A model generated the notes under the pieces. That model made no database searches, was not told the DNA's origin, and saw only the letters and a list, made by a program, of their open reading frames with translations. The position numbers and the translations under genes were made by a program. This document shows, piece after piece, positions 1-64,000 of a stretch of DNA of 64,000 bases. The stretch comes from Bdellovibrio bacteriovorus (GTDB lineage: Bacteria > Bdellovibrionota > Bdellovibrionia > Bdellovibrionales > Bdellovibrionaceae): the NCBI RefSeq assembly GCF_001592755.1, contig NZ_LUKF01000017.1, positions 186,001-250,000 of the forward strand, written 5' to 3'. The stretch's first letter is position 1. Each line of letters begins with the position of its first letter.

Positions 1-113
<113 letters not shown>

Positions 114-126
114 TCACCTCAATTAG

Positions 127-155
127 TTGTCAATGCCCCGATACTTTTTTATATT
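127..155 (+). promoter_or_regulatory. sigma70-type promoter for the DUF4097-like gene
   Basis: A TTGTCA box (127-132) and a TATATT box (150-155) are separated by exactly 17 bases. Transcription would start near 162. That leaves a short leader with AGGGAG at 178-183, seven bases before the ATG at 191. The promoter therefore supports 191 as the start and rules out the longer open frame from base 11. Confidence 0.6.
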
Positions 156-190
156 TTAAAGGCAGAGTCAATTTCCCAGGGAGTCAACGC

Positions 191-1171
191 ATGTCAGCGA
201 TCAGTATCATTCTCGCTCATCTTCTTTTTCAGCCGGTTATGGCTGCAACATTTGAAGTTCCCGTCACTGACGGCGATCGTCTGGTCCTCAAAGGATTAGA
301 AGCCCAGGTGCAAGTTGTGGGACAGGGTGGTAATTCCTTGAAAGTATCTGGCGTGGATGAGGCCAGCACCGAGGGCGTATTTGTTGTTACGAAGAAGAAT
401 AATATCATCGAAGTGAAAATGAATGAATACGCTGGCAAAAAGAACTGGTTGAACATCTTGCCTAAGTCCGGCACGCAAATGAGAAAAATTGAAATCTGGG
501 GAGCGGCAGTTCCGACAGAAATTCACTTGCGCGGCGGATCGGTTGTCGCTCAGAAATGGAATAAAGATTTGAAGGTGAGTGTCGCTCAAGGCCGCGTCAG
601 TTCTTTAAATGGCTCAGGTTCGTTGAATATCTATGTGCAAAAGGGCGATGTGAGTGTCTCTGATCATGTGGGGAAGGTGGATGCCGACTCTTACTCGGGC
701 ACGATGGCTCTTAAAAACATTCAGGGCGATGTGAGCGCCAGCCTATTCTCTGGTCAGCTTCAGATTGAAAAAGTGCGTGGCTTCCTCACTTTGGCGACGC
801 AGCAATCTAATAGCAAAATCAATCAGGGCACGGGAACGATTCAGTTTGAAAATGGCCGAGGCGCTTTGAATATTCAAGGATTCCAAGGTCGCATGGAAGG
901 CCAGAACCAAGAAGGTTCCGTGAATGTGACAATGACGCTGGATTCAGAGCTGGATGTGAAAGCCAAGTCGGGCCGCGTGAATGTCCAAGTCCCTGCGTCT
1001 TCAGGAATGAGTTTAAATTTAATGACTGTCGAGGGCGAAATCGTCGTCCCTTCCGAGCTTAAAGTGACTAAATTGAGTGCAGAAAAATCTGTGCGTGGTC
1101 GTCTGCGGGGCGATGCGCAAAGGGGCAGCGTGTTTGTGCGCAGTCAAGATGGAACAATTTCAGTGAAATGA
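191..1171 (+). CDS. exported DUF4097-like beta-strand repeat protein
   Basis: This encodes 326 residues. The first 18 form a signal peptide (hydrophobic run ending VMA, cleavage before ATF). The remainder is a long series of short alternating beta strands rich in Gly, Ser, Val and Asn (for example GRVSSLNGSGSLN and SGTMALKNIQGDV), the pattern of DUF4097-type right-handed beta-helical proteins. No catalytic motif is visible. Such proteins are usually periplasmic or surface-located and of unknown function. The frame stays open upstream to base 11, but the promoter at 127-155 and the Shine-Dalgarno (SD) sequence at 178-183 favour this ATG. A structural or adhesive role is inference. Confidence 0.75.
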   Translation: MSAISIILAHLLFQPVMAATFEVPVTDGDRLVLKGLEAQVQVVGQGGNSLKVSGVDEASTEGVFVVTKKNNIIEVKMNEYAGKKNWLNILPKSGTQMRKIEIWGAAVPTEIHLRGGSVVAQKWNKDLKVSVAQGRVSSLNGSGSLNIYVQKGDVSVSDHVGKVDADSYSGTMALKNIQGDVSASLFSGQLQIEKVRGFLTLATQQSNSKINQGTGTIQFENGRGALNIQGFQGRMEGQNQEGSVNVTMTLDSELDVKAKSGRVNVQVPASSGMSLNLMTVEGEIVVPSELKVTKLSAEKSVRGRLRGDAQRGSVFVRSQDGTISVK

Positions 1172-1215
1172 GTTGACGCCCCTCTTGAAATGCTTCACAC
1201 ATGAAAGATCATTTT

Positions 1216-1321
1216 AAGAGCGCGTAACAAAATGGCCGGGGCCTTTGTTGCTCGTCGTCGACGTACGAGGGTGTACGCCTTCCTCCTCGCGCCGCGGCCC
1301 GACCCTTTTGTTACACGCTCT
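1216..1321. repeat. large dyad repeat upstream of the Lys/Ala-rich gene
   Basis: The left arm at 1217-1232 (AGAGCGCGTAACAAAA) and the right arm at 1306-1321 are inverted repeats with one mismatch in 16. The apex contains CGTAC (1262-1266) and GTACG (1273-1277). The interior is GC-rich with GGCCGGGGCC. It lies between two genes and resembles the dyad at 2270-2393 on the other side of the gene at 1344. It could be an mRNA-stabilising or terminating hairpin, or a small mobile palindromic element. Confidence 0.65.
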
Positions 1322-1343
1322 AAAGCACTATCTAGGTAGAATT

Positions 1344-2264
1344 ATGGCAAAAATCGTTAAAAAGAAGCCCGCGGCAAAACCTGCTGCAAAATCTGCTAAA
1401 AAAGCGCCTGCGAAAGCGGCCGCAAAACCTGCTCCTAAAAAAGCGGCACCTAAGGCTGTGGTAAAGAAAAAGGCTGATAAAGCTCCGGCAAAACCGGTAG
1501 CAAAAAAGCCTGAAGTAAAGAAAAAGCCCGAAGTGAAAGCAGCTCCTGCGAAGGCCGCTGCGAAACCTGCTAAGGAAAAGGAAGTCAAAGAGACAAAAGT
1601 CGCTGAGGCTAAGAAGCAAGATAAAAAGGCTGCCACTCCGCAACCTGCTGCTGAAAAACCTGCGAAGAAGGATGCGAAAGCTCCTGCGGCTGCAAAAAAA
1701 GGTAAAGGCAAAAAGGAAAAAGAGAAGGAAGAGTCCGATCTTGATGACGACTTTATTGCCGATGACGATTTGATGGGCGATGAAATCGGCGAGTACGAAG
1801 AAGAACTGAAAGCCGTTGAAGAGTCTGACGAAGACGTCGAAGAAGAAGAAGAATGGTCGGGCGAAGAAAAGCCAAAAACAGACGAAGAGATCATTCTGAC
1901 AGACGCCGAAGGCAATCGTTATTGCCGCGCGCGTGACTGCGATCAAATCGCAGCCGTAGATGCTTATTGCCGTTACCACTATCTTCTTTTCTGGAAGAAG
2001 ATCCAAGTTCGTAAGAAGATCTTGGCTGATGGTAAATTGGAGCGTTACGTGGAAGAATTGACTTCCCGTTATCCAGATAAATTCTTAGAAATGATCCGCC
2101 GTGATTTGCGCACGGAAAAAGACTTCTTGGCTGCTATTCAGGAGCTTGAGATCGATGAGTCGGCTCAGGATAATGAGTTTGAAGAGGATACAAGTGCCTA
2201 CATCGAAGAAGTTCGCGGCATGGGTGATAACGGAACTCCGGGCGTAGAAGACGACGAGTACTAG
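1344..2264 (+). CDS. histone-like Lys/Ala/Pro-rich protein with zinc knuckle
   Basis: This encodes 306 residues in four segments. Residues 1-125 are a Lys/Ala/Pro-rich tail like histone H1 or HctB proteins. Residues 129-182 are extremely acidic. Residues 190-215 hold a cysteine motif, C194-x4-C199-x9-C209-x2-H212, likely to bind zinc. Residues 216-270 are charged and helical. The frame is open from 1245, but that stretch crosses the upstream dyad; the ATG at 1344 starts at MAKIVKKK. Nucleic-acid binding or nucleoid compaction is the natural inference from the basic tail, which would suit a predator with condensed attack-phase DNA, but it is not shown. The same cysteine spacing occurs in the small protein at 31601-31822. 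Confidence 0.8.
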   Translation: MAKIVKKKPAAKPAAKSAKKAPAKAAAKPAPKKAAPKAVVKKKADKAPAKPVAKKPEVKKKPEVKAAPAKAAAKPAKEKEVKETKVAEAKKQDKKAATPQPAAEKPAKKDAKAPAAAKKGKGKKEKEKEESDLDDDFIADDDLMGDEIGEYEEELKAVEESDEDVEEEEEWSGEEKPKTDEEIILTDAEGNRYCRARDCDQIAAVDAYCRYHYLLFWKKIQVRKKILADGKLERYVEELTSRYPDKFLEMIRRDLRTEKDFLAAIQELEIDESAQDNEFEEDTSAYIEEVRGMGDNGTPGVEDDEY

Positions 2265-2269
2265 TTACC

Positions 2270-2393
2270 GCGAGCGGTGAAAAACGCCCATTCGACTGCG
2301 TTGGTCGGGCGGGCGTCTCCCTGAGGCGTACAGGCGTACGCCTCAGTCGCTTCCTTCCTCCCGCCTTGCGCCTGGGCATTTTTGACCGCTCGC
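2270..2393. repeat. large dyad repeat downstream of the Lys/Ala-rich gene
   Basis: The arms at 2270-2290 and 2373-2393 are inverted repeats matching at 19 of 21 positions (GCGAGCGG outer core). The apex is a perfect 10-bp stem, TGAGGCGTAC (2322-2331) with GTACGCCTCA (2336-2345) around a four-base loop. The structure starts six bases after the stop codon, so it may also terminate or protect the transcript. It shares the CGTAC/GTACG apex and a TTCCTCC-containing right side with the dyad at 1216-1321. Confidence 0.65.
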
Positions 2394-2748
2394 TCTTTCT
2401 GGGTGTCCACGGTTTTTCGCTTGCTCCTTTGGAGCTCGCTTCTTTAGGTCTCTCTCTAAATTTAGCTTTTATAAAATTAGGTTTTCTTTTCTTGGGATTT
2501 TTAGTCTTTCATTTCTTATGTTTCTGATGCTTTGCTTCAGTTTTGTTGGAGGGTGGTTGGGGGCTTGGAATTGTTTGGGAATGGTTAGGATTGGTGTTTG
2601 CTGTTGCGTTAAAGCTGCTGGTGCGGACTTTTTTCATTGCAATAGGGAAATCTGATCTGTAGGACTAACCGAAATTGTTCAAATATATGTCAGAGATGGG
2701 TCTGATGTTTCTACCTGCCACCGTAAGGGCAGACTATTTGGAGGGGAA
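2394..2748. other. intergenic region, strongly G/T-biased
   Basis: I see no credible gene in this stretch. Between about 2546 and 2610 the plus strand is almost free of C and rich in GG, GGG and GGGGG runs, which could form a two-tier G-quadruplex. The SD for the next gene, GGAGGGG, lies at 2740-2746. Confidence 0.5.
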
Positions 2749-3228
2749 ATGTTTAAGAGCGTGGCTCTTTTAGCAGTCGTGGTTTTGTGTTCAACTGTTT
2801 CTCATGCGAATGGGAATTTTCCAAAGGGGCCGGACGCAAATCTAACTCCGGGGGCTCTTTGTTCAAGAGCGGATTCTTACAGATATCCAGAGCATATTAA
2901 ATATTGCGAGCGTGATGTCTCTTCTTCTCAGAAAGCCGCTATCTTCCAAAAGTACGATCAGATTGGTTACCGTACGCGCTCTATGAAGCGTCAGGCGTTC
3001 AAGATTGATCATTACATCCCACTTTGTGCGGGTGGTTCGAACTCTCCACAAAATCTTTGGCCTCAGCATGAAAGCGTTTATCAAATCACAGATCAGTTGG
3101 AAGCTTTGGTTTGTGAAAAGATGGCAGCAGGTCGCTTGAAACAGAAAGAAGCTGTTGAGTTGATCATGCAAGCTAAGAATCACTTGGATGAAGTTCCAGA
3201 GATTCAAAAATACGTAAACTCTCTTTAG
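2749..3228 (+). CDS. secreted HNH-type endonuclease
   Basis: This encodes 159 residues. Residues 1-20 are a signal peptide (hydrophobic, ending SHA). The core has the HNH arrangement: D87-H88 in KIDHYIPLC, a GG turn, then N102 in QNLWPQH. Several cysteines (C38, C53, C93, C122) could form disulphides after export. The family cuts nucleic acids using a metal bound by the HNH fold. A secreted nuclease suits digestion of prey DNA in a predator, but that role is inferred. The start is fixed by the strong SD GGAGGGG just upstream. A terminator follows at 3259-3287. Confidence 0.75.
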   Translation: MFKSVALLAVVVLCSTVSHANGNFPKGPDANLTPGALCSRADSYRYPEHIKYCERDVSSSQKAAIFQKYDQIGYRTRSMKRQAFKIDHYIPLCAGGSNSPQNLWPQHESVYQITDQLEALVCEKMAAGRLKQKEAVELIMQAKNHLDEVPEIQKYVNSL

Positions 3229-3258
3229 TTCTAAAATTCAATCTCTCTTCGAGGGGTG

Positions 3259-3287
3259 CCCATGTCGTAAAAAGCATGGGTTTTTTT
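3259..3287 (+). terminator. rho-independent terminator
   Basis: CCCATG (3259-3264) pairs with CATGGG (3275-3280) and is followed directly by seven T residues. It lies 30 bases after the stop of the HNH gene. Confidence 0.75.
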
Positions 3288-3324
3288 ATGCCTAAAATTC
3301 GCGGCTTCTGTTAGTTTCTTGAGT

Positions 3325-3984
3325 ATGAAAAGTCTTTTGGTTATTCAGCACGAAGCAGACACCCCACCGGGCACCACTTTAGAGTGGGCCGCGCTTCGAG
3401 GTTACACCGTTCATCACTGGGCGCCAGGAACGGACGCGCCACCCGTAAAAACAGATTTTGATCTGGTCGTTATTTGTGGTGGCTCTATGGATACTTTTGA
3501 GGAAGAAAAACATCCTTGGTTGGTTGTTGAAAAGGAATTCATTCGTAAACTTGTGAAAAATAACACCAAGATCTTTGGTTTGTGTCTTGGATCTCAACTT
3601 CTAGCAGAAATACTAGGGGGCTCCGTTCATCAACATCATGGGTGGGAGATTGGTTTTGTGCCTGTGAAAACTCGTGATGCCTCGACGTTACAAGCTTTTC
3701 ATTGGCATCGTTATACTTTTGAACTTCCCCCAGGTGCAGAGCTTCTTTGTGAAGGAAGCTTTTGTAAAAATCAGGCTTTCACTTTCGGCAAAAATATTAT
3801 GGCCACCCAGTTTCATCCCGAAACCACCGAGCAGTGGATTCGCGAATGTGCGGAAGAAGTGGCTCTGAATAAAAAGGCTTATACGGGGCTTGTTCAATCT
3901 GAAAAGGACATGCTGGCAAGTCTTCCTTTACAAAAGGATTTAAAACACTGGTACTTTGATCAACTGGATCAGCTGGTAAAATAA
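3325..3984 (+). CDS. class I glutamine amidotransferase-like protein
   Basis: This encodes 219 residues and has the complete GATase class I triad. C87 lies in the nucleophile elbow GLCLGSQ; H164 and E166 lie in TQFHPETTE. It most resembles stand-alone GMP-synthase-like amidotransferases (COG0518 type), which hydrolyse glutamine or gamma-glutamyl compounds; the ammonia acceptor cannot be told. A TTG at 3319 would add two residues, but the ATG at 3325 is preferred. No strong SD is visible. The protein looks cytoplasmic. It converges with the gene at 4038 and shares a terminator with it. This is a different gene from guaA at 13937. Confidence 0.8.
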   Translation: MKSLLVIQHEADTPPGTTLEWAALRGYTVHHWAPGTDAPPVKTDFDLVVICGGSMDTFEEEKHPWLVVEKEFIRKLVKNNTKIFGLCLGSQLLAEILGGSVHQHHGWEIGFVPVKTRDASTLQAFHWHRYTFELPPGAELLCEGSFCKNQAFTFGKNIMATQFHPETTEQWIRECAEEVALNKKAYTGLVQSEKDMLASLPLQKDLKHWYFDQLDQLVK

Positions 3985-3987
3985 AAA

Positions 3988-4010
3988 AAGGGCTTCATTC
4001 GAAAGCCCTT
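3988..4010. terminator. bidirectional terminator between convergent genes
   Basis: AAGGGCTT (3988-3995) pairs perfectly with AAGCCCTT (4003-4010). The A-run at 3982-3989 gives a U-run for minus-strand transcripts. It sits between the stops at 3984 (+) and 4038 (-). Confidence 0.75.
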
Positions 4011-4037
4011 TCATAACGTTCTCAAAAAAAAATTAAT

Positions 4038-5342
4038 TTAAATAGCTAGCAAAGTGCGACTGCAAGAGCGGATCATCAAGTTGTCACGCTGAAGCCCTTT
4101 TTCTGAAAGCTCCAGGAATCGTTTTGCAGTTTCGTCGCTCATGATGTAGCTCTTATTTAAATAAAGTCCATTGCGTGAAACATGGGGCTTGCTTGAGTTC
4201 AGTTGAACACCGGTTTGACGAGCAAACTCCTTTTCGAATTCTTTGAAGAAATCCAAACCCCAACCATTATAGTTGTTTTTAGTAACTTTCTTTGCGTCTA
4301 TATCCATCCAAGAAGGTGCTGTGTTTCCGTGTAAGATTCCCACGGATACGGACATGTATCCCTTAAGGAGGTTCGACTGCTCCCAAGCTTTTGTGATGTC
4401 TGTGCGTTTTACAGCTTCGAAAAACTCGTTTGAAAGATATGTGTCGCCGAAATCACGCAAAACGATTTTACCTGTTGGGCGGTTTTTCGCATCCAGCTCC
4501 ACCAAGAAGTTTTGAGAGTGTGGGGAGTCATACGTCATGCCAGTGAGGGCATAAAATTCTGCCAATGCGCGGGCGAGCGGTTTGTTATAATGTTCGTTCC
4601 AATAAGCCGCGGGGTCTTTAGATCCGTTGGCCTTCGCAAGATCTCTTCCTAAATCTTCGTGCATAATAGAAAAGCCTGGAACATAACGTTTCCCCGATTT
4701 TTTCACCTCTTCATAAGAGCGGATGATCATGCCTTGGTCGATTTCTTTAATACCGAAGGCCATCGGCTCATCAAGCAGTACTATGTGTTCTAGTTTGGGT
4801 TGACCTTTTAATTGTTTATCCACGAAGTCGGTCATCAGACGAATCTGTTTTCCATCATCCCAGGTCTGTTGTTTGTCTCTCCAGTTGCCGCCGGTGCGGT
4901 CCGTAGAAACTTTTACTGAAAACTCAGCTCCTGACTTAGGGTCCACGGCAATATAACTCCGTGAAGCTGTCATGTAGCCGACGAAATGCTTTTTACGTAC
5001 GGGCTCAATGCCGTTCTTTTTAAGGAAGTCTTCAACTTGCAAATACCATTTTGTATCTTCGGGATTAATCACCCAACGGACAAACTTTTCACCGTCTCTT
5101 TCAAAGATAAGAGAACTGACAAATTCAGGATTTGAACGAAGGGCTACGTCGGCTTCAATAAGTTTCAAAGGAATCTCATAATGTTCTAGACGCGTGAATC
5201 CGCTATCGCGAGTGGCTACCGCATTGGAATGAGTTTCCATGCGAACCAGGGCGTGCATCTCTTTACTGATGGCCCAGGAAAGGTGAGATGAAAAAATACT
5301 AGCGATTACCAGCGAATTTTTCGCCGCCTTCAAAATAGACAT
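4038..5342 (-). CDS. exported protein with IucA/IucC-like motifs
   Basis: This encodes 434 residues with a signal peptide (about residues 1-24, ending LSWA). Motifs recall NRPS-independent siderophore synthetases (IucA/IucC family): a basic stretch with SVKVSTDRT at 142-150 like the family's nucleotide-binding segment, SPHSQNFLVEL at 273-283 like the HGQN motif, and VLRDFGD at 294-300 like the RD motif. Those enzymes are cytosolic and longer, so an exported relative would be odd and may not be a ligase at all. I cannot assign a function; the resemblance is by eye. The RBS AGGAGTT lies just upstream, and a palindrome at 5463-5477 lies about 120 bp upstream. Confidence 0.7.
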   Translation of the reverse strand: MSILKAAKNSLVIASIFSSHLSWAISKEMHALVRMETHSNAVATRDSGFTRLEHYEIPLKLIEADVALRSNPEFVSSLIFERDGEKFVRWVINPEDTKWYLQVEDFLKKNGIEPVRKKHFVGYMTASRSYIAVDPKSGAEFSVKVSTDRTGGNWRDKQQTWDDGKQIRLMTDFVDKQLKGQPKLEHIVLLDEPMAFGIKEIDQGMIIRSYEEVKKSGKRYVPGFSIMHEDLGRDLAKANGSKDPAAYWNEHYNKPLARALAEFYALTGMTYDSPHSQNFLVELDAKNRPTGKIVLRDFGDTYLSNEFFEAVKRTDITKAWEQSNLLKGYMSVSVGILHGNTAPSWMDIDAKKVTKNNYNGWGLDFFKEFEKEFARQTGVQLNSSKPHVSRNGLYLNKSYIMSDETAKRFLELSEKGLQRDNLMIRSCSRTLLAI

Positions 5343-5462
5343 CCGGAACTCCTCTTTGACGAAGTTTCCTTTTTCAAAGGGAATGCCAATTTTTCGAGAG
5401 GGGAATTGCGATTGTGGTGCAAGCGTACTGGCAAATTGATCGACAAGTGTTGAGAAGACAGT

Positions 5463-5477
5463 ATCTCAAAATGAGAT
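5463..5477. promoter_or_regulatory. 15-bp palindrome, copy 1
   Basis: ATCTCAAAATGAGAT is a perfect dyad (ATCTCA, three-base centre, TGAGAT). The identical 15-mer occurs at 31939-31953. Both copies lie about 120 bp upstream of a minus-strand start codon (5342 here, 31822 there), which suggests a regulator binding site. Confidence 0.45.
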
Positions 5478-5617
5478 TACCAAAAAACCTCGTTAAACTA
5501 AGAACTTACTAGAAGTTTCTTCGCTTATTCAAAGACTCTCACGGAACGCAGACTCCGTTCAAATGTTCGCGACGTTTTGGCTCGAAACCGTTTTGTTGAG
5601 CCTGAGTAAAATTGCGA

Positions 5618-6256
5618 TTAGTGAAGATCACCTTTCTTTTTCTTACCACCGCCAAACATGCGGGGGCCACGATCTTCGGATTCATCATCCTCTTCTTCAT
5701 CGTCTTCATAGTCTTCATCTTCAGAAAACTCTTCGTCGTCACGCGGCGGGGAGAGTTCTTCACTTTGTTCTGCACGAGAAAGCGCGTCTTCATCTGATTC
5801 TTCCGCGTCGTTATAAAGTGTTTCGTCATCGACACCCAGAAGTTTGTTCGCTTCCGCTTCTAAGGAGGAATTCTCGGTCGTGAATTGTAGATAAAGTTTT
5901 TTGCCTTGGAAGGGGAACTCTTTCCATGTGTAAGGGAAGTCCACTTCACCGTCGTTTTCTAGATACTCCATCATCATGCTTGCGGCTGCGTCCACGCAGT
6001 TATGAATGCGTTGAACCGCGTCTTGTTGATCCTGAGAGTAATTCATAGAAACTTCGAAATTAGCCTGGGCCAAGCGTCCTTTTTCTAGGTATCCGACGCG
6101 CAGCAGAATTTCTTCAGGGTAAATACGGCCTTCAATCACAAGGTCGCCATTGTCGAGATATTGGGCGAAGTTTTCGGTGAAAACGGCCTGAATCTGATCT
6201 GAGTACTCTTTCGGAAACGCCGTCCATTTTTTTGAGCTTTTGAGTCTTGGATTCAT
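5618..6256 (-). CDS. conserved-looking hypothetical protein with acidic tail
   Basis: This encodes 212 residues with no signal peptide or membrane segment. Residues 1-135 look like a compact alpha/beta domain (FPKEYSDQIQAVFTENFAQYL, then a DLVIEGRIYPEEILLRVGY strand region). Residues 140-200 are an acidic linker rich in Asp, Glu and Ser. The C-terminus has a Gly/Lys patch (GGGKKKKGD). Acidic tails of this kind recur in this genome (genes at 1344 and 38777). I do not recognise the family. It lies divergently from miaB. Confidence 0.65.
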   Translation of the reverse strand: MNPRLKSSKKWTAFPKEYSDQIQAVFTENFAQYLDNGDLVIEGRIYPEEILLRVGYLEKGRLAQANFEVSMNYSQDQQDAVQRIHNCVDAAASMMMEYLENDGEVDFPYTWKEFPFQGKKLYLQFTTENSSLEAEANKLLGVDDETLYNDAEESDEDALSRAEQSEELSPPRDDEEFSEDEDYEDDEEEDDESEDRGPRMFGGGKKKKGDLH

Positions 6257-6298
6257 AGGGACCTCTGAGTCTGCCGGGCGTTTTTTGCGTCGGGCATT

Positions 6299-6327
6299 TT
6301 GACAAATTTAAGACGCTCCTCTATAAC
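6299..6327 (+). promoter_or_regulatory. strong sigma70-type promoter of miaB
   Basis: TTGACA (6299-6304), a 17-base spacer and TATAAC (6322-6327) give a near-consensus promoter. The expected start of transcription is near 6334. That places the ATG at 6340 almost at the RNA 5' end and leaves AAGAGG (6347-6352) as the SD for the GTG at 6361. Confidence 0.7.
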
Positions 6328-6360
6328 TCACTTTCTTTAATGACACAAGAGGTAAGAACC

Positions 6361-7722
6361 GTGGAAAACACTTCGCAAAACCCTGAAAGCCTTCAGCAAA
6401 ATAACGATATCGGTCAGGGCCGTGGTGTTTATATTTCTACCTACGGCTGCCAAATGAACGTCAACGACACCGAACGTATGTACTCTCTTTTAGAGATGCA
6501 AAACTTCACTCCGGTTGAAAAACCCGAAGACGCGTCTTTGATCATCATCAATTCTTGCAGCGTGCGTGAAAAGCCCGTGCACAAAGTTTATTCTGAAGTG
6601 GGCACTTTCAGAAAAATGAAAGAGAAAAACCCGAACCTGCGTATTGGTGTCGGTGGTTGCGTTGGTCAGCAAGAAAAAGACAACTTGATTAAGAACCAGC
6701 CGATGATTGATTTCGTATTCGGTACGGATCAAATCGACAATCTTCCTAACTTGGTGGCGAGAACTTACGAAGGTGAAAAGAAAATCATCAATGCGAAGTT
6801 TGAACACCGCGCGCCTTATCACATCGAGACCATGGTTCGTAATCCGGGTGTCGCGACATTTGTGAACATCACAAAAGGTTGCGATAATTTCTGTACGTTC
6901 TGCGTAGTACCTTACACTCGCGGTCGTGAGAAATCTCGTCCACTCCAACACATTTTGACGGACATTCGCCACTTGGTGAAGCGTGGAGTGAAAGAAGTTA
7001 CTCTTCTTGGACAAAACGTAAACTCCTACAAAGCCGAAGAGGGCTTGGACTTTGCCGATTTGATGGCGAAGGTAGCGACGGAAACGGATATCGAAAGAAT
7101 TCGTTTCACGACGTCTCATCCTAAAGATTTTAATCAAAAGCTCGCGGACACAATGGCGGCTCACCAAGATAAAATCATGGAGTACATCCATCTTCCATTC
7201 CAAAGCGGAAACTCACGCATCTTAGATCGCATGAATCGCAACTATACGCGTGAACACTACTTAGAAAAAATCGCGATGTTGAAGAAGACCATTCCGAATG
7301 TGGTTTTCTCGACAGACATTATCGTGGGCTTCCCCGGTGAAACAGAGGAAGAATTCCGTGACACGGTGACATTGGTTGAAGAAGTGGGCTTTGAGACGAT
7401 CTTTGCCTTTAAATATTCTCCGCGTCCTTTCACAAAAGCGGCGAAATTTGAAGATCAAGTGGCTGAAGAAGTTAAGACCGAGCGCTTGAATCGCCTGTTT
7501 GATGCTCACGATAAAATGGCTTTTGAACTTGTTAAAAAGTACGAAGGCCAAGTGATGAAAGTTCTTGTTGAAAACGTGGACCGCGAAGACGGAAAGATCC
7601 AAGGTCGCAGCACGGGGAATAAACTTGTGCACTTCTTGGGTAGCAAAGATTTGATCGGTCAAACAGTGAATGTGAAAATCACAAAAGCCTTCCCGGCGGT
7701 ATTCAGAGGAGAGTTAGTTTAA
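6361..7722 (+). CDS. miaB: tRNA 2-methylthio-N6-isopentenyladenosine synthase MiaB
   Basis: This radical SAM methylthiotransferase adds the methylthio group at tRNA A37. The N-terminal UPF0004 domain has its three cluster cysteines (TYGCQMN, NSCSVRE, GGCVGQQ). The radical SAM motif CDNFCTFC follows (C-x3-C-x2-C). A TRAM domain fills the last 60 residues (MKVLVENVDREDGKIQGRS). The length of about 453 residues is normal. I chose the GTG at 6361 because AAGAGG lies eight bases upstream and the promoter leaves almost no leader before the ATG at 6340; translation from 6340 would add seven residues. The DUF151 gene follows after two bases, so they probably share an operon. Confidence 0.95.
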   Translation: MENTSQNPESLQQNNDIGQGRGVYISTYGCQMNVNDTERMYSLLEMQNFTPVEKPEDASLIIINSCSVREKPVHKVYSEVGTFRKMKEKNPNLRIGVGGCVGQQEKDNLIKNQPMIDFVFGTDQIDNLPNLVARTYEGEKKIINAKFEHRAPYHIETMVRNPGVATFVNITKGCDNFCTFCVVPYTRGREKSRPLQHILTDIRHLVKRGVKEVTLLGQNVNSYKAEEGLDFADLMAKVATETDIERIRFTTSHPKDFNQKLADTMAAHQDKIMEYIHLPFQSGNSRILDRMNRNYTREHYLEKIAMLKKTIPNVVFSTDIIVGFPGETEEEFRDTVTLVEEVGFETIFAFKYSPRPFTKAAKFEDQVAEEVKTERLNRLFDAHDKMAFELVKKYEGQVMKVLVENVDREDGKIQGRSTGNKLVHFLGSKDLIGQTVNVKITKAFPAVFRGELV

Positions 7723-7724
7723 AC

Positions 7725-8282
7725 ATGAAAGATCTTTTGGATTCACAAAATCTTAAAGCTCAGATTGTGTTTGCACAGAACACTCATGAGGAAGAAACCT
7801 TTCACCAAAATGATTTGGTGCAGTTGTTTCCTTACGGCTTGTCAGTAACAACGGATGCGACTCGTCCGTTCTTGCTTTTGAAGGATGAAGCGCACGTTTA
7901 TACCTTGCCTGTGGCGGTCAGTCCGATTGATGCGGGTGTGGCGTTGTCTCAGAATAATAAAGTCGTGGCAGAGTCTTCTCCGCACAAATTCACGGCGCTT
8001 CTGCTTCAATCCTTAGGGATCGAAATAAAGCAGGCGGTGTTCGTTGAAATCAAAGGCTCCCATCAATATGTGCGTCTTTATATCAGTGGGCACCCGGCGA
8101 CAAATTCAGTGAAATTGCGCGCGGATGAAGCCATGTCTTTGTGTCTGTACTTACAAGTGCCTCTGTTTGCGACAAAAAACTTTATCGGTCGTTCGCGCAT
8201 TTTGAATGCAGAGATCGAGAGCGGCGCGCAAAAGGCACAAAATTTCGGTTTCATGGATAAAGGGTTTGGATATCTGAACTAG
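7725..8282 (+). CDS. bifunctional nuclease (DUF151) family protein
   Basis: This encodes 185 residues. The middle and C-terminal part match the DUF151/BFN pattern: a LLLQSLGIEIKQAVFVEI helix-strand, a YVRLYISG strand, then KLRADEAMSLCLYLQVPLFA, equivalent to the family's D-RPSDAIALALR-PI-V signature. Some members have DNase and RNase activity, but most are uncharacterised. The ATG is two bases after the miaB stop, with AGAGGAG inside the miaB end as SD, so the genes are likely co-translated. The N-terminal 50 residues are less typical. Confidence 0.75.
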   Translation: MKDLLDSQNLKAQIVFAQNTHEEETFHQNDLVQLFPYGLSVTTDATRPFLLLKDEAHVYTLPVAVSPIDAGVALSQNNKVVAESSPHKFTALLLQSLGIEIKQAVFVEIKGSHQYVRLYISGHPATNSVKLRADEAMSLCLYLQVPLFATKNFIGRSRILNAEIESGAQKAQNFGFMDKGFGYLN

Positions 8283-8299
8283 GTTTGTAAAAATGGGGC

Positions 8300-10525
8300 A
8301 TGACTCATTTGCCTCATTTGATTACTGATCTAGGTTTTATTCTTATCATTGCGGCGCTAGCGACGCTGCTCTTTAAAAAGCTGGGACAACCTTTAGTTCT
8401 TGGATATTTGATCGCGGGCTTTTTAGTAAGTCCGCATGTACCGTTTTTTCCCACAGTGACAGACAACGAAAGCATCAAAGTCTGGTCCGAGATCGGCGTT
8501 ATCTTTCTTTTGTTCAGCTTAGGTCTGGAATTTAGTTTTAAGAAATTATTCAAAGTCGGTGGCTCTGCCGGTTTCACTGCGGCCTTTGAAGTGATCTTTA
8601 TGATGGGATTAGGATATCTTTTCGGCCGTATGTTTGGCTGGAACAGTATCGACAGTCTTTTCTTTGGTGCCATTCTTTCCATGTCCTCTACGACGATTAT
8701 CGTACGCGCTTTCCAAGAGATGGGAATCAAAGGGAAGAAGTTCGTTGAATTGGTTTTTGGTATTCTGGTGGTGGAAGATATCATTGCCATCCTGCTCCTC
8801 GTGTTACTCACAGCGATTGCCGGGTCTGGAGAGTTCTCAACAGCAGAACTTGCATTAGATGGCCTTCGTCTTTTCTTTTTTATTGCTCTTTGGTTTATCG
8901 TCGGGATCTTCCTTATTCCCATATTCCTGCGCCGTATCCGTCGTTTGCTGGAAGATGAAACCACGCTTTTAGTGGCTATTGGTCTGTGTTTTTTGATGGT
9001 GATGATCGCGGCTTATGTGGGATTTTCTCCGGCCTTGGGCGCCTTCGTTATGGGTTCGCTATTAGCAGAGACGCCTGAAGGTCATAATATGGAAAAGGTG
9101 CTGCAACCGGTGAAGAACCTTTTTGCGGCGATTTTCTTTGTCTCTGTCGGAATGATGATTGATCCAAAAATACTTTGGGAAAGATGGGATCTGGTTTTAG
9201 CTGTTACACTTTTAACAGTTATCGGAAAATTCATCAGCACCTTCTTGGGTGCGATTTTGTCGGGACAAACCCGCAAGGTGTCCTTTCAGTCAGGAATGAG
9301 TTTAGCGCAGATCGGGGAGTTCTCTTTCATCATCGCCTCACTAGGTGTCACAATGAAAGTGACCAGTGATTTCCTTTATCCCTTGGCCATTGCCACATCG
9401 GCAGTAACAACTTTTACGACACCCTATCTGATTAAATTCTCTGGCCCCGTACACACTTGGGTTGAAGCGCGTCTTCCTGAAGGGATCAAAGTCATCTTAG
9501 ATCGCTATCAGCAATCCTTTAACCAAGAGGGGCGAGTCAACGTCGGCGGGCTTATCTTTAGAACCTACGGACTTAAAGTATTAATGAACACGGTGATGGT
9601 GGTGGCCATCCTTCTGGCTTCAAAAACTTTCTTAACCGGCGAAGTGCAAAGTTATTTGCAAGAAAGCCCCTGGGCGAGCAGTGTTTCTTTATTCTTATGC
9701 TTGTTAGTTTGTGGCCCGTTCCTTTGGGGAATTGTTTTGGGAGGACCTTCTTTAGGATCCGAACGTGATGTGGAAGAATTGCAAAAACTGCGCGGCTTGC
9801 AAGCGGGAATATTTGCGGGTCGTTTGATATTAGCGTTAATCTTGGTGGCCGCGATTTTATCGCAGTTCGTGACGGTGAAAATGGCGTCGGGCGTGATGGT
9901 CGCCGTTTTGATCATTGCCGCTGGTTTGGCCCAGTTATGGGTTAAAAAACTTTATCAGGGGATTGAAAAGAACTTTTTAAAAAATCTGACCGAAAAAGAG
10001 CGCAAATCTTTAGTCAGTGCTGAGGTCGCAAAAAACTTTCTGCCTTGGGAAGCAACCCTGGGAAGTTACGAGATTTTCCCGGAAAGCAGCATCGTCGGAC
10101 AAAGCTTGCGCAAGCTTTCGTTTAAAGAAAAATATGGCGTGACGGTCGCGGCCGTATTTCGCGGGACTCACCGCAAATTTGCGCCGGACGGAGAATTTAT
10201 AATTTATCCTTTCGATCGATTGATCTGTTTTGGCAGTGAAGAAGAACTGCAGAACTTCCATAAGACTTTAGAGATGGAACGCGCTTTAAAAACTCAACCC
10301 ACACAGACGGATCAGCAGGATTACAAGCTGTCTTCTTTCAGTGTGACTGAGGACTCGCCATTAAAAGGAAAATCCATCCGTGAAAGTGGTTTGCGAGAAA
10401 AAATGCACGGCATGGTCGTGGGGATTGAAAGAGGCTCTGAGCGCATCCTAGGTCCTAGGGCGAGCTTCACGATTTTGGAGAATGATCTTCTTTGGGTGGT
10501 CTCTGACCGTAAACAAAATTCTTAG
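8300..10525 (+). CDS. KefB-type monovalent cation:proton antiporter (CPA2)
   Basis: This encodes 741 residues in the inner membrane. The N-terminal half has about 12 hydrophobic segments of the Na+/H+ exchanger fold (starting DLGFILIIAALATLLFKKLGQP, with FLLFSLGLEFSFKKL and SMSSTTIIV). Three further hydrophobic segments lie around residues 410-545. The C-terminus carries two TrkA-C-like domains, about 590-660 (SIVGQSLRKLSFKEKYGVTVAAVFR) and 670-741 (SPLKGKSIRESGLREKMHGMVVGIER). TrkA-C domains bind small ligands; there is no TrkA-N NAD-binding domain. It probably moves K+ or Na+ against protons for pH or potassium homeostasis. It starts 17 bases after the DUF151 gene. Confidence 0.9.
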   Translation: MTHLPHLITDLGFILIIAALATLLFKKLGQPLVLGYLIAGFLVSPHVPFFPTVTDNESIKVWSEIGVIFLLFSLGLEFSFKKLFKVGGSAGFTAAFEVIFMMGLGYLFGRMFGWNSIDSLFFGAILSMSSTTIIVRAFQEMGIKGKKFVELVFGILVVEDIIAILLLVLLTAIAGSGEFSTAELALDGLRLFFFIALWFIVGIFLIPIFLRRIRRLLEDETTLLVAIGLCFLMVMIAAYVGFSPALGAFVMGSLLAETPEGHNMEKVLQPVKNLFAAIFFVSVGMMIDPKILWERWDLVLAVTLLTVIGKFISTFLGAILSGQTRKVSFQSGMSLAQIGEFSFIIASLGVTMKVTSDFLYPLAIATSAVTTFTTPYLIKFSGPVHTWVEARLPEGIKVILDRYQQSFNQEGRVNVGGLIFRTYGLKVLMNTVMVVAILLASKTFLTGEVQSYLQESPWASSVSLFLCLLVCGPFLWGIVLGGPSLGSERDVEELQKLRGLQAGIFAGRLILALILVAAILSQFVTVKMASGVMVAVLIIAAGLAQLWVKKLYQGIEKNFLKNLTEKERKSLVSAEVAKNFLPWEATLGSYEIFPESSIVGQSLRKLSFKEKYGVTVAAVFRGTHRKFAPDGEFIIYPFDRLICFGSEEELQNFHKTLEMERALKTQPTQTDQQDYKLSSFSVTEDSPLKGKSIRESGLREKMHGMVVGIERGSERILGPRASFTILENDLLWVVSDRKQNS

Positions 10526-10616
10526 ACGTAAACTTTGTATTTCATCGTTTTCAAACGCCCGCTTTTTTCCTGAGGACAGAAAGGTTTTACCATAGAAGTC
10601 CAGGGAAGGAGCCGGC

Positions 10617-11798
10617 ATGCCTTGTTTGGGACTTGTTCTATCAGGGGGAGGCGCAAGGGGAGCGTATCAAGCAGGAGTGCTTGCTGCGATCGCCCATGTA
10701 GCGGCGAAAACAAAAATCAGAAATCCTTTTAAAATCTATAGCGGTGTGAGTGCAGGGGCGATCAATGTCGCGATGCTCGCAGGTAACAGCGGTGACTTTG
10801 TCGAAAGCACCAAAAATCTGGTTTCGCTTTGGAGTCATATCAATAGCGATCAGATCTATTACGCCGATCTGATGACGTTGTCTCGTGGTGGTTTGCAGTG
10901 GATGAGCGAGTTTTCTTGGGGTGGTGGAAATAAAGACTCGGCCTTGAGGTCTCTTTTAAGCACGCATCCATTAAGCAATTTCATTTCGGATAAGTGTCAC
11001 TTCAATCAAATAGAAAAGAAAATCAAATCAGGTGATTTACGCGCCGTCAGTGTTTCGGCTTTGGACTATGAAAGCGTTTCAACCTTCACGTTCTTTCAAG
11101 GAAGTCCGGATATCACGCCTTGGGAGCGAGGTATGCATCGAAGTGAGCGAGTGAACTTAGCAACAGAACACGTCATGGCCTCTTCCGCGATTCCTTTGCT
11201 GTTTCCGCCCATACAAATTGGTTCACGCTTTTTTGGTGATGGATGTATTCGCAATCAGTCACCCTGCGGTCCTGCTATTTACATGGGCGCCGACAGCTTG
11301 ATTGCGATCGGAGTCCGTCGTCGTCAGGACACTTGGTTTTCGTATCATAACAGTTCGGCGTCGGCGAGGCAGGCACCTTCCGTGTCGCGGGTGGCGAATG
11401 TGTTGATGAATGCCGTTATGATGGATGGTTTTGAATCCGATGTGCATCGCTTAGAGCAAATCAATCAAAGCTTTTCGTCTTTGTCGCCAGGACAAAAAAA
11501 GAAGGTCGCTGTTCGCACGATTGATTACCTTTGGATTTCTCCTTCAGTGGATTTTTCTGAAATTGCAAAAGAGAAAGGTTCTGAACTTCCGCGTATGATT
11601 CGTTATCTGTTGCGGGGCCCGGGATCCATTGAAGAGTCGCGAGAGATGTTGAGTTATCTTTTATTTACGCCCAGTTACTGCAAGCAGTTAGTGGATATCG
11701 GTTTTTCAGACGGGATGAAAGAAAAAGAGCGTATTGAAGAATTGATCGTTTCAAAGGCCGCAAAATCCCATTCTGTAAAGCATCATGCCAATCCGTGA
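10617..11798 (+). CDS. patatin-like phospholipase
   Basis: This encodes 393 residues with the patatin Ser-Asp dyad. The oxyanion glycine loop is GGGARG (10-15), the nucleophile S45 lies in GVSAG, and D206 lies in GDG. The family hydrolyses acyl chains from phospholipids. No signal peptide is visible; bacterial patatins may act inside or be secreted by specialised routes. Predators could use such an enzyme on prey membranes, but this is inference. The start is fixed by GGAAGGAG six bases upstream. The C-terminal 150 residues, after the catalytic core, are not recognised. Confidence 0.9.
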   Translation: MPCLGLVLSGGGARGAYQAGVLAAIAHVAAKTKIRNPFKIYSGVSAGAINVAMLAGNSGDFVESTKNLVSLWSHINSDQIYYADLMTLSRGGLQWMSEFSWGGGNKDSALRSLLSTHPLSNFISDKCHFNQIEKKIKSGDLRAVSVSALDYESVSTFTFFQGSPDITPWERGMHRSERVNLATEHVMASSAIPLLFPPIQIGSRFFGDGCIRNQSPCGPAIYMGADSLIAIGVRRRQDTWFSYHNSSASARQAPSVSRVANVLMNAVMMDGFESDVHRLEQINQSFSSLSPGQKKKVAVRTIDYLWISPSVDFSEIAKEKGSELPRMIRYLLRGPGSIEESREMLSYLLFTPSYCKQLVDIGFSDGMKEKERIEELIVSKAAKSHSVKHHANP

Positions 11799-11867
11799 AG
11801 CGATCAATCATTCTTGCATTGCGGTAAAAAATTCGCCATCCTAAGACGATAAAAGAGGTTCGGTTTT

Positions 11868-12380
11868 ATGAGCGACGTTTTTGTAAGAGCCCGTGGTGTT
11901 TCTCCTGTTATTTCAGAAGATGTTTTTATCGCCGACAATGCGCGCATCATCAGTGATGTCGAAATCGGTGAAGGTTCTTCTATCTGGTACAATGTGGTCA
12001 TTCGCGGAGACGTCATGCCGATCCGTATCGGCAAAGAAGTGAATGTTCAAGATGGCACGGTCATTCACGGCACTTACGGCAAATGGGGAACAACTCTGCA
12101 TGATCGCGTGACTATTGGGCATTTGGTGATGCTGCACGGTTGTGAAGTCGGTCGCGGCACTCTTGTCGGCATGGGCTCTATCTTGATGGACGGTGTGAAA
12201 GTCGGCGAGCATTGTTTAATTGGCGCGGGCTCTCTTTTAACAGAAGGTACGGAAATTCCACCGCGCAGTCTGGTTGTAGGACGCCCTGCGAAAGTGAAAC
12301 GTCCTTTGACGGACGAAGAAGTGGCTCTTTTAGAAAAATCCGCTGACAACTATCTGCTCTATAAGTCCTGGTACGAATAG
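11868..12380 (+). CDS. gamma-carbonic anhydrase-like hexapeptide-repeat protein
   Basis: This encodes 170 residues forming a left-handed beta helix of hexapeptide repeats (IADNARIISDVEIGEGSSIW onward), closed by a C-terminal helix. Zinc-ligand histidines of the gamma-carbonic anhydrase type are present: H67 in TVIHGT, and H85 and H90 in TIGHLVMLHGC. Length and motifs match the YrdA/PaaY subgroup, where carbonic anhydrase activity is often weak or untested. It is cytoplasmic and lies upstream of guaB without clear linkage. Confidence 0.9.
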   Translation: MSDVFVRARGVSPVISEDVFIADNARIISDVEIGEGSSIWYNVVIRGDVMPIRIGKEVNVQDGTVIHGTYGKWGTTLHDRVTIGHLVMLHGCEVGRGTLVGMGSILMDGVKVGEHCLIGAGSLLTEGTEIPPRSLVVGRPAKVKRPLTDEEVALLEKSADNYLLYKSWYE

Positions 12381-12394
12381 TTCTAAAAAACTTA

Positions 12395-12460
12395 TTTCTG
12401 ACAGAGTTCCTGTTGAACTCTCAAATATTTCGTTTGAGAATGAAGAAACCCTGTCAGGAG
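12395..12460 (+). promoter_or_regulatory. three-way-junction leader sequestering the guaB ribosome site
   Basis: Positions 12395-12404 can pair with 12451-12460 over 10 bp (eight Watson-Crick, two G-U). This encloses two hairpins: 12405-12409 with 12415-12419 (5-base loop) and 12420-12425 with 12433-12438 (7-base loop), plus a 12-base unpaired strand at 12439-12450. The SD AGGAG (12456-12460) is fully inside the closing stem, so folding would block guaB translation. It lacks purine riboswitch core sequences. A DNA-level alternative exists because a weak promoter (TTGAAC, 17 bases, GAGAAT) lies inside it. Confidence 0.5.
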
Positions 12461-12470
12461 CAAGCTTTTT

Positions 12471-13934
12471 ATGGAACGTGAAATTCCCTATGCCTTAACC
12501 TTTGATGACATTCTTCTTCTTCCTCAATATTCCGAGATCACACCGACGGAAGTCGTTCCTAGATCTCTTTTCGCCAGAGATAAATATCTAAATACACCGA
12601 TCATCTCTGCCGCGATGGATACGGTCACTGAAAACCGCATTGCGCGTGTGATGGCTCAGCATGGGGGCTTGGGTATCATTCATAAAAATTTGGATATCGA
12701 AAAACAAGCTCTCGAAGTTGAAAAAGTAAAAAAATACGAATCCGGTATGATCATGGATCCTATCACGTTGGGACCGGATCATTTGGTGCAAGAAGCTGTG
12801 GATCTGATGGAAAAGTTCTCTATCAGTGGAGTGCCGATCACTGTGGACGGGGCTTTGATTGGAATTCTGACAAATCGTGATTTGCGCTTTGAAGAAAACT
12901 TCAACCAACCTATTCGTAACCTGATGACGAAAGAAAATTTAGTCACAGCGAAAATGGGCACAACTCTGGAAGAAGCAAAAAAGATTTTGCAAAAACACCG
13001 TATCGAAAAACTTCCGGTTGTCGATAGCAAAGGCAAGCTCAAAGGGCTTATTACCATCAAGGATATTGAAAAAGCGAAAAACTATCCGCAGGCGACAAAG
13101 GACGAACATGGTCGTCTTTTCGTTGGCGCGGGCGTTGGTGTGGGGGCGGATTCTCGAGATCGCTCGGATGCTCTTGTGGCTGCGGGGGCGGATGTTCTTT
13201 GTGTGGATACAGCTCACGGACATTCGAAAAATGTTCTGGAGATGGTGAAATATATTTCGCAAAAACATAAAGACGTGATCGTGGTTGCTGGAAACGTTGT
13301 GACGGCGGAAGGCACTCAAGCTCTTCTTGATGCCGGAGCCGAAGTTGTTAAGGTCGGTGTCGGACCGGGAAGTATCTGTACAACTCGCGTAGTGGCGGGC
13401 GTGGGTATGCCACAAATTTCGGCGGTGATTGAATGTGCTAAACTTGCAAAATCCAAGGGCAAAACGGTGATTGCTGACGGAGGAATTAAATTCTCTGGTG
13501 ATATTACAAAGGCCTTAGCTCTGGGCGCAAACACCGTGATGATTGGAAACTTGCTGGCGGGGGCGGAAGAGTCTCCGGGGGAAACCATTTTGTTCCAAGG
13601 CCGTACTTATAAAGTTTATCGCGGCATGGGCAGTATCGGAGCGATGTCTCGCGGATCCAAAGACCGTTACGGACAAATGGATATTGAAGAAAATGAAAAA
13701 CTTGTTCCTGAAGGCATTGAAGGAAAAGTGGCGTATAAAGGCTCCGCGGCCGGCGTGATTCATCAACTTGTCGGTGGATTGAAATCAGGTATGGGTTATT
13801 TGGGTGCCCGCAATATCGATGAACTTCAAGCGAAAGCGAAGTTCGTGCGTATTTCCGCCATGGGTCTTCGCGAGTCTCATGTTCATGATGTCAGTATCAC
13901 CAAAGAAGCTCCGAACTATCGTATTGAAACATAG
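12471..13934 (+). CDS. guaB: IMP dehydrogenase
   Basis: This encodes 487 residues of the standard bacterial form. It converts IMP to XMP with NAD+, the committed step to GMP. The N-terminal motif [15 protein letters not shown], a tandem CBS insert (about residues 95-205), the catalytic loop GPGSICTTR with the active cysteine, and the RYGQM flap are all present. The start follows AGGAG at 12456-12460. guaA begins three bases after the stop, giving a guaBA operon. The structured leader at 12395-12460 may control translation. Confidence 0.97.
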
Positions 13935-13936
13935 AA

Positions 13937-15469
13937 ATGGAATCGAAAATGCGCGGATTTATTATTTTAGATTTCGGTTCTCAGTTCACTCAGTTGATCG
14001 CGCGTCGTTTGCGTGAGCTGGGTTTTTATTCAGAAATTCATTCTTATAAATTTCCCACAGAAGAAATTCGTAAAAGAAATCCTTACGGCATTATCTTAAG
14101 TGGCGGCCCTAACTCCGTTTACGAACAAGGAGCTCCGCAAAGAGACATCCACGTACTTCGTAACATAAGCCCTCTCATGGGAGTGTGTTATGGAATGCAA
14201 CTTCTGACTCACCAGTTGGGTGGCAAGGTTTCTCGGTCAGAGCATCGTGAGTACGGTCTGAATTATGTAACATGGACTTCCGTCGTAGGAAGTATTCCAC
14301 ACCGACAAAAGGTTTGGATGAGTCACGGTGATGTGGTGGAAAAAGCGCCTGAAGGTTTTCAAGTGATTGGTATGTCAGACGGAAATCATCCGGCGGCTAT
14401 GCAAGGGCCCGGCGTTTTAGCGGTGCAATTTCATCCTGAAGTCGCGCACACCGAGCACGGCACGGATTTATTAAAGCACTTTGCGCAGACAATGTGTCAC
14501 GCCTCTGCGGATTGGGATGCGCCTCATATCAAAGACATGTTGATTGAAAATGTTCGCAAGCAAGTTGGTGCTACGGATCACGTGCTGGTCGGTCTTAGCG
14601 GTGGAGTAGATTCCACAGTCGTGGCGACCCTTTTAACGAAAGCGTTAGGTCCTGAAAGAGTTCACTGTGTTTTTGTCGACAATGGTCTTTTGCGCAAAAA
14701 CGAATTTGAAACTGTTTTAGAGAATTACCGAAAAATCGGTCTGAACGTGAAAGGTGTCGACGCCTCTGAAGAGTTTCTGTCAGCTCTCAAAGGAAAGTCA
14801 GATCCCGAAGATAAAAGAAAAACGATCGGGCGTGTCTTCATTGAGGTCTTTGATAAAAGTTATGATCATCAGTATCCGATCAAGTGGTTGGCGCAAGGTA
14901 CATTATATCCTGACGTTATTGAAAGCGTTTCTTCCGTCGGTGGCAGTGTCACGATTAAATCGCATCACAATGTTGGCGGCTTGCCTGAAAAAATGAATCT
15001 AGGGCTGGTAGAACCAGTTCGTGAGCTTTTTAAAGATGAAGTGCGCGCCTTAGGAGCGCAGCTAGGGTTGCCCCATGAGATGTTGTGGCGTCACCCATTC
15101 CCAGGGCCTGGACTTTCCATTCGTGTTCTAGGTGAAGTGACAAAAGAGAAACTGCAAATTCTTAAAGAAGCGGATGATATTTTTATTTCAGAACTTCGTC
15201 GTCGCGGGCTTTATGAAAAAATCTGGCAGGCCTTCTGTGTCCTTTTGCCGGTAAAAACTGTCGGTGTTCAAGGGGATTCCAGAACTTACGATCATGTGCT
15301 TTCCTTACGTGCGGTGACCTCCAGTGATGGTATGACGGCGGACTGGTATCCTTTTGAATTTCAGTTCCTTCGAGAAGTCTCGAACATGATCACCAACAAA
15401 GTGAAAGGCGTGAACCGTGTTGTTTACGATATTACCAGCAAACCTCCGGGGACGATCGAATGGGAATAA
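13937..15469 (+). CDS. guaA: GMP synthase (glutamine-hydrolysing)
   Basis: This encodes 510 residues in three parts. The N-terminal GATase has the nucleophile in GVCYGMQL and the H-E pair in QFHPEVAHT. The ATP pyrophosphatase domain carries SGGVDSTVVA. The C-terminal dimerisation domain ends in the family signature KPPGTIEWE. It aminates XMP to GMP using glutamine. The ATG two bases after the guaB stop is used here; a second ATG at 13949 begins exactly at MRGFIILDFG and is also possible, because neither has a strong SD and coupling to guaB is likely. Confidence 0.97.
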   Translation: MESKMRGFIILDFGSQFTQLIARRLRELGFYSEIHSYKFPTEEIRKRNPYGIILSGGPNSVYEQGAPQRDIHVLRNISPLMGVCYGMQLLTHQLGGKVSRSEHREYGLNYVTWTSVVGSIPHRQKVWMSHGDVVEKAPEGFQVIGMSDGNHPAAMQGPGVLAVQFHPEVAHTEHGTDLLKHFAQTMCHASADWDAPHIKDMLIENVRKQVGATDHVLVGLSGGVDSTVVATLLTKALGPERVHCVFVDNGLLRKNEFETVLENYRKIGLNVKGVDASEEFLSALKGKSDPEDKRKTIGRVFIEVFDKSYDHQYPIKWLAQGTLYPDVIESVSSVGGSVTIKSHHNVGGLPEKMNLGLVEPVRELFKDEVRALGAQLGLPHEMLWRHPFPGPGLSIRVLGEVTKEKLQILKEADDIFISELRRRGLYEKIWQAFCVLLPVKTVGVQGDSRTYDHVLSLRAVTSSDGMTADWYPFEFQFLREVSNMITNKVKGVNRVVYDITSKPPGTIEWE

Positions 15470-15471
15470 TG

Positions 15472-15499
15472 GCCGTTACCCCAGGGTAATGGCTTCTTT
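15472..15499 (+). terminator. probable terminator of guaBA
   Basis: GCCGTTACC (15472-15480) pairs with GGTAATGGC (15485-15493) around a four-base loop with one G-T pair, followed by TTCTTT. The T-run is interrupted, so efficiency may be modest. Confidence 0.55.
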
Positions 15500-15540
15500 G
15501 TAACTCGATATGCGCGGAAGAAATCTGTAGTTTTCTTCGC

Positions 15541-16518
15541 ATGAAAACTAAAAAGAATATCTTCCGCGTTTCTAAAGCCGTTACCTTGTTAATTGTTCTT
15601 TCAGCCATTGCTGCTATGGCGGCAACCACGGAACTTCTTTATGAAGCTTCCGGCACGGCCAGCTTTAAACTTTATAAAGACACGAAGTCAGAACTTCGCT
15701 CGACGGTTATTCAATCTCAAGACTTCGAGCTGGCGCGCCACTACACGGCGGCGGAAGGCGAAAAGCTCTTCCTAGTGAATATTAAAAAAACGGTGCAAAG
15801 ATATTTGGATGCGGAAGGTATCGTAGGGACTGCGACATGGAATGTGCGCACCGGTGATAAACTTCAGACGCATTTATGGAGTCGTACCGAATCTGCCACC
15901 GAAGTGAATGTACATCCTGAGCAACCGGTTTTGGTGAGTGGTCTTGGTGGATGTTGTGCCGAGATGACGGGATATCGTCTGTTCAATATTGAAACGGGCC
16001 GACTGATTATGTCCTTCAATGATTTTGCGTGGAAAGAAAAAGTCGTTCAGCCCTTTTCTTTGGAGGTTCCTAACTCCACTCTAGCGACTCGTTACATCGG
16101 GGCGATCACTCAAGACTCCACACGGGATCGTGATTTCGTCGAAGCGGCTCCCGGAAAGAAAGCGGCGTTGTTGGTTAAGTATGCAAACGAAATGCTGAAA
16201 CAAAAACTGCAAGTGGATATGGAAACCGCGCAGGGCTATGGTATCAGTGTGATGGAATTTTCAATGGAAAAAGACCCTTCCGTTCCGGGGAGTGATAAAA
16301 TTGAACTTCAAGGAAGTGACAGAGCCGTGCTTTGGAATGTCGATGGAGCTTCTTCGCCCAGCGCGATTTCCGGAGTTATTCTCAAAATTGTTCTGGATGC
16401 AGGTTTAGGCCAAAAAACTATCAAAATTCCTGTCAGAAACGATGAGTTGGATTTGGATTCAGCCGTCATTCCATCGGGAATTGAGATCCATCCTATCGTC
16501 AAATCCGGCGGCTTTTAA
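15541..16518 (+). CDS. exported protein of unknown function
   Basis: This encodes 325 residues with an N-terminal signal peptide or anchor (basic start, then hydrophobic TLLIVLSAIAAMAA, cleavage likely after AMA). The body shows beta-rich segments (SGTASFKLYKDTKSELR, then TATWNVRTGDKLQTHLWSR). A GLGGCCAEM patch has adjacent cysteines. A region near residues 105-145 looks lipid- or sugar-binding by composition, but no family is recognised. No strong SD is visible. It is isolated between guaBA and dnaE. Confidence 0.7.
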   Translation: MKTKKNIFRVSKAVTLLIVLSAIAAMAATTELLYEASGTASFKLYKDTKSELRSTVIQSQDFELARHYTAAEGEKLFLVNIKKTVQRYLDAEGIVGTATWNVRTGDKLQTHLWSRTESATEVNVHPEQPVLVSGLGGCCAEMTGYRLFNIETGRLIMSFNDFAWKEKVVQPFSLEVPNSTLATRYIGAITQDSTRDRDFVEAAPGKKAALLVKYANEMLKQKLQVDMETAQGYGISVMEFSMEKDPSVPGSDKIELQGSDRAVLWNVDGASSPSAISGVILKIVLDAGLGQKTIKIPVRNDELDLDSAVIPSGIEIHPIVKSGGF

Positions 16519-16590
16519 TGCAGCGTGAGATGTGAGGGTCTGGGTGCCCCTTTTATTGAATAAAAAAAGGGCCTAAGATATGAAATTATC

Positions 16591-19500
16591 ATGTCTTTTG
16601 TACATCTTCACGTCCACTCCGAATATTCCCTTTTAGAAGCTGCGGCTCGCGTAAAAGCTATTGCAAAAAAAGCGGCGGCCATGAACATGCCTGCGGTGGC
16701 ATTGACCGACAATGGAAACATGTTCGGTGCCGTGGAGTTTTATTTTGCCTGCAAAGATAACAACGTAAAACCCATCTTGGGATTGGATGCTTACCTTGCA
16801 GCTGGATCGCGTTTAGAGAAAAAACAAGATCGCGATCAAGTCAGTCAAGGGCCACGTCGTTTGGTGTTCTTGGCTCAAAATATTCAAGGTTATCGAAACC
16901 TCAGCAAGCTTTCGACCATCGGTTATCAAGAAGGCTTCTACTGGAAGCCTCGTATCGATTACGAAGTTATCAAAGAATACAATTCGGATTTGATTTGTTT
17001 AACGGGTGGTTTGCGCGGTGAAGTGGCTGAGGCTTTCTTGCGTGAAGGTCCCGATGTGGCACTTGCAAAGATTCGTCAATTGAAAGAAATCTTCGGCGAC
17101 CGGCTTTATTTGGAGATGTGTCGCACGGGAGTTTCTGAGTGGAATCAGATCAATCCTTTCTTGATGGAGGCCTCTAAGATCACAGGCGTCCAACTTGTTG
17201 CAAGTAATGACGTCCACTACATGACTCAAGACGATCAAATCGCCCAAGAGGTTTTGATTTGTATCGGAACGAATAAAACTTTGAGTGATGAATCCCGTTT
17301 CCGTTTAGGAACGGATGAATTTTATTTTAAAAAATCAGAACAAATGCAGGAGCTTTTTGCAGACGTTCCTGAAGCTGTCAGCAACACATTGCAAATCGCA
17401 GAGCGCTGTGATGTGAAATTCAAACTGAAAGATGAAAACGGAAAACCGATTTACCATCTTCCGACATTCCCGACTCCCGAAGGGGTTTCGTTAAAGGACG
17501 ATATCGCTCGTCGTGCGAAAGAAGGATTGTTGGCGCGTTTTGAAGAGGCAGAGCTTCGTGGTGAAACTGTGCCTGAAGAAAAAAAGCCCGAGTACTACGC
17601 TCGTTTGGATTACGAGCTTGGTATTATTGATCGCATGGGCTTTAACGGTTACTTCCTCATCGTTCAAGACTTCATCGGTTGGGCGAAGGATCATGATATT
17701 CCGGTAGGACCGGGTCGTGGATCCGGTGCGGGCTCCTTGGTCGCTTACTGTTTAAGAATTACGGATCTGGATCCGCTTCCAAATTTCCTTCTCTTTGAGC
17801 GTTTCTTAAATCCTGAACGTATCTCGATGCCCGACTTCGATATCGACTTCTGTCAGGATCGTCGTCAAGAAGTGATCCGTTACGTGACGGAAAAATACGG
17901 GCAAGAGTCGGTGTCTCAGATCATCACCTACGGTAAGTTGCAAACGCGTGCGGCGCTAAAAGACGTGGGTCGCGTTTTGGGAATGCTGTTCTCGGAAGTC
18001 GATCAAGTAACAAAGCTGATCCCAGATAAATTGGGTATCAGCCTTAAAGAATCTTTAGAGATGGAACCTCGTCTTACAGAAATGATGGAGATGAATCCGA
18101 CTGTCGCAACTATGATCGACCTCGCTCAACGCGTGGAAGGTATGGTGCGAAATGCGGGGATCCACGCCGCCGGTGTTATCATCGGTGATGGCCAGCTGGT
18201 AAAGCATGCTCCCTTGTACAAAGGGGCTGATGGCGAACAAGTCGTTCAGTACGACATGAAGCACGCCGAAAAAATCGGTCTGATCAAGTTCGACTTCTTG
18301 GGCTTAAAGACGCTCACTCACATCAACATGGCGTTAAAGCTCATCAAGAAGAATCGCGGTAAAGAGATCACTTCTAAAATGATTCCGATGAACGATGCGG
18401 CGACCTTTGAAATGATGTCTCGCGGAGATACGGCCGGGGTGTTCCAGTTCGAGGGTGAGGGTATCACCGATGCCACTCGTAAAATCCGTCCGTCTTCATT
18501 TGCAGACATCACGGCGATCACATCTTTGTATCGTCCCGGTCCGATGGCGAACATTCCTGACTTTACCGATCGTAAACACGGCAAGGCGCCGGTTGAATAC
18601 TTGCTTGAAGACACCCGCGAAGTGCTTTCAGAGACCTACGGGATCATGGTTTACCAAGAACAAGTTATGGGTATTGCCTCTAAGATCGCCGGCTACTCGT
18701 TAGGCGAAGCCGACATGCTTCGTCGTGCGATGGGTAAGAAGATCAAAGAGGAAATGGATCAGCACCGCGAACGCTTTATGAAAGGGGCGGTCGAAAGAGG
18801 TCATAATAAAGAAAAATCTTCTGAGCTCTTTGATCTGATGTATAAGTTCGCCGACTACGGTTTCAATAAATCGCATGCGGCCGCTTATTCTGTCGTCACT
18901 CTACAAACAGCCTGGTTGAAATGTCATTACCCGGTCGAATTCTTCGCGGCTCTTCTCAGTACCGAGTTGTCGGACACAGAAAAGATCGTGAAGTACTCGA
19001 AAGATGCGGCAAAACGCGGCATCACCGTGAAGCCTCCGCATGTGAATTTCTCTGAGTATCTTTTCGGCGCCCATGGTGACGAGATTTACTTCGGTCTGGG
19101 CGCGATTAAAGGCGTCGGGCAAGGGGCGGTGGAAGCGATCATTGAAGCTCGCAACAGTTTGCCAGATAAAAAGTTTAATTCTTTGGATGAATTCTTTAAC
19201 TCTATCGATCTTCGTCGTGTGAATAAGAAAGTGATTGAATGCTTGATTAAGGCCGGCGCTTTTGAAGGCTTCGGCGTTCACCGGGCGCAGATGATGGCTG
19301 GTTATCAAAAGTATTTGGATCGTGCTCAGGGGCTCCAAAAAGACAAAGAGCTAGGGCAGGCTTCGCTATTTGATCTTGGTCCTTCCGCCGAAACGAAAGT
19401 GACGTTGGAAGAGACGAAGCCTTGGAGTCGCACAGCCTCCTTGGCCTACGAAAAAGAAGTCTTGGGTTTTTATCTTAGCGATCACCCGTTAAAGGGTTTT

Positions 19501-20130
19501 GACACGCTTTCAGAGATTTGGACAACGTGTAAAGTGGCTGAGCTTCCCGCGCAAATGCCGGCTCCGGGTTCGCCTGAAGCCGAAGCCTTGAAAGCAGCTA
19601 AGAAAGACTGGAAAAACCGCGACGCTGGTAAAAAGAAGATTGTCGTAGCTGGACTTATCACAGAGTTGCGCGAGCTTATTACGAAAAAGGGAACACGCAT
19701 GGCTTTCGGTAAGATCGAAGATCTGACGGGGGCTTGTGAGCTGGTGATCTTCCCAGACTCTTACGCGCGCTTTGAAGCCCAGCTTCGCGATGAAAGGCCG
19801 GTCTTGATTGGCGGTGCGCTTGAGGTTGAAGAGGGTGTTGCTAAGATTATGGTAGACAGTGTGTCGCCGATGGAAGACATCCTGAAAAAGACCAAGCGCA
19901 TGGTGCTTCGTTTGGATAAAATTGATCCCAACGACTATCCTCGTTTACACTCTTTAATGAAGGACTATCCAGGGACGACTTCGGTTAGCTTTGAGATTGA
20001 AATCCCGGAAGTCAGTCGCCGCGTTTTGATGGATGCGGGAGAAGCAACGGGTGTAGCCGTGAATAATGAATTCTTTGAAGGTGTGCACTCGGTTTTCGGT
20101 CGCACTGATTTTATCGAGTTAAGGAGTTAA
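16591..20130 (+). CDS. dnaE: DNA polymerase III alpha subunit
   Basis: This encodes 1179 residues, close to the usual length of DnaE1. The PHP domain starts at once (FVHLHVHSEYSLLE). The polymerase core includes the GPGRGSGAGSLVAY loop and the metal-binding PDFDIDFCQDRR. The tail carries helix-hairpin-helix segments and an OB fold (VVAGLITELRELITKKGTRMAFGKIEDL). It replicates the chromosome as the catalytic subunit. The two FlgT-like genes start immediately after its stop with an SD overlapping its last codons, so some co-transcription is likely. Confidence 0.97.
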   Translation: MSFVHLHVHSEYSLLEAAARVKAIAKKAAAMNMPAVALTDNGNMFGAVEFYFACKDNNVKPILGLDAYLAAGSRLEKKQDRDQVSQGPRRLVFLAQNIQGYRNLSKLSTIGYQEGFYWKPRIDYEVIKEYNSDLICLTGGLRGEVAEAFLREGPDVALAKIRQLKEIFGDRLYLEMCRTGVSEWNQINPFLMEASKITGVQLVASNDVHYMTQDDQIAQEVLICIGTNKTLSDESRFRLGTDEFYFKKSEQMQELFADVPEAVSNTLQIAERCDVKFKLKDENGKPIYHLPTFPTPEGVSLKDDIARRAKEGLLARFEEAELRGETVPEEKKPEYYARLDYELGIIDRMGFNGYFLIVQDFIGWAKDHDIPVGPGRGSGAGSLVAYCLRITDLDPLPNFLLFERFLNPERISMPDFDIDFCQDRRQEVIRYVTEKYGQESVSQIITYGKLQTRAALKDVGRVLGMLFSEVDQVTKLIPDKLGISLKESLEMEPRLTEMMEMNPTVATMIDLAQRVEGMVRNAGIHAAGVIIGDGQLVKHAPLYKGADGEQVVQYDMKHAEKIGLIKFDFLGLKTLTHINMALKLIKKNRGKEITSKMIPMNDAATFEMMSRGDTAGVFQFEGEGITDATRKIRPSSFADITAITSLYRPGPMANIPDFTDRKHGKAPVEYLLEDTREVLSETYGIMVYQEQVMGIASKIAGYSLGEADMLRRAMGKKIKEEMDQHRERFMKGAVERGHNKEKSSELFDLMYKFADYGFNKSHAAAYSVVTLQTAWLKCHYPVEFFAALLSTELSDTEKIVKYSKDAAKRGITVKPPHVNFSEYLFGAHGDEIYFGLGAIKGVGQGAVEAIIEARNSLPDKKFNSLDEFFNSIDLRRVNKKVIECLIKAGAFEGFGVHRAQMMAGYQKYLDRAQGLQKDKELGQASLFDLGPSAETKVTLEETKPWSRTASLAYEKEVLGFYLSDHPLKGFDTLSEIWTTCKVAELPAQMPAPGSPEAEALKAAKKDWKNRDAGKKKIVVAGLITELRELITKKGTRMAFGKIEDLTGACELVIFPDSYARFEAQLRDERPVLIGGALEVEEGVAKIMVDSVSPMEDILKKTKRMVLRLDKIDPNDYPRLHSLMKDYPGTTSVSFEIEIPEVSRRVLMDAGEATGVAVNNEFFEGVHSVFGRTDFIELRS

Positions 20131-20132
20131 TA

Positions 20133-21308
20133 ATGCGTTTGGCTTTTGTGATGGCAGCAGCGTTGATGTTCTTTGTAAATAGTCCCGTAAAAGCTCAACA
20201 ATCTGAATTGGTCGATCGCACGTTCTCGGGTGTTTCTAAAGAGACCACTCCGCAAGGAGCCCGTCGGGATATTCAAGATCAAGCTTCGCAGAAAGTGTCT
20301 GAAGACATCATTAAAGAACTGGTGGGCGAAGAAAGATTCTCTAAAAACAAATCTTTGATTCAATCTAAGATTATCAAAAACTCGGCTCGTTATATTCCTT
20401 TTGCCAAAGCGTCGACGCTGACTCAAGAAGGTACCGAGTACAAGATGTCTGTGTCCCTCAAAGTATCTTTACGCGATCTTAAGCAAATGCTTCAGGACAA
20501 TACTTTGTTGAATGAAAACGACGCCATTCCCGTCGTTCTTCCTGTCATCAGCTGGATTGATCGCGTCCAAGGAAAGAGTTACCGCTGGTGGTTGCCCACG
20601 GATAAAACTCAACAGGCTTTTTTGATCAAGGAAGCTCGTGTGCTGGAAGAGGCGATGCGCGGATCCTTCCAAAAGAATAACTTCTTTGCGGTGAAACCTG
20701 TGGAAGCAGGTTTGGGTGCCAGTGTACCTGCGGATTTTCAAAATGAACGCGTTGTCGGTGAAGACGCTCAGTTTTTTTCTCAATACTTCAATGCGCCTTT
20801 GTTGATTGACGGACAGGTGGTCCTGAATAAGGGTGAATCTGGCAAAAACTATCGCATCGAAATTCGTATGACCGCAGTTCAGGTCAGCAATGGTCGAGCT
20901 ATTGCCGATGTGTCACGTCGTTACGATACGGAAAACGGCAGCTTTGAAAACGCCGTAGATAAGAAAATGCGCGAAGTGATCGAAACCACGGCAAATGATT
21001 TGGCTTCGCAAGTATTGGAAGCTTGGCAACGTGGTTCTTTAGGAACTTCGGTGATTCGTTTAACCATTCAAGGTCGTAACACGCTTCCAATGATGGAAGG
21101 CCTTAAAGAAAAAATCCGTTCTCAAATCACGCAGGTAAAAAGCATCCGTGAACGTTTAGTCAGTTCCGAGGCCGTAAGTTTTGAGGTCGACACGGCAGTG
21201 TCTACAGCAGAGCTTTTAGGGAAATTGGAAGCACTGGATGTCGAAGGCAAGAAGCTTTCGAAGGTTTCTGAAAAACAAGACGAAATCGTCTTGAAATGGG
21301 CACAGTAG
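20133..21308 (+). CDS. exported FlgT-N-like flagellar/envelope protein
   Basis: This encodes 391 residues with a signal peptide (ending VKAQQ near residue 22). Residues 40-125 resemble the FlgT N-terminal domain: ARRDIQDQASQKVSEDIIKEL followed by a KMSVSLKVSLRDLKQML strand. Later segments (APLLIDGQVVLNKGE, YRIEIRMTAVQVSNGRAIADVS) look like the CsgG/TolB-like middle fold. FlgT forms the H ring around the flagellar basal body in vibrios with sheathed flagella. The assignment is by pattern only. It starts two bases after dnaE with AAGGAG at 20121-20126 and is followed 11 bases later by its likely partner. Confidence 0.7.
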   Translation: MRLAFVMAAALMFFVNSPVKAQQSELVDRTFSGVSKETTPQGARRDIQDQASQKVSEDIIKELVGEERFSKNKSLIQSKIIKNSARYIPFAKASTLTQEGTEYKMSVSLKVSLRDLKQMLQDNTLLNENDAIPVVLPVISWIDRVQGKSYRWWLPTDKTQQAFLIKEARVLEEAMRGSFQKNNFFAVKPVEAGLGASVPADFQNERVVGEDAQFFSQYFNAPLLIDGQVVLNKGESGKNYRIEIRMTAVQVSNGRAIADVSRRYDTENGSFENAVDKKMREVIETTANDLASQVLEAWQRGSLGTSVIRLTIQGRNTLPMMEGLKEKIRSQITQVKSIRERLVSSEAVSFEVDTAVSTAELLGKLEALDVEGKKLSKVSEKQDEIVLKWAQ

Positions 21309-21319
21309 GAGGTGCGGTC

Positions 21320-22246
21320 GTGAAAAATCTTGTTCTGTTACTATCGTTGTTGGCATTCACGGCTTGTACTACGATGGATGGAGCCGGTCCCTCTATTCGT
21401 CGCGACGTTAAAGACGTCAACTATGAAGCTCGTAAGGATGATTCAGCTCCTCGTAAGCGCTTGATGGTTCTTCCATTTTTAGATGTGGGTGACAAACGAC
21501 CTTCTGAGCTTCGTGAAAGAGCTCGCAATGCGTTCATCATGGATTTAAATCGCTCGGGCGAAGTGATTGCCTTAGATAGCAAAGAGCTTAACGTCGATCT
21601 TTCAAAGATGATGGAAGGCGGTCAGTACAAACTTCCTGAGGTCGCGAAAGCTGCGCAATCCTTAGGCGTCACGGCCGTGCTTGAAGGGAAGATCATCGAT
21701 ATCCGCATCAAACGAAAAGCTGATAACGTGGGCGTTGTTCGTCACATGTCGACGGCCTTTGAAGTCGTTGCACAAGTGCGTGTCGTGACGGGAAGAGCGG
21801 CTCGCGAAGTTTTTAACACGGTAAAAACTGTGACCGTAGAAGAGCAGGGAACACGCGTTGGAGAACGTGTTGAGACAGATAAGTTTATCTCGAACAATCC
21901 CGACATGATTCAAACGATTGTGAAAGATGCATTTCTTGATTTCACTCCGCAAGTTTTAGCTTCCTTGGATAAAGTTTCCTGGGAGGGAAGAATTGCGGCC
22001 ATCAACGGCGATAGAATTTATTTAAATGTTGGCCGCGTCTCTGGTTTGCAGGTCGGGGATTTGCTGAAGGTGACGGAAGATGGTGACGATATTTATGATC
22101 CTGAAAGCGGGGGACATATTGGTCGTGTGCCGGGTCGTCTTAAGGGCACTCTTGAAGTAATTAGTTATTTCGGTAACGACGGGGCAATTGCTATTATTCA
22201 TTCAGGTTCTGGCTTTAAAGAAAACGACCGCGTGGAGTTGTACTAG
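21320..22246 (+). CDS. lipoprotein with FlgT middle and C-terminal-like domains
   Basis: This encodes 308 residues from a GTG at 21320, chosen because AGGAGG (21307-21312) lies eight bases upstream; an ATG at 21296 would overlap the previous gene. A lipoprotein signal ends LLAFTAC. Residues 45-190 look like the CsgG/FlgT-M fold (RLMVLPFLDVGD, VTAVLEGKIIDI). The C-terminus (GRIAAINGDRIYLNVGRVSGLQVGDLLKV) matches the FlgT C-terminal SH3-like pattern. With the previous gene it looks like a FlgT split into two adjacent proteins. Outer-membrane anchoring near the flagellum is inference. Confidence 0.7.
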   Translation: MKNLVLLLSLLAFTACTTMDGAGPSIRRDVKDVNYEARKDDSAPRKRLMVLPFLDVGDKRPSELRERARNAFIMDLNRSGEVIALDSKELNVDLSKMMEGGQYKLPEVAKAAQSLGVTAVLEGKIIDIRIKRKADNVGVVRHMSTAFEVVAQVRVVTGRAAREVFNTVKTVTVEEQGTRVGERVETDKFISNNPDMIQTIVKDAFLDFTPQVLASLDKVSWEGRIAAINGDRIYLNVGRVSGLQVGDLLKVTEDGDDIYDPESGGHIGRVPGRLKGTLEVISYFGNDGAIAIIHSGSGFKENDRVELY

Positions 22247-22350
22247 TAGGACTTCTACGTGTGCATAGTTGTCATCACGGAAAATTACAGAACGACCCTT
22301 AACAGAATTTGCACATAAAGACCTTGGGGTTCGTTCTTTAAAAGAATATA

Positions 22351-24105
22351 ATGGCTAAAGTGAATGCTTTAGCCTTTTTTATTTTCATTTCTTTGTTTAC
22401 CTTTTCACATCTTTCTTCGGCCAAGTCCTTTGAAGTTTCAGTCCTGTATTGGAGTATGAAAATCGAAGGTCAAGTCGCCATGAGAAAAGGTTTTGAAGAA
22501 GAGATTTCATTATTCAATAAAAAGGGCGGCGATAAAGTCGTTCTGACTCCTTATGTGGCCGGTGAAGGTCGCAAGGGAATTACCAATCAAGTTCATCAAG
22601 TCGGCGAAGTTTTAAAGGCAAAGCCTGCGGCGATCGTCATTCAACCCACAGATAACTCCGCTTTAGCTCGGGCTTTAGAAGAAGCCAATCAGCTTAAAAT
22701 TCCCGTCTTCGCTTATGATCAATACATAGTGAATGGAGATATGACATTCTTCACTACAAGCGATAACTATGGGGGAGGTCGTGACAATGGGGATTATATT
22801 CACGGGCTTTTCGATAAGAACAAAGAACTTCGTCTGGTGATTTTTGAATATCCGAAAGTGTCTTCGACGATTGATCGTGTGGATGGTTTTTTAGATGCAC
22901 TTCGCGATCAAGGTCGAAAGTTCAAAGTTTTAAAGCGCTACGAAGCGGTGGATCCCGCATCGGGAGAGGAAGCCGCTAGGCAGTTCTTAAAAGACTTTCC
23001 GCAAAAGGGAAGTGTGGATGTTATTTTTACGGTCAACGACGGCGGTGGTCTTTCCATCGTTAAGACTCTTCACGAAAAGAAACGCACGGATGTTATCCAT
23101 GCCACCTTTGATGGCGATCCCTTATCGGTAGAAAATATTAAGCAAGGAAAAATCACGGTGATTGATTCTGCACAGTTCTGTGCAGAGCTGGGACGAGAAA
23201 CCGCGCGGGCCTTGATTGCCTATCTGACTAAGGGCGAAGTTTTAGAAAAAAAACTGATTCCGACTTATCCGGTGACGGCAAAGACCTTAGCAAACTATCC
23301 CGGCTGGATGGGGAGAGTCCCGGCCTTCTTGCAAAAGAATGAAGTGAAAAAAACTTCTCCTTCTCCGAGAGTGTCCCCAAATCAACGCAATCTTCTTACA
23401 ATTAAAATTGGTGTAGCACCCTTGTGTCCGTATCTTTGTGAGCAGGGCCCGGGAGTGTGGGGCGGATATATTTATAACATCCTTAAAGAAGTCGCCAGTG
23501 AACGCGGCTTTAACTTGGATTTAGAAAGTATTCCTAATACACGGCTTTTATCCGCGCTGCAAACTCGTCGCGTGAATTACATTATCGTTCCGGCGGATCT
23601 AGTTCGCTATGAAGATCAGATACGGATCGTAGGTCCGAAGTTGGGCGTGAACTACACCGGAGCCATCCTAACTCCAGGATCCAAGGAATCTCTGATAGAT
23701 GAGGATTTGTTGCGCACTAAGAAAGTGGTCTTTGCCGATATGGGAACTCATTCGGGAGGGCCGCATTTAGAAATACCTGCGGCGCGCAGCCTTAAGGTGA
23801 CCGGAGCTGATGTTGCCGATCGCATGATAAAAATGATTGGTGATCGGCGGGTGGATGTCGCTCTGGGTGATTACAATGTGCTTCGTTATTCGTTAGTGAA
23901 AAAACCGCGCGCTGAACTTCAGTTATTGCCGACTTCATTGACGGGTTTTAACTCGCTGGTTTTAGTCGGGACCCCCCGAGAGTCGCACTTTGGATATTTA
24001 CCTGAGAATCTTGATACTTGGTTCACGCGGGCGCGTGCGGATGGTTCGCTCGAAAAAATCCTTAACAAATACAATCTCAAGGATTGGAAAGTATTTGATC
24101 GTTAA
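22351..24105 (+). CDS. fusion of two periplasmic binding proteins (sugar-type plus amino-acid-type)
   Basis: This encodes 584 residues with a signal peptide (ending SSAKS, about residue 24). Residues 27-330 are a Peripla_BP_4/RbsB-like sugar-binding domain (AIVIQPTDNSALARALEEA, VDVIFTVNDGGGLSIVKTL, HATFDGDPLSVENIKQGK). After a Pro/Ser linker near 335-345, residues 348-584 form an SBP_bac_3-like domain (IGVAPLCPY, YIYNILKEVASERGF, VDVALGDYNVL). There are no membrane or kinase domains. Such a pair normally belongs to two different ABC systems or to a sensor kinase. No transporter genes are nearby, so it may feed a sensor elsewhere. The SD is weak. Confidence 0.8.
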   Translation: MAKVNALAFFIFISLFTFSHLSSAKSFEVSVLYWSMKIEGQVAMRKGFEEEISLFNKKGGDKVVLTPYVAGEGRKGITNQVHQVGEVLKAKPAAIVIQPTDNSALARALEEANQLKIPVFAYDQYIVNGDMTFFTTSDNYGGGRDNGDYIHGLFDKNKELRLVIFEYPKVSSTIDRVDGFLDALRDQGRKFKVLKRYEAVDPASGEEAARQFLKDFPQKGSVDVIFTVNDGGGLSIVKTLHEKKRTDVIHATFDGDPLSVENIKQGKITVIDSAQFCAELGRETARALIAYLTKGEVLEKKLIPTYPVTAKTLANYPGWMGRVPAFLQKNEVKKTSPSPRVSPNQRNLLTIKIGVAPLCPYLCEQGPGVWGGYIYNILKEVASERGFNLDLESIPNTRLLSALQTRRVNYIIVPADLVRYEDQIRIVGPKLGVNYTGAILTPGSKESLIDEDLLRTKKVVFADMGTHSGGPHLEIPAARSLKVTGADVADRMIKMIGDRRVDVALGDYNVLRYSLVKKPRAELQLLPTSLTGFNSLVLVGTPRESHFGYLPENLDTWFTRARADGSLEKILNKYNLKDWKVFDR

Positions 24106-24656
24106 GAAAGTCCCTTGATTAAAAATTTCACCATACTTTTAAATGTCTCGGCCTCACCACGCATACGCGCCACTTGCAGCCCTCCTTGAATAGCGGCTAA
24201 AAAAGAGTCGGCGACAACGGCGGGATTTAAATCCTCGCGAAAAATCTTGTTGTTCATTCCATCTTTGATGGTGGCAATCAGCCATTTGCGTTGTTGAAAG
24301 TGGAACTCGCGCAGGCGATCTTGAATTTTTTCGGACATAGTATTGAAGTCAGAACACAAAGCTCCTAAAGGACAGATCTTATTTTTGTCTTTACCGATCT
24401 TGTAAAACATCTGAAGCATTTGCTCCATTTTTTTGTCCGCTGGCAAGTCGTGGATCTTTTTGGCCCAAGAAACATAGGCATTTTGATAGTCTTCAAGAAT
24501 CGCTAGACCCATTTCTTCTTTTGAGGCGAAATAATAATGAAGGCTCGCCTTTTTTATACCCAAGGCGTCGGCCACGGTTTGAAAGCTAAAGCCATTAAAT
24601 CCAAGGGTTTGCAGATAGTGACGTCCTAAATCCAATGCTTTGGTTTTTGTATCCAT
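24102..24656 (-). CDS. TetR-family transcriptional regulator
   Basis: This encodes 184 residues. The N-terminal helix-turn-helix is typical (GFSFQTVADALGIKKASLHYYFASKEEM). The C-terminal all-helical ligand domain includes CPLGALCSDFNTMSEKIQDRL, a pattern of the TetR subgroup with cysteines near the ligand pocket. It is divergent from the thiolase operon, and a 22-bp dyad lies between them, so it probably represses that operon and itself until a fatty-acid-type effector binds (inference). Its stop overlaps the end of the convergent gene by four bases. Confidence 0.92.
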   Translation of the reverse strand: MDTKTKALDLGRHYLQTLGFNGFSFQTVADALGIKKASLHYYFASKEEMGLAILEDYQNAYVSWAKKIHDLPADKKMEQMLQMFYKIGKDKNKICPLGALCSDFNTMSEKIQDRLREFHFQQRKWLIATIKDGMNNKIFREDLNPAVVADSFLAAIQGGLQVARMRGEAETFKSMVKFLIKGLS

Positions 24657-24667
24657 GCTTTCCGTCC

Positions 24668-24717
24668 TTGCTTTATAAAGGCTGATAGAGGTATTATCTA
24701 CCTATTGGTAGGTAGAT
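24668..24717 (+). promoter_or_regulatory. thiolase promoter with TetR operator
   Basis: TTGCTT (24668-24673), an 18-base spacer and TATTAT (24692-24697) form a promoter toward the thiolase. Immediately after the -10 box lies a perfect dyad, ATCTACCTA (24696-24704) and TAGGTAGAT (24709-24717) around TTGG. Its size and position are those of a TetR-family operator. Confidence 0.65.
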
Positions 24718-24749
24718 TCAAGTTTTAAAAGAAACACGAGGAAACATCT

Positions 24750-26030
24750 ATGAAAAACAAAACCATGCGCCCGGTAGCCATTCTTGCAGGTTCACGAACT
24801 CCGTTTGTGAAGTCCTTCACTAACTATTCCCGCACTTCAAACCGTCAATTGATGACGGCCACTCTTCAGGACCTTGTGAATAAGACCAATATTCGCGGTG
24901 AACTTTTGGGTGATGTGGCGTTGGGTGCTGTTATGAAGAATGCCTCGGACTGGAATCTTTCCCGCGAGTCTTTATTAAGTGCGGGTCTAGATCCTCATAC
25001 TCCGGGCTACGACGTGCAACGTGCTTGCGGTACCGGTTTAGAAACGGCGGCCCACATTGCTTTAAAAATCGCGGCCGGTCAGATTGAAAGCGGTATCGCC
25101 GGCGGTACCGACACGAATAGTGATATTGCCGGGGTTCTGCCTCACGAGCTTTCTTGGATCTTAACGGAAGCGCAAAAAGCTCCCAATGCAATGGCGCGTA
25201 TCGCGAAGTTATCTGAAATCAAATTGGAATATTTAAAGCCCCGCTTTCCGAATGTGCAAGAGCCTCGTACAGGTCTTTCCATGGGTCAGCACACCGAGCT
25301 TATGGTGAAAGAGTGGAAGATCACTCGTGAAGAGCAAGACAGACTTGCTTTGCAAAGTCATTTGAATGCGGCGAAAGCCTATGATGCGGGATTCTTCAAT
25401 GATCTGGTTTTTGAATTTAAAGGTATCAAAAAAGACGTTTTCGTCCGTGGTGATACTAGCATGGAAAAACTAGCGAAGTTAAAACCCGCTTTTGATTTTA
25501 CCGGTACCGGCACTTTGACTGCGGGAAACAGTACGCCTCTTACAGACGGCGCTTCCGCAGTTCTTTTAAGCAGCGAAGAATGGGCGAAAGCTCATGGTCT
25601 TCCAGTGCAGGCTTATCTAGTAGATGCAGATTATGCCGCTGTTGATTACGTGAATGGCGAAGGGCTTTTAATGGCACCTACGCGCGCGGTGGCGCAAATG
25701 CTTCGTCGTAATAACTTGAAACTTCAAGATTTCGATTTCTATGAAATTCACGAAGCTTTCGCAGGTCAGGTTCTTTGCACATTGAAAGCGTGGGAATCCG
25801 ACGAATATTGCCGTAAGCATTTAGGAGAGTCTCAAGCTCTTGGTTCTATTGATCGTTCAAAATTGAATGTGAATGGCGGAAGCTTGGCTTTAGGACATCC
25901 CTTTGCGGCAACAGGCGGAAGAATTCTTGCCAGCCTTGCAAAAATGCTTGCGCAGAAAGGTTCAGGCCGCGGTCTGATCTCTATTTGTACAGCCGGCGGT
26001 ATGGGTGTTGTGGCCATTGTTGAAAGATAA
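24750..26030 (+). CDS. thiolase (acetyl-CoA C-acyltransferase)
   Basis: This encodes 426 residues. All three thiolase catalytic sites are present: C93 in QRACGTGLE, H383 in LALGHPFAATGGR, and C413 in SICTAGGMG. The length fits FadI/FadA-type beta-oxidation thiolases. It cleaves 3-ketoacyl-CoA to acetyl-CoA or runs the reverse condensation. It is controlled by the adjacent TetR operator and followed two bases later by an alpha/beta hydrolase, so the operon probably handles fatty acids or polyester-type acyl chains. Confidence 0.93.
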   Translation: MKNKTMRPVAILAGSRTPFVKSFTNYSRTSNRQLMTATLQDLVNKTNIRGELLGDVALGAVMKNASDWNLSRESLLSAGLDPHTPGYDVQRACGTGLETAAHIALKIAAGQIESGIAGGTDTNSDIAGVLPHELSWILTEAQKAPNAMARIAKLSEIKLEYLKPRFPNVQEPRTGLSMGQHTELMVKEWKITREEQDRLALQSHLNAAKAYDAGFFNDLVFEFKGIKKDVFVRGDTSMEKLAKLKPAFDFTGTGTLTAGNSTPLTDGASAVLLSSEEWAKAHGLPVQAYLVDADYAAVDYVNGEGLLMAPTRAVAQMLRRNNLKLQDFDFYEIHEAFAGQVLCTLKAWESDEYCRKHLGESQALGSIDRSKLNVNGGSLALGHPFAATGGRILASLAKMLAQKGSGRGLISICTAGGMGVVAIVER

Positions 26031-26032
26031 TT

Positions 26033-26860
26033 ATGGAAATTTCATTGGCGAAGAAGTTACAAGTTGCGGGTCTTCGTGCGGGTTCTTGGATTTTTCCTAA
26101 ACTTGCGGCTCAAGGAGCGTTGGATCTTTTTCTAACGCCTCAGCGAGTGCCACGTCCTGCCTCCGAGCAGGAACTTTATGCTTCTTCGAAAAAATATGTT
26201 TTAGGTGGTGGTATCGCCGCTTATGAATGGGGGCCTGAAAAAGGCCCTCTTGTTGTTTTAGTGCACGGATGGAGTGGTCGCGGGACGCAAATGGCGGCCT
26301 TTGCTCCAGCGCTTACAGCGGCAGGATATCGTGTTGTCGCTTTGGACGGCCCCGCGCACGGAGCTTCGGAAGGTACGCAGACAAACGTCGGCGATTATTC
26401 TCAGTTCCTAGTGAATGTGCAAAAAGAACTTGGAGACTTCGAAGCGGTGATAGCGCATTCTTTCGGTGCTGGATGTTCGGTTCTAGCAGTAGCTAAAGGC
26501 CTTCGCGCTAAAAAACTAGTCCTCGTTGCTGGACCCGCTCACTATGAAAAAGTCGTGAATAATTATTTTAAGTTCGTGCAAATCAGTCCCGTCGCGGAAA
26601 AATATTTTATTCAAATGCTTGCCCAAAAAGTGGGACTGACACCCAAAGAAATGAATGTCGGTGTCATCGGAAGCAAACTTCATGTGAAAGCCTTGATCGT
26701 ACATGATCGCGACGACAAGGAAGTTCGCTATGTCGCTGCGGAAGAGATTCAGAGCGTCTGGCCACAGACAGAAATTCTTGCCACAGAAGGTTTAGGTCAT
26801 CGCCGCATCCTCAAAGATGCGAAAGTGATCGAACAAGTTGTGCAGTTCATCCAGAAATAA
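26033..26860 (+). CDS. alpha/beta hydrolase
   Basis: This encodes 275 residues with the alpha/beta hydrolase fold: oxyanion HGWSGRG (78-84), DGPAHG (105-110), nucleophile S143 in AHSFGAG, an acid in VHDRDDKEV and a late histidine in GLGHRR. The nucleophile elbow is A-H-S-F-G rather than G-x-S-x-G, which some esterases tolerate. No signal peptide is clear. The substrate is unknown; operon pairing with a thiolase suggests an acyl ester or thioester. A bidirectional terminator follows. Confidence 0.85.
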   Translation: MEISLAKKLQVAGLRAGSWIFPKLAAQGALDLFLTPQRVPRPASEQELYASSKKYVLGGGIAAYEWGPEKGPLVVLVHGWSGRGTQMAAFAPALTAAGYRVVALDGPAHGASEGTQTNVGDYSQFLVNVQKELGDFEAVIAHSFGAGCSVLAVAKGLRAKKLVLVAGPAHYEKVVNNYFKFVQISPVAEKYFIQMLAQKVGLTPKEMNVGVIGSKLHVKALIVHDRDDKEVRYVAAEEIQSVWPQTEILATEGLGHRRILKDAKVIEQVVQFIQK

Positions 26861-26862
26861 AA

Positions 26863-26885
26863 AAGCCGCCTTCATCAGGCGGCTT
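26863..26885. terminator. bidirectional terminator between convergent genes
   Basis: AAGCCGCCT (26863-26871) pairs perfectly with AGGCGGCTT (26877-26885) around a five-base loop. T-rich sequence follows on the plus strand, and a run of A residues precedes it, giving a U-run on the minus strand. Confidence 0.85.
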
Positions 26886-26890
26886 CCTCT

Positions 26891-27592
26891 TTACACCGTC
26901 GCGTGAACGCGGTGAGTGTCGTCCATGTCATCAAGGTAGTTTAAGAACTCCTCAACATCTTTTCTTTGAGCATCATTAAGTTCAGTGATGTTCTTAGCTT
27001 TATATGAAAGTTCTGCTGTCGTCACTTTCCATCCGCGTTTTACCAAAGCATCGCGAACTGCATCTAAGTCATCTGCATTTGTGAAGAACTCATAAGAGCC
27101 ATCATCGTTTTTGCTGACTTCGTTAGCGCCGGCTTCGATGGCTTCTTCATCCGGATCAAAAGTTCCTGCTTTTTCTCCTTCGATAAGTCCTACGCGATCA
27201 AACATCCATGCCACAGAACCGACCTCGCCCATATTGCCTTCGTGAGATTTGAAAGCATGGCGCATGTCAGGAGCTGTTCTGTGTTTGTTATCCGTTTGGC
27301 ATTCTACGATAACGCCCACGCCGTGAGGTCCGTAACCTTCGTACGTGATCTCTTCAATGATTTTTCCATCATCCAAAAGACCCGCACCTTTTTTAATCGC
27401 GCGCTCAATCGTATCATTCGGACAAGAAACTTTTTTAGCGGCATCAATGGCAAGACGAAGACGGGAGTTGGCTGCGGGGTCAGGGCCGCCTGCTTTTGCT
27501 GCAACGGCGATCTCTCTAGCTAATTTTGTGAAGATTTGTCCCTTTTGTTGGGCTTTCTCTACTTTACCCGCATTTTTCCACGATTTTCCCAT
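26891..27592 (-). CDS. YebC/PmpR-family (TACO1-type) protein
   Basis: This encodes 233 residues of the YebC/TACO1 family: N-terminal GKSWKNAGKVEKAQQKGQIFTKL, then NSRLRLAIDAAKK and the signature YEGYGPHGVGVIVE. Family members act as transcription regulators or as translation factors that relieve ribosome stalling at proline runs; sequence alone does not separate these roles. No ruvC is adjacent. The first residues MGKSWKNAG differ slightly from the usual MAGHSKW but are homologous. Confidence 0.93.
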   Translation of the reverse strand: MGKSWKNAGKVEKAQQKGQIFTKLAREIAVAAKAGGPDPAANSRLRLAIDAAKKVSCPNDTIERAIKKGAGLLDDGKIIEEITYEGYGPHGVGVIVECQTDNKHRTAPDMRHAFKSHEGNMGEVGSVAWMFDRVGLIEGEKAGTFDPDEEAIEAGANEVSKNDDGSYEFFTNADDLDAVRDALVKRGWKVTTAELSYKAKNITELNDAQRKDVEEFLNYLDDMDDTHRVHATV

Positions 27593-27688
27593 ATTACTCC
27601 ATCTGGCGTTTTTTTACTTTTTCCAGGGCTCTATTGCAGCAAATCACTAATTATTTGGCAACTTTGGGAGCAGGATGTAAAAGGCCCT

Positions 27689-28471
27689 ATGTTCAGTTTT
27701 TCCACCCCGGATATCTGGGAAAAGATCGCAAATATCCAAAATTCCTGTGAAGAGGCCTTAAAGCTTACTTCCCCAGGCCTTGTCCCCGAAGACCCGGCGC
27801 GGGATGTCCCCACTTTACACCCCAAGCTTCATCCTCCTAAGAAGGGCTTTTCGACGGTGGAAGGGCAGGCGCGGATGCTTCACGATTTGGCGAGCATTGA
27901 GCTGCAAGCCATGGAGCTAGGGCTTCGCACTTTGGTAGAGTTTCCCGACGCCCCTCAGGGGTTTCGCGAAGAACTGTTGGCTGTCACGGTCTCTGAAGCT
28001 GAGCACTTAAGAATGTGCCTAGAAGGTATCGAGTCTTTGGGACATAAATGGGGTGACTGGCCTGTGCACTTAGCGTTGTGGCGTGCCGTGAGTGTCGAAG
28101 ACAGTCTGTTGGATCGTATTCTGATTGTGCATCGTTATCTGGAAGGCAGTGGTTTGGACGCCGGCGACACATTGATTCGTCGTCTTGAAGGAACGGCGGG
28201 TAAACAGACGATTCAAAAAATCGTAAAACAAATCAACTTTGAAGAAATCGGTCACGTGGATTTTGGTTCACGATGGTATCGTGAAATCTGCAAAGAAAAT
28301 AAAATTGATCCCAATACCGATTTTCCTGAGCGCATGGATTCTTTAAGAATTCGTTTGCCCAAGCGTATTGAACCTTTGAATCACGACTTAAGAAAAAAAG
28401 CGGGCTTTACCGAAGAAGAAATCGCCTACTATGAAACGCTTCGTCTGGATTTCTTAAAACCTTCTAAGTAA
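27689..28471 (+). CDS. DUF455 ferritin-like protein
   Basis: This encodes 260 residues from the ATG at 27689; the frame is open further upstream, but that part overlaps the opposite-strand yebC start and looks non-coding. A four-helix ferritin-like core is suggested by carboxylate/histidine pairs: E71 in ASIELQAMELG, E105-H106 in SEAEHLRM, E137 in SVEDSLLD and E185/E186-H189 in FEEIGHVDFGSRWY. Such residues normally hold a di-iron centre. DUF455 proteins are uncharacterised, although related ferritin-like enzymes hydroxylate RNA or lipids. It converges with the LpxR-like gene. Confidence 0.8.
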   Translation: MFSFSTPDIWEKIANIQNSCEEALKLTSPGLVPEDPARDVPTLHPKLHPPKKGFSTVEGQARMLHDLASIELQAMELGLRTLVEFPDAPQGFREELLAVTVSEAEHLRMCLEGIESLGHKWGDWPVHLALWRAVSVEDSLLDRILIVHRYLEGSGLDAGDTLIRRLEGTAGKQTIQKIVKQINFEEIGHVDFGSRWYREICKENKIDPNTDFPERMDSLRIRLPKRIEPLNHDLRKKAGFTEEEIAYYETLRLDFLKPSK

Positions 28472-29536
28472 TCAGTCCCAAGGCCGGATGTAAGAAATGG
28501 AAATCGAAGCATAGCTTTTGAATTCGCTTTTTTCTTCGAACTCTGGCGACACCGTCACAAATCTCCAAGAATAGCTCCAGTGCGAAATCTGAAATGCGTA
28601 ACCCACTTCCGTTTCTGCGTTGAAAGGATATTTGGTGACGTGATGGCTATCGTGGATCGTATTTCCGTCTAAGAAAATATTGTGGGCAACGGCATTTCCA
28701 CGAATACCGGCAAATCCATAAAGACGCCAGGGAATGCTTTTATCTGCGACTTTTAAATTCAGCAAGGGCTCTCCGTCGACGGAAGAAAGACTGGATGCCC
28801 CGAAATCATCAGGGAGTCGCACTCCCGCACGAACCAAGGCTCCGATATGAGCTCCGATAAGGACGTTCCCTAAAGAAAGACCTGCGGAAGGAATGAAGTC
28901 AAAAGTTCTTCCCGCATCGGTCTCAAGTTCATAAAAGCGAATCTTTTGATTATAGTTCAATTGCAATGTGGGTTCGGTTGAAAGCTGATTGTCCCAGCCA
29001 TTGGCTGTCGGGACATCGATAATTTCATGAAATCCATTTTGCGCCTGTTCGCCCAAGGCGCCGGGTCCCACAAGTCCTATATCAAGTTCTAGATTGTGAC
29101 TGTGGGATCGCGTTTTTAGATTTGCTGATAAAGCGACATAAAGCCAGGCCGCGTAAGGCCGATCATTGATGATTAATTCAGAAGCATCTGTGTTGTCCGG
29201 GGTAAAGATTTGTTGAGCAATAGAGATTCCAAAATTGGTCGTGGATTTTTCACGTTCATATTTGAAGCGATCCGACCAGCCAATCAATGGTGGAGCCCAA
29301 GCAGGTTCTCGATCTTCGGCATATTGATATGTAAAGCGCACACCACTGGTGTAATCACTGTCGGCATTGGGGCCGCCTAAACGGCGCGTATCGTTTTCGA
29401 TATAGACCGAAAAGGATTCACCATAAGGTTTTGCCGCTTCGGGAAGATTTGTTGATTGAACCTCGGCGTGGCCTTCCAGGCTTAAAAAAAGAAAGCACCA
29501 AAGAAAGGCCGCAGAAATTCTAATCAAGGCTTTCAT
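28472..29536 (-). CDS. lpxR: LpxR-type lipid A 3'-O-deacylase (DUF2219)
   Basis: This encodes 354 residues of an outer-membrane beta barrel with a signal peptide (about 1-24). Family motifs are clear: N48-D49 and T63 in ENDTRR and [19 protein letters not shown], then [17 protein letters not shown] with H170 and GWDNQL. These match the active-site Asn, Asp, Thr and His known for Salmonella LpxR. The enzyme removes the 3'-acyloxyacyl chain of lipid A. In a predator it could modify its own surface or prey lipopolysaccharide. The start overlaps the end of the pseudouridine synthase gene by 17 bases, so it is the last gene of that operon. Confidence 0.88.
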
Positions 29537-30254
29537 CCTCTTCTAGAAAGCGCCATTTGCCTTCCGGAAGTTTTCCGAGGACCAAGCTTCCAATGCGCAC
29601 ACGTTTAAGACCCGTGACTCTTAAACCCACAAGTTCACACATGCGACGGATTTGGCGTTTTTTTCCTTCACGCAAAATAAAACGCAATTGATCTTCATTG
29701 ATCCATTCCACCTTCGCGGGCTTCAAAGCTTTGCCATCCAAAGACAGGCCATGGTTCAAAAGTTTTAATTTATCTGCCGGAAGTTTTCCTTCAACGCGAA
29801 CAATGTATTCTTTTTCAAGTTTCGTTTCTTCCGCGATGATTTTTTTGGCGATACGTCCGTCTTGCGTAAAAAGAAGCAGACCTTGTGAATCAATATCCAG
29901 TCGACCCGCAACTGCCAACCCTTCAAAATGTTCTTTGCGCAGACGTTGTTTGGAATCACCAAATTGATTTTCGGGCGTGATTAATTTAATCGCGGGTTGA
30001 TAGGGTGGTTCAGGTTGCGCACTCACCCAGCCGATGGGTTTATTCAGGATGATTGTCGCTAAGCGCTTTTGTTGTTTCAAAGCTTGCGCTTCCAAAGTGA
30101 TTTTAACTTTGGGATCGACCTTGGTTCCTAATTGGTCGACCTTGACGCCATCAACTAGCACCAGGCCCTTGGCGATGTATTCATCGGCCTCACGTCGAGA
30201 ACAGATGCCTCGTTCCGCCATCAATTTTGATAATCTTACTTTTTCTTCACTCAT
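29520..30254 (-). CDS. RsuA/RluB-family pseudouridine synthase
   Basis: This encodes 244 residues with an N-terminal S4 RNA-binding domain ([20 protein letters not shown]) and a catalytic domain whose Asp lies in [16 protein letters not shown]. The C-terminal [15 protein letters not shown] is typical of RluB/RluE/RsuA enzymes, which pseudouridylate rRNA. I start at 30254 ([10 protein letters not shown]): GGAG lies eight bases upstream and the ATG overlaps the previous stop as ATGA. The longer frame to 30272 has no such support. Confidence 0.9.
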
Positions 30255-30640
30255 TGGCGGATCTCCGTCCACAAATTGTCCATTTCATACAAACGCAAAT
30301 AAGAAACATCTTTTCCGCGTCCGTGCTCTTTTAGTTTTTCAAGAAAATACAGAGCGATATTTTCTGTCGTTGGATTCTTTTCTTTAAATTCGGGAATCAC
30401 GAAATTCAAATGCTCGTGATCTAAGACGTCTGTCAAAGACTTTAGCAAGGTTTGCAATTCCTGCTTTTGTTCTGTGATGTCTGTCTTTTGGATATGAAAG
30501 CCCACTTCCAAAGTGTAGTTATGGCCGTGACCATATTCAGTAAAGCAGCGCCCGAAAGTCTTTGTGTTTTCTTCTTTCGACCACAAAGGCTGATGATAAA
30601 AATGAGCACTGCTAAAAGGGCTTTTTAAAACAAGGATCAT
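30251..30640 (-). CDS. 6-pyruvoyl-tetrahydropterin synthase-type (PTPS) protein
   Basis: This encodes 129 residues with the T-fold motifs: zinc ligands H13 (SSAHF), H38 and H40 (GHGHNY), catalytic C32, DHEHLN (74-79), PTTENIA and LYEM. The cysteine spacing is C-x5-HGH, the PTPS-I arrangement; QueD proper usually has C-x3-HGH. PTPS makes 6-pyruvoyl-tetrahydropterin from dihydroneopterin triphosphate; QueD makes the queuosine precursor. Both flanking genes overlap it by ATGA, so it is translationally coupled, with an SDR just upstream in the operon. Confidence 0.85.
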
Positions 30641-31383
30641 GCGAGGTTGATGCCTCCATCAACGGTCATCACAGCCCCCGTCGTCCAACTGGATTGTTCA
30701 GAACCTAAGAAGTAAGCCGTCTTCGCGATATCTTCAGATGTTCCGATGCGCCCCAGAGGCTGAAGAGACTTCATTTTATCTAAAGTTTCTTTTTTGGCGT
30801 CGGCTTCTAAAGAATGAAAGCTATGAATAGGGGTGTCGACGATACCGGGGCACACGGCGTTCACACGAATATTATGAGCTCCGCCCTCAAGAGCAAGACT
30901 CTGTGTCCAGTTGATAAGAGCGGCCTTGCTTGCGGAATAGGCGCCGGTATTTGCCGTAGGGCGAAGACCTAAGGTTGAAGAGATGTTCACGATGCTGCCG
31001 CCACCCAGTTCTTTAAAATAAGGGAAAAACGCCCGTGCCACACGAACGGGGACGAAGAAATTCATCTCCATCTGGCGCTTCCAAATATCATCCGCACCTT
31101 CGGTGAAATTATGAGTTTCAAAGATGCCTGCGTTGTTGACTAAAACTTCCACGCGGTGAATTTTTGCGCCCAAGACTTCGTTCAAACGTTTTTGTAAAGC
31201 GGCTTCATCCGTCATATCGCAAGAAACAATGGAAGCTCCGCTGCGACACTTTAACGCCACTTCTTGCAGGCGTTCTTTGTTTCGACCCATCAGATAAATA
31301 AAATAGCCGTTGCGAGAGTATTCAATGGCGGTGGCGGCGCCGATGCCGCTGCTGGCTCCAGTGATGAGTGCTGCCTTCTTCAT
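30637..31383 (-). CDS. short-chain dehydrogenase/reductase
   Basis: This encodes 248 residues of a classical SDR: cofactor motif TGASSGIG (8-15), NNAG (83-86), catalytic S135/S136 with Y149-x3-K153 (YSASK), and a PGIVDTP loop. R34 after beta-2 (GRNKERL) favours NADP(H). It is first in a coupled operon with the PTPS-like gene, so a pterin reductase (sepiapterin or monapterin type) is a reasonable guess, but many SDR substrates are possible. Confidence 0.88.
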   Translation of the reverse strand: MKKAALITGASSGIGAATAIEYSRNGYFIYLMGRNKERLQEVALKCRSGASIVSCDMTDEAALQKRLNEVLGAKIHRVEVLVNNAGIFETHNFTEGADDIWKRQMEMNFFVPVRVARAFFPYFKELGGGSIVNISSTLGLRPTANTGAYSASKAALINWTQSLALEGGAHNIRVNAVCPGIVDTPIHSFHSLEADAKKETLDKMKSLQPLGRIGTSEDIAKTAYFLGSEQSSWTTGAVMTVDGGINLA

Positions 31384-31441
31384 GGGCTGGGGTCTCCTAA
31401 ACTGGACTCATACTAGCAAAGTCGGGGACCGAAGAGAAGTC

Positions 31442-31531
31442 ATGTCGATGCGCGAAGCGTTTAGTGTCGGAATCAAATATTTCTTTGTAGGACTCATCCT
31501 ATTCACAGCCTTTTGGGCGCAAATTCCTTAA
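31442..31531 (+). CDS. possible small membrane protein
   Basis: A 29-residue frame starts MSMREAFSVGIKYFFVG and holds one hydrophobic segment (YFFVGLILFTAFWAQ). The frame is open upstream to 31310, but that part overlaps the opposite-strand SDR. The SD is poor (AGAGAAG). It fills the gap before a terminator. It may be a real single-span peptide or chance. Confidence 0.35.
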   Translation: MSMREAFSVGIKYFFVGLILFTAFWAQIP

Positions 31532-31540
31532 GTCTAAAAT

Positions 31541-31572
31541 AAAAAAAAGACCAGGTTGGGAGACCTGGTCTT
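31541..31572 (-). terminator. terminator of the small zinc-knuckle gene
   Basis: AAGACCAGGT (31547-31556) pairs perfectly with ACCTGGTCTT (31563-31572). The A-run at 31541-31548 becomes a U-run on the minus strand, so it ends the transcript of 31601-31822. Confidence 0.85.
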
Positions 31573-31600
31573 AAACGGATGAAATTTGAAATAGGAACAA

Positions 31601-31822
31601 TTACGCGACTTTTTTGGCAGCCGTGTAATGGTAATACTTCTTATCAAAGTCAGAAGCTTTTAAGCCTTCCTTAGTGATAAGACCGGCCTTAAACCATTCA
31701 AAGTGCTCAGCGCAAAATCCCGCCTTGTCAGACTTCTTTTTGCAGCCTTCGCCGCAGCAGCGAGCCGACTCAAGGGAAACTACGTTATTCGGGATTTGTT
31801 TTTCAAATTTTTTGTCAGCCAT
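31601..31822 (-). CDS. small cysteine-rich zinc-knuckle protein
   Basis: This encodes 73 residues and is well supported by SD GGAGGT upstream and a strong terminator downstream. It contains C22-x4-C27-x9-C37-x2-H40 followed by an aromatic, basic stretch (FEWFKAG), and ends in YYHYTAAKKVA. The motif spacing is identical to that of the histone-like protein at 1344-2264. It probably binds zinc and may bind nucleic acid or a partner protein. The upstream region holds the palindrome TGTCTTAAGACA (31859-31870) and copy 2 of the 15-bp palindrome. Confidence 0.75.
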   Translation of the reverse strand: MADKKFEKQIPNNVVSLESARCCGEGCKKKSDKAGFCAEHFEWFKAGLITKEGLKASDFDKKYYHYTAAKKVA

Positions 31823-31938
31823 TTTGTGACCTCCAGTTGAAATCTTAAGCTGGTTGAATGTCTTAAGACATAAGACTTATCGGAGGCCACTAAACGGACT
31901 TTAGTACTTTCCTAGAAACCCTCTGAAGGTCTAGGCGG

Positions 31939-31966
31939 ATCTCAAAATGAGATGCTTTTAAAGCAT
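31939..31966. promoter_or_regulatory. 15-bp palindrome copy 2, abutting a second palindrome
   Basis: ATCTCAAAATGAGAT at 31939-31953 is identical to 5463-5477. It abuts ATGCTTTTAAAGCAT (31952-31966), another perfect dyad that reaches the stop codon of the EAL gene. Copy 2 lies 117 bp upstream of the start at 31822. Together they could be a regulator site or a tandem hairpin at the transcript end; no U-run follows. Confidence 0.45.
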
Positions 31967-33168
31967 TAGATGAGTTTTAAGAAGCGACCTAGGTCCACAG
32001 GTTTTGAAAACAAATATCCTTGGCCAAAACGGGCGCCCAAAGTCTCTAAAACCAGAGCTTCTTCGTTATTTTCAATACCCTCAGCAATGATTTCAATATC
32101 CATGGCGTGGGCTAAGTGGATAATAGAACTGACGACCGCTTTTGATTTGGGATCGTTCAAGATCTTCATCACAAAACAACGGTCGATCTTCAAGAAGCTA
32201 ATAGGCATTTGAGTCAAATATTGAAGGCTTGAAAAACCTGTCCCGAAATCATCAATGGAAATCGCGTAACCTTGATCATGACACTGTTTTAAAGCATCTA
32301 AGGCAATGGCTCCGTCCATCATGATTCTTTCGGTCATTTCCAATTTGATGTTTTTAGGTTGAAGATCATGTTTTTCACGCAAGTCTTCAAGGTTGTTCAC
32401 GAAATCGGAATGAGTGAACTGGCGACCTGAAATATTAATGCTCATCATGAAGTCGTCGGCCATTTTTTCTTTTTTATTCAGACGAAGCTGATCTTGAACG
32501 GTGCGCAAGTCCTTCAAAGCCTGGTTGATAATCCAGTGACCGATCGGGATGACCATCGACGAGTTTTCAATGACGTCGATAAAAAGATTCGGAGACACCA
32601 GTCCATGCTGAGGGCTGTTCCAACGAAGCAAAGCCTCACAGCCATTGATTTGCTTTGTTTTTAAATTCACGATGGGCTGATAAAAAAGTTCAAACTCTTT
32701 ATTTTGGAAAGCTTGGAAGATTTGATTTTCAAGTTTGATTTGATCTAAGGCCGTTTGAGTTCCATCATCGCCCGCACCCGAGTTATCAAACTCCACATCG
32801 GAAATTTTTGTCCCAGCCGGTGTATTGATGTTTTTACGACGAAGGCGTTTTAATAAAACACGCATCAGAAGTTGAACGACTTTATCTGCGGTGGACACGC
32901 GTTCTAAGACTTGCTGCTTAGTTACGATAGCTAAGCGAACATCTTCTAAAGCTCGTACAGAGGCCGAGCGGTTTTGATTATCAATCAGTGCCATCTCGCC
33001 AAAGATTTCACCTTCACCTAAGATAGTTAAAGGGATGTCTTCTTTATCTTTGCTAAGGTAGATCAGCACTCGGCCTTTTTCGATGATGTAGGCGCAGTCT
33101 CCTGCATCACCTTCGCTAAATATGATCTGATCCTTATGTATGTCGACGGACTGAGTTGCTGAATTCAT
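31966..33168 (-). CDS. cyclic-nucleotide-binding EAL phosphodiesterase (Bd1971-like)
   Basis: This encodes 400 residues. Residues 10-110 are a cNMP-binding domain with a phosphate-binding cassette (FGEMALIDNQNRSASVRA). Residues 145-400 are an EAL domain with every catalytic residue: E178 in EALLRW, N245, E277, D306-D307 in DDFGTGFSS, K327, E363 in AEGIEN and Q383. It should therefore hydrolyse cyclic-di-GMP. In B. bacteriovorus the protein of this architecture, Bd1971, is switched on by cAMP; this is very likely its orthologue. It lies 20 bp after an OppA-like gene. Confidence 0.93.
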   Translation of the reverse strand: MNSATQSVDIHKDQIIFSEGDAGDCAYIIEKGRVLIYLSKDKEDIPLTILGEGEIFGEMALIDNQNRSASVRALEDVRLAIVTKQQVLERVSTADKVVQLLMRVLLKRLRRKNINTPAGTKISDVEFDNSGAGDDGTQTALDQIKLENQIFQAFQNKEFELFYQPIVNLKTKQINGCEALLRWNSPQHGLVSPNLFIDVIENSSMVIPIGHWIINQALKDLRTVQDQLRLNKKEKMADDFMMSINISGRQFTHSDFVNNLEDLREKHDLQPKNIKLEMTERIMMDGAIALDALKQCHDQGYAISIDDFGTGFSSLQYLTQMPISFLKIDRCFVMKILNDPKSKAVVSSIIHLAHAMDIEIIAEGIENNEEALVLETLGARFGQGYLFSKPVDLGRFLKLI

Positions 33169-33187
33169 AGACTTTATTCTAGAGGCT

Positions 33188-34645
33188 TCAGTGAAGATCA
33201 GACAAGTCCAGCTGATTCATTTGATTGAGCTTCCATCCCTTAAATTCTGGTTTTACCAGAACTGAAAAATGAATGGCGCCCAGAGGAATCATCAAGTGAT
33301 TCTTCATCAGGTAATCCGCCCCCGCAAGACACCATTTTTTCCGTTCTGCCGGTTTCTGTGCTTGGGAAAGCGAGGACAAAATCTTTTCGTATTCGGCCGA
33401 GTTGATCCGGAGATAATTTTCCGGGCTCCAAGGAGCGAAAGTCTCTAGGGCCGACAAGCAGGTGGGACGGTCTGGAGAGACGCCTTTCCTAAAAATGGCT
33501 GGTGGATTATGTTGCAACACTTGCAAGAACACCTTGTTCTCTTTGACTTCAAGATGGGTTTTCAACTGCGCATTTTTGCTCCATTGGTTCTGGAGCCATT
33601 CGGTCGCACGTTTATGGTCTTCACCACCCAAAGCCGAAAACATCAGTGTGTAGGTCTTAGAACTCTTCATCTTTGGAACTTTGGAAAGATCATAATCAAA
33701 ACAAGGAGCTTTTTCTGGAAACCAAGAGTCGGGAAGTCCAATGCAACCCGGCTTTCCCTCGGAAGAAAAAATCTTTTGTAACTCCGTATAGTTCAAAGAG
33801 TAGGTGAAAGCCTTACGTGTGTTTTCATCACCTGAAAGTTCCGGACCAAAACCCAAGTAATCCAGGCGAGTGACCGGGTACCAGTAAAAGTCTTTGCGTT
33901 TTTTATAAGTGGGGATGAAGAGGGTCGGAAGGCGACGTAAAAACTGCAACTCGTTCTTTTCATAAAGCTGCAAAGCCACCGTATCTTCTTCGACAAAAAG
34001 AAATTCCACGACCGGACGCTGGGGATGTCCTAACTTATAAAGTCGGTTGGGTTCAAGAACGAGCTTTTGCCCCTTTTTCCATTCTTTGAGTTTGTAAGGG
34101 CCAGAGTATGCCGTCAGATTTTCTTTGGTTGGTGCCAGTAAGAAATTCGAAAGATTGTAGTCAAAATCAGAGTCTGGATTTGTAAATTCAAACTTCAAAG
34201 TCAGTTTGTCCGGGGCACTTACGCCCAACTTTTTCGCGTCGATTTCACCTTTGTAAAAAGCCTCGGCATTTTTGATTTTAAAAAGTAAATCCGCACGTGA
34301 GATCGCATTTTTAGAGGTCAGAATTTTAATATAGGTTCTTAAAAAATCTTCAGAAGTCAGCGGGGAACCGTCGCTCCACTGCAAATCGCTCTTCAGAGTG
34401 CAAGTCAGCATCGTTCGTTTTTTATCGCGCTTACAGCCTGTGCCTAAATCAGGAAGAAGTCCCTTTTGATCGTCGAAAGAAAAAATATTGCGATAAAGAT
34501 TTCCCAAAACATAGCTGGAAGAAGATGTGCGCTGTTTGTTGGGATCCAGTCCGCCGGGTTCTGTTGCTAAGTGCAGGCGAAAAACTTTTTCCGAAGCAAA
34601 AGCGGGAGCACTCAAAAGAAGAAACAAAGCTAAGAAGTAATTCAT
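33188..34645 (-). CDS. OppA-type (SBP_bac_5) peptide-binding protein
   Basis: This encodes 485 residues with a signal peptide (MNYFLALFLLLSAPAFA) and the solute-binding family 5 pattern: LATEPGGLDPNKQRT, an N-LYRNIF motif, LKSDLQWSDGSPLTSEDFL and later FTYSLNYTELQKIF. It should bind oligopeptides or similar solutes in the periplasm. No permease or ATPase genes are adjacent, so it either serves a transporter elsewhere or has a signalling role. A GTG at 34663 would add six residues; I prefer the ATG because it gives a standard signal peptide. It lies 20 bp upstream of the cNMP-EAL gene. Confidence 0.85.
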   Translation of the reverse strand: MNYFLALFLLLSAPAFASEKVFRLHLATEPGGLDPNKQRTSSSSYVLGNLYRNIFSFDDQKGLLPDLGTGCKRDKKRTMLTCTLKSDLQWSDGSPLTSEDFLRTYIKILTSKNAISRADLLFKIKNAEAFYKGEIDAKKLGVSAPDKLTLKFEFTNPDSDFDYNLSNFLLAPTKENLTAYSGPYKLKEWKKGQKLVLEPNRLYKLGHPQRPVVEFLFVEEDTVALQLYEKNELQFLRRLPTLFIPTYKKRKDFYWYPVTRLDYLGFGPELSGDENTRKAFTYSLNYTELQKIFSSEGKPGCIGLPDSWFPEKAPCFDYDLSKVPKMKSSKTYTLMFSALGGEDHKRATEWLQNQWSKNAQLKTHLEVKENKVFLQVLQHNPPAIFRKGVSPDRPTCLSALETFAPWSPENYLRINSAEYEKILSSLSQAQKPAERKKWCLAGADYLMKNHLMIPLGAIHFSVLVKPEFKGWKLNQMNQLDLSDLH

Positions 34646-34690
34646 GCTCTTTAGTCTAACCACAATTAATTGGAAAAAGAAGAAAAGAAA

Positions 34691-34716
34691 AAGGGCTCTT
34701 TCGAGCCCTTTTTTTT
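34691..34716. terminator. terminator after the acyl-CoA dehydrogenase gene
   Basis: AAGGGCTC (34691-34698) pairs with GAGCCCTT (34703-34710). A-rich sequence to the left gives the minus-strand U-tract that ends the gene at 34723; the T-run 34709-34716 would also work on the plus strand. Confidence 0.8.
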
Positions 34717-34722
34717 GAAAAA

Positions 34723-35889
34723 CTATTTATCTAGTTCCATTTTTGCAATTGTTTGCAATTGCATGTTTGTCGTTCCTTCGTAGATCTGACCGATCTTAGC
34801 GTCACGCCAGAATTTCTCGACAGGATATTCTTTAGTGAAACCGTTACCACCGAACAAGTCGATAGCTTTAGAAGTGATCTTTTCAGCGGCGCGAGAAGCG
34901 TAAAGTTTCGCCATCGCTGCGGCTTCAATGAAATCTTGGCCAGCGTCTTTCAAACGAGCTGCATTGTAAACCATCAAACGAGCGGCTTCGAGTTCAGTGC
35001 GCATTTCTGCTAGTTGGAATTGAACGCCTTGGAAGTGAGCGATAGGTTTGCCGAATTGCTCACGGCCTTTAACGTAACCCAGAGCTGCTTCGTAAGCGCC
35101 TTGAGCGATACCGATCATTTGTGCGCCGATACCGATACGACCTTCATTCAATGTTTCGATCGCGATTTTATAACCCTTACCAACTTCACCTAGCACGTTC
35201 TCTTTAGGAACTTCGCAGTTTTCAAATAGAAGTTCGCAAGTGGAAGAAGCGCGGATACCTAGCTTGTCTTCTTTCTTACCAACTTTGAATCCTGGGAATG
35301 ATTTTTCAACGATGAAAGCTGTGATGCCTTTGTAGCCTTTAGCCATATCGATGTTTGCAAACACGATAAATACGTTAGCCTCTTTACCGTTTGTGATCCA
35401 AAGTTTTGAACCATTCAAAACCCATTTGTCGCCTTTGTCTTCCGCTTTCAATTTCAAAGCGAAAGCATCAGAACCAGAAGAAGATTCAGACAATGCGTAA
35501 GCGCCAACCCAGTTGGTTGCCATTTTGCTCAAGTATTTTTCTTGTTGAGCGGGAGTTCCCCATTTAAGGAACGCATTTGTCGTCAAAGTATTTTGAACGT
35601 CGACAAGAACAGAAACAGAACCGTCAACGCGTCCGATTTCTTCAACAGCCAAGCAAGCCATTGTAAATGTTGAGCCAGCGCCACCGAATTTTTCCGGTGT
35701 TTCAATGCCCATCAAACCCATTTCGAAAAGTTTTTTAACGATAGCAGGATCCATCTCTGCTTTTTCGTCCATGTGTGTCACATGAGGTTTGATTTCAGAT
35801 TCAGCAAAAGCTCTTACAGCGTCTCTAAACGCAGCTTCGTCTTCAGAAAGCATTGTCAAAGCTGGACGAGCATTAGTTACGTCAGACAT
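34723..35889 (-). CDS. acyl-CoA dehydrogenase
   Basis: This encodes 388 residues with the standard ACAD layout: an N-terminal helical domain, FAD/substrate motifs (YALSESSSGSDAFALKL, KLWITNG), REQFGKPIAHFQ, and the catalytic base E371 in IYEGTTNMQ. It resembles short- or branched-chain dehydrogenases (butyryl-CoA type) and needs electron-transfer flavoprotein. The start at 35889 (MSDVTNARP) follows GGAGATGGG; the open frame to 35943 is not supported. The enzyme carries out the first step of beta-oxidation. Confidence 0.93.
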   Translation of the reverse strand: MSDVTNARPALTMLSEDEAAFRDAVRAFAESEIKPHVTHMDEKAEMDPAIVKKLFEMGLMGIETPEKFGGAGSTFTMACLAVEEIGRVDGSVSVLVDVQNTLTTNAFLKWGTPAQQEKYLSKMATNWVGAYALSESSSGSDAFALKLKAEDKGDKWVLNGSKLWITNGKEANVFIVFANIDMAKGYKGITAFIVEKSFPGFKVGKKEDKLGIRASSTCELLFENCEVPKENVLGEVGKGYKIAIETLNEGRIGIGAQMIGIAQGAYEAALGYVKGREQFGKPIAHFQGVQFQLAEMRTELEAARLMVYNAARLKDAGQDFIEAAAMAKLYASRAAEKITSKAIDLFGGNGFTKEYPVEKFWRDAKIGQIYEGTTNMQLQTIAKMELDK

Positions 35890-36033
35890 GGTCCCATCTC
35901 CATTCATATAGTTAAAACAGTGGGAAGAACGTATCCGCTTCAAAGAATTTATTCAAGGCCTTGGAAAGACGAGAGCTTTTCTCTTAACAAGCTGTGTTAC
36001 ACTGTTTGCACTTTAATTGGGCAAGTGATTCGA

Positions 36034-36058
36034 CACACTAGACAAGGGTCTAGGTGTG
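36034..36058 (+). promoter_or_regulatory. hairpin in the leader of the site-2 protease operon
   Basis: CACAC-TAGAC (36034-36043) pairs with GTCTA-g-GTGTG (36048-36058) around AAGG, giving ten base pairs with one bulged G. It ends 17 bases before the ATG at 36076. There is no T-run, so it is not a typical terminator; it may be an operator or a leader hairpin. Confidence 0.45.
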
Positions 36059-36075
36059 ATTTAGCGTGAGGTGAT

Positions 36076-36738
36076 ATGGATTTCGTCGAGATTGGCGCCA
36101 AGATTGGTATTTATTTTATCCCGTTCCTTTTTGCACTCTGTTTTCACGAGTATGCACACGGTTGGGTTGCGCGTCGTCGCGGTGACAACACTGCAGAAAT
36201 GATGGGTCGTCTGACGATGAACCCGATTGCGCACATGGATATGATTGGAACTTTGGTGCTTCCGATCATTTCCATTGTTTTAGCGACACCGATTTTCTTT
36301 GGGTGGGCAAAACCGGTTCCAGTGAATGAGCGCAACTTGAAAAATCCCCGCGTGGATATGTTCTGGATTGCTCTTGCAGGTCCTCTTTCGAATATTCTTT
36401 TGGCGATCGTGGGCTCCACGTTGATTGCCATCGTCGCGAAGTATTTCTTGGGCGCTTCTTATGCAAGTGGCCTGATTGAAATTCTAAAAACTTTTATTGT
36501 GACGAATCTTTTCTTGGCGTTCTTTAACATTCTTCCTTTGCATCCTTTGGATGGAGGAAAAGTTTTAGCGCGTTTCCTTCCAGCGCAATTAAATTACAAG
36601 CTGGAACAAAACGAACACATCACAAGTATGATTTTGATGGCTTTGGTATTAACAGGAGCTTTGCGTATTCTCGCCATCCCTGTTTTCTGGAGCTATAACA
36701 ATCTTGTCGGTCTTGCCTTAGGGGGCTTTGGTATATGA
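36076..36738 (+). CDS. site-2 protease family membrane metalloprotease
   Basis: This encodes 220 residues with several membrane segments. The zinc site is H24-E25-x2-H28 in CFHEYAHGW, and D159 lies in PLHPLDGGK. It is the short M50B type with no PDZ domain, so it is not RseP itself. This compact family (YwhC-like) often lies beside trpS and scpAB, as here. It cleaves membrane-embedded substrates; none is known. SD GAGGTGAT precedes the ATG, and its end overlaps trpS by four bases. Confidence 0.92.
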   Translation: MDFVEIGAKIGIYFIPFLFALCFHEYAHGWVARRRGDNTAEMMGRLTMNPIAHMDMIGTLVLPIISIVLATPIFFGWAKPVPVNERNLKNPRVDMFWIALAGPLSNILLAIVGSTLIAIVAKYFLGASYASGLIEILKTFIVTNLFLAFFNILPLHPLDGGKVLARFLPAQLNYKLEQNEHITSMILMALVLTGALRILAIPVFWSYNNLVGLALGGFGI

Positions 36739-37760
36739 GTTCTGACGTGGTTCAAACCCCACCACCTGCACCAGTAAAAAAACTGCGCGTCATGTCTGGC
36801 ATGCGCGTCACCGGTCGTTTGCACATCGGTCACTATTGGGGTGCGCTCCAAAATTGGCTGACTCTGCAAAATGACTACGAATGTTTTTTTGGTGCGATGG
36901 ATTGGCATGGAATGACCACGGCCTACAAGTCACCCAAAGAAATCACGCCATGGACTCGTGAAATGGTGGCGGAATTTTTAGCTTGGGGAATCAATCCTGA
37001 GAAGGCGACGATTTTTATTCAAAGCCGCGTGCCTGAGCACTTGGAACTTTTCATGATTTTTTCAAACATGGTTCCGATGGGCTGGCTTGAGCGCGTGAAT
37101 ACATGGAAAGACGCTATTGAAGAAATGAAAGCCAACGACACTCACAACTTGGGGCGCTTTGCGTATCCGGTTTTGCAAGCGGCAGATATCGCTATCTATC
37201 GCGCTAACGCCGTTCCCGTCGGGGCAGACCAGGTATCGCACTTAGAGTTAGCGCGTGAGTTGGTTCGCCGCTTCAATCATTTATATAAAGCGAAATTGCC
37301 AGAGATGAATCCTCTATTGACAGAGATTCCTTTGGTGCCGGGTCTTGACGGTCGTAAGATGTCGAAGTCTTACGGGAACACTTTGTTCCTCACTGAAGAC
37401 ACAGAAAAAGATTTGAAGAAAAAAGTAAACTTGATGGTCACGGATCCTGCGCGCGTTCGTCGCGAAGATCCAGGAGAACCGACGAAGTGTTCGGTGTATG
37501 GCTATCATAAACTCTATTCATCAGCCGATGATATCGCCTGGGTGGAACAAGGATGTCGCACAGCAGGAATCGGTTGCGGAGACTGTAAAGGTCGCTTGGC
37601 TGCCAACATCGAAAAACTTTCGGTGGGCCCAAGAGAAAAGAAAAAAGAATTGTTGAATAATCCAGGTCAGCTTGATTCAATCATCGACGCTGGATGCGAC
37701 AAAGCGCGCAAGGAAGCCCAAAAGACATTAGAGATAGTTCGTTCCAGTATGAAATGGTAG
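36735..37760 (+). CDS. trpS: tryptophanyl-tRNA synthetase
   Basis: This encodes 341 residues of a class I synthetase with the HIGH-type motif LHIGHYWGAL and the KMSKS loop GRKMSKSYGNT. MSGMRVTGRLHIGHYWG is typical of the bacterial TrpRS. The C-terminus includes GCGDCKGRLAANI, a cysteine-containing segment seen in many TrpRS of this type. It charges tRNA-Trp. It is translationally coupled to the protease gene and followed 15 bases later by scpA. Confidence 0.96.
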   Translation: MSSDVVQTPPPAPVKKLRVMSGMRVTGRLHIGHYWGALQNWLTLQNDYECFFGAMDWHGMTTAYKSPKEITPWTREMVAEFLAWGINPEKATIFIQSRVPEHLELFMIFSNMVPMGWLERVNTWKDAIEEMKANDTHNLGRFAYPVLQAADIAIYRANAVPVGADQVSHLELARELVRRFNHLYKAKLPEMNPLLTEIPLVPGLDGRKMSKSYGNTLFLTEDTEKDLKKKVNLMVTDPARVRREDPGEPTKCSVYGYHKLYSSADDIAWVEQGCRTAGIGCGDCKGRLAANIEKLSVGPREKKKELLNNPGQLDSIIDAGCDKARKEAQKTLEIVRSSMKW

Positions 37761-37775
37761 AGGGGATCCAGTTTC

Positions 37776-38774
37776 ATGAGTATTACAGTTCAGTTGCCTA
37801 AATTTGAAGGACCGCTGGGGCTTCTTCTTTATCTTATCCGTAAAGAAGAGATGGACATCATGGATATCAAAATCCATGAGATCACCAAGCAGTATCTTGA
37901 TTACATCAAATTGATGAAGGAATTGGATCTTGAAGTTGCCGGCGAATTCGTCGCCATGGCTTCCACGTTGATTCAGATCAAATCCCGCATGCTTCTTCCT
38001 CAATACGATGAAAACGGTGAGGTTGTAGAGGCCGAAGATCCACGTAAAGAACTGGTTCAAAAACTTTTGGAATATCAAAAGTATCAGGAAGCGGCGAAGC
38101 TTCTTTACGAGCGCCCCTTGGTTGGTCGTGATGTGTGGTTGCGCGGAACTCGTGAATCTTTAGATGAAAAAGAAGAAGAGATTATCTTAGAAGAAAACGC
38201 CCTGTTTTCTTTGATCTCGACTTACCGAAAAGTTTTGCGTTCCGTTAAAAAGAAAGTCCATCAAGTAGCAGCGAAAGCGCAATCTATCGCCAGTCGCGTA
38301 TTGGAAATCAAAGACCGTTTGATCGTAGGCCAGCGCCTGACGATGATGGAATTGGTGACGGCGACAGAAGATCGCGCGCGCCAGGCTTTGATCACTTTCT
38401 TGTCATTGTTAGAACTTGGAAAAATGGGTTTTGTAGGTCTTTACCAGACAGAAGCTTACGCGGATATCTGGGTGGATGCGAAGAAACCAATCGAAACAGA
38501 CGTTTTGGCCCGCGTGGAAGAATACGATTCTATGCGTGCGGATCAAGTCGCTGAAAAGATGATGGAAGAATCCAAAAAAATTCAGGAGGACGAAGAGTTC
38601 CTTCTGACAGATGCAGAAGATAAGTTGGAAGAAGCCAACCCGCAAATGCAACTGGGCTTTATTGAGGATGGATCCTCTGCTGAAGCTACAGAATCAGGTC
38701 TAGATATCGCCACGGACGACGAGATCCTAGCAATGGAAAACGAACTATTTAAAGACGACGCAACGGAAGTATAA
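37776..38774 (+). CDS. scpA: segregation and condensation protein A
   Basis: This encodes 332 residues. The kleisin N-terminus is textbook (QLPKFEGPLGLLLYLIRKEEMDI, MASTLIQIKSRMLLP). The C-terminal winged-helix part (ELVTATEDRARQALITFLSLLELGKMG) follows. About 60 additional acidic residues form the tail. It bridges SMC heads and binds ScpB during chromosome condensation. SD AGGGGAT lies ten bases upstream, and scpB follows after two bases. Confidence 0.95.
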   Translation: MSITVQLPKFEGPLGLLLYLIRKEEMDIMDIKIHEITKQYLDYIKLMKELDLEVAGEFVAMASTLIQIKSRMLLPQYDENGEVVEAEDPRKELVQKLLEYQKYQEAAKLLYERPLVGRDVWLRGTRESLDEKEEEIILEENALFSLISTYRKVLRSVKKKVHQVAAKAQSIASRVLEIKDRLIVGQRLTMMELVTATEDRARQALITFLSLLELGKMGFVGLYQTEAYADIWVDAKKPIETDVLARVEEYDSMRADQVAEKMMEESKKIQEDEEFLLTDAEDKLEEANPQMQLGFIEDGSSAEATESGLDIATDDEILAMENELFKDDATEV

Positions 38775-38776
38775 AG

Positions 38777-40306
38777 ATGGCGAGAAAAAAGAAAAATCTT
38801 GAAGCACCAGTTGAAGCAGAAGCTGAAACAGCAGTCATGGAGGCGGAAGTAGAAGCCGCTGAAGTGGATACTGAAGCCGAAGCAGTTGAACTTTCTGAAT
38901 CTGAAAACGAAAATGCGTTCGAAGACATGGAGCTAGACGGTATTGAGTCCGATGCTTCGGTCTTTTTAAATGAAGAAGAAGAGTCTGAAGGTTTCCTTCC
39001 AGAAGCCAGTGAAGACGAAGTGGCAGAAATGGAAGCGGAAGCTTCTGAAGAAGATGAGGTTTCTGTTGAGGGAACTGAACTTGATAATTTTGATTCTGCC
39101 GAAATCGAGGAAGTTGAATTCGTTGAAGAAGAGCGTCTTGAAAGTATCGTGGAAAGCGTTCTTTTTGCCAGTGACCGCCCGGTCAGCTTAGCGTCTTTAA
39201 AGCTTCTTTTTAAAGGTACAAACATCCGCGGTGATAAAATCCGCAGAGCTTTGGATCAATTGGCGGTGGAATACGCCGGTGGACGTCGTGGTGTGACTTT
39301 GGAAGAAGTTCCAGGTGGCTACCAGCTTCGGACTAAAATCGACAACATGGAATTCCTAAAACGCACTTTGAAAGCTCGTCAATTCAAGCTTTCAGGTCCG
39401 GCGTTGGAAGTTCTTTCTATCGTGGCTTACAAACAACCGACAGTAAAAGCCGAGATCGACGAGATCCGCGGTGTTGAATCGGGCCACTTGTTACGTGCGT
39501 TGATGGAAAAGAACTTGGTCAACTTCGAAGGTAAATCCGAACTTCCGGGTCGTCCTATGCAATACGGAACGACAAAAAAGTTCCTAGAGATCTTTGGTCT
39601 TCGTTCGATCAAAGAACTTCCGACTTTATCCCAAATCGACGAATTGTTGCCTGAAGGTATCGACGAGCAACAAGCCGAAGAAAAACCTACCTTGGCTTCT
39701 ATCACAGATTCTATGTCTGAAACTTTCGTGGGTGCTTACTCACAAGGTGAAGACGAGTTGATGAAGATTCAAGAACAACTGGAAGACATCGCGACGACAA
39801 CAAATTTCTTTGAAGAAGAAAAACGTCGTCAGGCAGAAAAACGCGATCAAGAACGCGCGCAAAACATCCGTGATGCTTTGGCGTTCGGCGAGCCGGTTTC
39901 CACTCGTGATGCGAACTGGTTGAAGAAGTACGATGAAGCCTTGGCGGCAGGTACGACTTTGGTGGCGATGGCGGCTGATAAAAAAGCGAACTTTATGAAA
40001 TCAACCCCGGGTTCAGCGGAAGGTGCTTCAGCAGAAGCGTCTGAAGGTGATAGTGTTGAAGAAGCACTGATTGCAGAAGCTGCGGCAGAAAATGAAGAAA
40101 TGAGCGCCGACGGAGAGACTGAAGACGGCGAAGTTTCCGAAGAGCTTGCCGAGGCTTTAGAGTCCTTCGACAACGATGAAGATATGGACGAGGCTTCTGA
40201 CGATCAACTTTTTGCTGACAGCGATGAAGAGTCAGCGGAAGATGAGGAATTGCCATTCCTAGGAGAAGCTGATGACATTGACGAAGAAGGGGATGCTTCC
40301 GTTTAA
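38777..40306 (+). CDS. scpB: segregation and condensation protein B with long acidic extensions
   Basis: This encodes 509 residues, against about 200 for usual ScpB. The conserved double winged-helix core is about residues 118-285 (LESIVESVLFASDRPVS, YKQPTVKAEIDEIRGV, FEGKSELPGRPMQYGTTKKFLE). It is preceded by about 115 acidic residues and followed by about 220 residues of charged and acidic sequence. Acidic tails may bind basic proteins or mimic DNA; this is speculation. The last 35 bases overlap the next gene. Confidence 0.93.
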   Translation: MARKKKNLEAPVEAEAETAVMEAEVEAAEVDTEAEAVELSESENENAFEDMELDGIESDASVFLNEEEESEGFLPEASEDEVAEMEAEASEEDEVSVEGTELDNFDSAEIEEVEFVEEERLESIVESVLFASDRPVSLASLKLLFKGTNIRGDKIRRALDQLAVEYAGGRRGVTLEEVPGGYQLRTKIDNMEFLKRTLKARQFKLSGPALEVLSIVAYKQPTVKAEIDEIRGVESGHLLRALMEKNLVNFEGKSELPGRPMQYGTTKKFLEIFGLRSIKELPTLSQIDELLPEGIDEQQAEEKPTLASITDSMSETFVGAYSQGEDELMKIQEQLEDIATTTNFFEEEKRRQAEKRDQERAQNIRDALAFGEPVSTRDANWLKKYDEALAAGTTLVAMAADKKANFMKSTPGSAEGASAEASEGDSVEEALIAEAAAENEEMSADGETEDGEVSEELAEALESFDNDEDMDEASDDQLFADSDEESAEDEELPFLGEADDIDEEGDASV

Positions 40307-40838
40307 GGTTTTATTAAGCCTTTGGATTGTCTATAACATCTTTACTATGTTCGTAATGCCCAATGTAGGAGCCTACTTTGGGCGCGTGACCTCAAGATTT
40401 ATCACGCCCTACGCAAACACCGTGGGGCTGAATGCCAGCTGGAATTTCTTTTCTCCAGATCCTGCCCACACTATGTATGTTCGCTACACGATTCGTTACT
40501 CCGATGAAGAGGGTAACGATATCCAAGAACCTGTCGACGGTTATTTCCCAGCCGAAAAAAACAAAGGTATTACCAGTGCTACAAGAAAGCGCGAACTCTA
40601 TGCTATGCGCTTTATGGTGATTGAACCTAAGCGTTTGCGTGTTCTGTACGGACCTTGGCTGTGCAAGCAGTATCCGGGGGCGAGTTCTGTTGAAATGGAG
40701 CATGTGATTGAAACTGTGCCGCCATTAGATCAGGTTGTTTTCAGAAAAGACGAAACGCTGAAGGATCTTTCTCAAGAGCTGCAGTACGTGCGTGAATACT
40801 ATTCTTGCACCGGCGGTGCGGATGAGGAGGCTTTATGA
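40272..40838 (+). CDS. single-span membrane protein partner of HTTM protein
   Basis: This encodes 188 residues with one N-terminal hydrophobic segment (LLSLWIVYNIFTMFVM) and an outside domain carrying NASWNFFSPDP, the W-x-F-x-P motif common in small proteins encoded next to HTTM genes. The ATG at 40272 follows AGGAG by six bases and overlaps the scpB end by 35 bases; the ATG at 40293 lacks a good SD. It overlaps the next gene as ATGA. Function is unknown, probably a subunit or substrate of the HTTM enzyme. Confidence 0.8.
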   Translation: MTLTKKGMLPFKVLLSLWIVYNIFTMFVMPNVGAYFGRVTSRFITPYANTVGLNASWNFFSPDPAHTMYVRYTIRYSDEEGNDIQEPVDGYFPAEKNKGITSATRKRELYAMRFMVIEPKRLRVLYGPWLCKQYPGASSVEMEHVIETVPPLDQVVFRKDETLKDLSQELQYVREYYSCTGGADEEAL

Positions 40839-41752
40839 TTAAAGCGTCTTTTAAAAACTTGTGGCAGAAATGGGATCACTTTTGGTTTGCTCCGCAGAAT
40901 CTTTTAGGCCTGGCGTACATGCGCATCCTTCTTTGCGGGACGATGGTGTATCTGTATGCCGTGCGCTCCTTTAATTTGGGTTATTATGGCGATAATGCCT
41001 GGATTCCGCGTTCCATGGCGTTAGAGATCATGCCGGATCTGTATCGTCCGCTCTTCTTGTGGGCGTTCTGGCCGGACTCGATGAATATGATCATGCACTC
41101 GTTGTTGGTGGTGTTCTTAATCCTTCTGACCTTGGGGATCGGCGGACGCTGGCTGATGTGGGCAGCCTGGATCATCAATGCGGGCTTTATTCAGCGCAAT
41201 TATTCCGTGAACTTTGGTGCTGATATTATCGCGGCTTTGTTTTTATTTTATATGTCCTTCACGCAGTCTTGCGAACGTTTGAGCGTACTCAATTTGATCC
41301 GTAAGAAAAGCACGTTTAAATCTTCAGACACGATCAGCTCGATGATGATTCGCATGATGCAAGTGCAGATTGCAGTTCTTTACGCTTACACGGGTTGGGA
41401 AAAACTCAAAGGCGGAAGCTGGTGGGACGGTACGGCGCTATGGAGTGTGATGGCGAACCCGCAAATGACGACTTTTGATTTTTCATTCTTAAGAAGCATT
41501 CCGTGGGTGATTCCAGTGATCGCTTACTTGACGATCATTTTTGAGATCTATTTCCCGGCAATGGTGGCTTGGCCCAAGACGCGCAAACTGTGGTTGCTTC
41601 TAGGAGTGTTCTTTCATGCGGGGATTGGAATCTTTATGGGGCTCGGTCCCTTTGCGACAACGATGGTGTCGACGTATTTCCTTTTCTTGGACCCTCTCAT
41701 TTTGGAACGCGCGCTGAAAGGGCCTAAGCACCTTTTTGCGTCTCAAAACTAG
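40835..41752 (+). CDS. HTTM-domain (vitamin K carboxylase-like) membrane protein
   Basis: This encodes 305 residues and about eight membrane segments. It matches the HTTM pattern: FAPQNLLGLAYMRILLCGTMVYL, an FGADIIAALFLFYM region, and the diagnostic VLYAYTGWEKLKGGSWWDGTALW. HTTM is the membrane part of gamma-glutamyl carboxylase; in bacteria most members lack the lumenal domain and their reaction is unknown. It is coupled to the preceding W-x-F-x-P protein. Confidence 0.88.
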   Translation: MIKASFKNLWQKWDHFWFAPQNLLGLAYMRILLCGTMVYLYAVRSFNLGYYGDNAWIPRSMALEIMPDLYRPLFLWAFWPDSMNMIMHSLLVVFLILLTLGIGGRWLMWAAWIINAGFIQRNYSVNFGADIIAALFLFYMSFTQSCERLSVLNLIRKKSTFKSSDTISSMMIRMMQVQIAVLYAYTGWEKLKGGSWWDGTALWSVMANPQMTTFDFSFLRSIPWVIPVIAYLTIIFEIYFPAMVAWPKTRKLWLLLGVFFHAGIGIFMGLGPFATTMVSTYFLFLDPLILERALKGPKHLFASQN

Positions 41753-41815
41753 ATTTATTTAATTTCTGGTCCAAGTCTTCCGATCCCTCATATATCCTGG
41801 ATAGGTGGGGGATCT

Positions 41816-42286
41816 ATGAAATCTATAGTTCAGGGAGCAGCTTTATTAAGCCTTACTTTGCTAGCGGCTTGTTCGCCCATTGAAGGCAATTCCTTGCTTA
41901 CAGATCAAAAAGACGATCCCTCCACGCATGCGGTCAGCAAAGAACCTAAGTCGGAAGAATTATTCTTAAAAGTCGATAGCCCTCAGATCAGCGCGACGGC
42001 AGGGCAAACCAGAGCCGATGTCTCTGGGGAGTGTTATGTGTCTACGTATCCGACCCATCGTATTTATTTATTAAACGGTGGTTCACAAATGCCTATCATC
42101 GACATCAATACCGGAAGTAATATCGCGAGCTGTAAGAACGGCCGCTTTAATTTCTCTTTGAATCTAGGGGCTATGGCTTCGGGGCAGTATTCATTGAAGA
42201 TCATCATCTATGCTTATGATGCCAGCGGAAGCTTGGTCGTGAATGAAGTTCAAGGTCAATCCACTCTTCGCGTTGTGAAGCCTTAA
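41816..42286 (+). CDS. small lipoprotein
   Basis: This encodes 156 residues with a lipoprotein signal ending LTLLAAC (cysteine about residue 19). The mature part is a beta-sandwich-like domain with two further cysteines (GECYVS and ASCKNG) that could pair. It looks like an Ig-like or surface lipoprotein; no family is recognised. A GGTGGGGGA SD lies upstream. It converges with the gene at 42283 with overlapping stops. Confidence 0.75.
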   Translation: MKSIVQGAALLSLTLLAACSPIEGNSLLTDQKDDPSTHAVSKEPKSEELFLKVDSPQISATAGQTRADVSGECYVSTYPTHRIYLLNGGSQMPIIDINTGSNIASCKNGRFNFSLNLGAMASGQYSLKIIIYAYDASGSLVVNEVQGQSTLRVVKP

Positions 42287-43206
42287 AGAATCAGATTAAA
42301 TTCATTACGAAGTTTGTTCTTCGCTTCTTGATCCTTGGTCTCAAGGATGATTGTGTCTTTCAATCTTAAATCCCGAATAAAGTCAGCACGACGATTTAAT
42401 GGAATTGAATTGGCGGTGACCGTTGAAAAGGCCGAATTAAACGGCGTTTGCAGCAGAGTTCGCTCCTGGCGTTCGCTTGAACTTAAAGTTTCTAAGATCT
42501 CTAAAACCAATTCTTTATTCGGAGAGTTCACGGGGATTGCGGCCCCCCAGACTAAAAGAGCACTGACGAAAGAAGTGGTGAGCTCTTTCGATTCCTGAGT
42601 CAAAGGTCCTTCCATCGCGCCTTCTTCAGGAAGATCCCGATTTAACTGATCCAATTGCAAAGTCAGAACTTTCTTTTGCGCCACTTCGTCAAGCAGGCCT
42701 TGTTCTTTCCAGAGTTGAAAATGTTTCAGTAACAAATCTTCATCCGCTAAAAGTAAAAGGAAGGATTCGCTTTTGTTTTTTAAAAAGTCGGCGAAGCTTT
42801 CATGCTTTGAAGTTTGAATACCGGTCTTCATCCAATAGAACGGGAAAAAGTGAAATGCTCCCGTGGATTTAATCGAAAGAAAATCCGAAGCCACGCGGTT
42901 TTGTAACTGCTTACGAGTTTGCGCAATATCTAAAAGAAGATCTTGGTGAGCCAATGTATTGGCCCAGTAAGAGGGAAGAAAAATAAGATCTACTGCGGGG
43001 CTTGCCACGGTGTTAGCTAAAATCGCATCCCAATCACGAGTGATGGTGACTGAGAATTTAACATTCAGTTCGTCTTCAAGTTCTTTTCTGATTTCTAAAG
43101 GGAAGAAAACTTCGTCTGTGGTAAAAACTTGAATTTTCGTGGGACTGATAAAGTAAGACCTAGAAAGACCTTGGGGTAGAACTCCGTGAAGAAATCCTAC
43201 CCCCAT
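42283..43206 (-). CDS. extracellular solute-binding-like protein, start uncertain
   Basis: The 307 residues from the first ATG resemble a family 1/8 solute-binding protein (IQVFTTDEVFFPLEIRKELEDEL, then VDLIFLPSYWANTL, AIPVNSPNKELVLEILETL). Upstream the same frame encodes a membrane or signal segment (RNAILWTLFFLICMGVGF), so the true start should lie above 43206. Yet between the in-frame stop at 43288-43290 and 43206 there is no ATG, GTG or TTG. An ATT at 43246-43248 would start just before the basic-hydrophobic run. A rare start or a frameshift is possible. It follows nrdB. Confidence 0.7.
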   Translation of the reverse strand: MGVGFLHGVLPQGLSRSYFISPTKIQVFTTDEVFFPLEIRKELEDELNVKFSVTITRDWDAILANTVASPAVDLIFLPSYWANTLAHQDLLLDIAQTRKQLQNRVASDFLSIKSTGAFHFFPFYWMKTGIQTSKHESFADFLKNKSESFLLLLADEDLLLKHFQLWKEQGLLDEVAQKKVLTLQLDQLNRDLPEEGAMEGPLTQESKELTTSFVSALLVWGAAIPVNSPNKELVLEILETLSSSERQERTLLQTPFNSAFSTVTANSIPLNRRADFIRDLRLKDTIILETKDQEAKNKLRNEFNLIL

Positions 43207-43264
43207 ACAGATTAGAAAAAATAAGGTCCAAAGAATCGCGTTTCTAATATGAAGTCCAGCTTCC

Positions 43265-43300
43265 GCGCCAGTCGGCGCTGCAGCCTCCTAGGCTGTCGCC
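43265..43300 (-). promoter_or_regulatory. competing GC-rich hairpins after nrdB
   Basis: GCGCC (43265-43269) can pair with GGCGC (43274-43278). Alternatively GGCG (43274-43277) can pair with CGCC (43297-43300), enclosing the CAGCCT/AGGCTG stem (43281-43286 with 43290-43295). The two pairings exclude each other. No U-run follows, so this is a processing or attenuation candidate rather than a simple terminator. Confidence 0.4.
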
Positions 43301-44298
43301 TAGAAAGCCTCGTCGAAAGCAACCGCACCGCTCACACCCACTTGGTAAGCAGAAACACGGCGTTCGAAGAAGTTTGCAAGCTCTTGCATGTCTTGAAGCT
43401 CCATGAACGAGAATGGATTTTTCACGTTGTAGCGTGGAGCAATGTTCAAGCTTTCAAGGCGTTGATCGGCGCAATACTCAAGATATTGGCGCATATCTTT
43501 TGCTGAAAGACCTGCAACACCCAGGTGAAGAACGTCATTAGCGAAGTCCATTTCACACTCGATAGCGTCTTCAAGCATTTGCACAACCATGTCTTCCATT
43601 TGTGAATTGAAAAGATCTGGTTCTTCTTTGCGAGCTGTTTTAATAACTTCGATCGCAAAAGCCATGTGCATAGACTCGTCACGGAACACCCAGTTTGTAC
43701 CAGATGCTAGACCCGCAAGAAGACCTTTTGAGCGCAAGAAGTAAACATAAGCAAAGGCTGCATAGAAGAACAAACCTTCCACGCAAGTTGCAAAGCAGAT
43801 CAAGTTCATCAAGAAACGACGACGATCTTCTTTGGTTTTTAGCTCGTTCAACTCGTTGATAGAATCAATCCATTTAAAGCAGAAATCGGCTTTCTTCTTG
43901 ATAGAAGGAATGTTTTCAATCGCCGAGAACGCTTCCGCGCGCTCATCTGGATTTGGGATGTAAGTGTCCAACAAAGTCAGATAGAACTGAACGTGCAAAG
44001 CTTCTTCATAAAGCTGGCGAGACAAGTACATACGGCCCTCAGGAGAGTTCACGTGTTTGTACAAGTTCAACACTAGGTTGTTACCAACGATAGAGTCACC
44101 TGTTGCAAAGAAAGCCACGAGGCGAGAGATCAAATGTCTTTCCGCTGGAGTCAATTTTGTGTGCAAGTCTACAAGGTCTGTAGAGAAATCAACTTCATCT
44201 ACAGTCCAAGTGTTTTTGATCCCGTTTTTGTACATTTCGTACATAACAGGGTATTTCATAGGGCGTAATGTAAGGTTAAAACCTGGATCTAAAATCAT
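43300..44298 (-). CDS. nrdB: ribonucleotide reductase class I beta subunit
   Basis: This encodes 332 residues. It carries the di-iron carboxylate/histidine sites and radical tyrosine with class Ia spacing: YEEALHVQFY has E-x2-H-x3-Y, and DESMHMAF has the second E-x2-H. The start MILDPGFNLTL at 44298 follows GGAG nine bases upstream; the frame is open to 44439, but that part crosses GC-rich hairpins and the nrdA end. It generates the tyrosyl radical used by NrdA. It is co-transcribed with nrdA. Confidence 0.95.
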   Translation of the reverse strand: MILDPGFNLTLRPMKYPVMYEMYKNGIKNTWTVDEVDFSTDLVDLHTKLTPAERHLISRLVAFFATGDSIVGNNLVLNLYKHVNSPEGRMYLSRQLYEEALHVQFYLTLLDTYIPNPDERAEAFSAIENIPSIKKKADFCFKWIDSINELNELKTKEDRRRFLMNLICFATCVEGLFFYAAFAYVYFLRSKGLLAGLASGTNWVFRDESMHMAFAIEVIKTARKEEPDLFNSQMEDMVVQMLEDAIECEMDFANDVLHLGVAGLSAKDMRQYLEYCADQRLESLNIAPRYNVKNPFSFMELQDMQELANFFERRVSAYQVGVSGAVAFDEAF

Positions 44299-44322
44299 AA
44301 AAACGTTCTCCGATGTATTTAC

Positions 44323-44395
44323 GCTCCCTCGTCCGGAGGGAGCTGGTTCAGCTACGGGCCCGCAGGGCCCTGCGCTCTCCGCGGCTACCGCCGCG
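44323..44395 (-). promoter_or_regulatory. three GC-rich hairpins between nrdA and nrdB
   Basis: Perfect stems: GCTCCCTC (44323-44330) with GAGGGAGC (44336-44343); a 14-bp palindrome CGCAGGGCCCTGCG (44361-44374), overlapping GGGCCC-gca-GGGCCC; and CGCGGC (44380-44385) with GCCGCG (44390-44395). No U-run follows. They may set the NrdA:NrdB ratio by mRNA processing or stability. Confidence 0.6.
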
Positions 44396-44396
44396 T

Positions 44397-46817
44397 CTAC
44401 TGACAAGCTTCGCAGGCTTCTGGGTTTTCCAGAGAGCAAGCGATCACTTCAGCGTCTGTGTAAGTCTTTTTTGGAGCTGCTTCAGCAGCAGGTGCTGGAG
44501 CGGCGTCCATTGAGTTGGCAGCTTCAGAAGTCATGCTTAAACCATTACCTGAAGTTCTGACTGTCGTTTTAGCAATCTTAGTTGCTGGACGAGAGCGAAG
44601 GTAATAAGTCGTTTTCACGCCTCTTTTCCATGCATACATGTACATAGAAGAAACTTTACCGATTGTTGGACTTTCCATGAACAAGTTCAAAGATTGAGCT
44701 TGGTCGATGTAAGCGCCACGATCGGCCGCCATGTCGATCAAAGACTTCATCGGGATTTCCCATACAGTGCGGTACAATTCTTTCAATTGCTGAGGAATTG
44801 CTGCCACGTCTTGGATAGAACCATCTTGAAGTTTGATTTCATTGCGAAGGTCTTCGTTCCACAAGCCCATAGTTTTCAAATCAGTAACTAGGTACTTGTT
44901 GATTTGCATGAACTCACCAGAAAGTGTTTCACGCTTAAACAAGTTAGAAACTTGTGGTTCGATCGCTTCGTAGCAACCCACGATAGAAGCAATTGTCGCT
45001 GTAGGCGCAATCGCGATCATCAAAGAGTTTCTCAAACCGTGCTTTTTGATTTTTTCTTTCAATTTCTCAAAGCGCTCTGGTTGAGACGGAGTCACACCCC
45101 AAAGGTCGTATTGCAACAAACCTTTAGAAGCTTTTGTTTGTTCATAAGCACCGTGAGGGCCGAATTGTTCAGCAAGCTCACAAGAAGTCACTAGCGCATT
45201 GTAGTAGATTTCTTCTTGGATCTTCGCTGACAAATCACGAGCCGCTGCCGAGTCAAAAGGAAGTTTCAATTGGAAGAAAGCATCCTGAAGACCCATCACA
45301 CCCAAACCTACTGGACGCCATTTGTGATTGGAGTCTTGAGCTGTTTGGATAGGGTAGAAGTTGATATCAACAACGCGGTCCAAATATTTCACAGCTGTGC
45401 GAACAGATTTCGCCAGTTTTTCGAAATTGAATTGACCGTTTTCAACGTGGCGACCCAAGTTCACAGAACCTAAGTTACAAACCGCAGTTTCAGAGTTGGA
45501 AGTCACTTCCAAGATCTCTGTGCAAAGGTTTGAAAGATGGATCACGTTGCCAGCTTCGCCTGTTTGGTTGGCCTTCAAGTTCGCGGCATCTTTAAACGTC
45601 ATCCAACCGTTACCAGTTTGTGCCAACGTTTTCATCATGCGCGAGTACAAATCACGTGCTTTGATTTGCTTTACGTACATTTTCTTAGCTTCGGCTTCTG
45701 CATAAGCCGCTTCGAACTCAGGACCATAAGTGTCCACGAAATGAGGCACGACACGTGGGTCGAACAAAGACCACATTTGGTCTGCTTCAACACGCCTCAT
45801 GAACAAATCTGGAACCCAGTTTGCCAAGTTCAAGTTGTGAGTACGTTTAGCTTCGTCACCTGTGTTGTCGCGAAGTTCAAGGAACTCTTCGATGTCAGCA
45901 TGCCATGTCTCTAGGTACACACAAGCCGCACCTTTACGTTTACCACCTTGGTTTACAGCCGCAACGGAAGAATCCATTGTTTTCAACCAAGGAATGATAC
46001 CGTTGGAGTGACCGTTTGTTCCTTTGATCAAAGAACCGCGGGAACGAACGCGAGAGTAGGCCACGCCGATACCGCCGGCAAATTTAGACAACAAAGCGAT
46101 GTCTGAATATTTGTCGTAGATCGCTTTCAAGTCATCTGCTGGAGAGTCCAAAAGATAACAAGAAGACATCTGAGGACGAGTTGTTCCAGAGTTGAACAAT
46201 GTTGGCGTTGAAGCCATGTAGTCATGAGAAGAGATCAAACGATAAAACTCGATAGCCTCTTCTACAGATTGAGCCAAACCACAAGCCACGCGCATGAAGA
46301 AGTATTGAGGAGTCTCGAACACTTGGCGAGAAGTTGGATTTTTCAATAGATAACGATCGTAAACAGTTCTTAGACCGAAGTATTCAAAACGGTCTGTGCG
46401 GTACGGTTCGATCGCGGCGCAAAGAGCGGCTTTATTAGCTTCTACGAATTTATAAGTCGCCTCAGACAACAGACCTACCGAGTGACCAAAAGCCACAGAG
46501 TCTGCGAAAGATTGAATTTTCTGAGAACGAACTTCTTCGTCAATATAGATAGAAAGAAGACGAGCAGCCAAACGAGAATACTCAGGCTCTTCACCGATCA
46601 ATAGGGAAGCCGTCTGAATACAAAGATTGTCGAGTTCGTTTGTTGTTGCGCCATCATAAAGACCACTGATTGCTTTCGTAGCAACACGTAGTGGGTCCAC
46701 TTGAGTCAGGCCCTGGCAGTTGCGAGTCACGCGTTCAACGATCTTTGTTACGTCGACCGGCTCCAGCGTGCCATCTCTTTTTTTAACTCTCATGATGTGA
46801 GCTGTTGTTTCCAACAT
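44397..46817 (-). CDS. nrdA: ribonucleotide reductase class I alpha subunit
   Basis: This encodes 806 residues. An N-terminal ATP cone (about 9-100, VKKRDGTLEPVDVTKIVERV) gives dATP feedback. The catalytic body has the STPTLFNSGT entry, NLCTEI with active-site cysteine and glutamate, and the APTATIASIVG loop. The C-terminal redox pair is C802-x2-C805. It reduces ribonucleotides to deoxyribonucleotides. SD AGAGGGG supports the start. The gene pair is preceded by about 500 bp without genes that probably holds its control region. Confidence 0.96.
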   Translation of the reverse strand: MLETTAHIMRVKKRDGTLEPVDVTKIVERVTRNCQGLTQVDPLRVATKAISGLYDGATTNELDNLCIQTASLLIGEEPEYSRLAARLLSIYIDEEVRSQKIQSFADSVAFGHSVGLLSEATYKFVEANKAALCAAIEPYRTDRFEYFGLRTVYDRYLLKNPTSRQVFETPQYFFMRVACGLAQSVEEAIEFYRLISSHDYMASTPTLFNSGTTRPQMSSCYLLDSPADDLKAIYDKYSDIALLSKFAGGIGVAYSRVRSRGSLIKGTNGHSNGIIPWLKTMDSSVAAVNQGGKRKGAACVYLETWHADIEEFLELRDNTGDEAKRTHNLNLANWVPDLFMRRVEADQMWSLFDPRVVPHFVDTYGPEFEAAYAEAEAKKMYVKQIKARDLYSRMMKTLAQTGNGWMTFKDAANLKANQTGEAGNVIHLSNLCTEILEVTSNSETAVCNLGSVNLGRHVENGQFNFEKLAKSVRTAVKYLDRVVDINFYPIQTAQDSNHKWRPVGLGVMGLQDAFFQLKLPFDSAAARDLSAKIQEEIYYNALVTSCELAEQFGPHGAYEQTKASKGLLQYDLWGVTPSQPERFEKLKEKIKKHGLRNSLMIAIAPTATIASIVGCYEAIEPQVSNLFKRETLSGEFMQINKYLVTDLKTMGLWNEDLRNEIKLQDGSIQDVAAIPQQLKELYRTVWEIPMKSLIDMAADRGAYIDQAQSLNLFMESPTIGKVSSMYMYAWKRGVKTTYYLRSRPATKIAKTTVRTSGNGLSMTSEAANSMDAAPAPAAEAAPKKTYTDAEVIACSLENPEACEACQ

Positions 46818-47324
46818 GGTGTATCCCCTCTGCCCCGTTCCATTTGGGCAAAAAAATCCCCGACCGATTTTTCACCCCTCGTAAAAAATCAGCTCGTGGC
46901 TCAATATATAAATGTGTGTTATTTTAGAGACTGAATCGCTAATCCTTAGCTGTTGGTCCAGAGTTGTTACTCGTCAACCTCCCTTAAGTGGCCGTCAGTT
47001 CTTCTTTCGGCTTACCCCTATATCTAGGGGTCTCTTTCAGGTGCCTCATCAATAAGGCGGGTATCGATCTCAATTCCAACTGTGTAATTCTTTCTTCGAA
47101 GTTGCAAGAATATTTTTTGGGATAACGCCAACTTTTTTGTGACGTTGCTCATCAATTAAGCAGATTCGGTGAAGCGCTTGACATAAAACTGCTGCAAACA
47201 AAATTAGCAAGAGCTGATGATTTTACCTCGTAAAACCAAGGTCCAGTTAGAAAAGTCTGTTTTTAGCTGTTTTAAACGGGAATTTCCCTGTACTGATCTT
47301 ACACGATCTTAAATTGTACAGAAA
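46818..47324 (-). promoter_or_regulatory. 507-bp gene-free control region of nrdAB
   Basis: No coding sequence is visible. On the nrdA strand there are several dyads: ACCCCTA/TAGGGGT (47014-47031), GAGT/ACTC (46961-46972), GCTAA/TTAGC (46938-46950). Close to the SD, three segments can pair in two exclusive ways: AAAAAATC (46883-46890) with GATTTTTC (46866-46873), or the latter with AAAAAAATC (46850-46858). A degenerate NrdR-like box surrounds 46901-46912 (TTTATATATTG on the minus strand). I could not place the promoter. Confidence 0.45.
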
Positions 47325-48332
47325 CTAAGCATGAGTTGTAGCAAGCGGGACGGATTTTCTTTGCAAAACGGACTGCAAATCCAAATCACCCGGTGTTTCC
47401 GCGATAAATTTCTGTGATTGATAGGACTTTCTCGCACGTAAATAGTCGATGATGTACTGGTGCGTACCCATTTTATCCTTCGTCCATTCCGGCGCTACAA
47501 GCTCGTCCCAGCGCGAAGAGTACGCGGCCAGCCGGTGCATCGCAAAGCGCGGCGAAAGATGCTGCAAGAAAAGTTCAACCCGGTGAGCGTAAGTATCGCG
47601 ATCAATCGGAGTGAATTCCCCCGCGTGGTACATGCCCTCTAAAGGCGTGTTCTTTAATACGTGCAAATTGTGAAGCTTCACGTTCGTGATAGGAAGTGTG
47701 TTTACGATCTCGGCGGTTTTCACAATGTGATCGTCTGTCTCTCCCGGGTTTCCGAAGATCAAATGAATTCCCAAATCCACTTTCGTGTTTTCCGCGATTT
47801 TGTGAACGGCCTCTAGCGAAGCTTCCGCAGTATGTCCACGTCGCATGAACTCCAGTTGGTCATTGAAGAAACTTTGCACTCCCAGTTCAACCGCGACGAA
47901 GGACTTTTCGTGATACTCTTGCCACATATCCAAAACCGCTTTTGAAAGACAGTCCGGGCGCGTTCCTAAGGTGAAGCCTTTCACCCATGGATAAGAAAGA
48001 GCGACGTCGAAGTTGTGACGAAGAGCCGACACTTTCGTAAACGTATTTGTGTAAGCTTGGAAGTAGATCAAGAAAGCTTTGGCATTATAGCGCGCACCAA
48101 TCTTAGATTGATAAGTTTCAATTTGATGGCGCAGCTCCATAGAAAGGCTTTCCGCGTTGGCGGCAGATCCCCAGACATCGCAAAATACGCAAGTCTGCAT
48201 GCCTTTAAGACCGCGGCGGTTGGGACAATCATCCACGACAGAGACCGGCACCTTATAAACCTTTTCGCCAAAGAGCTTATTGTAGTGCTCACTGATTGTA
48301 TGATAGGGAAGTCCTAACCAGCCTTTTTCCAT
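47325..48332 (-). CDS. radical SAM protein, TIGR01212/YhcC family
   Basis: This encodes 335 residues with the unusual radical SAM cluster C36-x11-C48-x2-C51 (CPNRRGLKGMQTCVFC), characteristic of the YhcC/TIGR01212 family. Other family parts are FLIYFQAYTNTF, ELGVQSF and GIHLIFGNPGET. The reaction is unknown in the family. It is divergent from the MnmC-like gene by 34 bases. Confidence 0.9.
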   Translation of the reverse strand: MEKGWLGLPYHTISEHYNKLFGEKVYKVPVSVVDDCPNRRGLKGMQTCVFCDVWGSAANAESLSMELRHQIETYQSKIGARYNAKAFLIYFQAYTNTFTKVSALRHNFDVALSYPWVKGFTLGTRPDCLSKAVLDMWQEYHEKSFVAVELGVQSFFNDQLEFMRRGHTAEASLEAVHKIAENTKVDLGIHLIFGNPGETDDHIVKTAEIVNTLPITNVKLHNLHVLKNTPLEGMYHAGEFTPIDRDTYAHRVELFLQHLSPRFAMHRLAAYSSRWDELVAPEWTKDKMGTHQYIIDYLRARKSYQSQKFIAETPGDLDLQSVLQRKSVPLATTHA

Positions 48333-48366
48333 AGGTTCTTGTACAAGTTTCTACTGCGGGAAGTCA

Positions 48367-49122
48367 ATGAAAGCGTGGAGCGATATAGGGTTTGAAATCG
48401 AAATCACCGGGGATCAAAGCCCTTCTTTGCGTCTATTGCAGTCCGTAGATCCTGCGAAAGACAGGGGCGAATCCATGCACCACTCTGGCGGTGCCTGTAC
48501 TGAAACTTTGCTGATCTATGGCGAACCGATCAAAGAGACTCTGCAGAAAATAGAAAAACCTCATTTTTTAATCGTCGGCTTAGGGTTGGGCTACATCGAG
48601 AGCGTCATTGCCCGCGAAGCTCTTTTGCAAAAGAAGTCGGCCTCGGACGTGGGGATGATCACGAGCTACGAAAGTGTTCCCGAATTGCGTGAGTTCTTTT
48701 TTAGGTGGCTTCATGATGACAAAGACACTCTTCACCCTGAAGTGATAAACACTTACGAACAAATGTTAGAAGCGATCGTCAGAGACACTGATTTAACGAG
48801 TGAGGCCGTGAAAGCTTTCTTGGTCGAACACTTCCGAAAGCCCGTCGATATTTTTTCTGCGCTTGATAAAGATGTCAGGCTGGTGTCGAAATATCACTGC
48901 ATCCTTTACGATGCGTTCAGTTCAAAAACGTCCCCCTTTCTTTGGGAAGAAGAATTTCTGAATTCTCTTCTAGAGCAAGGTTCATCTTCGTCGTGCATTT
49001 TATCCACTTATGCGTGCAAGGGGTCCCTTAAAAGAGCCCTCAAGAATCACGGCTTTGAAGTGATTGTGCGAGAAGGTTTCCAAGGAAAACGCAATTCCAC
49101 TTTGGGTGTGAAAAATCTCTAG
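48367..49122 (+). CDS. MnmC-like SAM-dependent methyltransferase
   Basis: This encodes 251 residues of the methyltransf_30/MnmC N-domain type: SAM loop LIVGLGLGYIES, YESVPELREFF, DAFSSKTSPFLWEEEFL (the family's DAF-P-K-P-LW motif) and the C-terminal GFQGKRNSTLG. In MnmC this domain methylates aminomethyl-uridine at tRNA position 34; the fused oxidase domain is absent here. Stand-alone forms occur in other bacteria. The substrate remains an inference. Confidence 0.82.
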   Translation: MKAWSDIGFEIEITGDQSPSLRLLQSVDPAKDRGESMHHSGGACTETLLIYGEPIKETLQKIEKPHFLIVGLGLGYIESVIAREALLQKKSASDVGMITSYESVPELREFFFRWLHDDKDTLHPEVINTYEQMLEAIVRDTDLTSEAVKAFLVEHFRKPVDIFSALDKDVRLVSKYHCILYDAFSSKTSPFLWEEEFLNSLLEQGSSSSCILSTYACKGSLKRALKNHGFEVIVREGFQGKRNSTLGVKNL

Positions 49123-49190
49123 CTTAATTGTGACTTAAAATTGTTTATTTAAGTCTTGATAAAAGACGCTAATAAACTTTAACTAGTCGT

Positions 49191-49895
49191 ATGTTCTCTT
49201 TCTCTCGGTATGTTTTTACCGCTCTTATTTTGATGTCGGCTTGCGGTTTTGCAAAAACCGTCGAGCTGGCGACGTTTCCTATTCCATTAATGGTGGAAGA
49301 TTCCGAGCGCGGGCTTTTTGTGAACCTCACGAAAGAGATTGGCAAACGCACAAATAAAAAAATTCATATCAGTGTTTATCCCACTGGAAAAGCTTTGCTG
49401 GCTTTTAGTGGAAATAAAGTTCAAGGAATTTTTCCCGGCTTGGATGTTTCTATTCCGAAAAGATCGGCCAGATCCAGTGCCTTTTACGTCAAGGTGGATC
49501 ACATCTTTTTTAGAAAAGGTCAGACGCTGGAAAGTGTGAAAGATCTTGAAGGTAAAAAAGTCGGTTTGACCTTCCGTTATCCTTATTCGAAAGAACTTCT
49601 TCTGAATAAGAAAATCAAATTTGAATTTGCCGCCGATGATGTCTTGAATATGCGAAAGCTGGCGCAAGGCCAAATTGATGCCTTCATCGTCGAAGAGCGT
49701 TCGGGTTTAAAAGCTCTGCAATTGAGTGGCGAAAAAGACATTCTTTTCAACAAAGAGAAACCGATAGCTCAGCAGGAAGTTTTTTATGCCTTTCAGAATG
49801 ATGAAGAGGGTAAAGAGCTTGCCGAAATTTTCACGAAGACTATTGAAGCCATGAAAAAAGATGGAAGCTTACAGCGCCTGCTGGTCAGTCCTTAA
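49191..49895 (+). CDS. amino-acid-type (SBP_bac_3) binding protein
   Basis: This encodes 234 residues with an N-terminal signal that could be type I or a lipoprotein signal (LILMSAC). The body follows solute-binding family 3: VELATFPIPLMVEDSERGLFVNLTKEI, LEGKKVGLTFRYPYSKELL, GQIDAFIVEERSGL. No transporter genes adjoin it. It could sense or bind amino acids or polar solutes for a distant system. It converges with the C45 gene. Confidence 0.82.
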   Translation: MFSFSRYVFTALILMSACGFAKTVELATFPIPLMVEDSERGLFVNLTKEIGKRTNKKIHISVYPTGKALLAFSGNKVQGIFPGLDVSIPKRSARSSAFYVKVDHIFFRKGQTLESVKDLEGKKVGLTFRYPYSKELLLNKKIKFEFAADDVLNMRKLAQGQIDAFIVEERSGLKALQLSGEKDILFNKEKPIAQQEVFYAFQNDEEGKELAEIFTKTIEAMKKDGSLQRLLVSP

Positions 49896-49931
49896 AAAAG
49901 GAAAGGGCCTCGTCGGGTCCTGACGAAGCCC
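49892..49931 (-). terminator. terminator of the GH3-LysE-C45 operon
   Basis: GGGCCTCGTC (49905-49914) pairs with GACGAAGCCC (49922-49931) with one mismatch. The A-rich run 49894-49904 becomes the U-tract on the minus strand, so it ends the operon that finishes at 49938. Confidence 0.75.
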
Positions 49932-49937
49932 CCGGGA

Positions 49938-51917
49938 CTACTCGACAGTCCCTAAACGAATTTCTGAATCCAGGACAATGTATAGCTGCGCCTCTTCCTG
50001 AAGGCTCCACTGCAAGTCATAAAGTTCGCTCTGACTTGGATATTTTTGGATGAGTTCGGTCAGAGTCTTTTGCGCTTCCTTGCGAGAACTTTGTTGAAGT
50101 GCTTTGTTTTTATGTGTTTGTGGTTTCAATGTTTCCGCACGGAACTTCCACAGATCTAATTGAAACTTTTCATAGGGATGCAAAGTCGTGCCGATGCGGA
50201 CTGAGATTTCTTCCAGTCGTTCCAGGCTTTCGGTAAGATCTATGAACGCCTCGTCGCGCTTGCCTGCCATTATGGCCTTAGCCGCTCTCTGAACTTTGAT
50301 ACGGGCCCACATAAAGTGGTACGGGAACTCATAAATGCCGGCACTCCTAGCTTGTTCAGACGCCTGATTAATAAGACCTAAAGTTCTATCAAATCCCGCT
50401 AAGGTGTGATGATCAGCTTCGTTTGTCAGATACGCTTGAACATAATATTTCATGGAATCATACCAGGCCGTTTTTTCGGGATCCTCCCACGCTTTTTTTA
50501 CGCCCAAAACTTCGATGGGCGAATTTGGATTCGTACTTAAACGAAAGCCGATGAACGGAGAACGATTGGTAGGATAAGTTTCAGCGACACTCATCCACCA
50601 TTCTTGTCTTTCGGGAATCATCACATGAGTGGCCGCTGTATACACCTTCGTGGTGGTGCGACCGAAGCTGCGTGCACCCACAAGTTCATCGGTGTGACCG
50701 CTCAAGCGATTTATCACCCATTGCGCGTCAATATGGCCGAAGTCTTCCTTTATTGTTCTTTGAACATGAGAAAGACGGGCGCGAGTTTCCAGTGTTTTAT
50801 TCAGACTGTACTCATAACCTTCAGCGCTCGTTGCGGCTGCAACAAAATGGTTACTCTGGCCCAAGTAAGTGTTTTTTGAACGACGGGCCACGGCCACGGT
50901 ATTTCCACTAAGCTCTATAGAAGCGGCCTCATCGGTTTTAGAATCCGAAATAAAGAAGGTCCAAGCCCCAAAGCCCTTTCTTGTTTGAATCATGGCAATG
51001 GCTTCATTCAAAGTTTTAGCTTTCATTAAAATAGAGTGCAGTAAATAGGGGGCAACATCCGACTGGCCTGATTCGTAACGAATCTGTGTTCCTTCCGTCT
51101 GCAGTTCATGCAGACTTACTGCTAGACCGTAGTTGTTGATGCCACTGATGCCACCGGCATAGTGCAAACCCGCGGAAGCCAGACCTGCGGAGGTCATACC
51201 GTTGCGCTGACGATTGATCACAATGACTTGGTTTGTTTCATAAAAACCCAAAAGACCTGTATCAAAGTTTCTGCCATGAACGAGGGCTCCCTCCGTGGAG
51301 CTTGTCGCCGATGCACTAATCCCTGTGCACCCCATTTTAATAGAACGAAGACCTTGAGCGAGCTTCTTAAAAGGCTTTAAAAGAGCATGGCCCACAAAGT
51401 AAGGCGCACAGGAAGCAAACACCTTCATTTTTCCTTTGCGGGGATTTTCATCCAGCAATCTTTGCATGGAGTCCGTAAAGATTGAAAACTCCACCATGTA
51501 GTTGCTCTCTTCAAATTCACTCCAGCCGACCTTGCTGCCTGCATCTTTGAGGCCGCGATAAAGATTTTTAAGACCACTTTTAAATTCGTCAGACACACTG
51601 GCGCGATAGTTATCCATCACGCATTTTTTAATCAGAAGAATTTGCTCCCGGTCTTTAGGTGAAAGTTCGGCGAAGGCTCTTTGCACTTGAGTTTGCACGC
51701 CCGCTAAGACGCCTTTTTCAATTTCTTTGCGCAGAAATAGACCGTGATAATAAGCCGTTTCAGAAAATCCGCCTTGCAGATCTAAAACATGGACTTTGTT
51801 CTTTGCACCTTCGGCGCCACAAATAAAATGTTTTTGTCCCTGAAGCTCTTGCACCAACGTGCAGTCGGCATAGGAAAACACTGGAAGAAGCAATAATAAG
51901 GCGATGATATTTTTCAT
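49938..51917 (-). CDS. secreted C45-family (acyltransferase-type) Ntn enzyme
   Basis: This encodes 659 residues with a signal peptide (LLLLPVFSYA). The C45 signature is present: G196-C197 in KMGCTGISASAT, where penicillin acyltransferase cleaves itself to free a nucleophilic cysteine, then VHGRNFDTG and SGINNYGLAVS. The C-terminal 150 residues are helical, perhaps TPR-like. Family members form or break N-acyl amide bonds. It is the last gene of a coupled operon (ATGA overlap with lysE), after a LysE exporter and a GH3 ligase, which suggests the amide made by GH3 is its substrate or product (inference). Confidence 0.83.
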   Translation of the reverse strand: MKNIIALLLLLPVFSYADCTLVQELQGQKHFICGAEGAKNKVHVLDLQGGFSETAYYHGLFLRKEIEKGVLAGVQTQVQRAFAELSPKDREQILLIKKCVMDNYRASVSDEFKSGLKNLYRGLKDAGSKVGWSEFEESNYMVEFSIFTDSMQRLLDENPRKGKMKVFASCAPYFVGHALLKPFKKLAQGLRSIKMGCTGISASATSSTEGALVHGRNFDTGLLGFYETNQVIVINRQRNGMTSAGLASAGLHYAGGISGINNYGLAVSLHELQTEGTQIRYESGQSDVAPYLLHSILMKAKTLNEAIAMIQTRKGFGAWTFFISDSKTDEAASIELSGNTVAVARRSKNTYLGQSNHFVAAATSAEGYEYSLNKTLETRARLSHVQRTIKEDFGHIDAQWVINRLSGHTDELVGARSFGRTTTKVYTAATHVMIPERQEWWMSVAETYPTNRSPFIGFRLSTNPNSPIEVLGVKKAWEDPEKTAWYDSMKYYVQAYLTNEADHHTLAGFDRTLGLINQASEQARSAGIYEFPYHFMWARIKVQRAAKAIMAGKRDEAFIDLTESLERLEEISVRIGTTLHPYEKFQLDLWKFRAETLKPQTHKNKALQQSSRKEAQKTLTELIQKYPSQSELYDLQWSLQEEAQLYIVLDSEIRLGTVE

Positions 51918-52501
51918 AAAATTCCCAATGAGAGATAGGCTGAAAAAGTTAAAAATCCACAGGCCGCTACAACTTCAATTTTGCGAAGAAAACCTTGAAG
52001 GTGATTTTTGAATTGTCGGATTGTAAACAGCAGTAAAATAAAACTGACTAGGAAGGCGGCCAGATAAGTGATGGCGCCCATCCACAGAGTCAAACCGTTT
52101 TCGTTTGCGACATTAGCGAAGAGGCCCGCATAAATAAAAACCAGATGAAAGTTCGCCATCGTTAAAAGAAAGCTTTTCTTAAATGACGGGCGAATCAGCA
52201 GCTCTTCTTTCAGAAAAGAACTGTCAGTGTTTTTTTGAAGGAAAAGAATTTTTACCGAGTAAAGCACTAAGCATAAGACAGTCAGCACGGTCAAAAGGGC
52301 TTTAAGCCAAGCCTCTTGAAGTAAAGGACTCTTTAACAACATCAAAGCCAAGGCAATATATACGATATCTCCCAGAAGAAAGCCCGCAATGGACTTCCAG
52401 GGCCAAGAACGGTCGCGCACCAAGCTGCGAATAATATTAAAACTCGCCGGCCCCAGAGCAAATGCAGAAAGAAATCCGATGATCATCAGCCAAAGAATCA
52501 T
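51914..52501 (-). CDS. LysE/RhtB-type exporter
   Basis: This encodes 195 residues and six membrane segments. The opening FLSAFALGPASFNIIRS matches the LysE family's G-x-P-G-P-x region in variant form (no second proline-glycine). Family members export amino acids and derivatives such as homoserine lactone. Both neighbours overlap by ATGA, so translation is coupled. Its place between an acyl-acid ligase and an acyl amide enzyme makes an amino acid conjugate a plausible cargo (inference). Confidence 0.82.
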   Translation of the reverse strand: MILWLMIIGFLSAFALGPASFNIIRSLVRDRSWPWKSIAGFLLGDIVYIALALMLLKSPLLQEAWLKALLTVLTVLCLVLYSVKILFLQKNTDSSFLKEELLIRPSFKKSFLLTMANFHLVFIYAGLFANVANENGLTLWMGAITYLAAFLVSFILLLFTIRQFKNHLQGFLRKIEVVAACGFLTFSAYLSLGIL

Positions 52502-54012
52502 TGGACTTCTCCGGCGATATGAGAACGCATGAAATTCAAGTATTCTTCAGCGGTTTCAAAAGTTGTTTTTAGTTTAAACTGGCCGCGGCTGCGATTGCTT
52601 TCAAAGTATTTTTGCAGGTAATCAGCGCTCACGATGGAAACTTGCGCAGGTCCCAGAACGCCGACTTCGCGACAGTCTTTATAATCTCCATTTAAGCGTT
52701 GCATTTCTTCATCCACGGTTTTTGCTAACTGTTCCACATTGACGTCGGCGTGTGCCGGAACAAAAAGTGTCCAGTGGTAGGACGCTTTCCCTTCATTCAT
52801 AACCGGGGAAAGAAAGAAATGACGAAGGTCCACATTACGAAGTTTTTTTGCCGCCAGGTAGCAGTCTAAAATCTCATCGTCACTGACTTTTTCTGCCGCC
52901 AAGTTCATGCCGGTACTTTTTCTGCCAACAAATTCGAACACCAGGTCTTCGTTATTTTGCTGAAAACTAATGACGTCTTTCATTGAATAGTGAATAAGAC
53001 CATTTGGCGTGCCGACATTGATATAATAAGGCACACCCATTTCAATTTCATGAAGACCCAGGGACTTTTTATCGCCCAGAACAGGGGTGAAGGAATAAAG
53101 AAGATCCGGATTTAAGAAATATTTCTGGCGTCCGTTTTGGTATTTTTCATAAGGAAGACCGATCGCCGCTTCGGTGGCAGCATAAACGCCGTAATAGTTT
53201 AACTCATGGCCCACCAGACGGTTGAGTCTTTCGGTGTATTGTTTAATCGGAGTTGCGGCGTAAACAAAGACTTTAAGTCGAGGCCAGATTTCATTGATGG
53301 TTTTCTTGCCGGTTTTTTGCAGAATCGCTTCAAAAATACTAATGATGTACGTCGGAATACCGCTGACGACTTGAATGTCTTCTTTCAAAGCCTCTTCGAT
53401 AAGCATGTCGATTTTACGATCCCAGTTTGAAATCGCCAAAACTTCTTTGGAAGGAAACGTATTTTTAGCCAATGCTTTAGGAACACGTGTGCTCAGAATT
53501 CCAGAGATATAGCCAAATTTGATATTGTTCTGAGTGTAAAGGTAAGGGTCCGAACCAAAAGTTAAGCGGCCGACTTTTAGAAAATTGATGTCGGGTTCTA
53601 GGGTGCTTAACTTACTTGCGATGCGCTTTTGTGATTTCAAAAACATGCGAATCATGCGCTCATTGTAGGGAACACGTTTGCTGTCTTTGCCGGAAGTCCC
53701 TGAAGACAGGCCACAGTATTCAACCTCGTCTTTAAAGAGAATGTTCTTATGGCCGGCAGCAATCATATCTACGTAAGGTGCGTAATCATCGTAACCATAG
53801 ACCGGAACGTGATTCACGAACTCTTCGTAATTTTGAATGTGCGCTAGGCGCAGATCTTTGTAGATACGTGTTCCATTTAACGAGCGTTTTAGCTGTTTAA
53901 AGTTTTTCTCTTGCTTTTCCAGCAGGTCAGCCTGGCTGACGCTCATATATTGAGAATAAGTCTTTAAGTATTTTTGCCCTAAGCCATGCACGACAGAATC
54001 CACCGCAAACAT
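52498..54012 (-). CDS. GH3-family acyl-acid amido synthetase
   Basis: This encodes 504 residues starting MFAVDSVVHG at 54012, after GAAGGAG. The ATP motif CGLSSGTSGKDSKRVPY (SSGTSG at 103-108) and later GVYAATEA, EMGVPYYINVGTPNGLIHYSMKD are typical of the GH3/ANL-like fold. Plant GH3 enzymes adenylate carboxylic acids and join them to amino acids; bacterial members are largely unstudied. The open frame above 54012 overlaps the divergent regulator and is not used. First gene of the GH3-LysE-C45 operon. Confidence 0.88.
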   Translation of the reverse strand: MFAVDSVVHGLGQKYLKTYSQYMSVSQADLLEKQEKNFKQLKRSLNGTRIYKDLRLAHIQNYEEFVNHVPVYGYDDYAPYVDMIAAGHKNILFKDEVEYCGLSSGTSGKDSKRVPYNERMIRMFLKSQKRIASKLSTLEPDINFLKVGRLTFGSDPYLYTQNNIKFGYISGILSTRVPKALAKNTFPSKEVLAISNWDRKIDMLIEEALKEDIQVVSGIPTYIISIFEAILQKTGKKTINEIWPRLKVFVYAATPIKQYTERLNRLVGHELNYYGVYAATEAAIGLPYEKYQNGRQKYFLNPDLLYSFTPVLGDKKSLGLHEIEMGVPYYINVGTPNGLIHYSMKDVISFQQNNEDLVFEFVGRKSTGMNLAAEKVSDDEILDCYLAAKKLRNVDLRHFFLSPVMNEGKASYHWTLFVPAHADVNVEQLAKTVDEEMQRLNGDYKDCREVGVLGPAQVSIVSADYLQKYFESNRSRGQFKLKTTFETAEEYLNFMRSHIAGEVQ

Positions 54013-54098
54013 AAAAAGTCTCCTTCTTGTTGATGAAGGAAATTTATTTCGGTTTAGATTCAATGTCGCGCAGTACCCTTGACAACTTTGTGGTAATT

Positions 54099-54127
54099 CT
54101 GTCGAACCGAGCAACTTCGGTTGACAG
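54099..54127. promoter_or_regulatory. dyad operator between GH3 operon and TetR gene
   Basis: AACCGA (54105-54110) and TCGGTT (54117-54122) are inverted repeats around six bases, extended by CTGTC (54099-54103) and GACAG (54123-54127) with one extra base on the left. It lies between divergent genes, where a TetR-family autoregulator would bind. Confidence 0.55.
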
Positions 54128-54156
54128 AAAAGCGGGGTTTTTGTCAAAATTGCAGT

Positions 54157-54660
54157 ATGGCAACACAGTCCAAAGAAGATATCTATTTCGCTGTCTGCAA
54201 CGCAATCCTCAAAATGGAAGTGGCGAAAGGTCATCTGGCCTGGACTCTTTCAGACATTTCCCGAGAATCGGGTGTGACCCGTTCCTTGATCTATTACTAC
54301 TTCGGGAAAGAGAAAAAAACCGCTCTCGAAGAGGCCTATAAGTTCGTGATTTCTAACTTCTGGAACATGGAGCGCACAAAAACCATGGGGATTCGGGACC
54401 GTTTAAAGCAGGTTCTTGAAGACACCAAGAAAATGCCATTCCTATTCGTGCTTTATTACTTAGAAAAAAATAAAGAGGGCGAGATCGGAAAAATGATCCG
54501 TGATGCCGAGTCGATGCTTTTACAAGCCTTAAAAAAAGAATTTCCTAAGCTCAGTGAGACTCAGATCTTGGAAGTGTATCTGAAAGAGCTGGGAGCTATT
54601 ACCTTCCAGCTGCCTTCAGAAAAAGTATCAGACCTATTTGAAGATTATATCAGTCGTTAG
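54157..54660 (+). CDS. TetR-family transcriptional regulator
   Basis: This encodes 167 residues from the ATG at 54157 (MATQSKEDIYF). The helix-turn-helix is WTLSDISRESGVTRSLIYYYFGKEK. The C-terminal domain is short. It is divergent from the GH3 operon across a dyad and convergent with the MMPL gene, with a four-base stop overlap. It probably controls the GH3 operon in response to an acyl-type ligand (inference). A TTG at 54121 is less likely because it would put the operator within the coding region. Confidence 0.88.
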   Translation: MATQSKEDIYFAVCNAILKMEVAKGHLAWTLSDISRESGVTRSLIYYYFGKEKKTALEEAYKFVISNFWNMERTKTMGIRDRLKQVLEDTKKMPFLFVLYYLEKNKEGEIGKMIRDAESMLLQALKKEFPKLSETQILEVYLKELGAITFQLPSEKVSDLFEDYISR

Positions 54661-55442
54661 TTCTCAGAAAGCGCTTTAGGCGTAAAGCGCGAAGTCTTTA
54701 ATCCCTGATCCAGTTTGACCCCAGAAAGAGTGATTTCTGTTCCGCGCTTGTTTTGCATGTTGCGGATCTTGATCTTTGAAGCGCGCCACTTCGTCGGAGA
54801 CACTTTCTTATAGCCAACAACGTCGAGCACTTTCAAAAGCTTTCCTTGCTTATCATAACACTCAGACTTCATGGGCAGATATTCATCGGCTTGGACGAAG
54901 CTGATGATTTTAGAGTAATTGGCTGAAGTGGAATTCACGTCACTCTCGATAAGGAAATATTTCTTTCCCTTCACCTCGACCGTTTTTTTAAGAATATTCT
55001 TCGCACCTTGTTCGCGATTGAAGTCAAAATCTTCGGTGCTGAGCTCGGAACCCAGAATACCTCCTTGGCCGCTTTCGCCAGTCAAGCGACGAGTCTGTTT
55101 AGAGGACGGCAGATAAATCCACTTTTCTTCTTGGTCATTTTTCAGCGTGGCTAATAAAGCCGTGCCTTTTAAATCTTGTGGCTTCTGCATGCGCACCATC
55201 AGGTAATGCTCTTTTTTACTGGGGCTTAGGCGCCAAATATGCATTTCACGATCTTTGCTAGAACCATCTGCTTCGATGATCTTCATCGAAACTTGAAACT
55301 CTTCGTCTTTAGAGCGCAGACGTTGGCTCATCTGTTCACCAATCTGCTCAACGGTGGGCGCGTTATCCGCCTGTTGCGCGAAAGTGGGAGTCGGTGAGAA
55401 CGAGATGAAAAAAGCCATAAAGAGCGCAGATGCTGTAGCCAT
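54657..55442 (-). CDS. internal in-frame start for the LolA-like domain
   Basis: Inside the MMPL frame an ATG at 55442 (codon 758) has AAGGAG six bases upstream and begins a complete signal peptide ending TFAQQ. It would yield a separate 261-residue exported LolA-like protein without any stop between the two parts. Both a full fusion and a free form may be made, or signal peptidase may cut the fusion. This is an alternative product, not a second locus. Confidence 0.5.
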   Translation of the reverse strand: MATASALFMAFFISFSPTPTFAQQADNAPTVEQIGEQMSQRLRSKDEEFQVSMKIIEADGSSKDREMHIWRLSPSKKEHYLMVRMQKPQDLKGTALLATLKNDQEEKWIYLPSSKQTRRLTGESGQGGILGSELSTEDFDFNREQGAKNILKKTVEVKGKKYFLIESDVNSTSANYSKIISFVQADEYLPMKSECYDKQGKLLKVLDVVGYKKVSPTKWRASKIKIRNMQNKRGTEITLSGVKLDQGLKTSRFTPKALSEN

Positions 55443-57713
55443 GATTTTCTCCTTTTTCCACGGTACTGAGTTTAGAAGCCATGGGCAACTTTTCAACAGT
55501 GTCGGCAAAAGAATCAAATCACCCACGAGTCCAGCGAGCATTGACAAGAGCATGTAGAAACCAAAGATGCGGTTCATAGCAAAGTAAGACGCCATGAAAA
55601 CCGAGAATCCAGCGAGTAAAGTCATGCTGGAAATCAAGCAAGGGTTTCCCTCTCTCCACAGGGTCTTTTCGATTTCAAGTTCACGAGAACGGGGGTATTT
55701 TTTCTGAATCGCGCGCAGGCGTTCCAAAAGATAAACCGTGTTGTTAAACGCCAAGCCCAGGGCGATGGAAAAGATAATCGCGACACTAGGCTTGATCGGG
55801 GTTTGCGAAAGCGCCAAGAATCCCAGCAAAGCTGCAGGTGGAACCAGATTCGGGATGCAGGCCACTAAAGCCCAGCGCACAGAGCGGAACACAAAAATTA
55901 ACAGCAAACAGATTGCCGCCATGGACTGCCAGAAACCGAAAATCAGTTCATGCGAAAGTTCGTTATTCAAGTGATGGATGGTGGATCCCATGCCGGTGAC
56001 TTCGACTTTCAACTCAGGAAACTTTTGTTCGGTCAGTTGTTTGATATTTAAAACGAGAGAATGCAATTCGTTCCCCGGAAGATCTTGAGTGCGTACGGAA
56101 ATGCGCGTGTTAGATGAATCCGTGTTCAAAAAATTCTTTAAAGGGCTGTTGCTAGAAAGGGAGTATAAGAAGAAGACTTCTGCCGTGGAGGAACGGCTGG
56201 CGGGCAGACGTGAGTGATGGATGTTTGCTGCCGCAACGAGGTCCGGAAGGCCGACGACACTTCCCACGCCTTTCATCGCGCGGATGTCCGAAAGAAGCTG
56301 ATCAAGACGCGCCAATAACTTCGGATCATTCCAAGTTTCTGAAGAGCCTTTCAATTCGACATCAATAGGAATCATGCCCCCGAGTTCTTTATCGATAGTC
56401 TCTGTGGATAAACGGACTTGATGGTTTGCCGGCAAATCATCAAAGAGTCGAGCGGACCAAGAAAGACTTTGTCCTTTAATGGCTAAAGCAGAAGAAACTA
56501 AAATAATCAGAAAGGCCCAAACGCCAGAGCGGCGGAAAAGATAAAGGCCCCAGCGCGCTTTACTCCAAGCCCACAGGCGAGCTTTTGGTCCAGGCAAGAA
56601 GTACAACATCGGAAATAATAATAAAGTCGTAACAACCCAGCCCGTCATAATGGAAATAGCTGCCGTGATTCCGTAATCGCGGATCAAGGGCACTTTCACC
56701 GTCAACAAAGCGAGGAAGCCTATCATCGTCGTCATGGAGGCAATGAAGTTGGGTCCAAGGAGAGTTTTGAAAGTATAGGTCACAAGTTCATGATGGGTCG
56801 CATGAGGCTGATTCTTGCGCTCTTCCGAATAGCGCAGCAACGTATGTATACACAGCGAGACGACGTCCACCGTCGTCAGAATGGGAATTGTGCTCGAAAG
56901 AATTGAAAACGGATAACCCGCCAGTGCCATGATCGCTAAAACAATAATGTTCGCGCAGAGAATCACGACAAATGAAATGATCAGTGGCGACCAGTTTGAA
57001 AAAATTAAACCTAATACTAAGAAACAGGCTAAAAATCCCAAGACGACGAAATTGCGAATCTCTGTCTGTAGCAGCACACCTACGTCTGTCTGCACAGCGG
57101 GAGTTCCGCCGATTTCTACCTTAGAAAAAGGAACGGCCGCGTTTGCGGTGACTTCTAAATTCTGGCGAAGATGTAAGATCTCTGAAGTATTCAGCGACTT
57201 CACATTGACAATGACAGAAGCCGTGCGCCCATCCTTAGAAACTAGAGTCGGTGAAATAAGAGGATTATTAGTAGTCTCGGTGGCCCATTTTTCCGAAGGA
57301 AGATTTTTTAATAAAGGTCCTACACTCAGACCATCGTCGCTATTGATGGCACCTTGAACAGTCGCCAGGCTTAACGTGTTCTTAACACCAGGAAAGTGAG
57401 CGAGAAGTTCTGTGAGTCTTTCTAAGCTTTGAATTTTATCTTTTTCAAACCAGGTCTCGCTAGGATGAGAAATCTTTGCTGTAATGATGAACGGTTGTGA
57501 ATCTGGAAGTTGAAAAAGCTGTCTTGTATGTTCATCTCTCTTCAATAGCGGATTATCCTGAGGAAGAAACTGCTTCAAGCTGTACTGAGTTTGCAATTTA
57601 GGAAGAGCAAATAAGCTTAATAACGTAACTACAAAAACTAAAAGTAAAGTTGAAATGGAGATTCTTTTGACGGAATCAGGGAAGTTCGTTTTTTCCAATT
57701 TCGTTTTCTTCAT
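54657..57713 (-). CDS. MMPL/RND exporter fused to a LolA-like periplasmic domain
   Basis: This encodes 1018 residues. Residues 15-750 are an RND/MMPL exporter with two repeats, each with one large periplasmic loop and several membrane segments (LGFLACFLVLGLIFSNWSPL, ILTTVDVVSLCIHTLLRY; then SMAAICLLLIFVFRSVRWAL, SIALGLAFNNTVYLLERLR). From residue 758 the frame continues into a signal-peptide-like segment (MATASALFMAFFISFSPTPTFA) and a LolA-like lipoprotein-sorting domain (KWIYLPSSKQTRRLTG, DEYLPMKSECYDKQGKLLKVLD). These parts are usually separate genes. Likely job: moving a lipid or lipoprotein to the outer membrane. It is divergent from the TULIP-like gene. Confidence 0.88.
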   Translation of the reverse strand: MKKTKLEKTNFPDSVKRISISTLLLVFVVTLLSLFALPKLQTQYSLKQFLPQDNPLLKRDEHTRQLFQLPDSQPFIITAKISHPSETWFEKDKIQSLERLTELLAHFPGVKNTLSLATVQGAINSDDGLSVGPLLKNLPSEKWATETTNNPLISPTLVSKDGRTASVIVNVKSLNTSEILHLRQNLEVTANAAVPFSKVEIGGTPAVQTDVGVLLQTEIRNFVVLGFLACFLVLGLIFSNWSPLIISFVVILCANIIVLAIMALAGYPFSILSSTIPILTTVDVVSLCIHTLLRYSEERKNQPHATHHELVTYTFKTLLGPNFIASMTTMIGFLALLTVKVPLIRDYGITAAISIMTGWVVTTLLLFPMLYFLPGPKARLWAWSKARWGLYLFRRSGVWAFLIILVSSALAIKGQSLSWSARLFDDLPANHQVRLSTETIDKELGGMIPIDVELKGSSETWNDPKLLARLDQLLSDIRAMKGVGSVVGLPDLVAAANIHHSRLPASRSSTAEVFFLYSLSSNSPLKNFLNTDSSNTRISVRTQDLPGNELHSLVLNIKQLTEQKFPELKVEVTGMGSTIHHLNNELSHELIFGFWQSMAAICLLLIFVFRSVRWALVACIPNLVPPAALLGFLALSQTPIKPSVAIIFSIALGLAFNNTVYLLERLRAIQKKYPRSRELEIEKTLWREGNPCLISSMTLLAGFSVFMASYFAMNRIFGFYMLLSMLAGLVGDLILLPTLLKSCPWLLNSVPWKKEKIMATASALFMAFFISFSPTPTFAQQADNAPTVEQIGEQMSQRLRSKDEEFQVSMKIIEADGSSKDREMHIWRLSPSKKEHYLMVRMQKPQDLKGTALLATLKNDQEEKWIYLPSSKQTRRLTGESGQGGILGSELSTEDFDFNREQGAKNILKKTVEVKGKKYFLIESDVNSTSANYSKIISFVQADEYLPMKSECYDKQGKLLKVLDVVGYKKVSPTKWRASKIKIRNMQNKRGTEITLSGVKLDQGLKTSRFTPKALSEN

Positions 57714-57783
57714 CAGATGTCTTCTTTCGATTCTTTTTTAACAAGTGCTTTAGAATTTTCTGTATACGCCGTATTCTACAAAC

Positions 57784-59325
57784 ATGATGATGGGAAACAC
57801 GATGACAAAATCCAATTCAAGCTTGATAACGACAAAGGGCCTAGTTACTTCATTGTTTACATTTTTCTTCTCCTTCGAGGCTCTTTCAGTTTCGCAAATA
57901 AACTCAGAATTTCAATTGGCACTTCCTAGACAGTTTCAGGAAAATTTAATTTCCAAGAAATGGGAAAGCCTCGTGAATCAAGAGTTTCAAGGGAACTGGC
58001 AATTTCCTGATCAAGAAATCACGACTCAAGATGTGCCTGTCAAAATCAAAAACATTTCCTTGAAAGTTAAGACTCATCTGGAAAAACCTTCGTTGCAAAA
58101 TCAGCAAACGGTGTTGCAACTCACTTCCAAAAACTTGGAAGCTCAACTGACGATCGGTGAAGTCAGTGTTGATCATATTGTCGAAAGAGTAGTCGGTGGA
58201 ATTATCGGCCGCTTCCGAATCCAAGCCTCTTGTAAGAATGTGGTGATGACAATGATTCCCGGTAAGGGTTCCATGTCTATGGCGGTAGCACCTTCGGTAG
58301 GTTCTACGAACGCCGCCGCCCTCGTTCAAAGCGTGGATGTCGGTTGGGCTCCGGGCAGCTGGTCTTCAACTGGAATTCAATGTGAAGGTGTCGAAGGTTT
58401 TGCCGATTTATTAAAAACTGAGATCGACAAGATCGCCAACGATTCCGTCAGCTTTATTCAGCCGAAGAAGGACCTTATTAGAAAATACGTCCAGGATTAT
58501 CTTCAAGATATAAAACTGGATTTTTCTAGTCCCCGCCAACTCATTGTGTCTCGTCCTGATATCAGTGTCTTGATGAAGGTGGATGAATATAAAGATCAAG
58601 GAGAGGCCGGCGCTTTGATCAAAGGCCACTTGCAAATTGATTTTTTAAATACGAAAGACAGCGAAGTTAAAAATCTTGTGCTGACTCCGGGAACGGCACC
58701 GATGTCCTCTGGTGAAGCGCAAATTATTTTACCTAAAGATTTTATCAAAGAAGTTCTATTGAAGGCTTACTCTGCGAATGCATGGTTGCATAAGATCACT
58801 TCAGATAAGCTGCCGGGCTTTGGCAGTTTGATGAGTTCTCGTTTTATGCAGTTCTTCGTGTGGCCGGCCTTAAGAGACTATTCGAAATCGACGAAGTTCT
58901 TATTTGATGTGTATTCCAATAAGGATATGGAAATACAAGGCGGCGGGTTGCAATATCAGGCGAAAGCGAATTTCTATGCGCGCATGCAGGCTCCGCGCTC
59001 TGGCCAGTACGTACCGTTTGTAAACTGGTCTGTGCCTTTCAACTCCAAAATCAACTTGAAGGTTGAAAATGGCAAGGCGTCGGCAACACTTGTAAATCCC
59101 TCATTGGGAATGACACCTTATTATGATGCTTCTTATGTTGCTAAATATTCTCCGAATCGCCGTATTTTATATGGCACTATTCGCGATAAAATTATCAGCG
59201 GTATCTGGGGTCAGACGATGACGATGGAAATTCCGAAGATTCCATTGATGGAAGGTGTGAGCTTGAAAGTTAAAAAGGTCTTAGCGCCGAACAATCAAGA
59301 TATCACCCTGCAATTAACTCCTTAA
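57784..59325 (+). CDS. exported protein with internal repeat, possible TULIP/BPI-like lipid binder
   Basis: This encodes 513 residues with an N-terminal export signal (hydrophobic LFTFFFSFEALS). Two segments look alike: residues 43-57 (FQLALPRQFQENLIS) and 312-326 (AQIILPKDFIKEVLL), about 270 apart. A single cysteine pair (C150, C200) lies in the first half. Tandem beta-rich halves with one disulphide in the first recall BPI/TULIP lipid-transfer proteins. The similarity is by eye. Starts at 57787 or 57802 are equally possible. It stands between the MMPL-LolA gene and the DUF1302-like gene, which supports a lipid-handling role. Confidence 0.75.
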   Translation: MMMGNTMTKSNSSLITTKGLVTSLFTFFFSFEALSVSQINSEFQLALPRQFQENLISKKWESLVNQEFQGNWQFPDQEITTQDVPVKIKNISLKVKTHLEKPSLQNQQTVLQLTSKNLEAQLTIGEVSVDHIVERVVGGIIGRFRIQASCKNVVMTMIPGKGSMSMAVAPSVGSTNAAALVQSVDVGWAPGSWSSTGIQCEGVEGFADLLKTEIDKIANDSVSFIQPKKDLIRKYVQDYLQDIKLDFSSPRQLIVSRPDISVLMKVDEYKDQGEAGALIKGHLQIDFLNTKDSEVKNLVLTPGTAPMSSGEAQIILPKDFIKEVLLKAYSANAWLHKITSDKLPGFGSLMSSRFMQFFVWPALRDYSKSTKFLFDVYSNKDMEIQGGGLQYQAKANFYARMQAPRSGQYVPFVNWSVPFNSKINLKVENGKASATLVNPSLGMTPYYDASYVAKYSPNRRILYGTIRDKIISGIWGQTMTMEIPKIPLMEGVSLKVKKVLAPNNQDITLQLTP

Positions 59326-60635
59326 AACGAGCGGGACAGGGTCAGGGTGTACGAATCATTCTTTTCGTACACTCCCAGAGGCGTTTCGCTTGAGCCCTGA
59401 ATAAGGCTTGCTGTAAGGCTTAAATTCCAGGCATCCCAAAAACGACGGGTGATCGTGAGTTCCTCGTAATTGCTTCCATGAATTCCATCGTAAAGTCCTA
59501 ACAATGAAAAATTCCAGACCTCTTTCCAAGACATGCGTCCGCCCAACATCCAAGCGTCGCGAAAAATCTCGGTCATCGAAAGGTTGGAATCATTTTCTTT
59601 CTCAGTCTGAATGAATGATTTTTGTAGCACGGCTATAAGAAGACCGCTTTCACCTAAGTTGAAAGTTTTTTCTATAGCCAACACATTTTCAAACGTCCAT
59701 TTTTGCAGATAGGGATCTTCGGTGAGGCTTGAGGTATAACTGCTCGCAAGTTTGAACAGAGTTTCCCAAGAGCTCGCGGTCATTGAGAGCCCGCCTTGGC
59801 GAATGCGGTAGTTTTTGACGTTTAAGGTCACATCGGGATCCACTTGAACAATGGTTTTAGGCGAGACCGCCACGACAGTGCCCGTGACCACGGGTTGAAT
59901 GAGCGGGAAAGAGGCGACACCTTCAAAGTATGTCAATCCCACATCAAAGACGCTCCCATGTCTTTGAATGCGAAGGGCATAGTTGTTCTTGCGGGCGTCA
60001 TCAAGATCTTCTTTCGATCCATAATTGTAGTGAAGACTTTCTGGTAACAATAAAACGAGATCGTTATCCGGAGTCTGTGGAACGAAGACTTCCCGTGGCA
60101 ACCAGCGGCTTTGTTCACCCGGCAACGTTGCGCCCCGGTTTTCGGGAATGTATATGAGTTCATAATCCCAAATATCTAATGTCTGAGAAAAAACAACGGA
60201 GGGAGCCCCCAGCTTGCGGCTGTGAAGCGGGTCGAAATACTGTTTCGAATTTATAACATCCAAAGGATTGTAGCCATCCGTCACACCCCAGGTAAAAACA
60301 TTGTATCCGGCCTGCAAAGAAAAGCTTTCACCTTGATAGCGCAGATAGGTTTCGGTGGGATCAAAGAAATATTTTTCTTCATCGGATTTGTTGTTGGGGT
60401 TCGCGATAAAAGTGGGTTTTACGTAAAAGCGCACGCTGTCTAAATAGCGCCAATCATAGATGGGATCGAGTTCCAACTTATAAAGATCTTGATTTGTGTC
60501 GGTGCCATATTCTTCCGCAAAGTAAACCGCATCGAACTTTGTGTCGATGTGAAGACTCCACTCTGTTTTATGCTTTGCCTGCGCAAAAGAGCAGAAAAGT
60601 AAAATAAGAAGCAAACACGCACTCTTCATGATCAT
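59322..60635 (-). CDS. DUF1302-like outer-membrane beta-barrel protein
   Basis: This encodes 437 residues with a signal peptide (LLLILLFCSFAQA). The family pattern is FDPTETYLRYQGESFSLQAGYNVFTWGVTDGYNPLDVINSKQYFDP, then many amphipathic strands and a terminal aromatic residue (TLTLSRSF) typical of outer-membrane barrels. DUF1302 genes often accompany MMPL exporters and lipoprotein-sorting proteins. It should be the outer-membrane component. ATG at 60635 or 60629 are both possible; no good SD is visible. Convergent with the TULIP-like gene, stops overlapping. Confidence 0.8.
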   Translation of the reverse strand: MIMKSACLLLILLFCSFAQAKHKTEWSLHIDTKFDAVYFAEEYGTDTNQDLYKLELDPIYDWRYLDSVRFYVKPTFIANPNNKSDEEKYFFDPTETYLRYQGESFSLQAGYNVFTWGVTDGYNPLDVINSKQYFDPLHSRKLGAPSVVFSQTLDIWDYELIYIPENRGATLPGEQSRWLPREVFVPQTPDNDLVLLLPESLHYNYGSKEDLDDARKNNYALRIQRHGSVFDVGLTYFEGVASFPLIQPVVTGTVVAVSPKTIVQVDPDVTLNVKNYRIRQGGLSMTASSWETLFKLASSYTSSLTEDPYLQKWTFENVLAIEKTFNLGESGLLIAVLQKSFIQTEKENDSNLSMTEIFRDAWMLGGRMSWKEVWNFSLLGLYDGIHGSNYEELTITRRFWDAWNLSLTASLIQGSSETPLGVYEKNDSYTLTLSRSF

Positions 60636-60693
60636 CGAGGTAATCACAGCTTTCTTGTTTTCTCATCCACACATTGTCTGTGTCGTGCCAGTT

Positions 60694-61389
60694 TTAAACC
60701 GTGGCAAATTTATTCACGTATTCAATGATGGAACTTTTAAATTCATCGGGAAGTCCTACAAAGCGAAGACCGGCATAGCCATCATTGCCGACGTAAACGA
60801 CTTCACAGGTGGCATTGACTGTAACATAAAGATTCGGGCTAGTCAGTGAGCCTTCAAAGCGTTCGCCGATCTGCAAATCGCGGGCATCATTGATTCCTAA
60901 ACCGCCTTCACTGATGGAAATGACCCGACACGAGAAAGGTCCCTTAGTCCCTTCGCAATTCAACGTCCCTACAATCGGCACACGAGGATGAGACCGGCGG
61001 CTGATTCCCAGGTCTTCAACGACGCGGGGGACGGCATAGACTTCACGCCAAATACCACTGCTATCAGCGCAGATGTCCACAGCCGAAAAATCATTCAGTG
61101 TTTTTAAATAGGCAATGAGTTCAGAGTATTTCATGGGGGATTTTTCTTTCCCCTCAATGCGAACCTTCCAAAAGCCTTGCGGCTCGGAGGTGGCGGAAGC
61201 GGATGGTAAAGTTTGGAAGGACTCTTTCAGTGATTGGCGCCAGCGAATCGGATTCATCCATTCACTTTGGCCCCGGCCCCAAATTTGAGGTTCTTTTGCT
61301 GAAGCCAGGCGAGTTTCTATTTCTTCATGATCAAAAGGCCCATTGACTTGTCCTTCTGAGAGAATAAACCAAATCTTCGAGTTCGCCAC
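60694..61389 (-). CDS. GYF-domain PilZ protein
   Basis: This encodes 231 residues from a GTG with GGAG seven bases upstream. Residues 5-55 are a GYF_2 domain (WFILSEGQVNGPFDHEEIETRL). Residues 72-120 look like a second degenerate copy. Residues 130-231 are a PilZ domain with R131-R132-x3-R136 and SISEGGLG at 158-165. The usual D/N-x-S-x-x-G motif here begins with S158 instead of Asp or Asn. It probably binds cyclic-di-GMP, perhaps with altered affinity, and passes the signal through GYF-mediated binding to proline-rich partners (inference). Confidence 0.85.
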   Translation of the reverse strand: MANSKIWFILSEGQVNGPFDHEEIETRLASAKEPQIWGRGQSEWMNPIRWRQSLKESFQTLPSASATSEPQGFWKVRIEGKEKSPMKYSELIAYLKTLNDFSAVDICADSSGIWREVYAVPRVVEDLGISRRSHPRVPIVGTLNCEGTKGPFSCRVISISEGGLGINDARDLQIGERFEGSLTSPNLYVTVNATCEVVYVGNDGYAGLRFVGLPDEFKSSIIEYVNKFATV

Positions 61390-61411
61390 CGATGTTCTCC
61401 TCAGTTGTCGC

Positions 61412-61440
61412 TTGTGCTTTATTACAACGAAAGGTATATC
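61412..61440 (+). promoter_or_regulatory. sigma70-type promoter of the FMN reductase gene
   Basis: TTGTGC (61412-61417), a 17-base spacer and TATATC (61435-61440). Transcription would begin near 61447, just before SD TAGGAG (61449-61454) and the ATG at 61464. Confidence 0.6.
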
Positions 61441-61463
61441 ACTTTGTCTAGGAGATTTAATTC

Positions 61464-62045
61464 ATGAAGTACATTATCTCAGGCACTGATCGTCCTGACT
61501 CCAACACTCTTAAAATTTCAAAACACATTCAGTCTGTCTATCACTCTTTGGGAGAGCAGGTAGAAATCATCGATTTGAAAGAACTGAAAAAACATCTGCA
61601 CGATGACATTCACTATGGAAAAACAAGCGATGCGATGAAGCCTTATTTGGACAAAGTTCTTTCTAGCGAAGGTTTGATTGTTGTGTGTCCAGAGTACAAT
61701 GGCTCTATGCCCGGCATTCTAAAATACTTCATCGATCACTTGAAGTTCCCAGAGTCTTTCGAATTCCGTCCTGTTTGTTTTGTCGGTTTAGGTGGAATGT
61801 TCGGAGCGCTTCGTCCGGTGGAGCATTTACAGCAGGTCTTTGGGTATCGGAACGCCTATGTTTATCCAGAGCGTGTCTTTATTATGAATGTTCATAAGAT
61901 TTTAACTGCCGAGGGGTTGGTTCAAGACGAACTGATCAAGCAGCTTTTAGAAAAGCAGGCAAAAGGATTTAAAAAGTTCACCGAAGCTTTGGGTGCCTTT
62001 AAAATCGACGCCAATGCTCTTATCGAGCAAAAGAAGCAGAAGTAG
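61464..62045 (+). CDS. NADPH-dependent FMN reductase-like flavoprotein
   Basis: This encodes 193 residues of the flavodoxin-like quinone/FMN reductase fold: an N-terminal nucleotide strand (YIISGTDRPDSNTLKIS), the signature CPEYNGSMPGILKYFIDHL and GLGGMFGALRPVEHLQ. It would use NAD(P)H to reduce FMN, quinones or similar substrates. It has its own promoter and SD. The C-terminal 30 residues extend beyond the fold as a charged tail. Confidence 0.85.
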   Translation: MKYIISGTDRPDSNTLKISKHIQSVYHSLGEQVEIIDLKELKKHLHDDIHYGKTSDAMKPYLDKVLSSEGLIVVCPEYNGSMPGILKYFIDHLKFPESFEFRPVCFVGLGGMFGALRPVEHLQQVFGYRNAYVYPERVFIMNVHKILTAEGLVQDELIKQLLEKQAKGFKKFTEALGAFKIDANALIEQKKQK

Positions 62046-62154
62046 CTTCATTGTCGATCAGTTTGCTGTGAATGCGGCCCTCGAAATAGATCAAACCTAA
62101 GATCAAGAGGGCTGCAAGTAACCATTTAGAACGAAATATCGAACTAGGTGCCAT
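62020..62154 (-). CDS. possible small membrane protein
   Basis: A 44-residue frame starts MAPSSIFRSKWLLAALLILGLIYF with one membrane segment, followed by a polar tail. It overlaps the end of the FMN reductase gene by 26 bases. The SD is weak. A second ATG upstream (62202) gives 60 residues. FtsL-like proteins have this size and layout, but I see no specific evidence. Confidence 0.35.
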   Translation of the reverse strand: MAPSSIFRSKWLLAALLILGLIYFEGRIHSKLIDNEATSASFAR

Positions 62155-62235
62155 AGACTGTATGATCTCAAACAGCCTATTTCGGAAGCAACTAAAGTTC
62201 ATGTAATTAGTCCATCCGCGTCATTTTTTGCTCAG

Positions 62236-62264
62236 CTGACAATACTATAGATCTTATCTACACT
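62236..62264 (+). promoter_or_regulatory. candidate promoter of the KUP gene
   Basis: CTGACA (62236-62241), 17 bases, TACACT (62259-62264). The expected RNA start, near 62271, is almost at the GTG of 62273, so the message could be leaderless. Confidence 0.45.
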
Positions 62265-62272
62265 TACGGCCT

Positions 62273-64000
62273 GTGGATAATACAGGTCACCCCCATAAAT
62301 CGAATGCAAATATTGTGATGGTCTCATTGAGCGCGCTCGGCGTGGTCTTTGGGGACATCGGTACAAGTCCTCTTTACGCTCTTCGCGAATGCTTTGGTGG
62401 TGAATATGGATTGCATCCGACACCGGAAAATATCATCGGTATTTTATCTCTGATTTTTTGGACGATGATCATCATGATCTGCGTGAAGTACATGGCTTTT
62501 GTCATGCGCGCAGATAATAAAGGTGAAGGTGGAATTCTTTCTTTGATGGCTCTTGCTGTGCGCAGCCAGCAACATAAAGATCTGACTCGCCGTCGTTGGC
62601 TCATGACGATTCTGGGTCTTTTCGGTGCGGCACTTTTATACGGTGACGGGATGATCACTCCCGCGATTTCGGTTCTTTCGGCGATGGAGGGTTTAACTTA
62701 CGTCGCTCCTAGTTTTGAACCTTACATCGTTCCTTTAACCATCTTTGTGATCAATGCTCTTTTCTTAATGCAGAAATACGGAACGGGAAAAATCGGAGTT
62801 ATCTTCGGTCCTATTCTGATGTTGTGGTTTGCGACATTGGCCGTATTAGGTATTCACTCGATGGCGGAAAATACGCATATCTTTGAAGCTTTGCTTCCGC
62901 ATCACGCTTTGGAATTTTTCCTGCGCAATGGTTGGCATGGCTTCATCGTTCTTGGCTCAGTTGTTCTAGTGGTTACCGGTGGAGAGGCTCTTTACGCCGA
63001 CATGGGACACTTTGGAAAACGTCCGATTCGTTTGGCGTGGTTTTTTGTCGCGCTTCCGGCTTTGACGCTGAATTACTTCGGTCAAGGGGCTTTGCTTCTT
63101 AATAATGCCGAAGCTGTTTCAAATCCGTTCTATCTTATGGCGCCGAAGTGGGCGTTGTTGCCATTAGTAATTTTAGCGACGACAGCGACTGTGATCGCCT
63201 CACAAGCTTTGATCTCGGGAATTTTTTCCATCACTCGTCAGGCGATTCAATTGGGATTCTGTCCTCGTATTTCAATTGTTCATACTTCAAGCCAAGAGAT
63301 TGGTCAGATCTATGTGCCTTCTGTGAACTGGACACTTTTCTTAGGTGTTGTGTGGTTGGTTTTGACTTTCAAATCATCAAGTCACTTAGCCGCGGCCTAT
63401 GGTATTGCGGTGACAGGAACAATGGTTATTACAACCATTCTAGCCTTTGAAGTGGCTCGACAAAAATGGCATTGGAGTTTGCTTAAGGCGTCTGCGATCT
63501 TTGGATCATTCTTTATTGTCGACATGGCTTTTTTTGCGGCGAATGTCCGAAAGGTCACTCATGGAGGCTGGGTGCCTTTAGTGATTGGTCTTGTGATTTA
63601 TCTTTTGATGACGACATGGCAGAAGGGCCGTCAGGTGCTTTTCCGTCGCTTAAAAGAAAGATCCATGCCTATTGAAGAGTTCTGTCAAAAGCTCTTAAGA
63701 GAACCGCCATTGCGTGCGCCAGGAACTGCGATCTATATGTCCGGAGATCCTTGGGGTGTGCCTGTGCCATTGTTGCACAATCTAAAACACAACAAGGTTC
63801 TGCATCAGCGTGTGGCGATTTTAACTATTCAAACGCGCGAAGTGCCTTTTGTTTCCAAGAAAGATCGTGTGTCCATCCAGGAAGTCATTCCAAATATGTA
63901 CCGCATTCTGGCGTATTATGGATTTATGGAAATCCCTAAGATGAAGCACATCTTAGAAGCGTGCCGTTCAAAAGACATTCACTTCAATGTCACGGATACG
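62273..64000 (+). CDS. kup: KUP-family potassium transporter (3'-truncated by window end)
   Basis: The frame runs open from a GTG at 62273 to the last base and encodes 576 residues. KUP signatures are clear: SALGVVFGDIGTSPLYALRE, DNKGEGGILSLMALA, ALLYGDGMITPAISVLSAMEGL and VVTGGEALYADMGHFGKRPIR. About 12 membrane segments are visible, then the start of the cytoplasmic domain. It takes up K+ with protons. GTG is preferred because it gives the usual short N-terminus before the first membrane helix; the ATG at 62318 would cut into that helix. Confidence 0.92.
   Translation, partial: MDNTGHPHKSNANIVMVSLSALGVVFGDIGTSPLYALRECFGGEYGLHPTPENIIGILSLIFWTMIIMICVKYMAFVMRADNKGEGGILSLMALAVRSQQHKDLTRRRWLMTILGLFGAALLYGDGMITPAISVLSAMEGLTYVAPSFEPYIVPLTIFVINALFLMQKYGTGKIGVIFGPILMLWFATLAVLGIHSMAENTHIFEALLPHHALEFFLRNGWHGFIVLGSVVLVVTGGEALYADMGHFGKRPIRLAWFFVALPALTLNYFGQGALLLNNAEAVSNPFYLMAPKWALLPLVILATTATVIASQALISGIFSITRQAIQLGFCPRISIVHTSSQEIGQIYVPSVNWTLFLGVVWLVLTFKSSSHLAAAYGIAVTGTMVITTILAFEVARQKWHWSLLKASAIFGSFFIVDMAFFAANVRKVTHGGWVPLVIGLVIYLLMTTWQKGRQVLFRRLKERSMPIEEFCQKLLREPPLRAPGTAIYMSGDPWGVPVPLLHNLKHNKVLHQRVAILTIQTREVPFVSKKDRVSIQEVIPNMYRILAYYGFMEIPKMKHILEACRSKDIHFNVTDT

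Follow-up and report, generated by a model that had tools for sequence, protein, structure and literature searches.

GH3 enzymes link acids to amino acids as amides, and the Ntn relatives of C45 proteins cleave or transfer amides; PvdQ of the pyoverdine route is a Ser-Ntn enzyme. GH3-dependent synthesis of N-acyl amino acids is itself already known. The N-acyl-ornithine synthetase OlsH, described in 2025, joins free fatty acids to ornithine with ATP and Mg2+, loses its activity when S115 is changed to alanine, and belongs, like OlsI, to the route by which Singulisphaera acidiphila makes ornithine lipids (PMC12493201). A periplasmic Ntn step after export is known from pyoverdine maturation, where acylated ferribactin is exported and then deacylated by the periplasmic Ntn acylase PvdQ (PMC6206403).

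The locus described here lies in Bdellovibrio bacteriovorus, in a window of 64,000 nucleotides of contig NZ_LUKF01000017.1 (the whole stretch of DNA that was analysed), and places genes for a GH3 ligase, a LysE-type transporter and a C45 Ntn enzyme beside a divergent TetR-type regulator gene. The original prediction knew of no described system with this combination, and no earlier description of GH3, LysE and C45 together was found in the open-access literature searched. The cassette genes are likewise unmentioned in the literature searched for GH3 with Bdellovibrio and for GH3 with LysE, Bdellovibrio gene-function papers included.

Gene layout and predicted proteins

The features of the locus are collected in Table 1. 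The arrangement is the one first read from the sequence: three minus-strand genes with 4-nt overlaps (C45/LysE at 51914-51917, LysE/GH3 at 52498-52501), an intrinsic terminator past the last of them, and a TetR gene that diverges across a dyad (TTCTGTCGAACCGA...TCGGTTGACAGAA) in the intergenic region. Two starts were corrected. The mechanical GH3 open reading frame began at 54234; the ATG at 54012 is preceded by an AAGGAGA ribosome site and is the start also used by GH3 homologues across the genus. The TetR gene was set to begin with the ATG at 54157, and the two corrections together fix the limits of the divergent promoter region. All four families score above their curated Pfam cut-offs and, since only one GH3 gene is present in the genome, along with two genes each for LysE and AAT/C45, a chance adjacency is unlikely.

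Table 1. Features of the locus and their predicted products, with positions in the window
Feature	Position	Strand or setting	Size or structure
Intrinsic terminator of operon	49903..49933	minus	12-bp stem, then T run
C45 (AAT) Cys-Ntn proenzyme	49938..51917	minus	659 aa
LysE-type transporter	51914..52501	minus	195 aa
GH3-family acyl-acid amido synthetase	52498..54012	minus	504 aa
Divergent promoter/operator region	54013..54156	between GH3 and TetR starts	144 bp
TetR-family regulator	54157..54660	plus, divergent	167 aa

Within the promoter region, the repeats TTGACAG, CTGTCRA and TTGTCAAA align in 14 members of the genus and in one bacterium from another genus, and a sigma-70-like site lies at 54121-54150 on the TetR strand. 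The regulator itself is a marginal match to TetR_N (25.5 bits in Pfam, cut-off 24). Its orthologue adjoins the module in most of the 27 module genomes examined, with a weak match in G336, and was not found beside it in two of them, G108 and G111.

The GH3 protein exceeds the Pfam cut-offs for its three domains (GH3 92, GH3_M 24.6 and GH3_C 37.8 bits) and carries the motifs SSGTSGKDSK (residues 103-112), YAATE (277-281) and NGLIHYSMKD (337-346), in which S104, G105, T106, Y277, T280, E281, N337, G338, Y342 and D346 are invariant among 11 sequences. Its structure model (pLDDT 82) aligned with Arabidopsis GH3.6 (9fwd) over 447 residues with a Z score of 33.6; the top solved structures were without exception GH3 ligases of plants (Z up to 33.6), followed by PaaK-type ligases. 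With all three nucleotide-binding motifs and the fold intact, the protein is predicted to be an amide ligase. To our knowledge, the characterised plant GH3 enzymes act on hormones and benzoates and not on fatty acids, which would count against a fatty-acid substrate for the module enzyme.

The transporter (LysE Pfam 37.4 bits, cut-off 25.6) has six transmembrane segments predicted from hydropathy. Charge bias marks loops 1-2, 3-4 and 5-6 as the positive ones, so that an N-out/C-out orientation, with both ends in the periplasm, is predicted. A specific assignment as threonine/homoserine exporter (TIGR00949) was rejected at 37 bits against a cut-off of 183.95. One protein of 811 aa, encoded by Bdellovibrionales bacterium GWA1_52_35, combines a LysE domain with the C45 enzyme. 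The Pfam LysE profile itself does not recognise the N-terminus of this fusion protein, and its homology was therefore established through the LysE proteins of the module (phmmer E 9e-17 to L077, which is itself above the Pfam LysE cut-off; hhalign 97.7%). Charge bias sets the C45 part of the fusion outside, in the periplasm, in agreement with the signal peptide (MKNIIALLLLLPVFSYA-DC) borne by the free C45 proteins, so that the predicted periplasmic location is supported from two sides.

The C45 protein matched NCBIfam NF040521 with 95.6 bits (cut-off 85) and PF03417 (AAT) with 40.4 (cut-off 23.2). It is laid out as a signal peptide (residues 1 to about 17), a prodomain up to G196, the nucleophile C197 and an Ntn domain to about residue 475, while the last third of the chain is a TPR-like helical domain that closes with T-[VA]-E (window 49938-49946), the T and E being invariant in 17 sequences. 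The Cys nucleophile after a prodomain, the RNxD motif and the Ntn fold are all present. Among the same number of sequences, C197, R216, N217, D219, N356 and R420 are invariant, and we take N356 and R420 to match the catalytic Asn and Arg of the relatives. Four further cysteines (C19, C33, C99 and C170) are also invariant, which would fit periplasmic disulphides. A phmmer search of PDB sequences with the C45 protein gave no match, and a profile search of PDB gave a weak match to NAAA only (E 0.097), beginning exactly at the nucleophile. The structure model (pLDDT 85.6, pTM 0.87) resembled isopenicillin N acyltransferase (IAT) most closely, with Z 33.5 over 336 residues, then the NAAA precursor (27.7) and acid ceramidase (26.6); bile salt hydrolases and penicillin V acylases were further matches. 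In the mature-chain matches (NAAA, acid ceramidase and bile salt hydrolases), the residue aligned with 197 is the first of the beta chain. Taken together, motifs and model point to a Cys-Ntn enzyme, probably autoprocessed, that would act on amides through Cys197.

Distribution, linkage and empty sites

The original prediction had named co-occurrence in other Bdellovibrionota as its check, and a survey of 369 Bdellovibrionota genomes bears on it directly. With the GH3 clade delimited at 300 bits or more (next match 192) and the C45 clade at 742 bits or more (next 428), both clades occur in exactly the same 27 genomes, these being raw genome counts in which shared ancestry is still contained. 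The carriers represent 10 genera of several families, and include Bdellovibrio, a second genus of its family, a Pseudobdellovibrionaceae bacterium, Bacteriovorax/Bacteriovoracaceae and deeper lineages; strain kdesi has the module. GH3 and C45 genes are linked in 25 of the 27, and the other two (G013 and G364) retain both in separate places. LysE is also linked in 25, and is missing from the linked locus in G013 and G361. Pairwise protein distances are strongly correlated (r = 0.982 for GH3 and C45, 0.970 for GH3 and TetR, 0.951 for GH3 and LysE). Presence is polymorphic in two genera, with 14 of 24 and 4 of 5 members as carriers, and there GH3 and C45 vary together. Loss of neighbourhood in relatives, or of catalytic residues, would have spoken against a common function; the neighbours are kept, and the GH3 motifs and C197 are intact. 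In a scan of genome contigs with two short patterns, which distant copies could escape, the C45 clade appeared only in Bdellovibrionota-type records.

Most carriers in the genus share the gene order MMPL - TetR - GH3 - LysE - C45 - SBP3 - MnmC2 - MnmL. In five genus-mates (G007, G014, G016, G018 and G025) SBP3 stands next to MMPL and exactly the four cassette genes are absent, which sets the borders of the unit at TetR and C45. The MMPL-LolA gene (54657-57713) and the SBP3, MnmC2 and MnmL genes were considered as parts of the cassette and rejected, as they stay when the cassette is absent and are not adjacent to it in other families. The first of these encodes 1018 aa, an MMPL/RND transporter fused to a LolA-like domain, and most genus-mates have it whether or not they carry the cassette. 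At the G007 site (L148:6913-7512), a single 199-aa protein, judged by eye to be SAM methyltransferase-like, occupies the cassette's place. Ten of the 24 genus members do without the unit, which is thus not essential for predation. Eight genomes encode C45 relatives (301-428 bits) but no member of this GH3 clade, so that C45 can work without it. That the four genes form one inherited, co-working unit is well supported.

GH3 genes also occur in other settings. A second, distinct GH3 of genus-mates (L037:2914-9447, L038:5782-12258) is in an operon with a Rieske oxygenase, an NQR2/RnfD-like membrane protein, which in L037 bears FG-GAP/ASPIC repeats, and a protein of 373-375 aa with no Pfam match where tested. 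Elsewhere in Bdellovibrionota, GH3 genes lie beside or near MMPL-like transporter genes (L079:4605-8481, L082:582-8214) or adjoin a FabH-like ketosynthase gene (L080:6999-10392), the families being assigned by eye; these three contexts suggest further acyl-amino-acid pathways. On plasmids of Bernardetia and Bacteroides, neither LysE nor C45 was found in the GH3 neighbourhoods.

A candidate pathway and its competitors

On balance, the cassette probably deals with an N-acyl amino acid on both sides of the inner membrane, with GH3 making the compound, LysE exporting it and C45 breaking or transferring its amide. Judging from its family and motifs, the cytoplasmic GH3 enzyme would activate a carboxylic acid with ATP, most likely a free fatty acid, and join it as an amide to an amino acid. 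The LysE-type carrier would export this product, or part of it, into the periplasm. There the Cys197 enzyme, whose location has the better support and whose chemistry is that expected of the family, would take the amide, form an acyl-enzyme and pass the acyl group to water or another acceptor. TetR would repress both divergent promoters and would probably be released by an acyl compound. The original prediction is borne out in part: the co-occurrence, the empty sites, the fusion and the intact motifs support one make-export-process module, while of the roles proposed for the product, as a possible signal, surfactant or weapon against prey, the last found no support.

Several observations weigh against this account, among them the two linked loci that lack LysE and the eight genomes with C45 in which this GH3 clade is missing. 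A further point against it is that an amide made only to be hydrolysed would gain the cell nothing, unless the acyl group had another acceptor or the compound served as a signal. For this reason, and since acid-activating ligases are neighbours of C45 genes in pigment-type clusters of Bacteroidota too, transfer is slightly favoured over hydrolysis as the C45 reaction. Carried further, and here only tentatively, the acyl amino acid could be a shuttle for periplasmic acylation independent of CoA, ACP and phospholipid donors: GH3 would load a free fatty acid onto an amino acid, LysE would carry this activated carrier across the inner membrane, and C45 would be the transferase that passes the acyl group to an envelope lipid, a peptide or an amino compound in the periplasm.

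The OlsH/OlsI precedent invites a different explanation, a two-step synthesis of aminolipid in which GH3 would make a lyso-aminolipid, LysE would bring it to the outer face, and C45 would add a second fatty acid as an O-acyltransferase, so filling the part of OlsI, the unrelated alpha/beta-hydrolase found beside OlsH in planctomycetes. The nearest fold to C45 is indeed that of an acyltransferase, IAT, and C45/AAT genes have acyl-activating ligase and MMPL/acyltransferase genes as neighbours in plasmid clusters of Bacteroidota as well as in flavobacterial pigment clusters (PMC5932025). Such a pathway is nevertheless unlikely, as the GH3 protein scores far under the OlsH cut-off, and 23 of 24 genus genomes carry an OlsB-like gene (PF13444) whether or not they have the module, so that amino lipids may arise in another way. 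We also know of no C45 enzyme that O-acylates a lipid in the periplasm.

As the hosts are predators living on prey contents, C45 might instead attack amides of the prey or the envelope in the periplasm and set free their amino acids or acids, without acting on the GH3 product, while GH3 would conjugate surplus free acids with amino acids and LysE would remove the conjugates or free amino acids. This kind of salvage or detoxification would suit a GH3 ligase that takes free acids and not CoA or ACP esters (the OlsH paper, PMC12493201) and a LysE protein whose relatives export amino acids, but it is improbable: by itself it leaves the constant pairing of C45 with GH3 and the LysE-C45 fusion unexplained, and the genus members without the unit manage without it. 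Quite improbable, too, is a self-contained signal circuit in which GH3 makes an N-acyl amino acid, LysE releases it, TetR senses it and C45 hydrolyses it, much as NAAA ends N-acylethanolamine signals. All four functions would then lie in one unit that genomes have complete or not at all, the operator-like repeats are conserved, and the C45 model does resemble NAAA and acid ceramidase; however, a C45 enzyme transcribed together with the synthase would degrade the circuit's own signal, the regulator was not found beside the module in the two genomes mentioned above, and no receptor or density-dependent behaviour is known.

Comparison with described systems

The nearest characterised relative of the cassette GH3 is OlsH. 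In both systems the operon pairs a bacterial GH3 ligase with a hydrolase-fold enzyme, and the essential motif-1 serine of OlsH, S115, corresponds to S104 of the cassette protein. An identification as OlsH was nonetheless rejected: the cassette protein reaches 179.5 bits with NCBIfam NF052613, against a cut-off of 620, and the partners differ, with OlsI (alpha/beta-hydrolase) and OlsG in the OlsH operon, and neither of these but LysE and a periplasmic Cys-Ntn enzyme beside the cassette GH3. Bacterial GH3 proteins are widespread, yet OlsH is the sole one found here with a demonstrated bacterial role; similarly, C45 proenzymes are common and have few known substrates. In the four-gene unit, each family acquires a defined partner and a product that can be tested, and its hosts are genetically tractable predators whose empty-site strains provide natural controls for metabolomics.

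With isopenicillin N acyltransferase (C45/AAT), NAAA and acid ceramidase, the cassette C45 shares the predicted fold and proenzyme layout, a Cys nucleophile that opens the beta chain and the RNxD motif, but identity is only about 11-18%. It differs from them in being secreted and bacterial, and in its long C-terminal helical domain with the T-[VA]-E end.

Also among the closest known systems are pigment-type clusters of Bacteroidota (Aureispira pAUEa and Persicobacter pPP6; PMC5932025), which like the cassette hold a C45 gene, an acid-activating ligase and an exporter gene. Their ligase, however, is AMP-binding and not GH3, the exporter is MMPL and not LysE, and the surroundings are of aryl polyene type. 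On the Aureispira and Persicobacter plasmids inspected (L162, L163), C45 lies beside genes for an AMP-binding ligase, an FAD oxidoreductase and MMPL/acyltransferase proteins, gene sets that resemble aryl polyene/flexirubin pigment clusters. The pyoverdine route, finally, acts on a non-ribosomal peptide and uses the ABC exporter PvdE, and its parts are unrelated to those of the cassette; it would nevertheless work like the pathway proposed here, with acylation in the cytoplasm, export, and a final step by a periplasmic Ntn enzyme.
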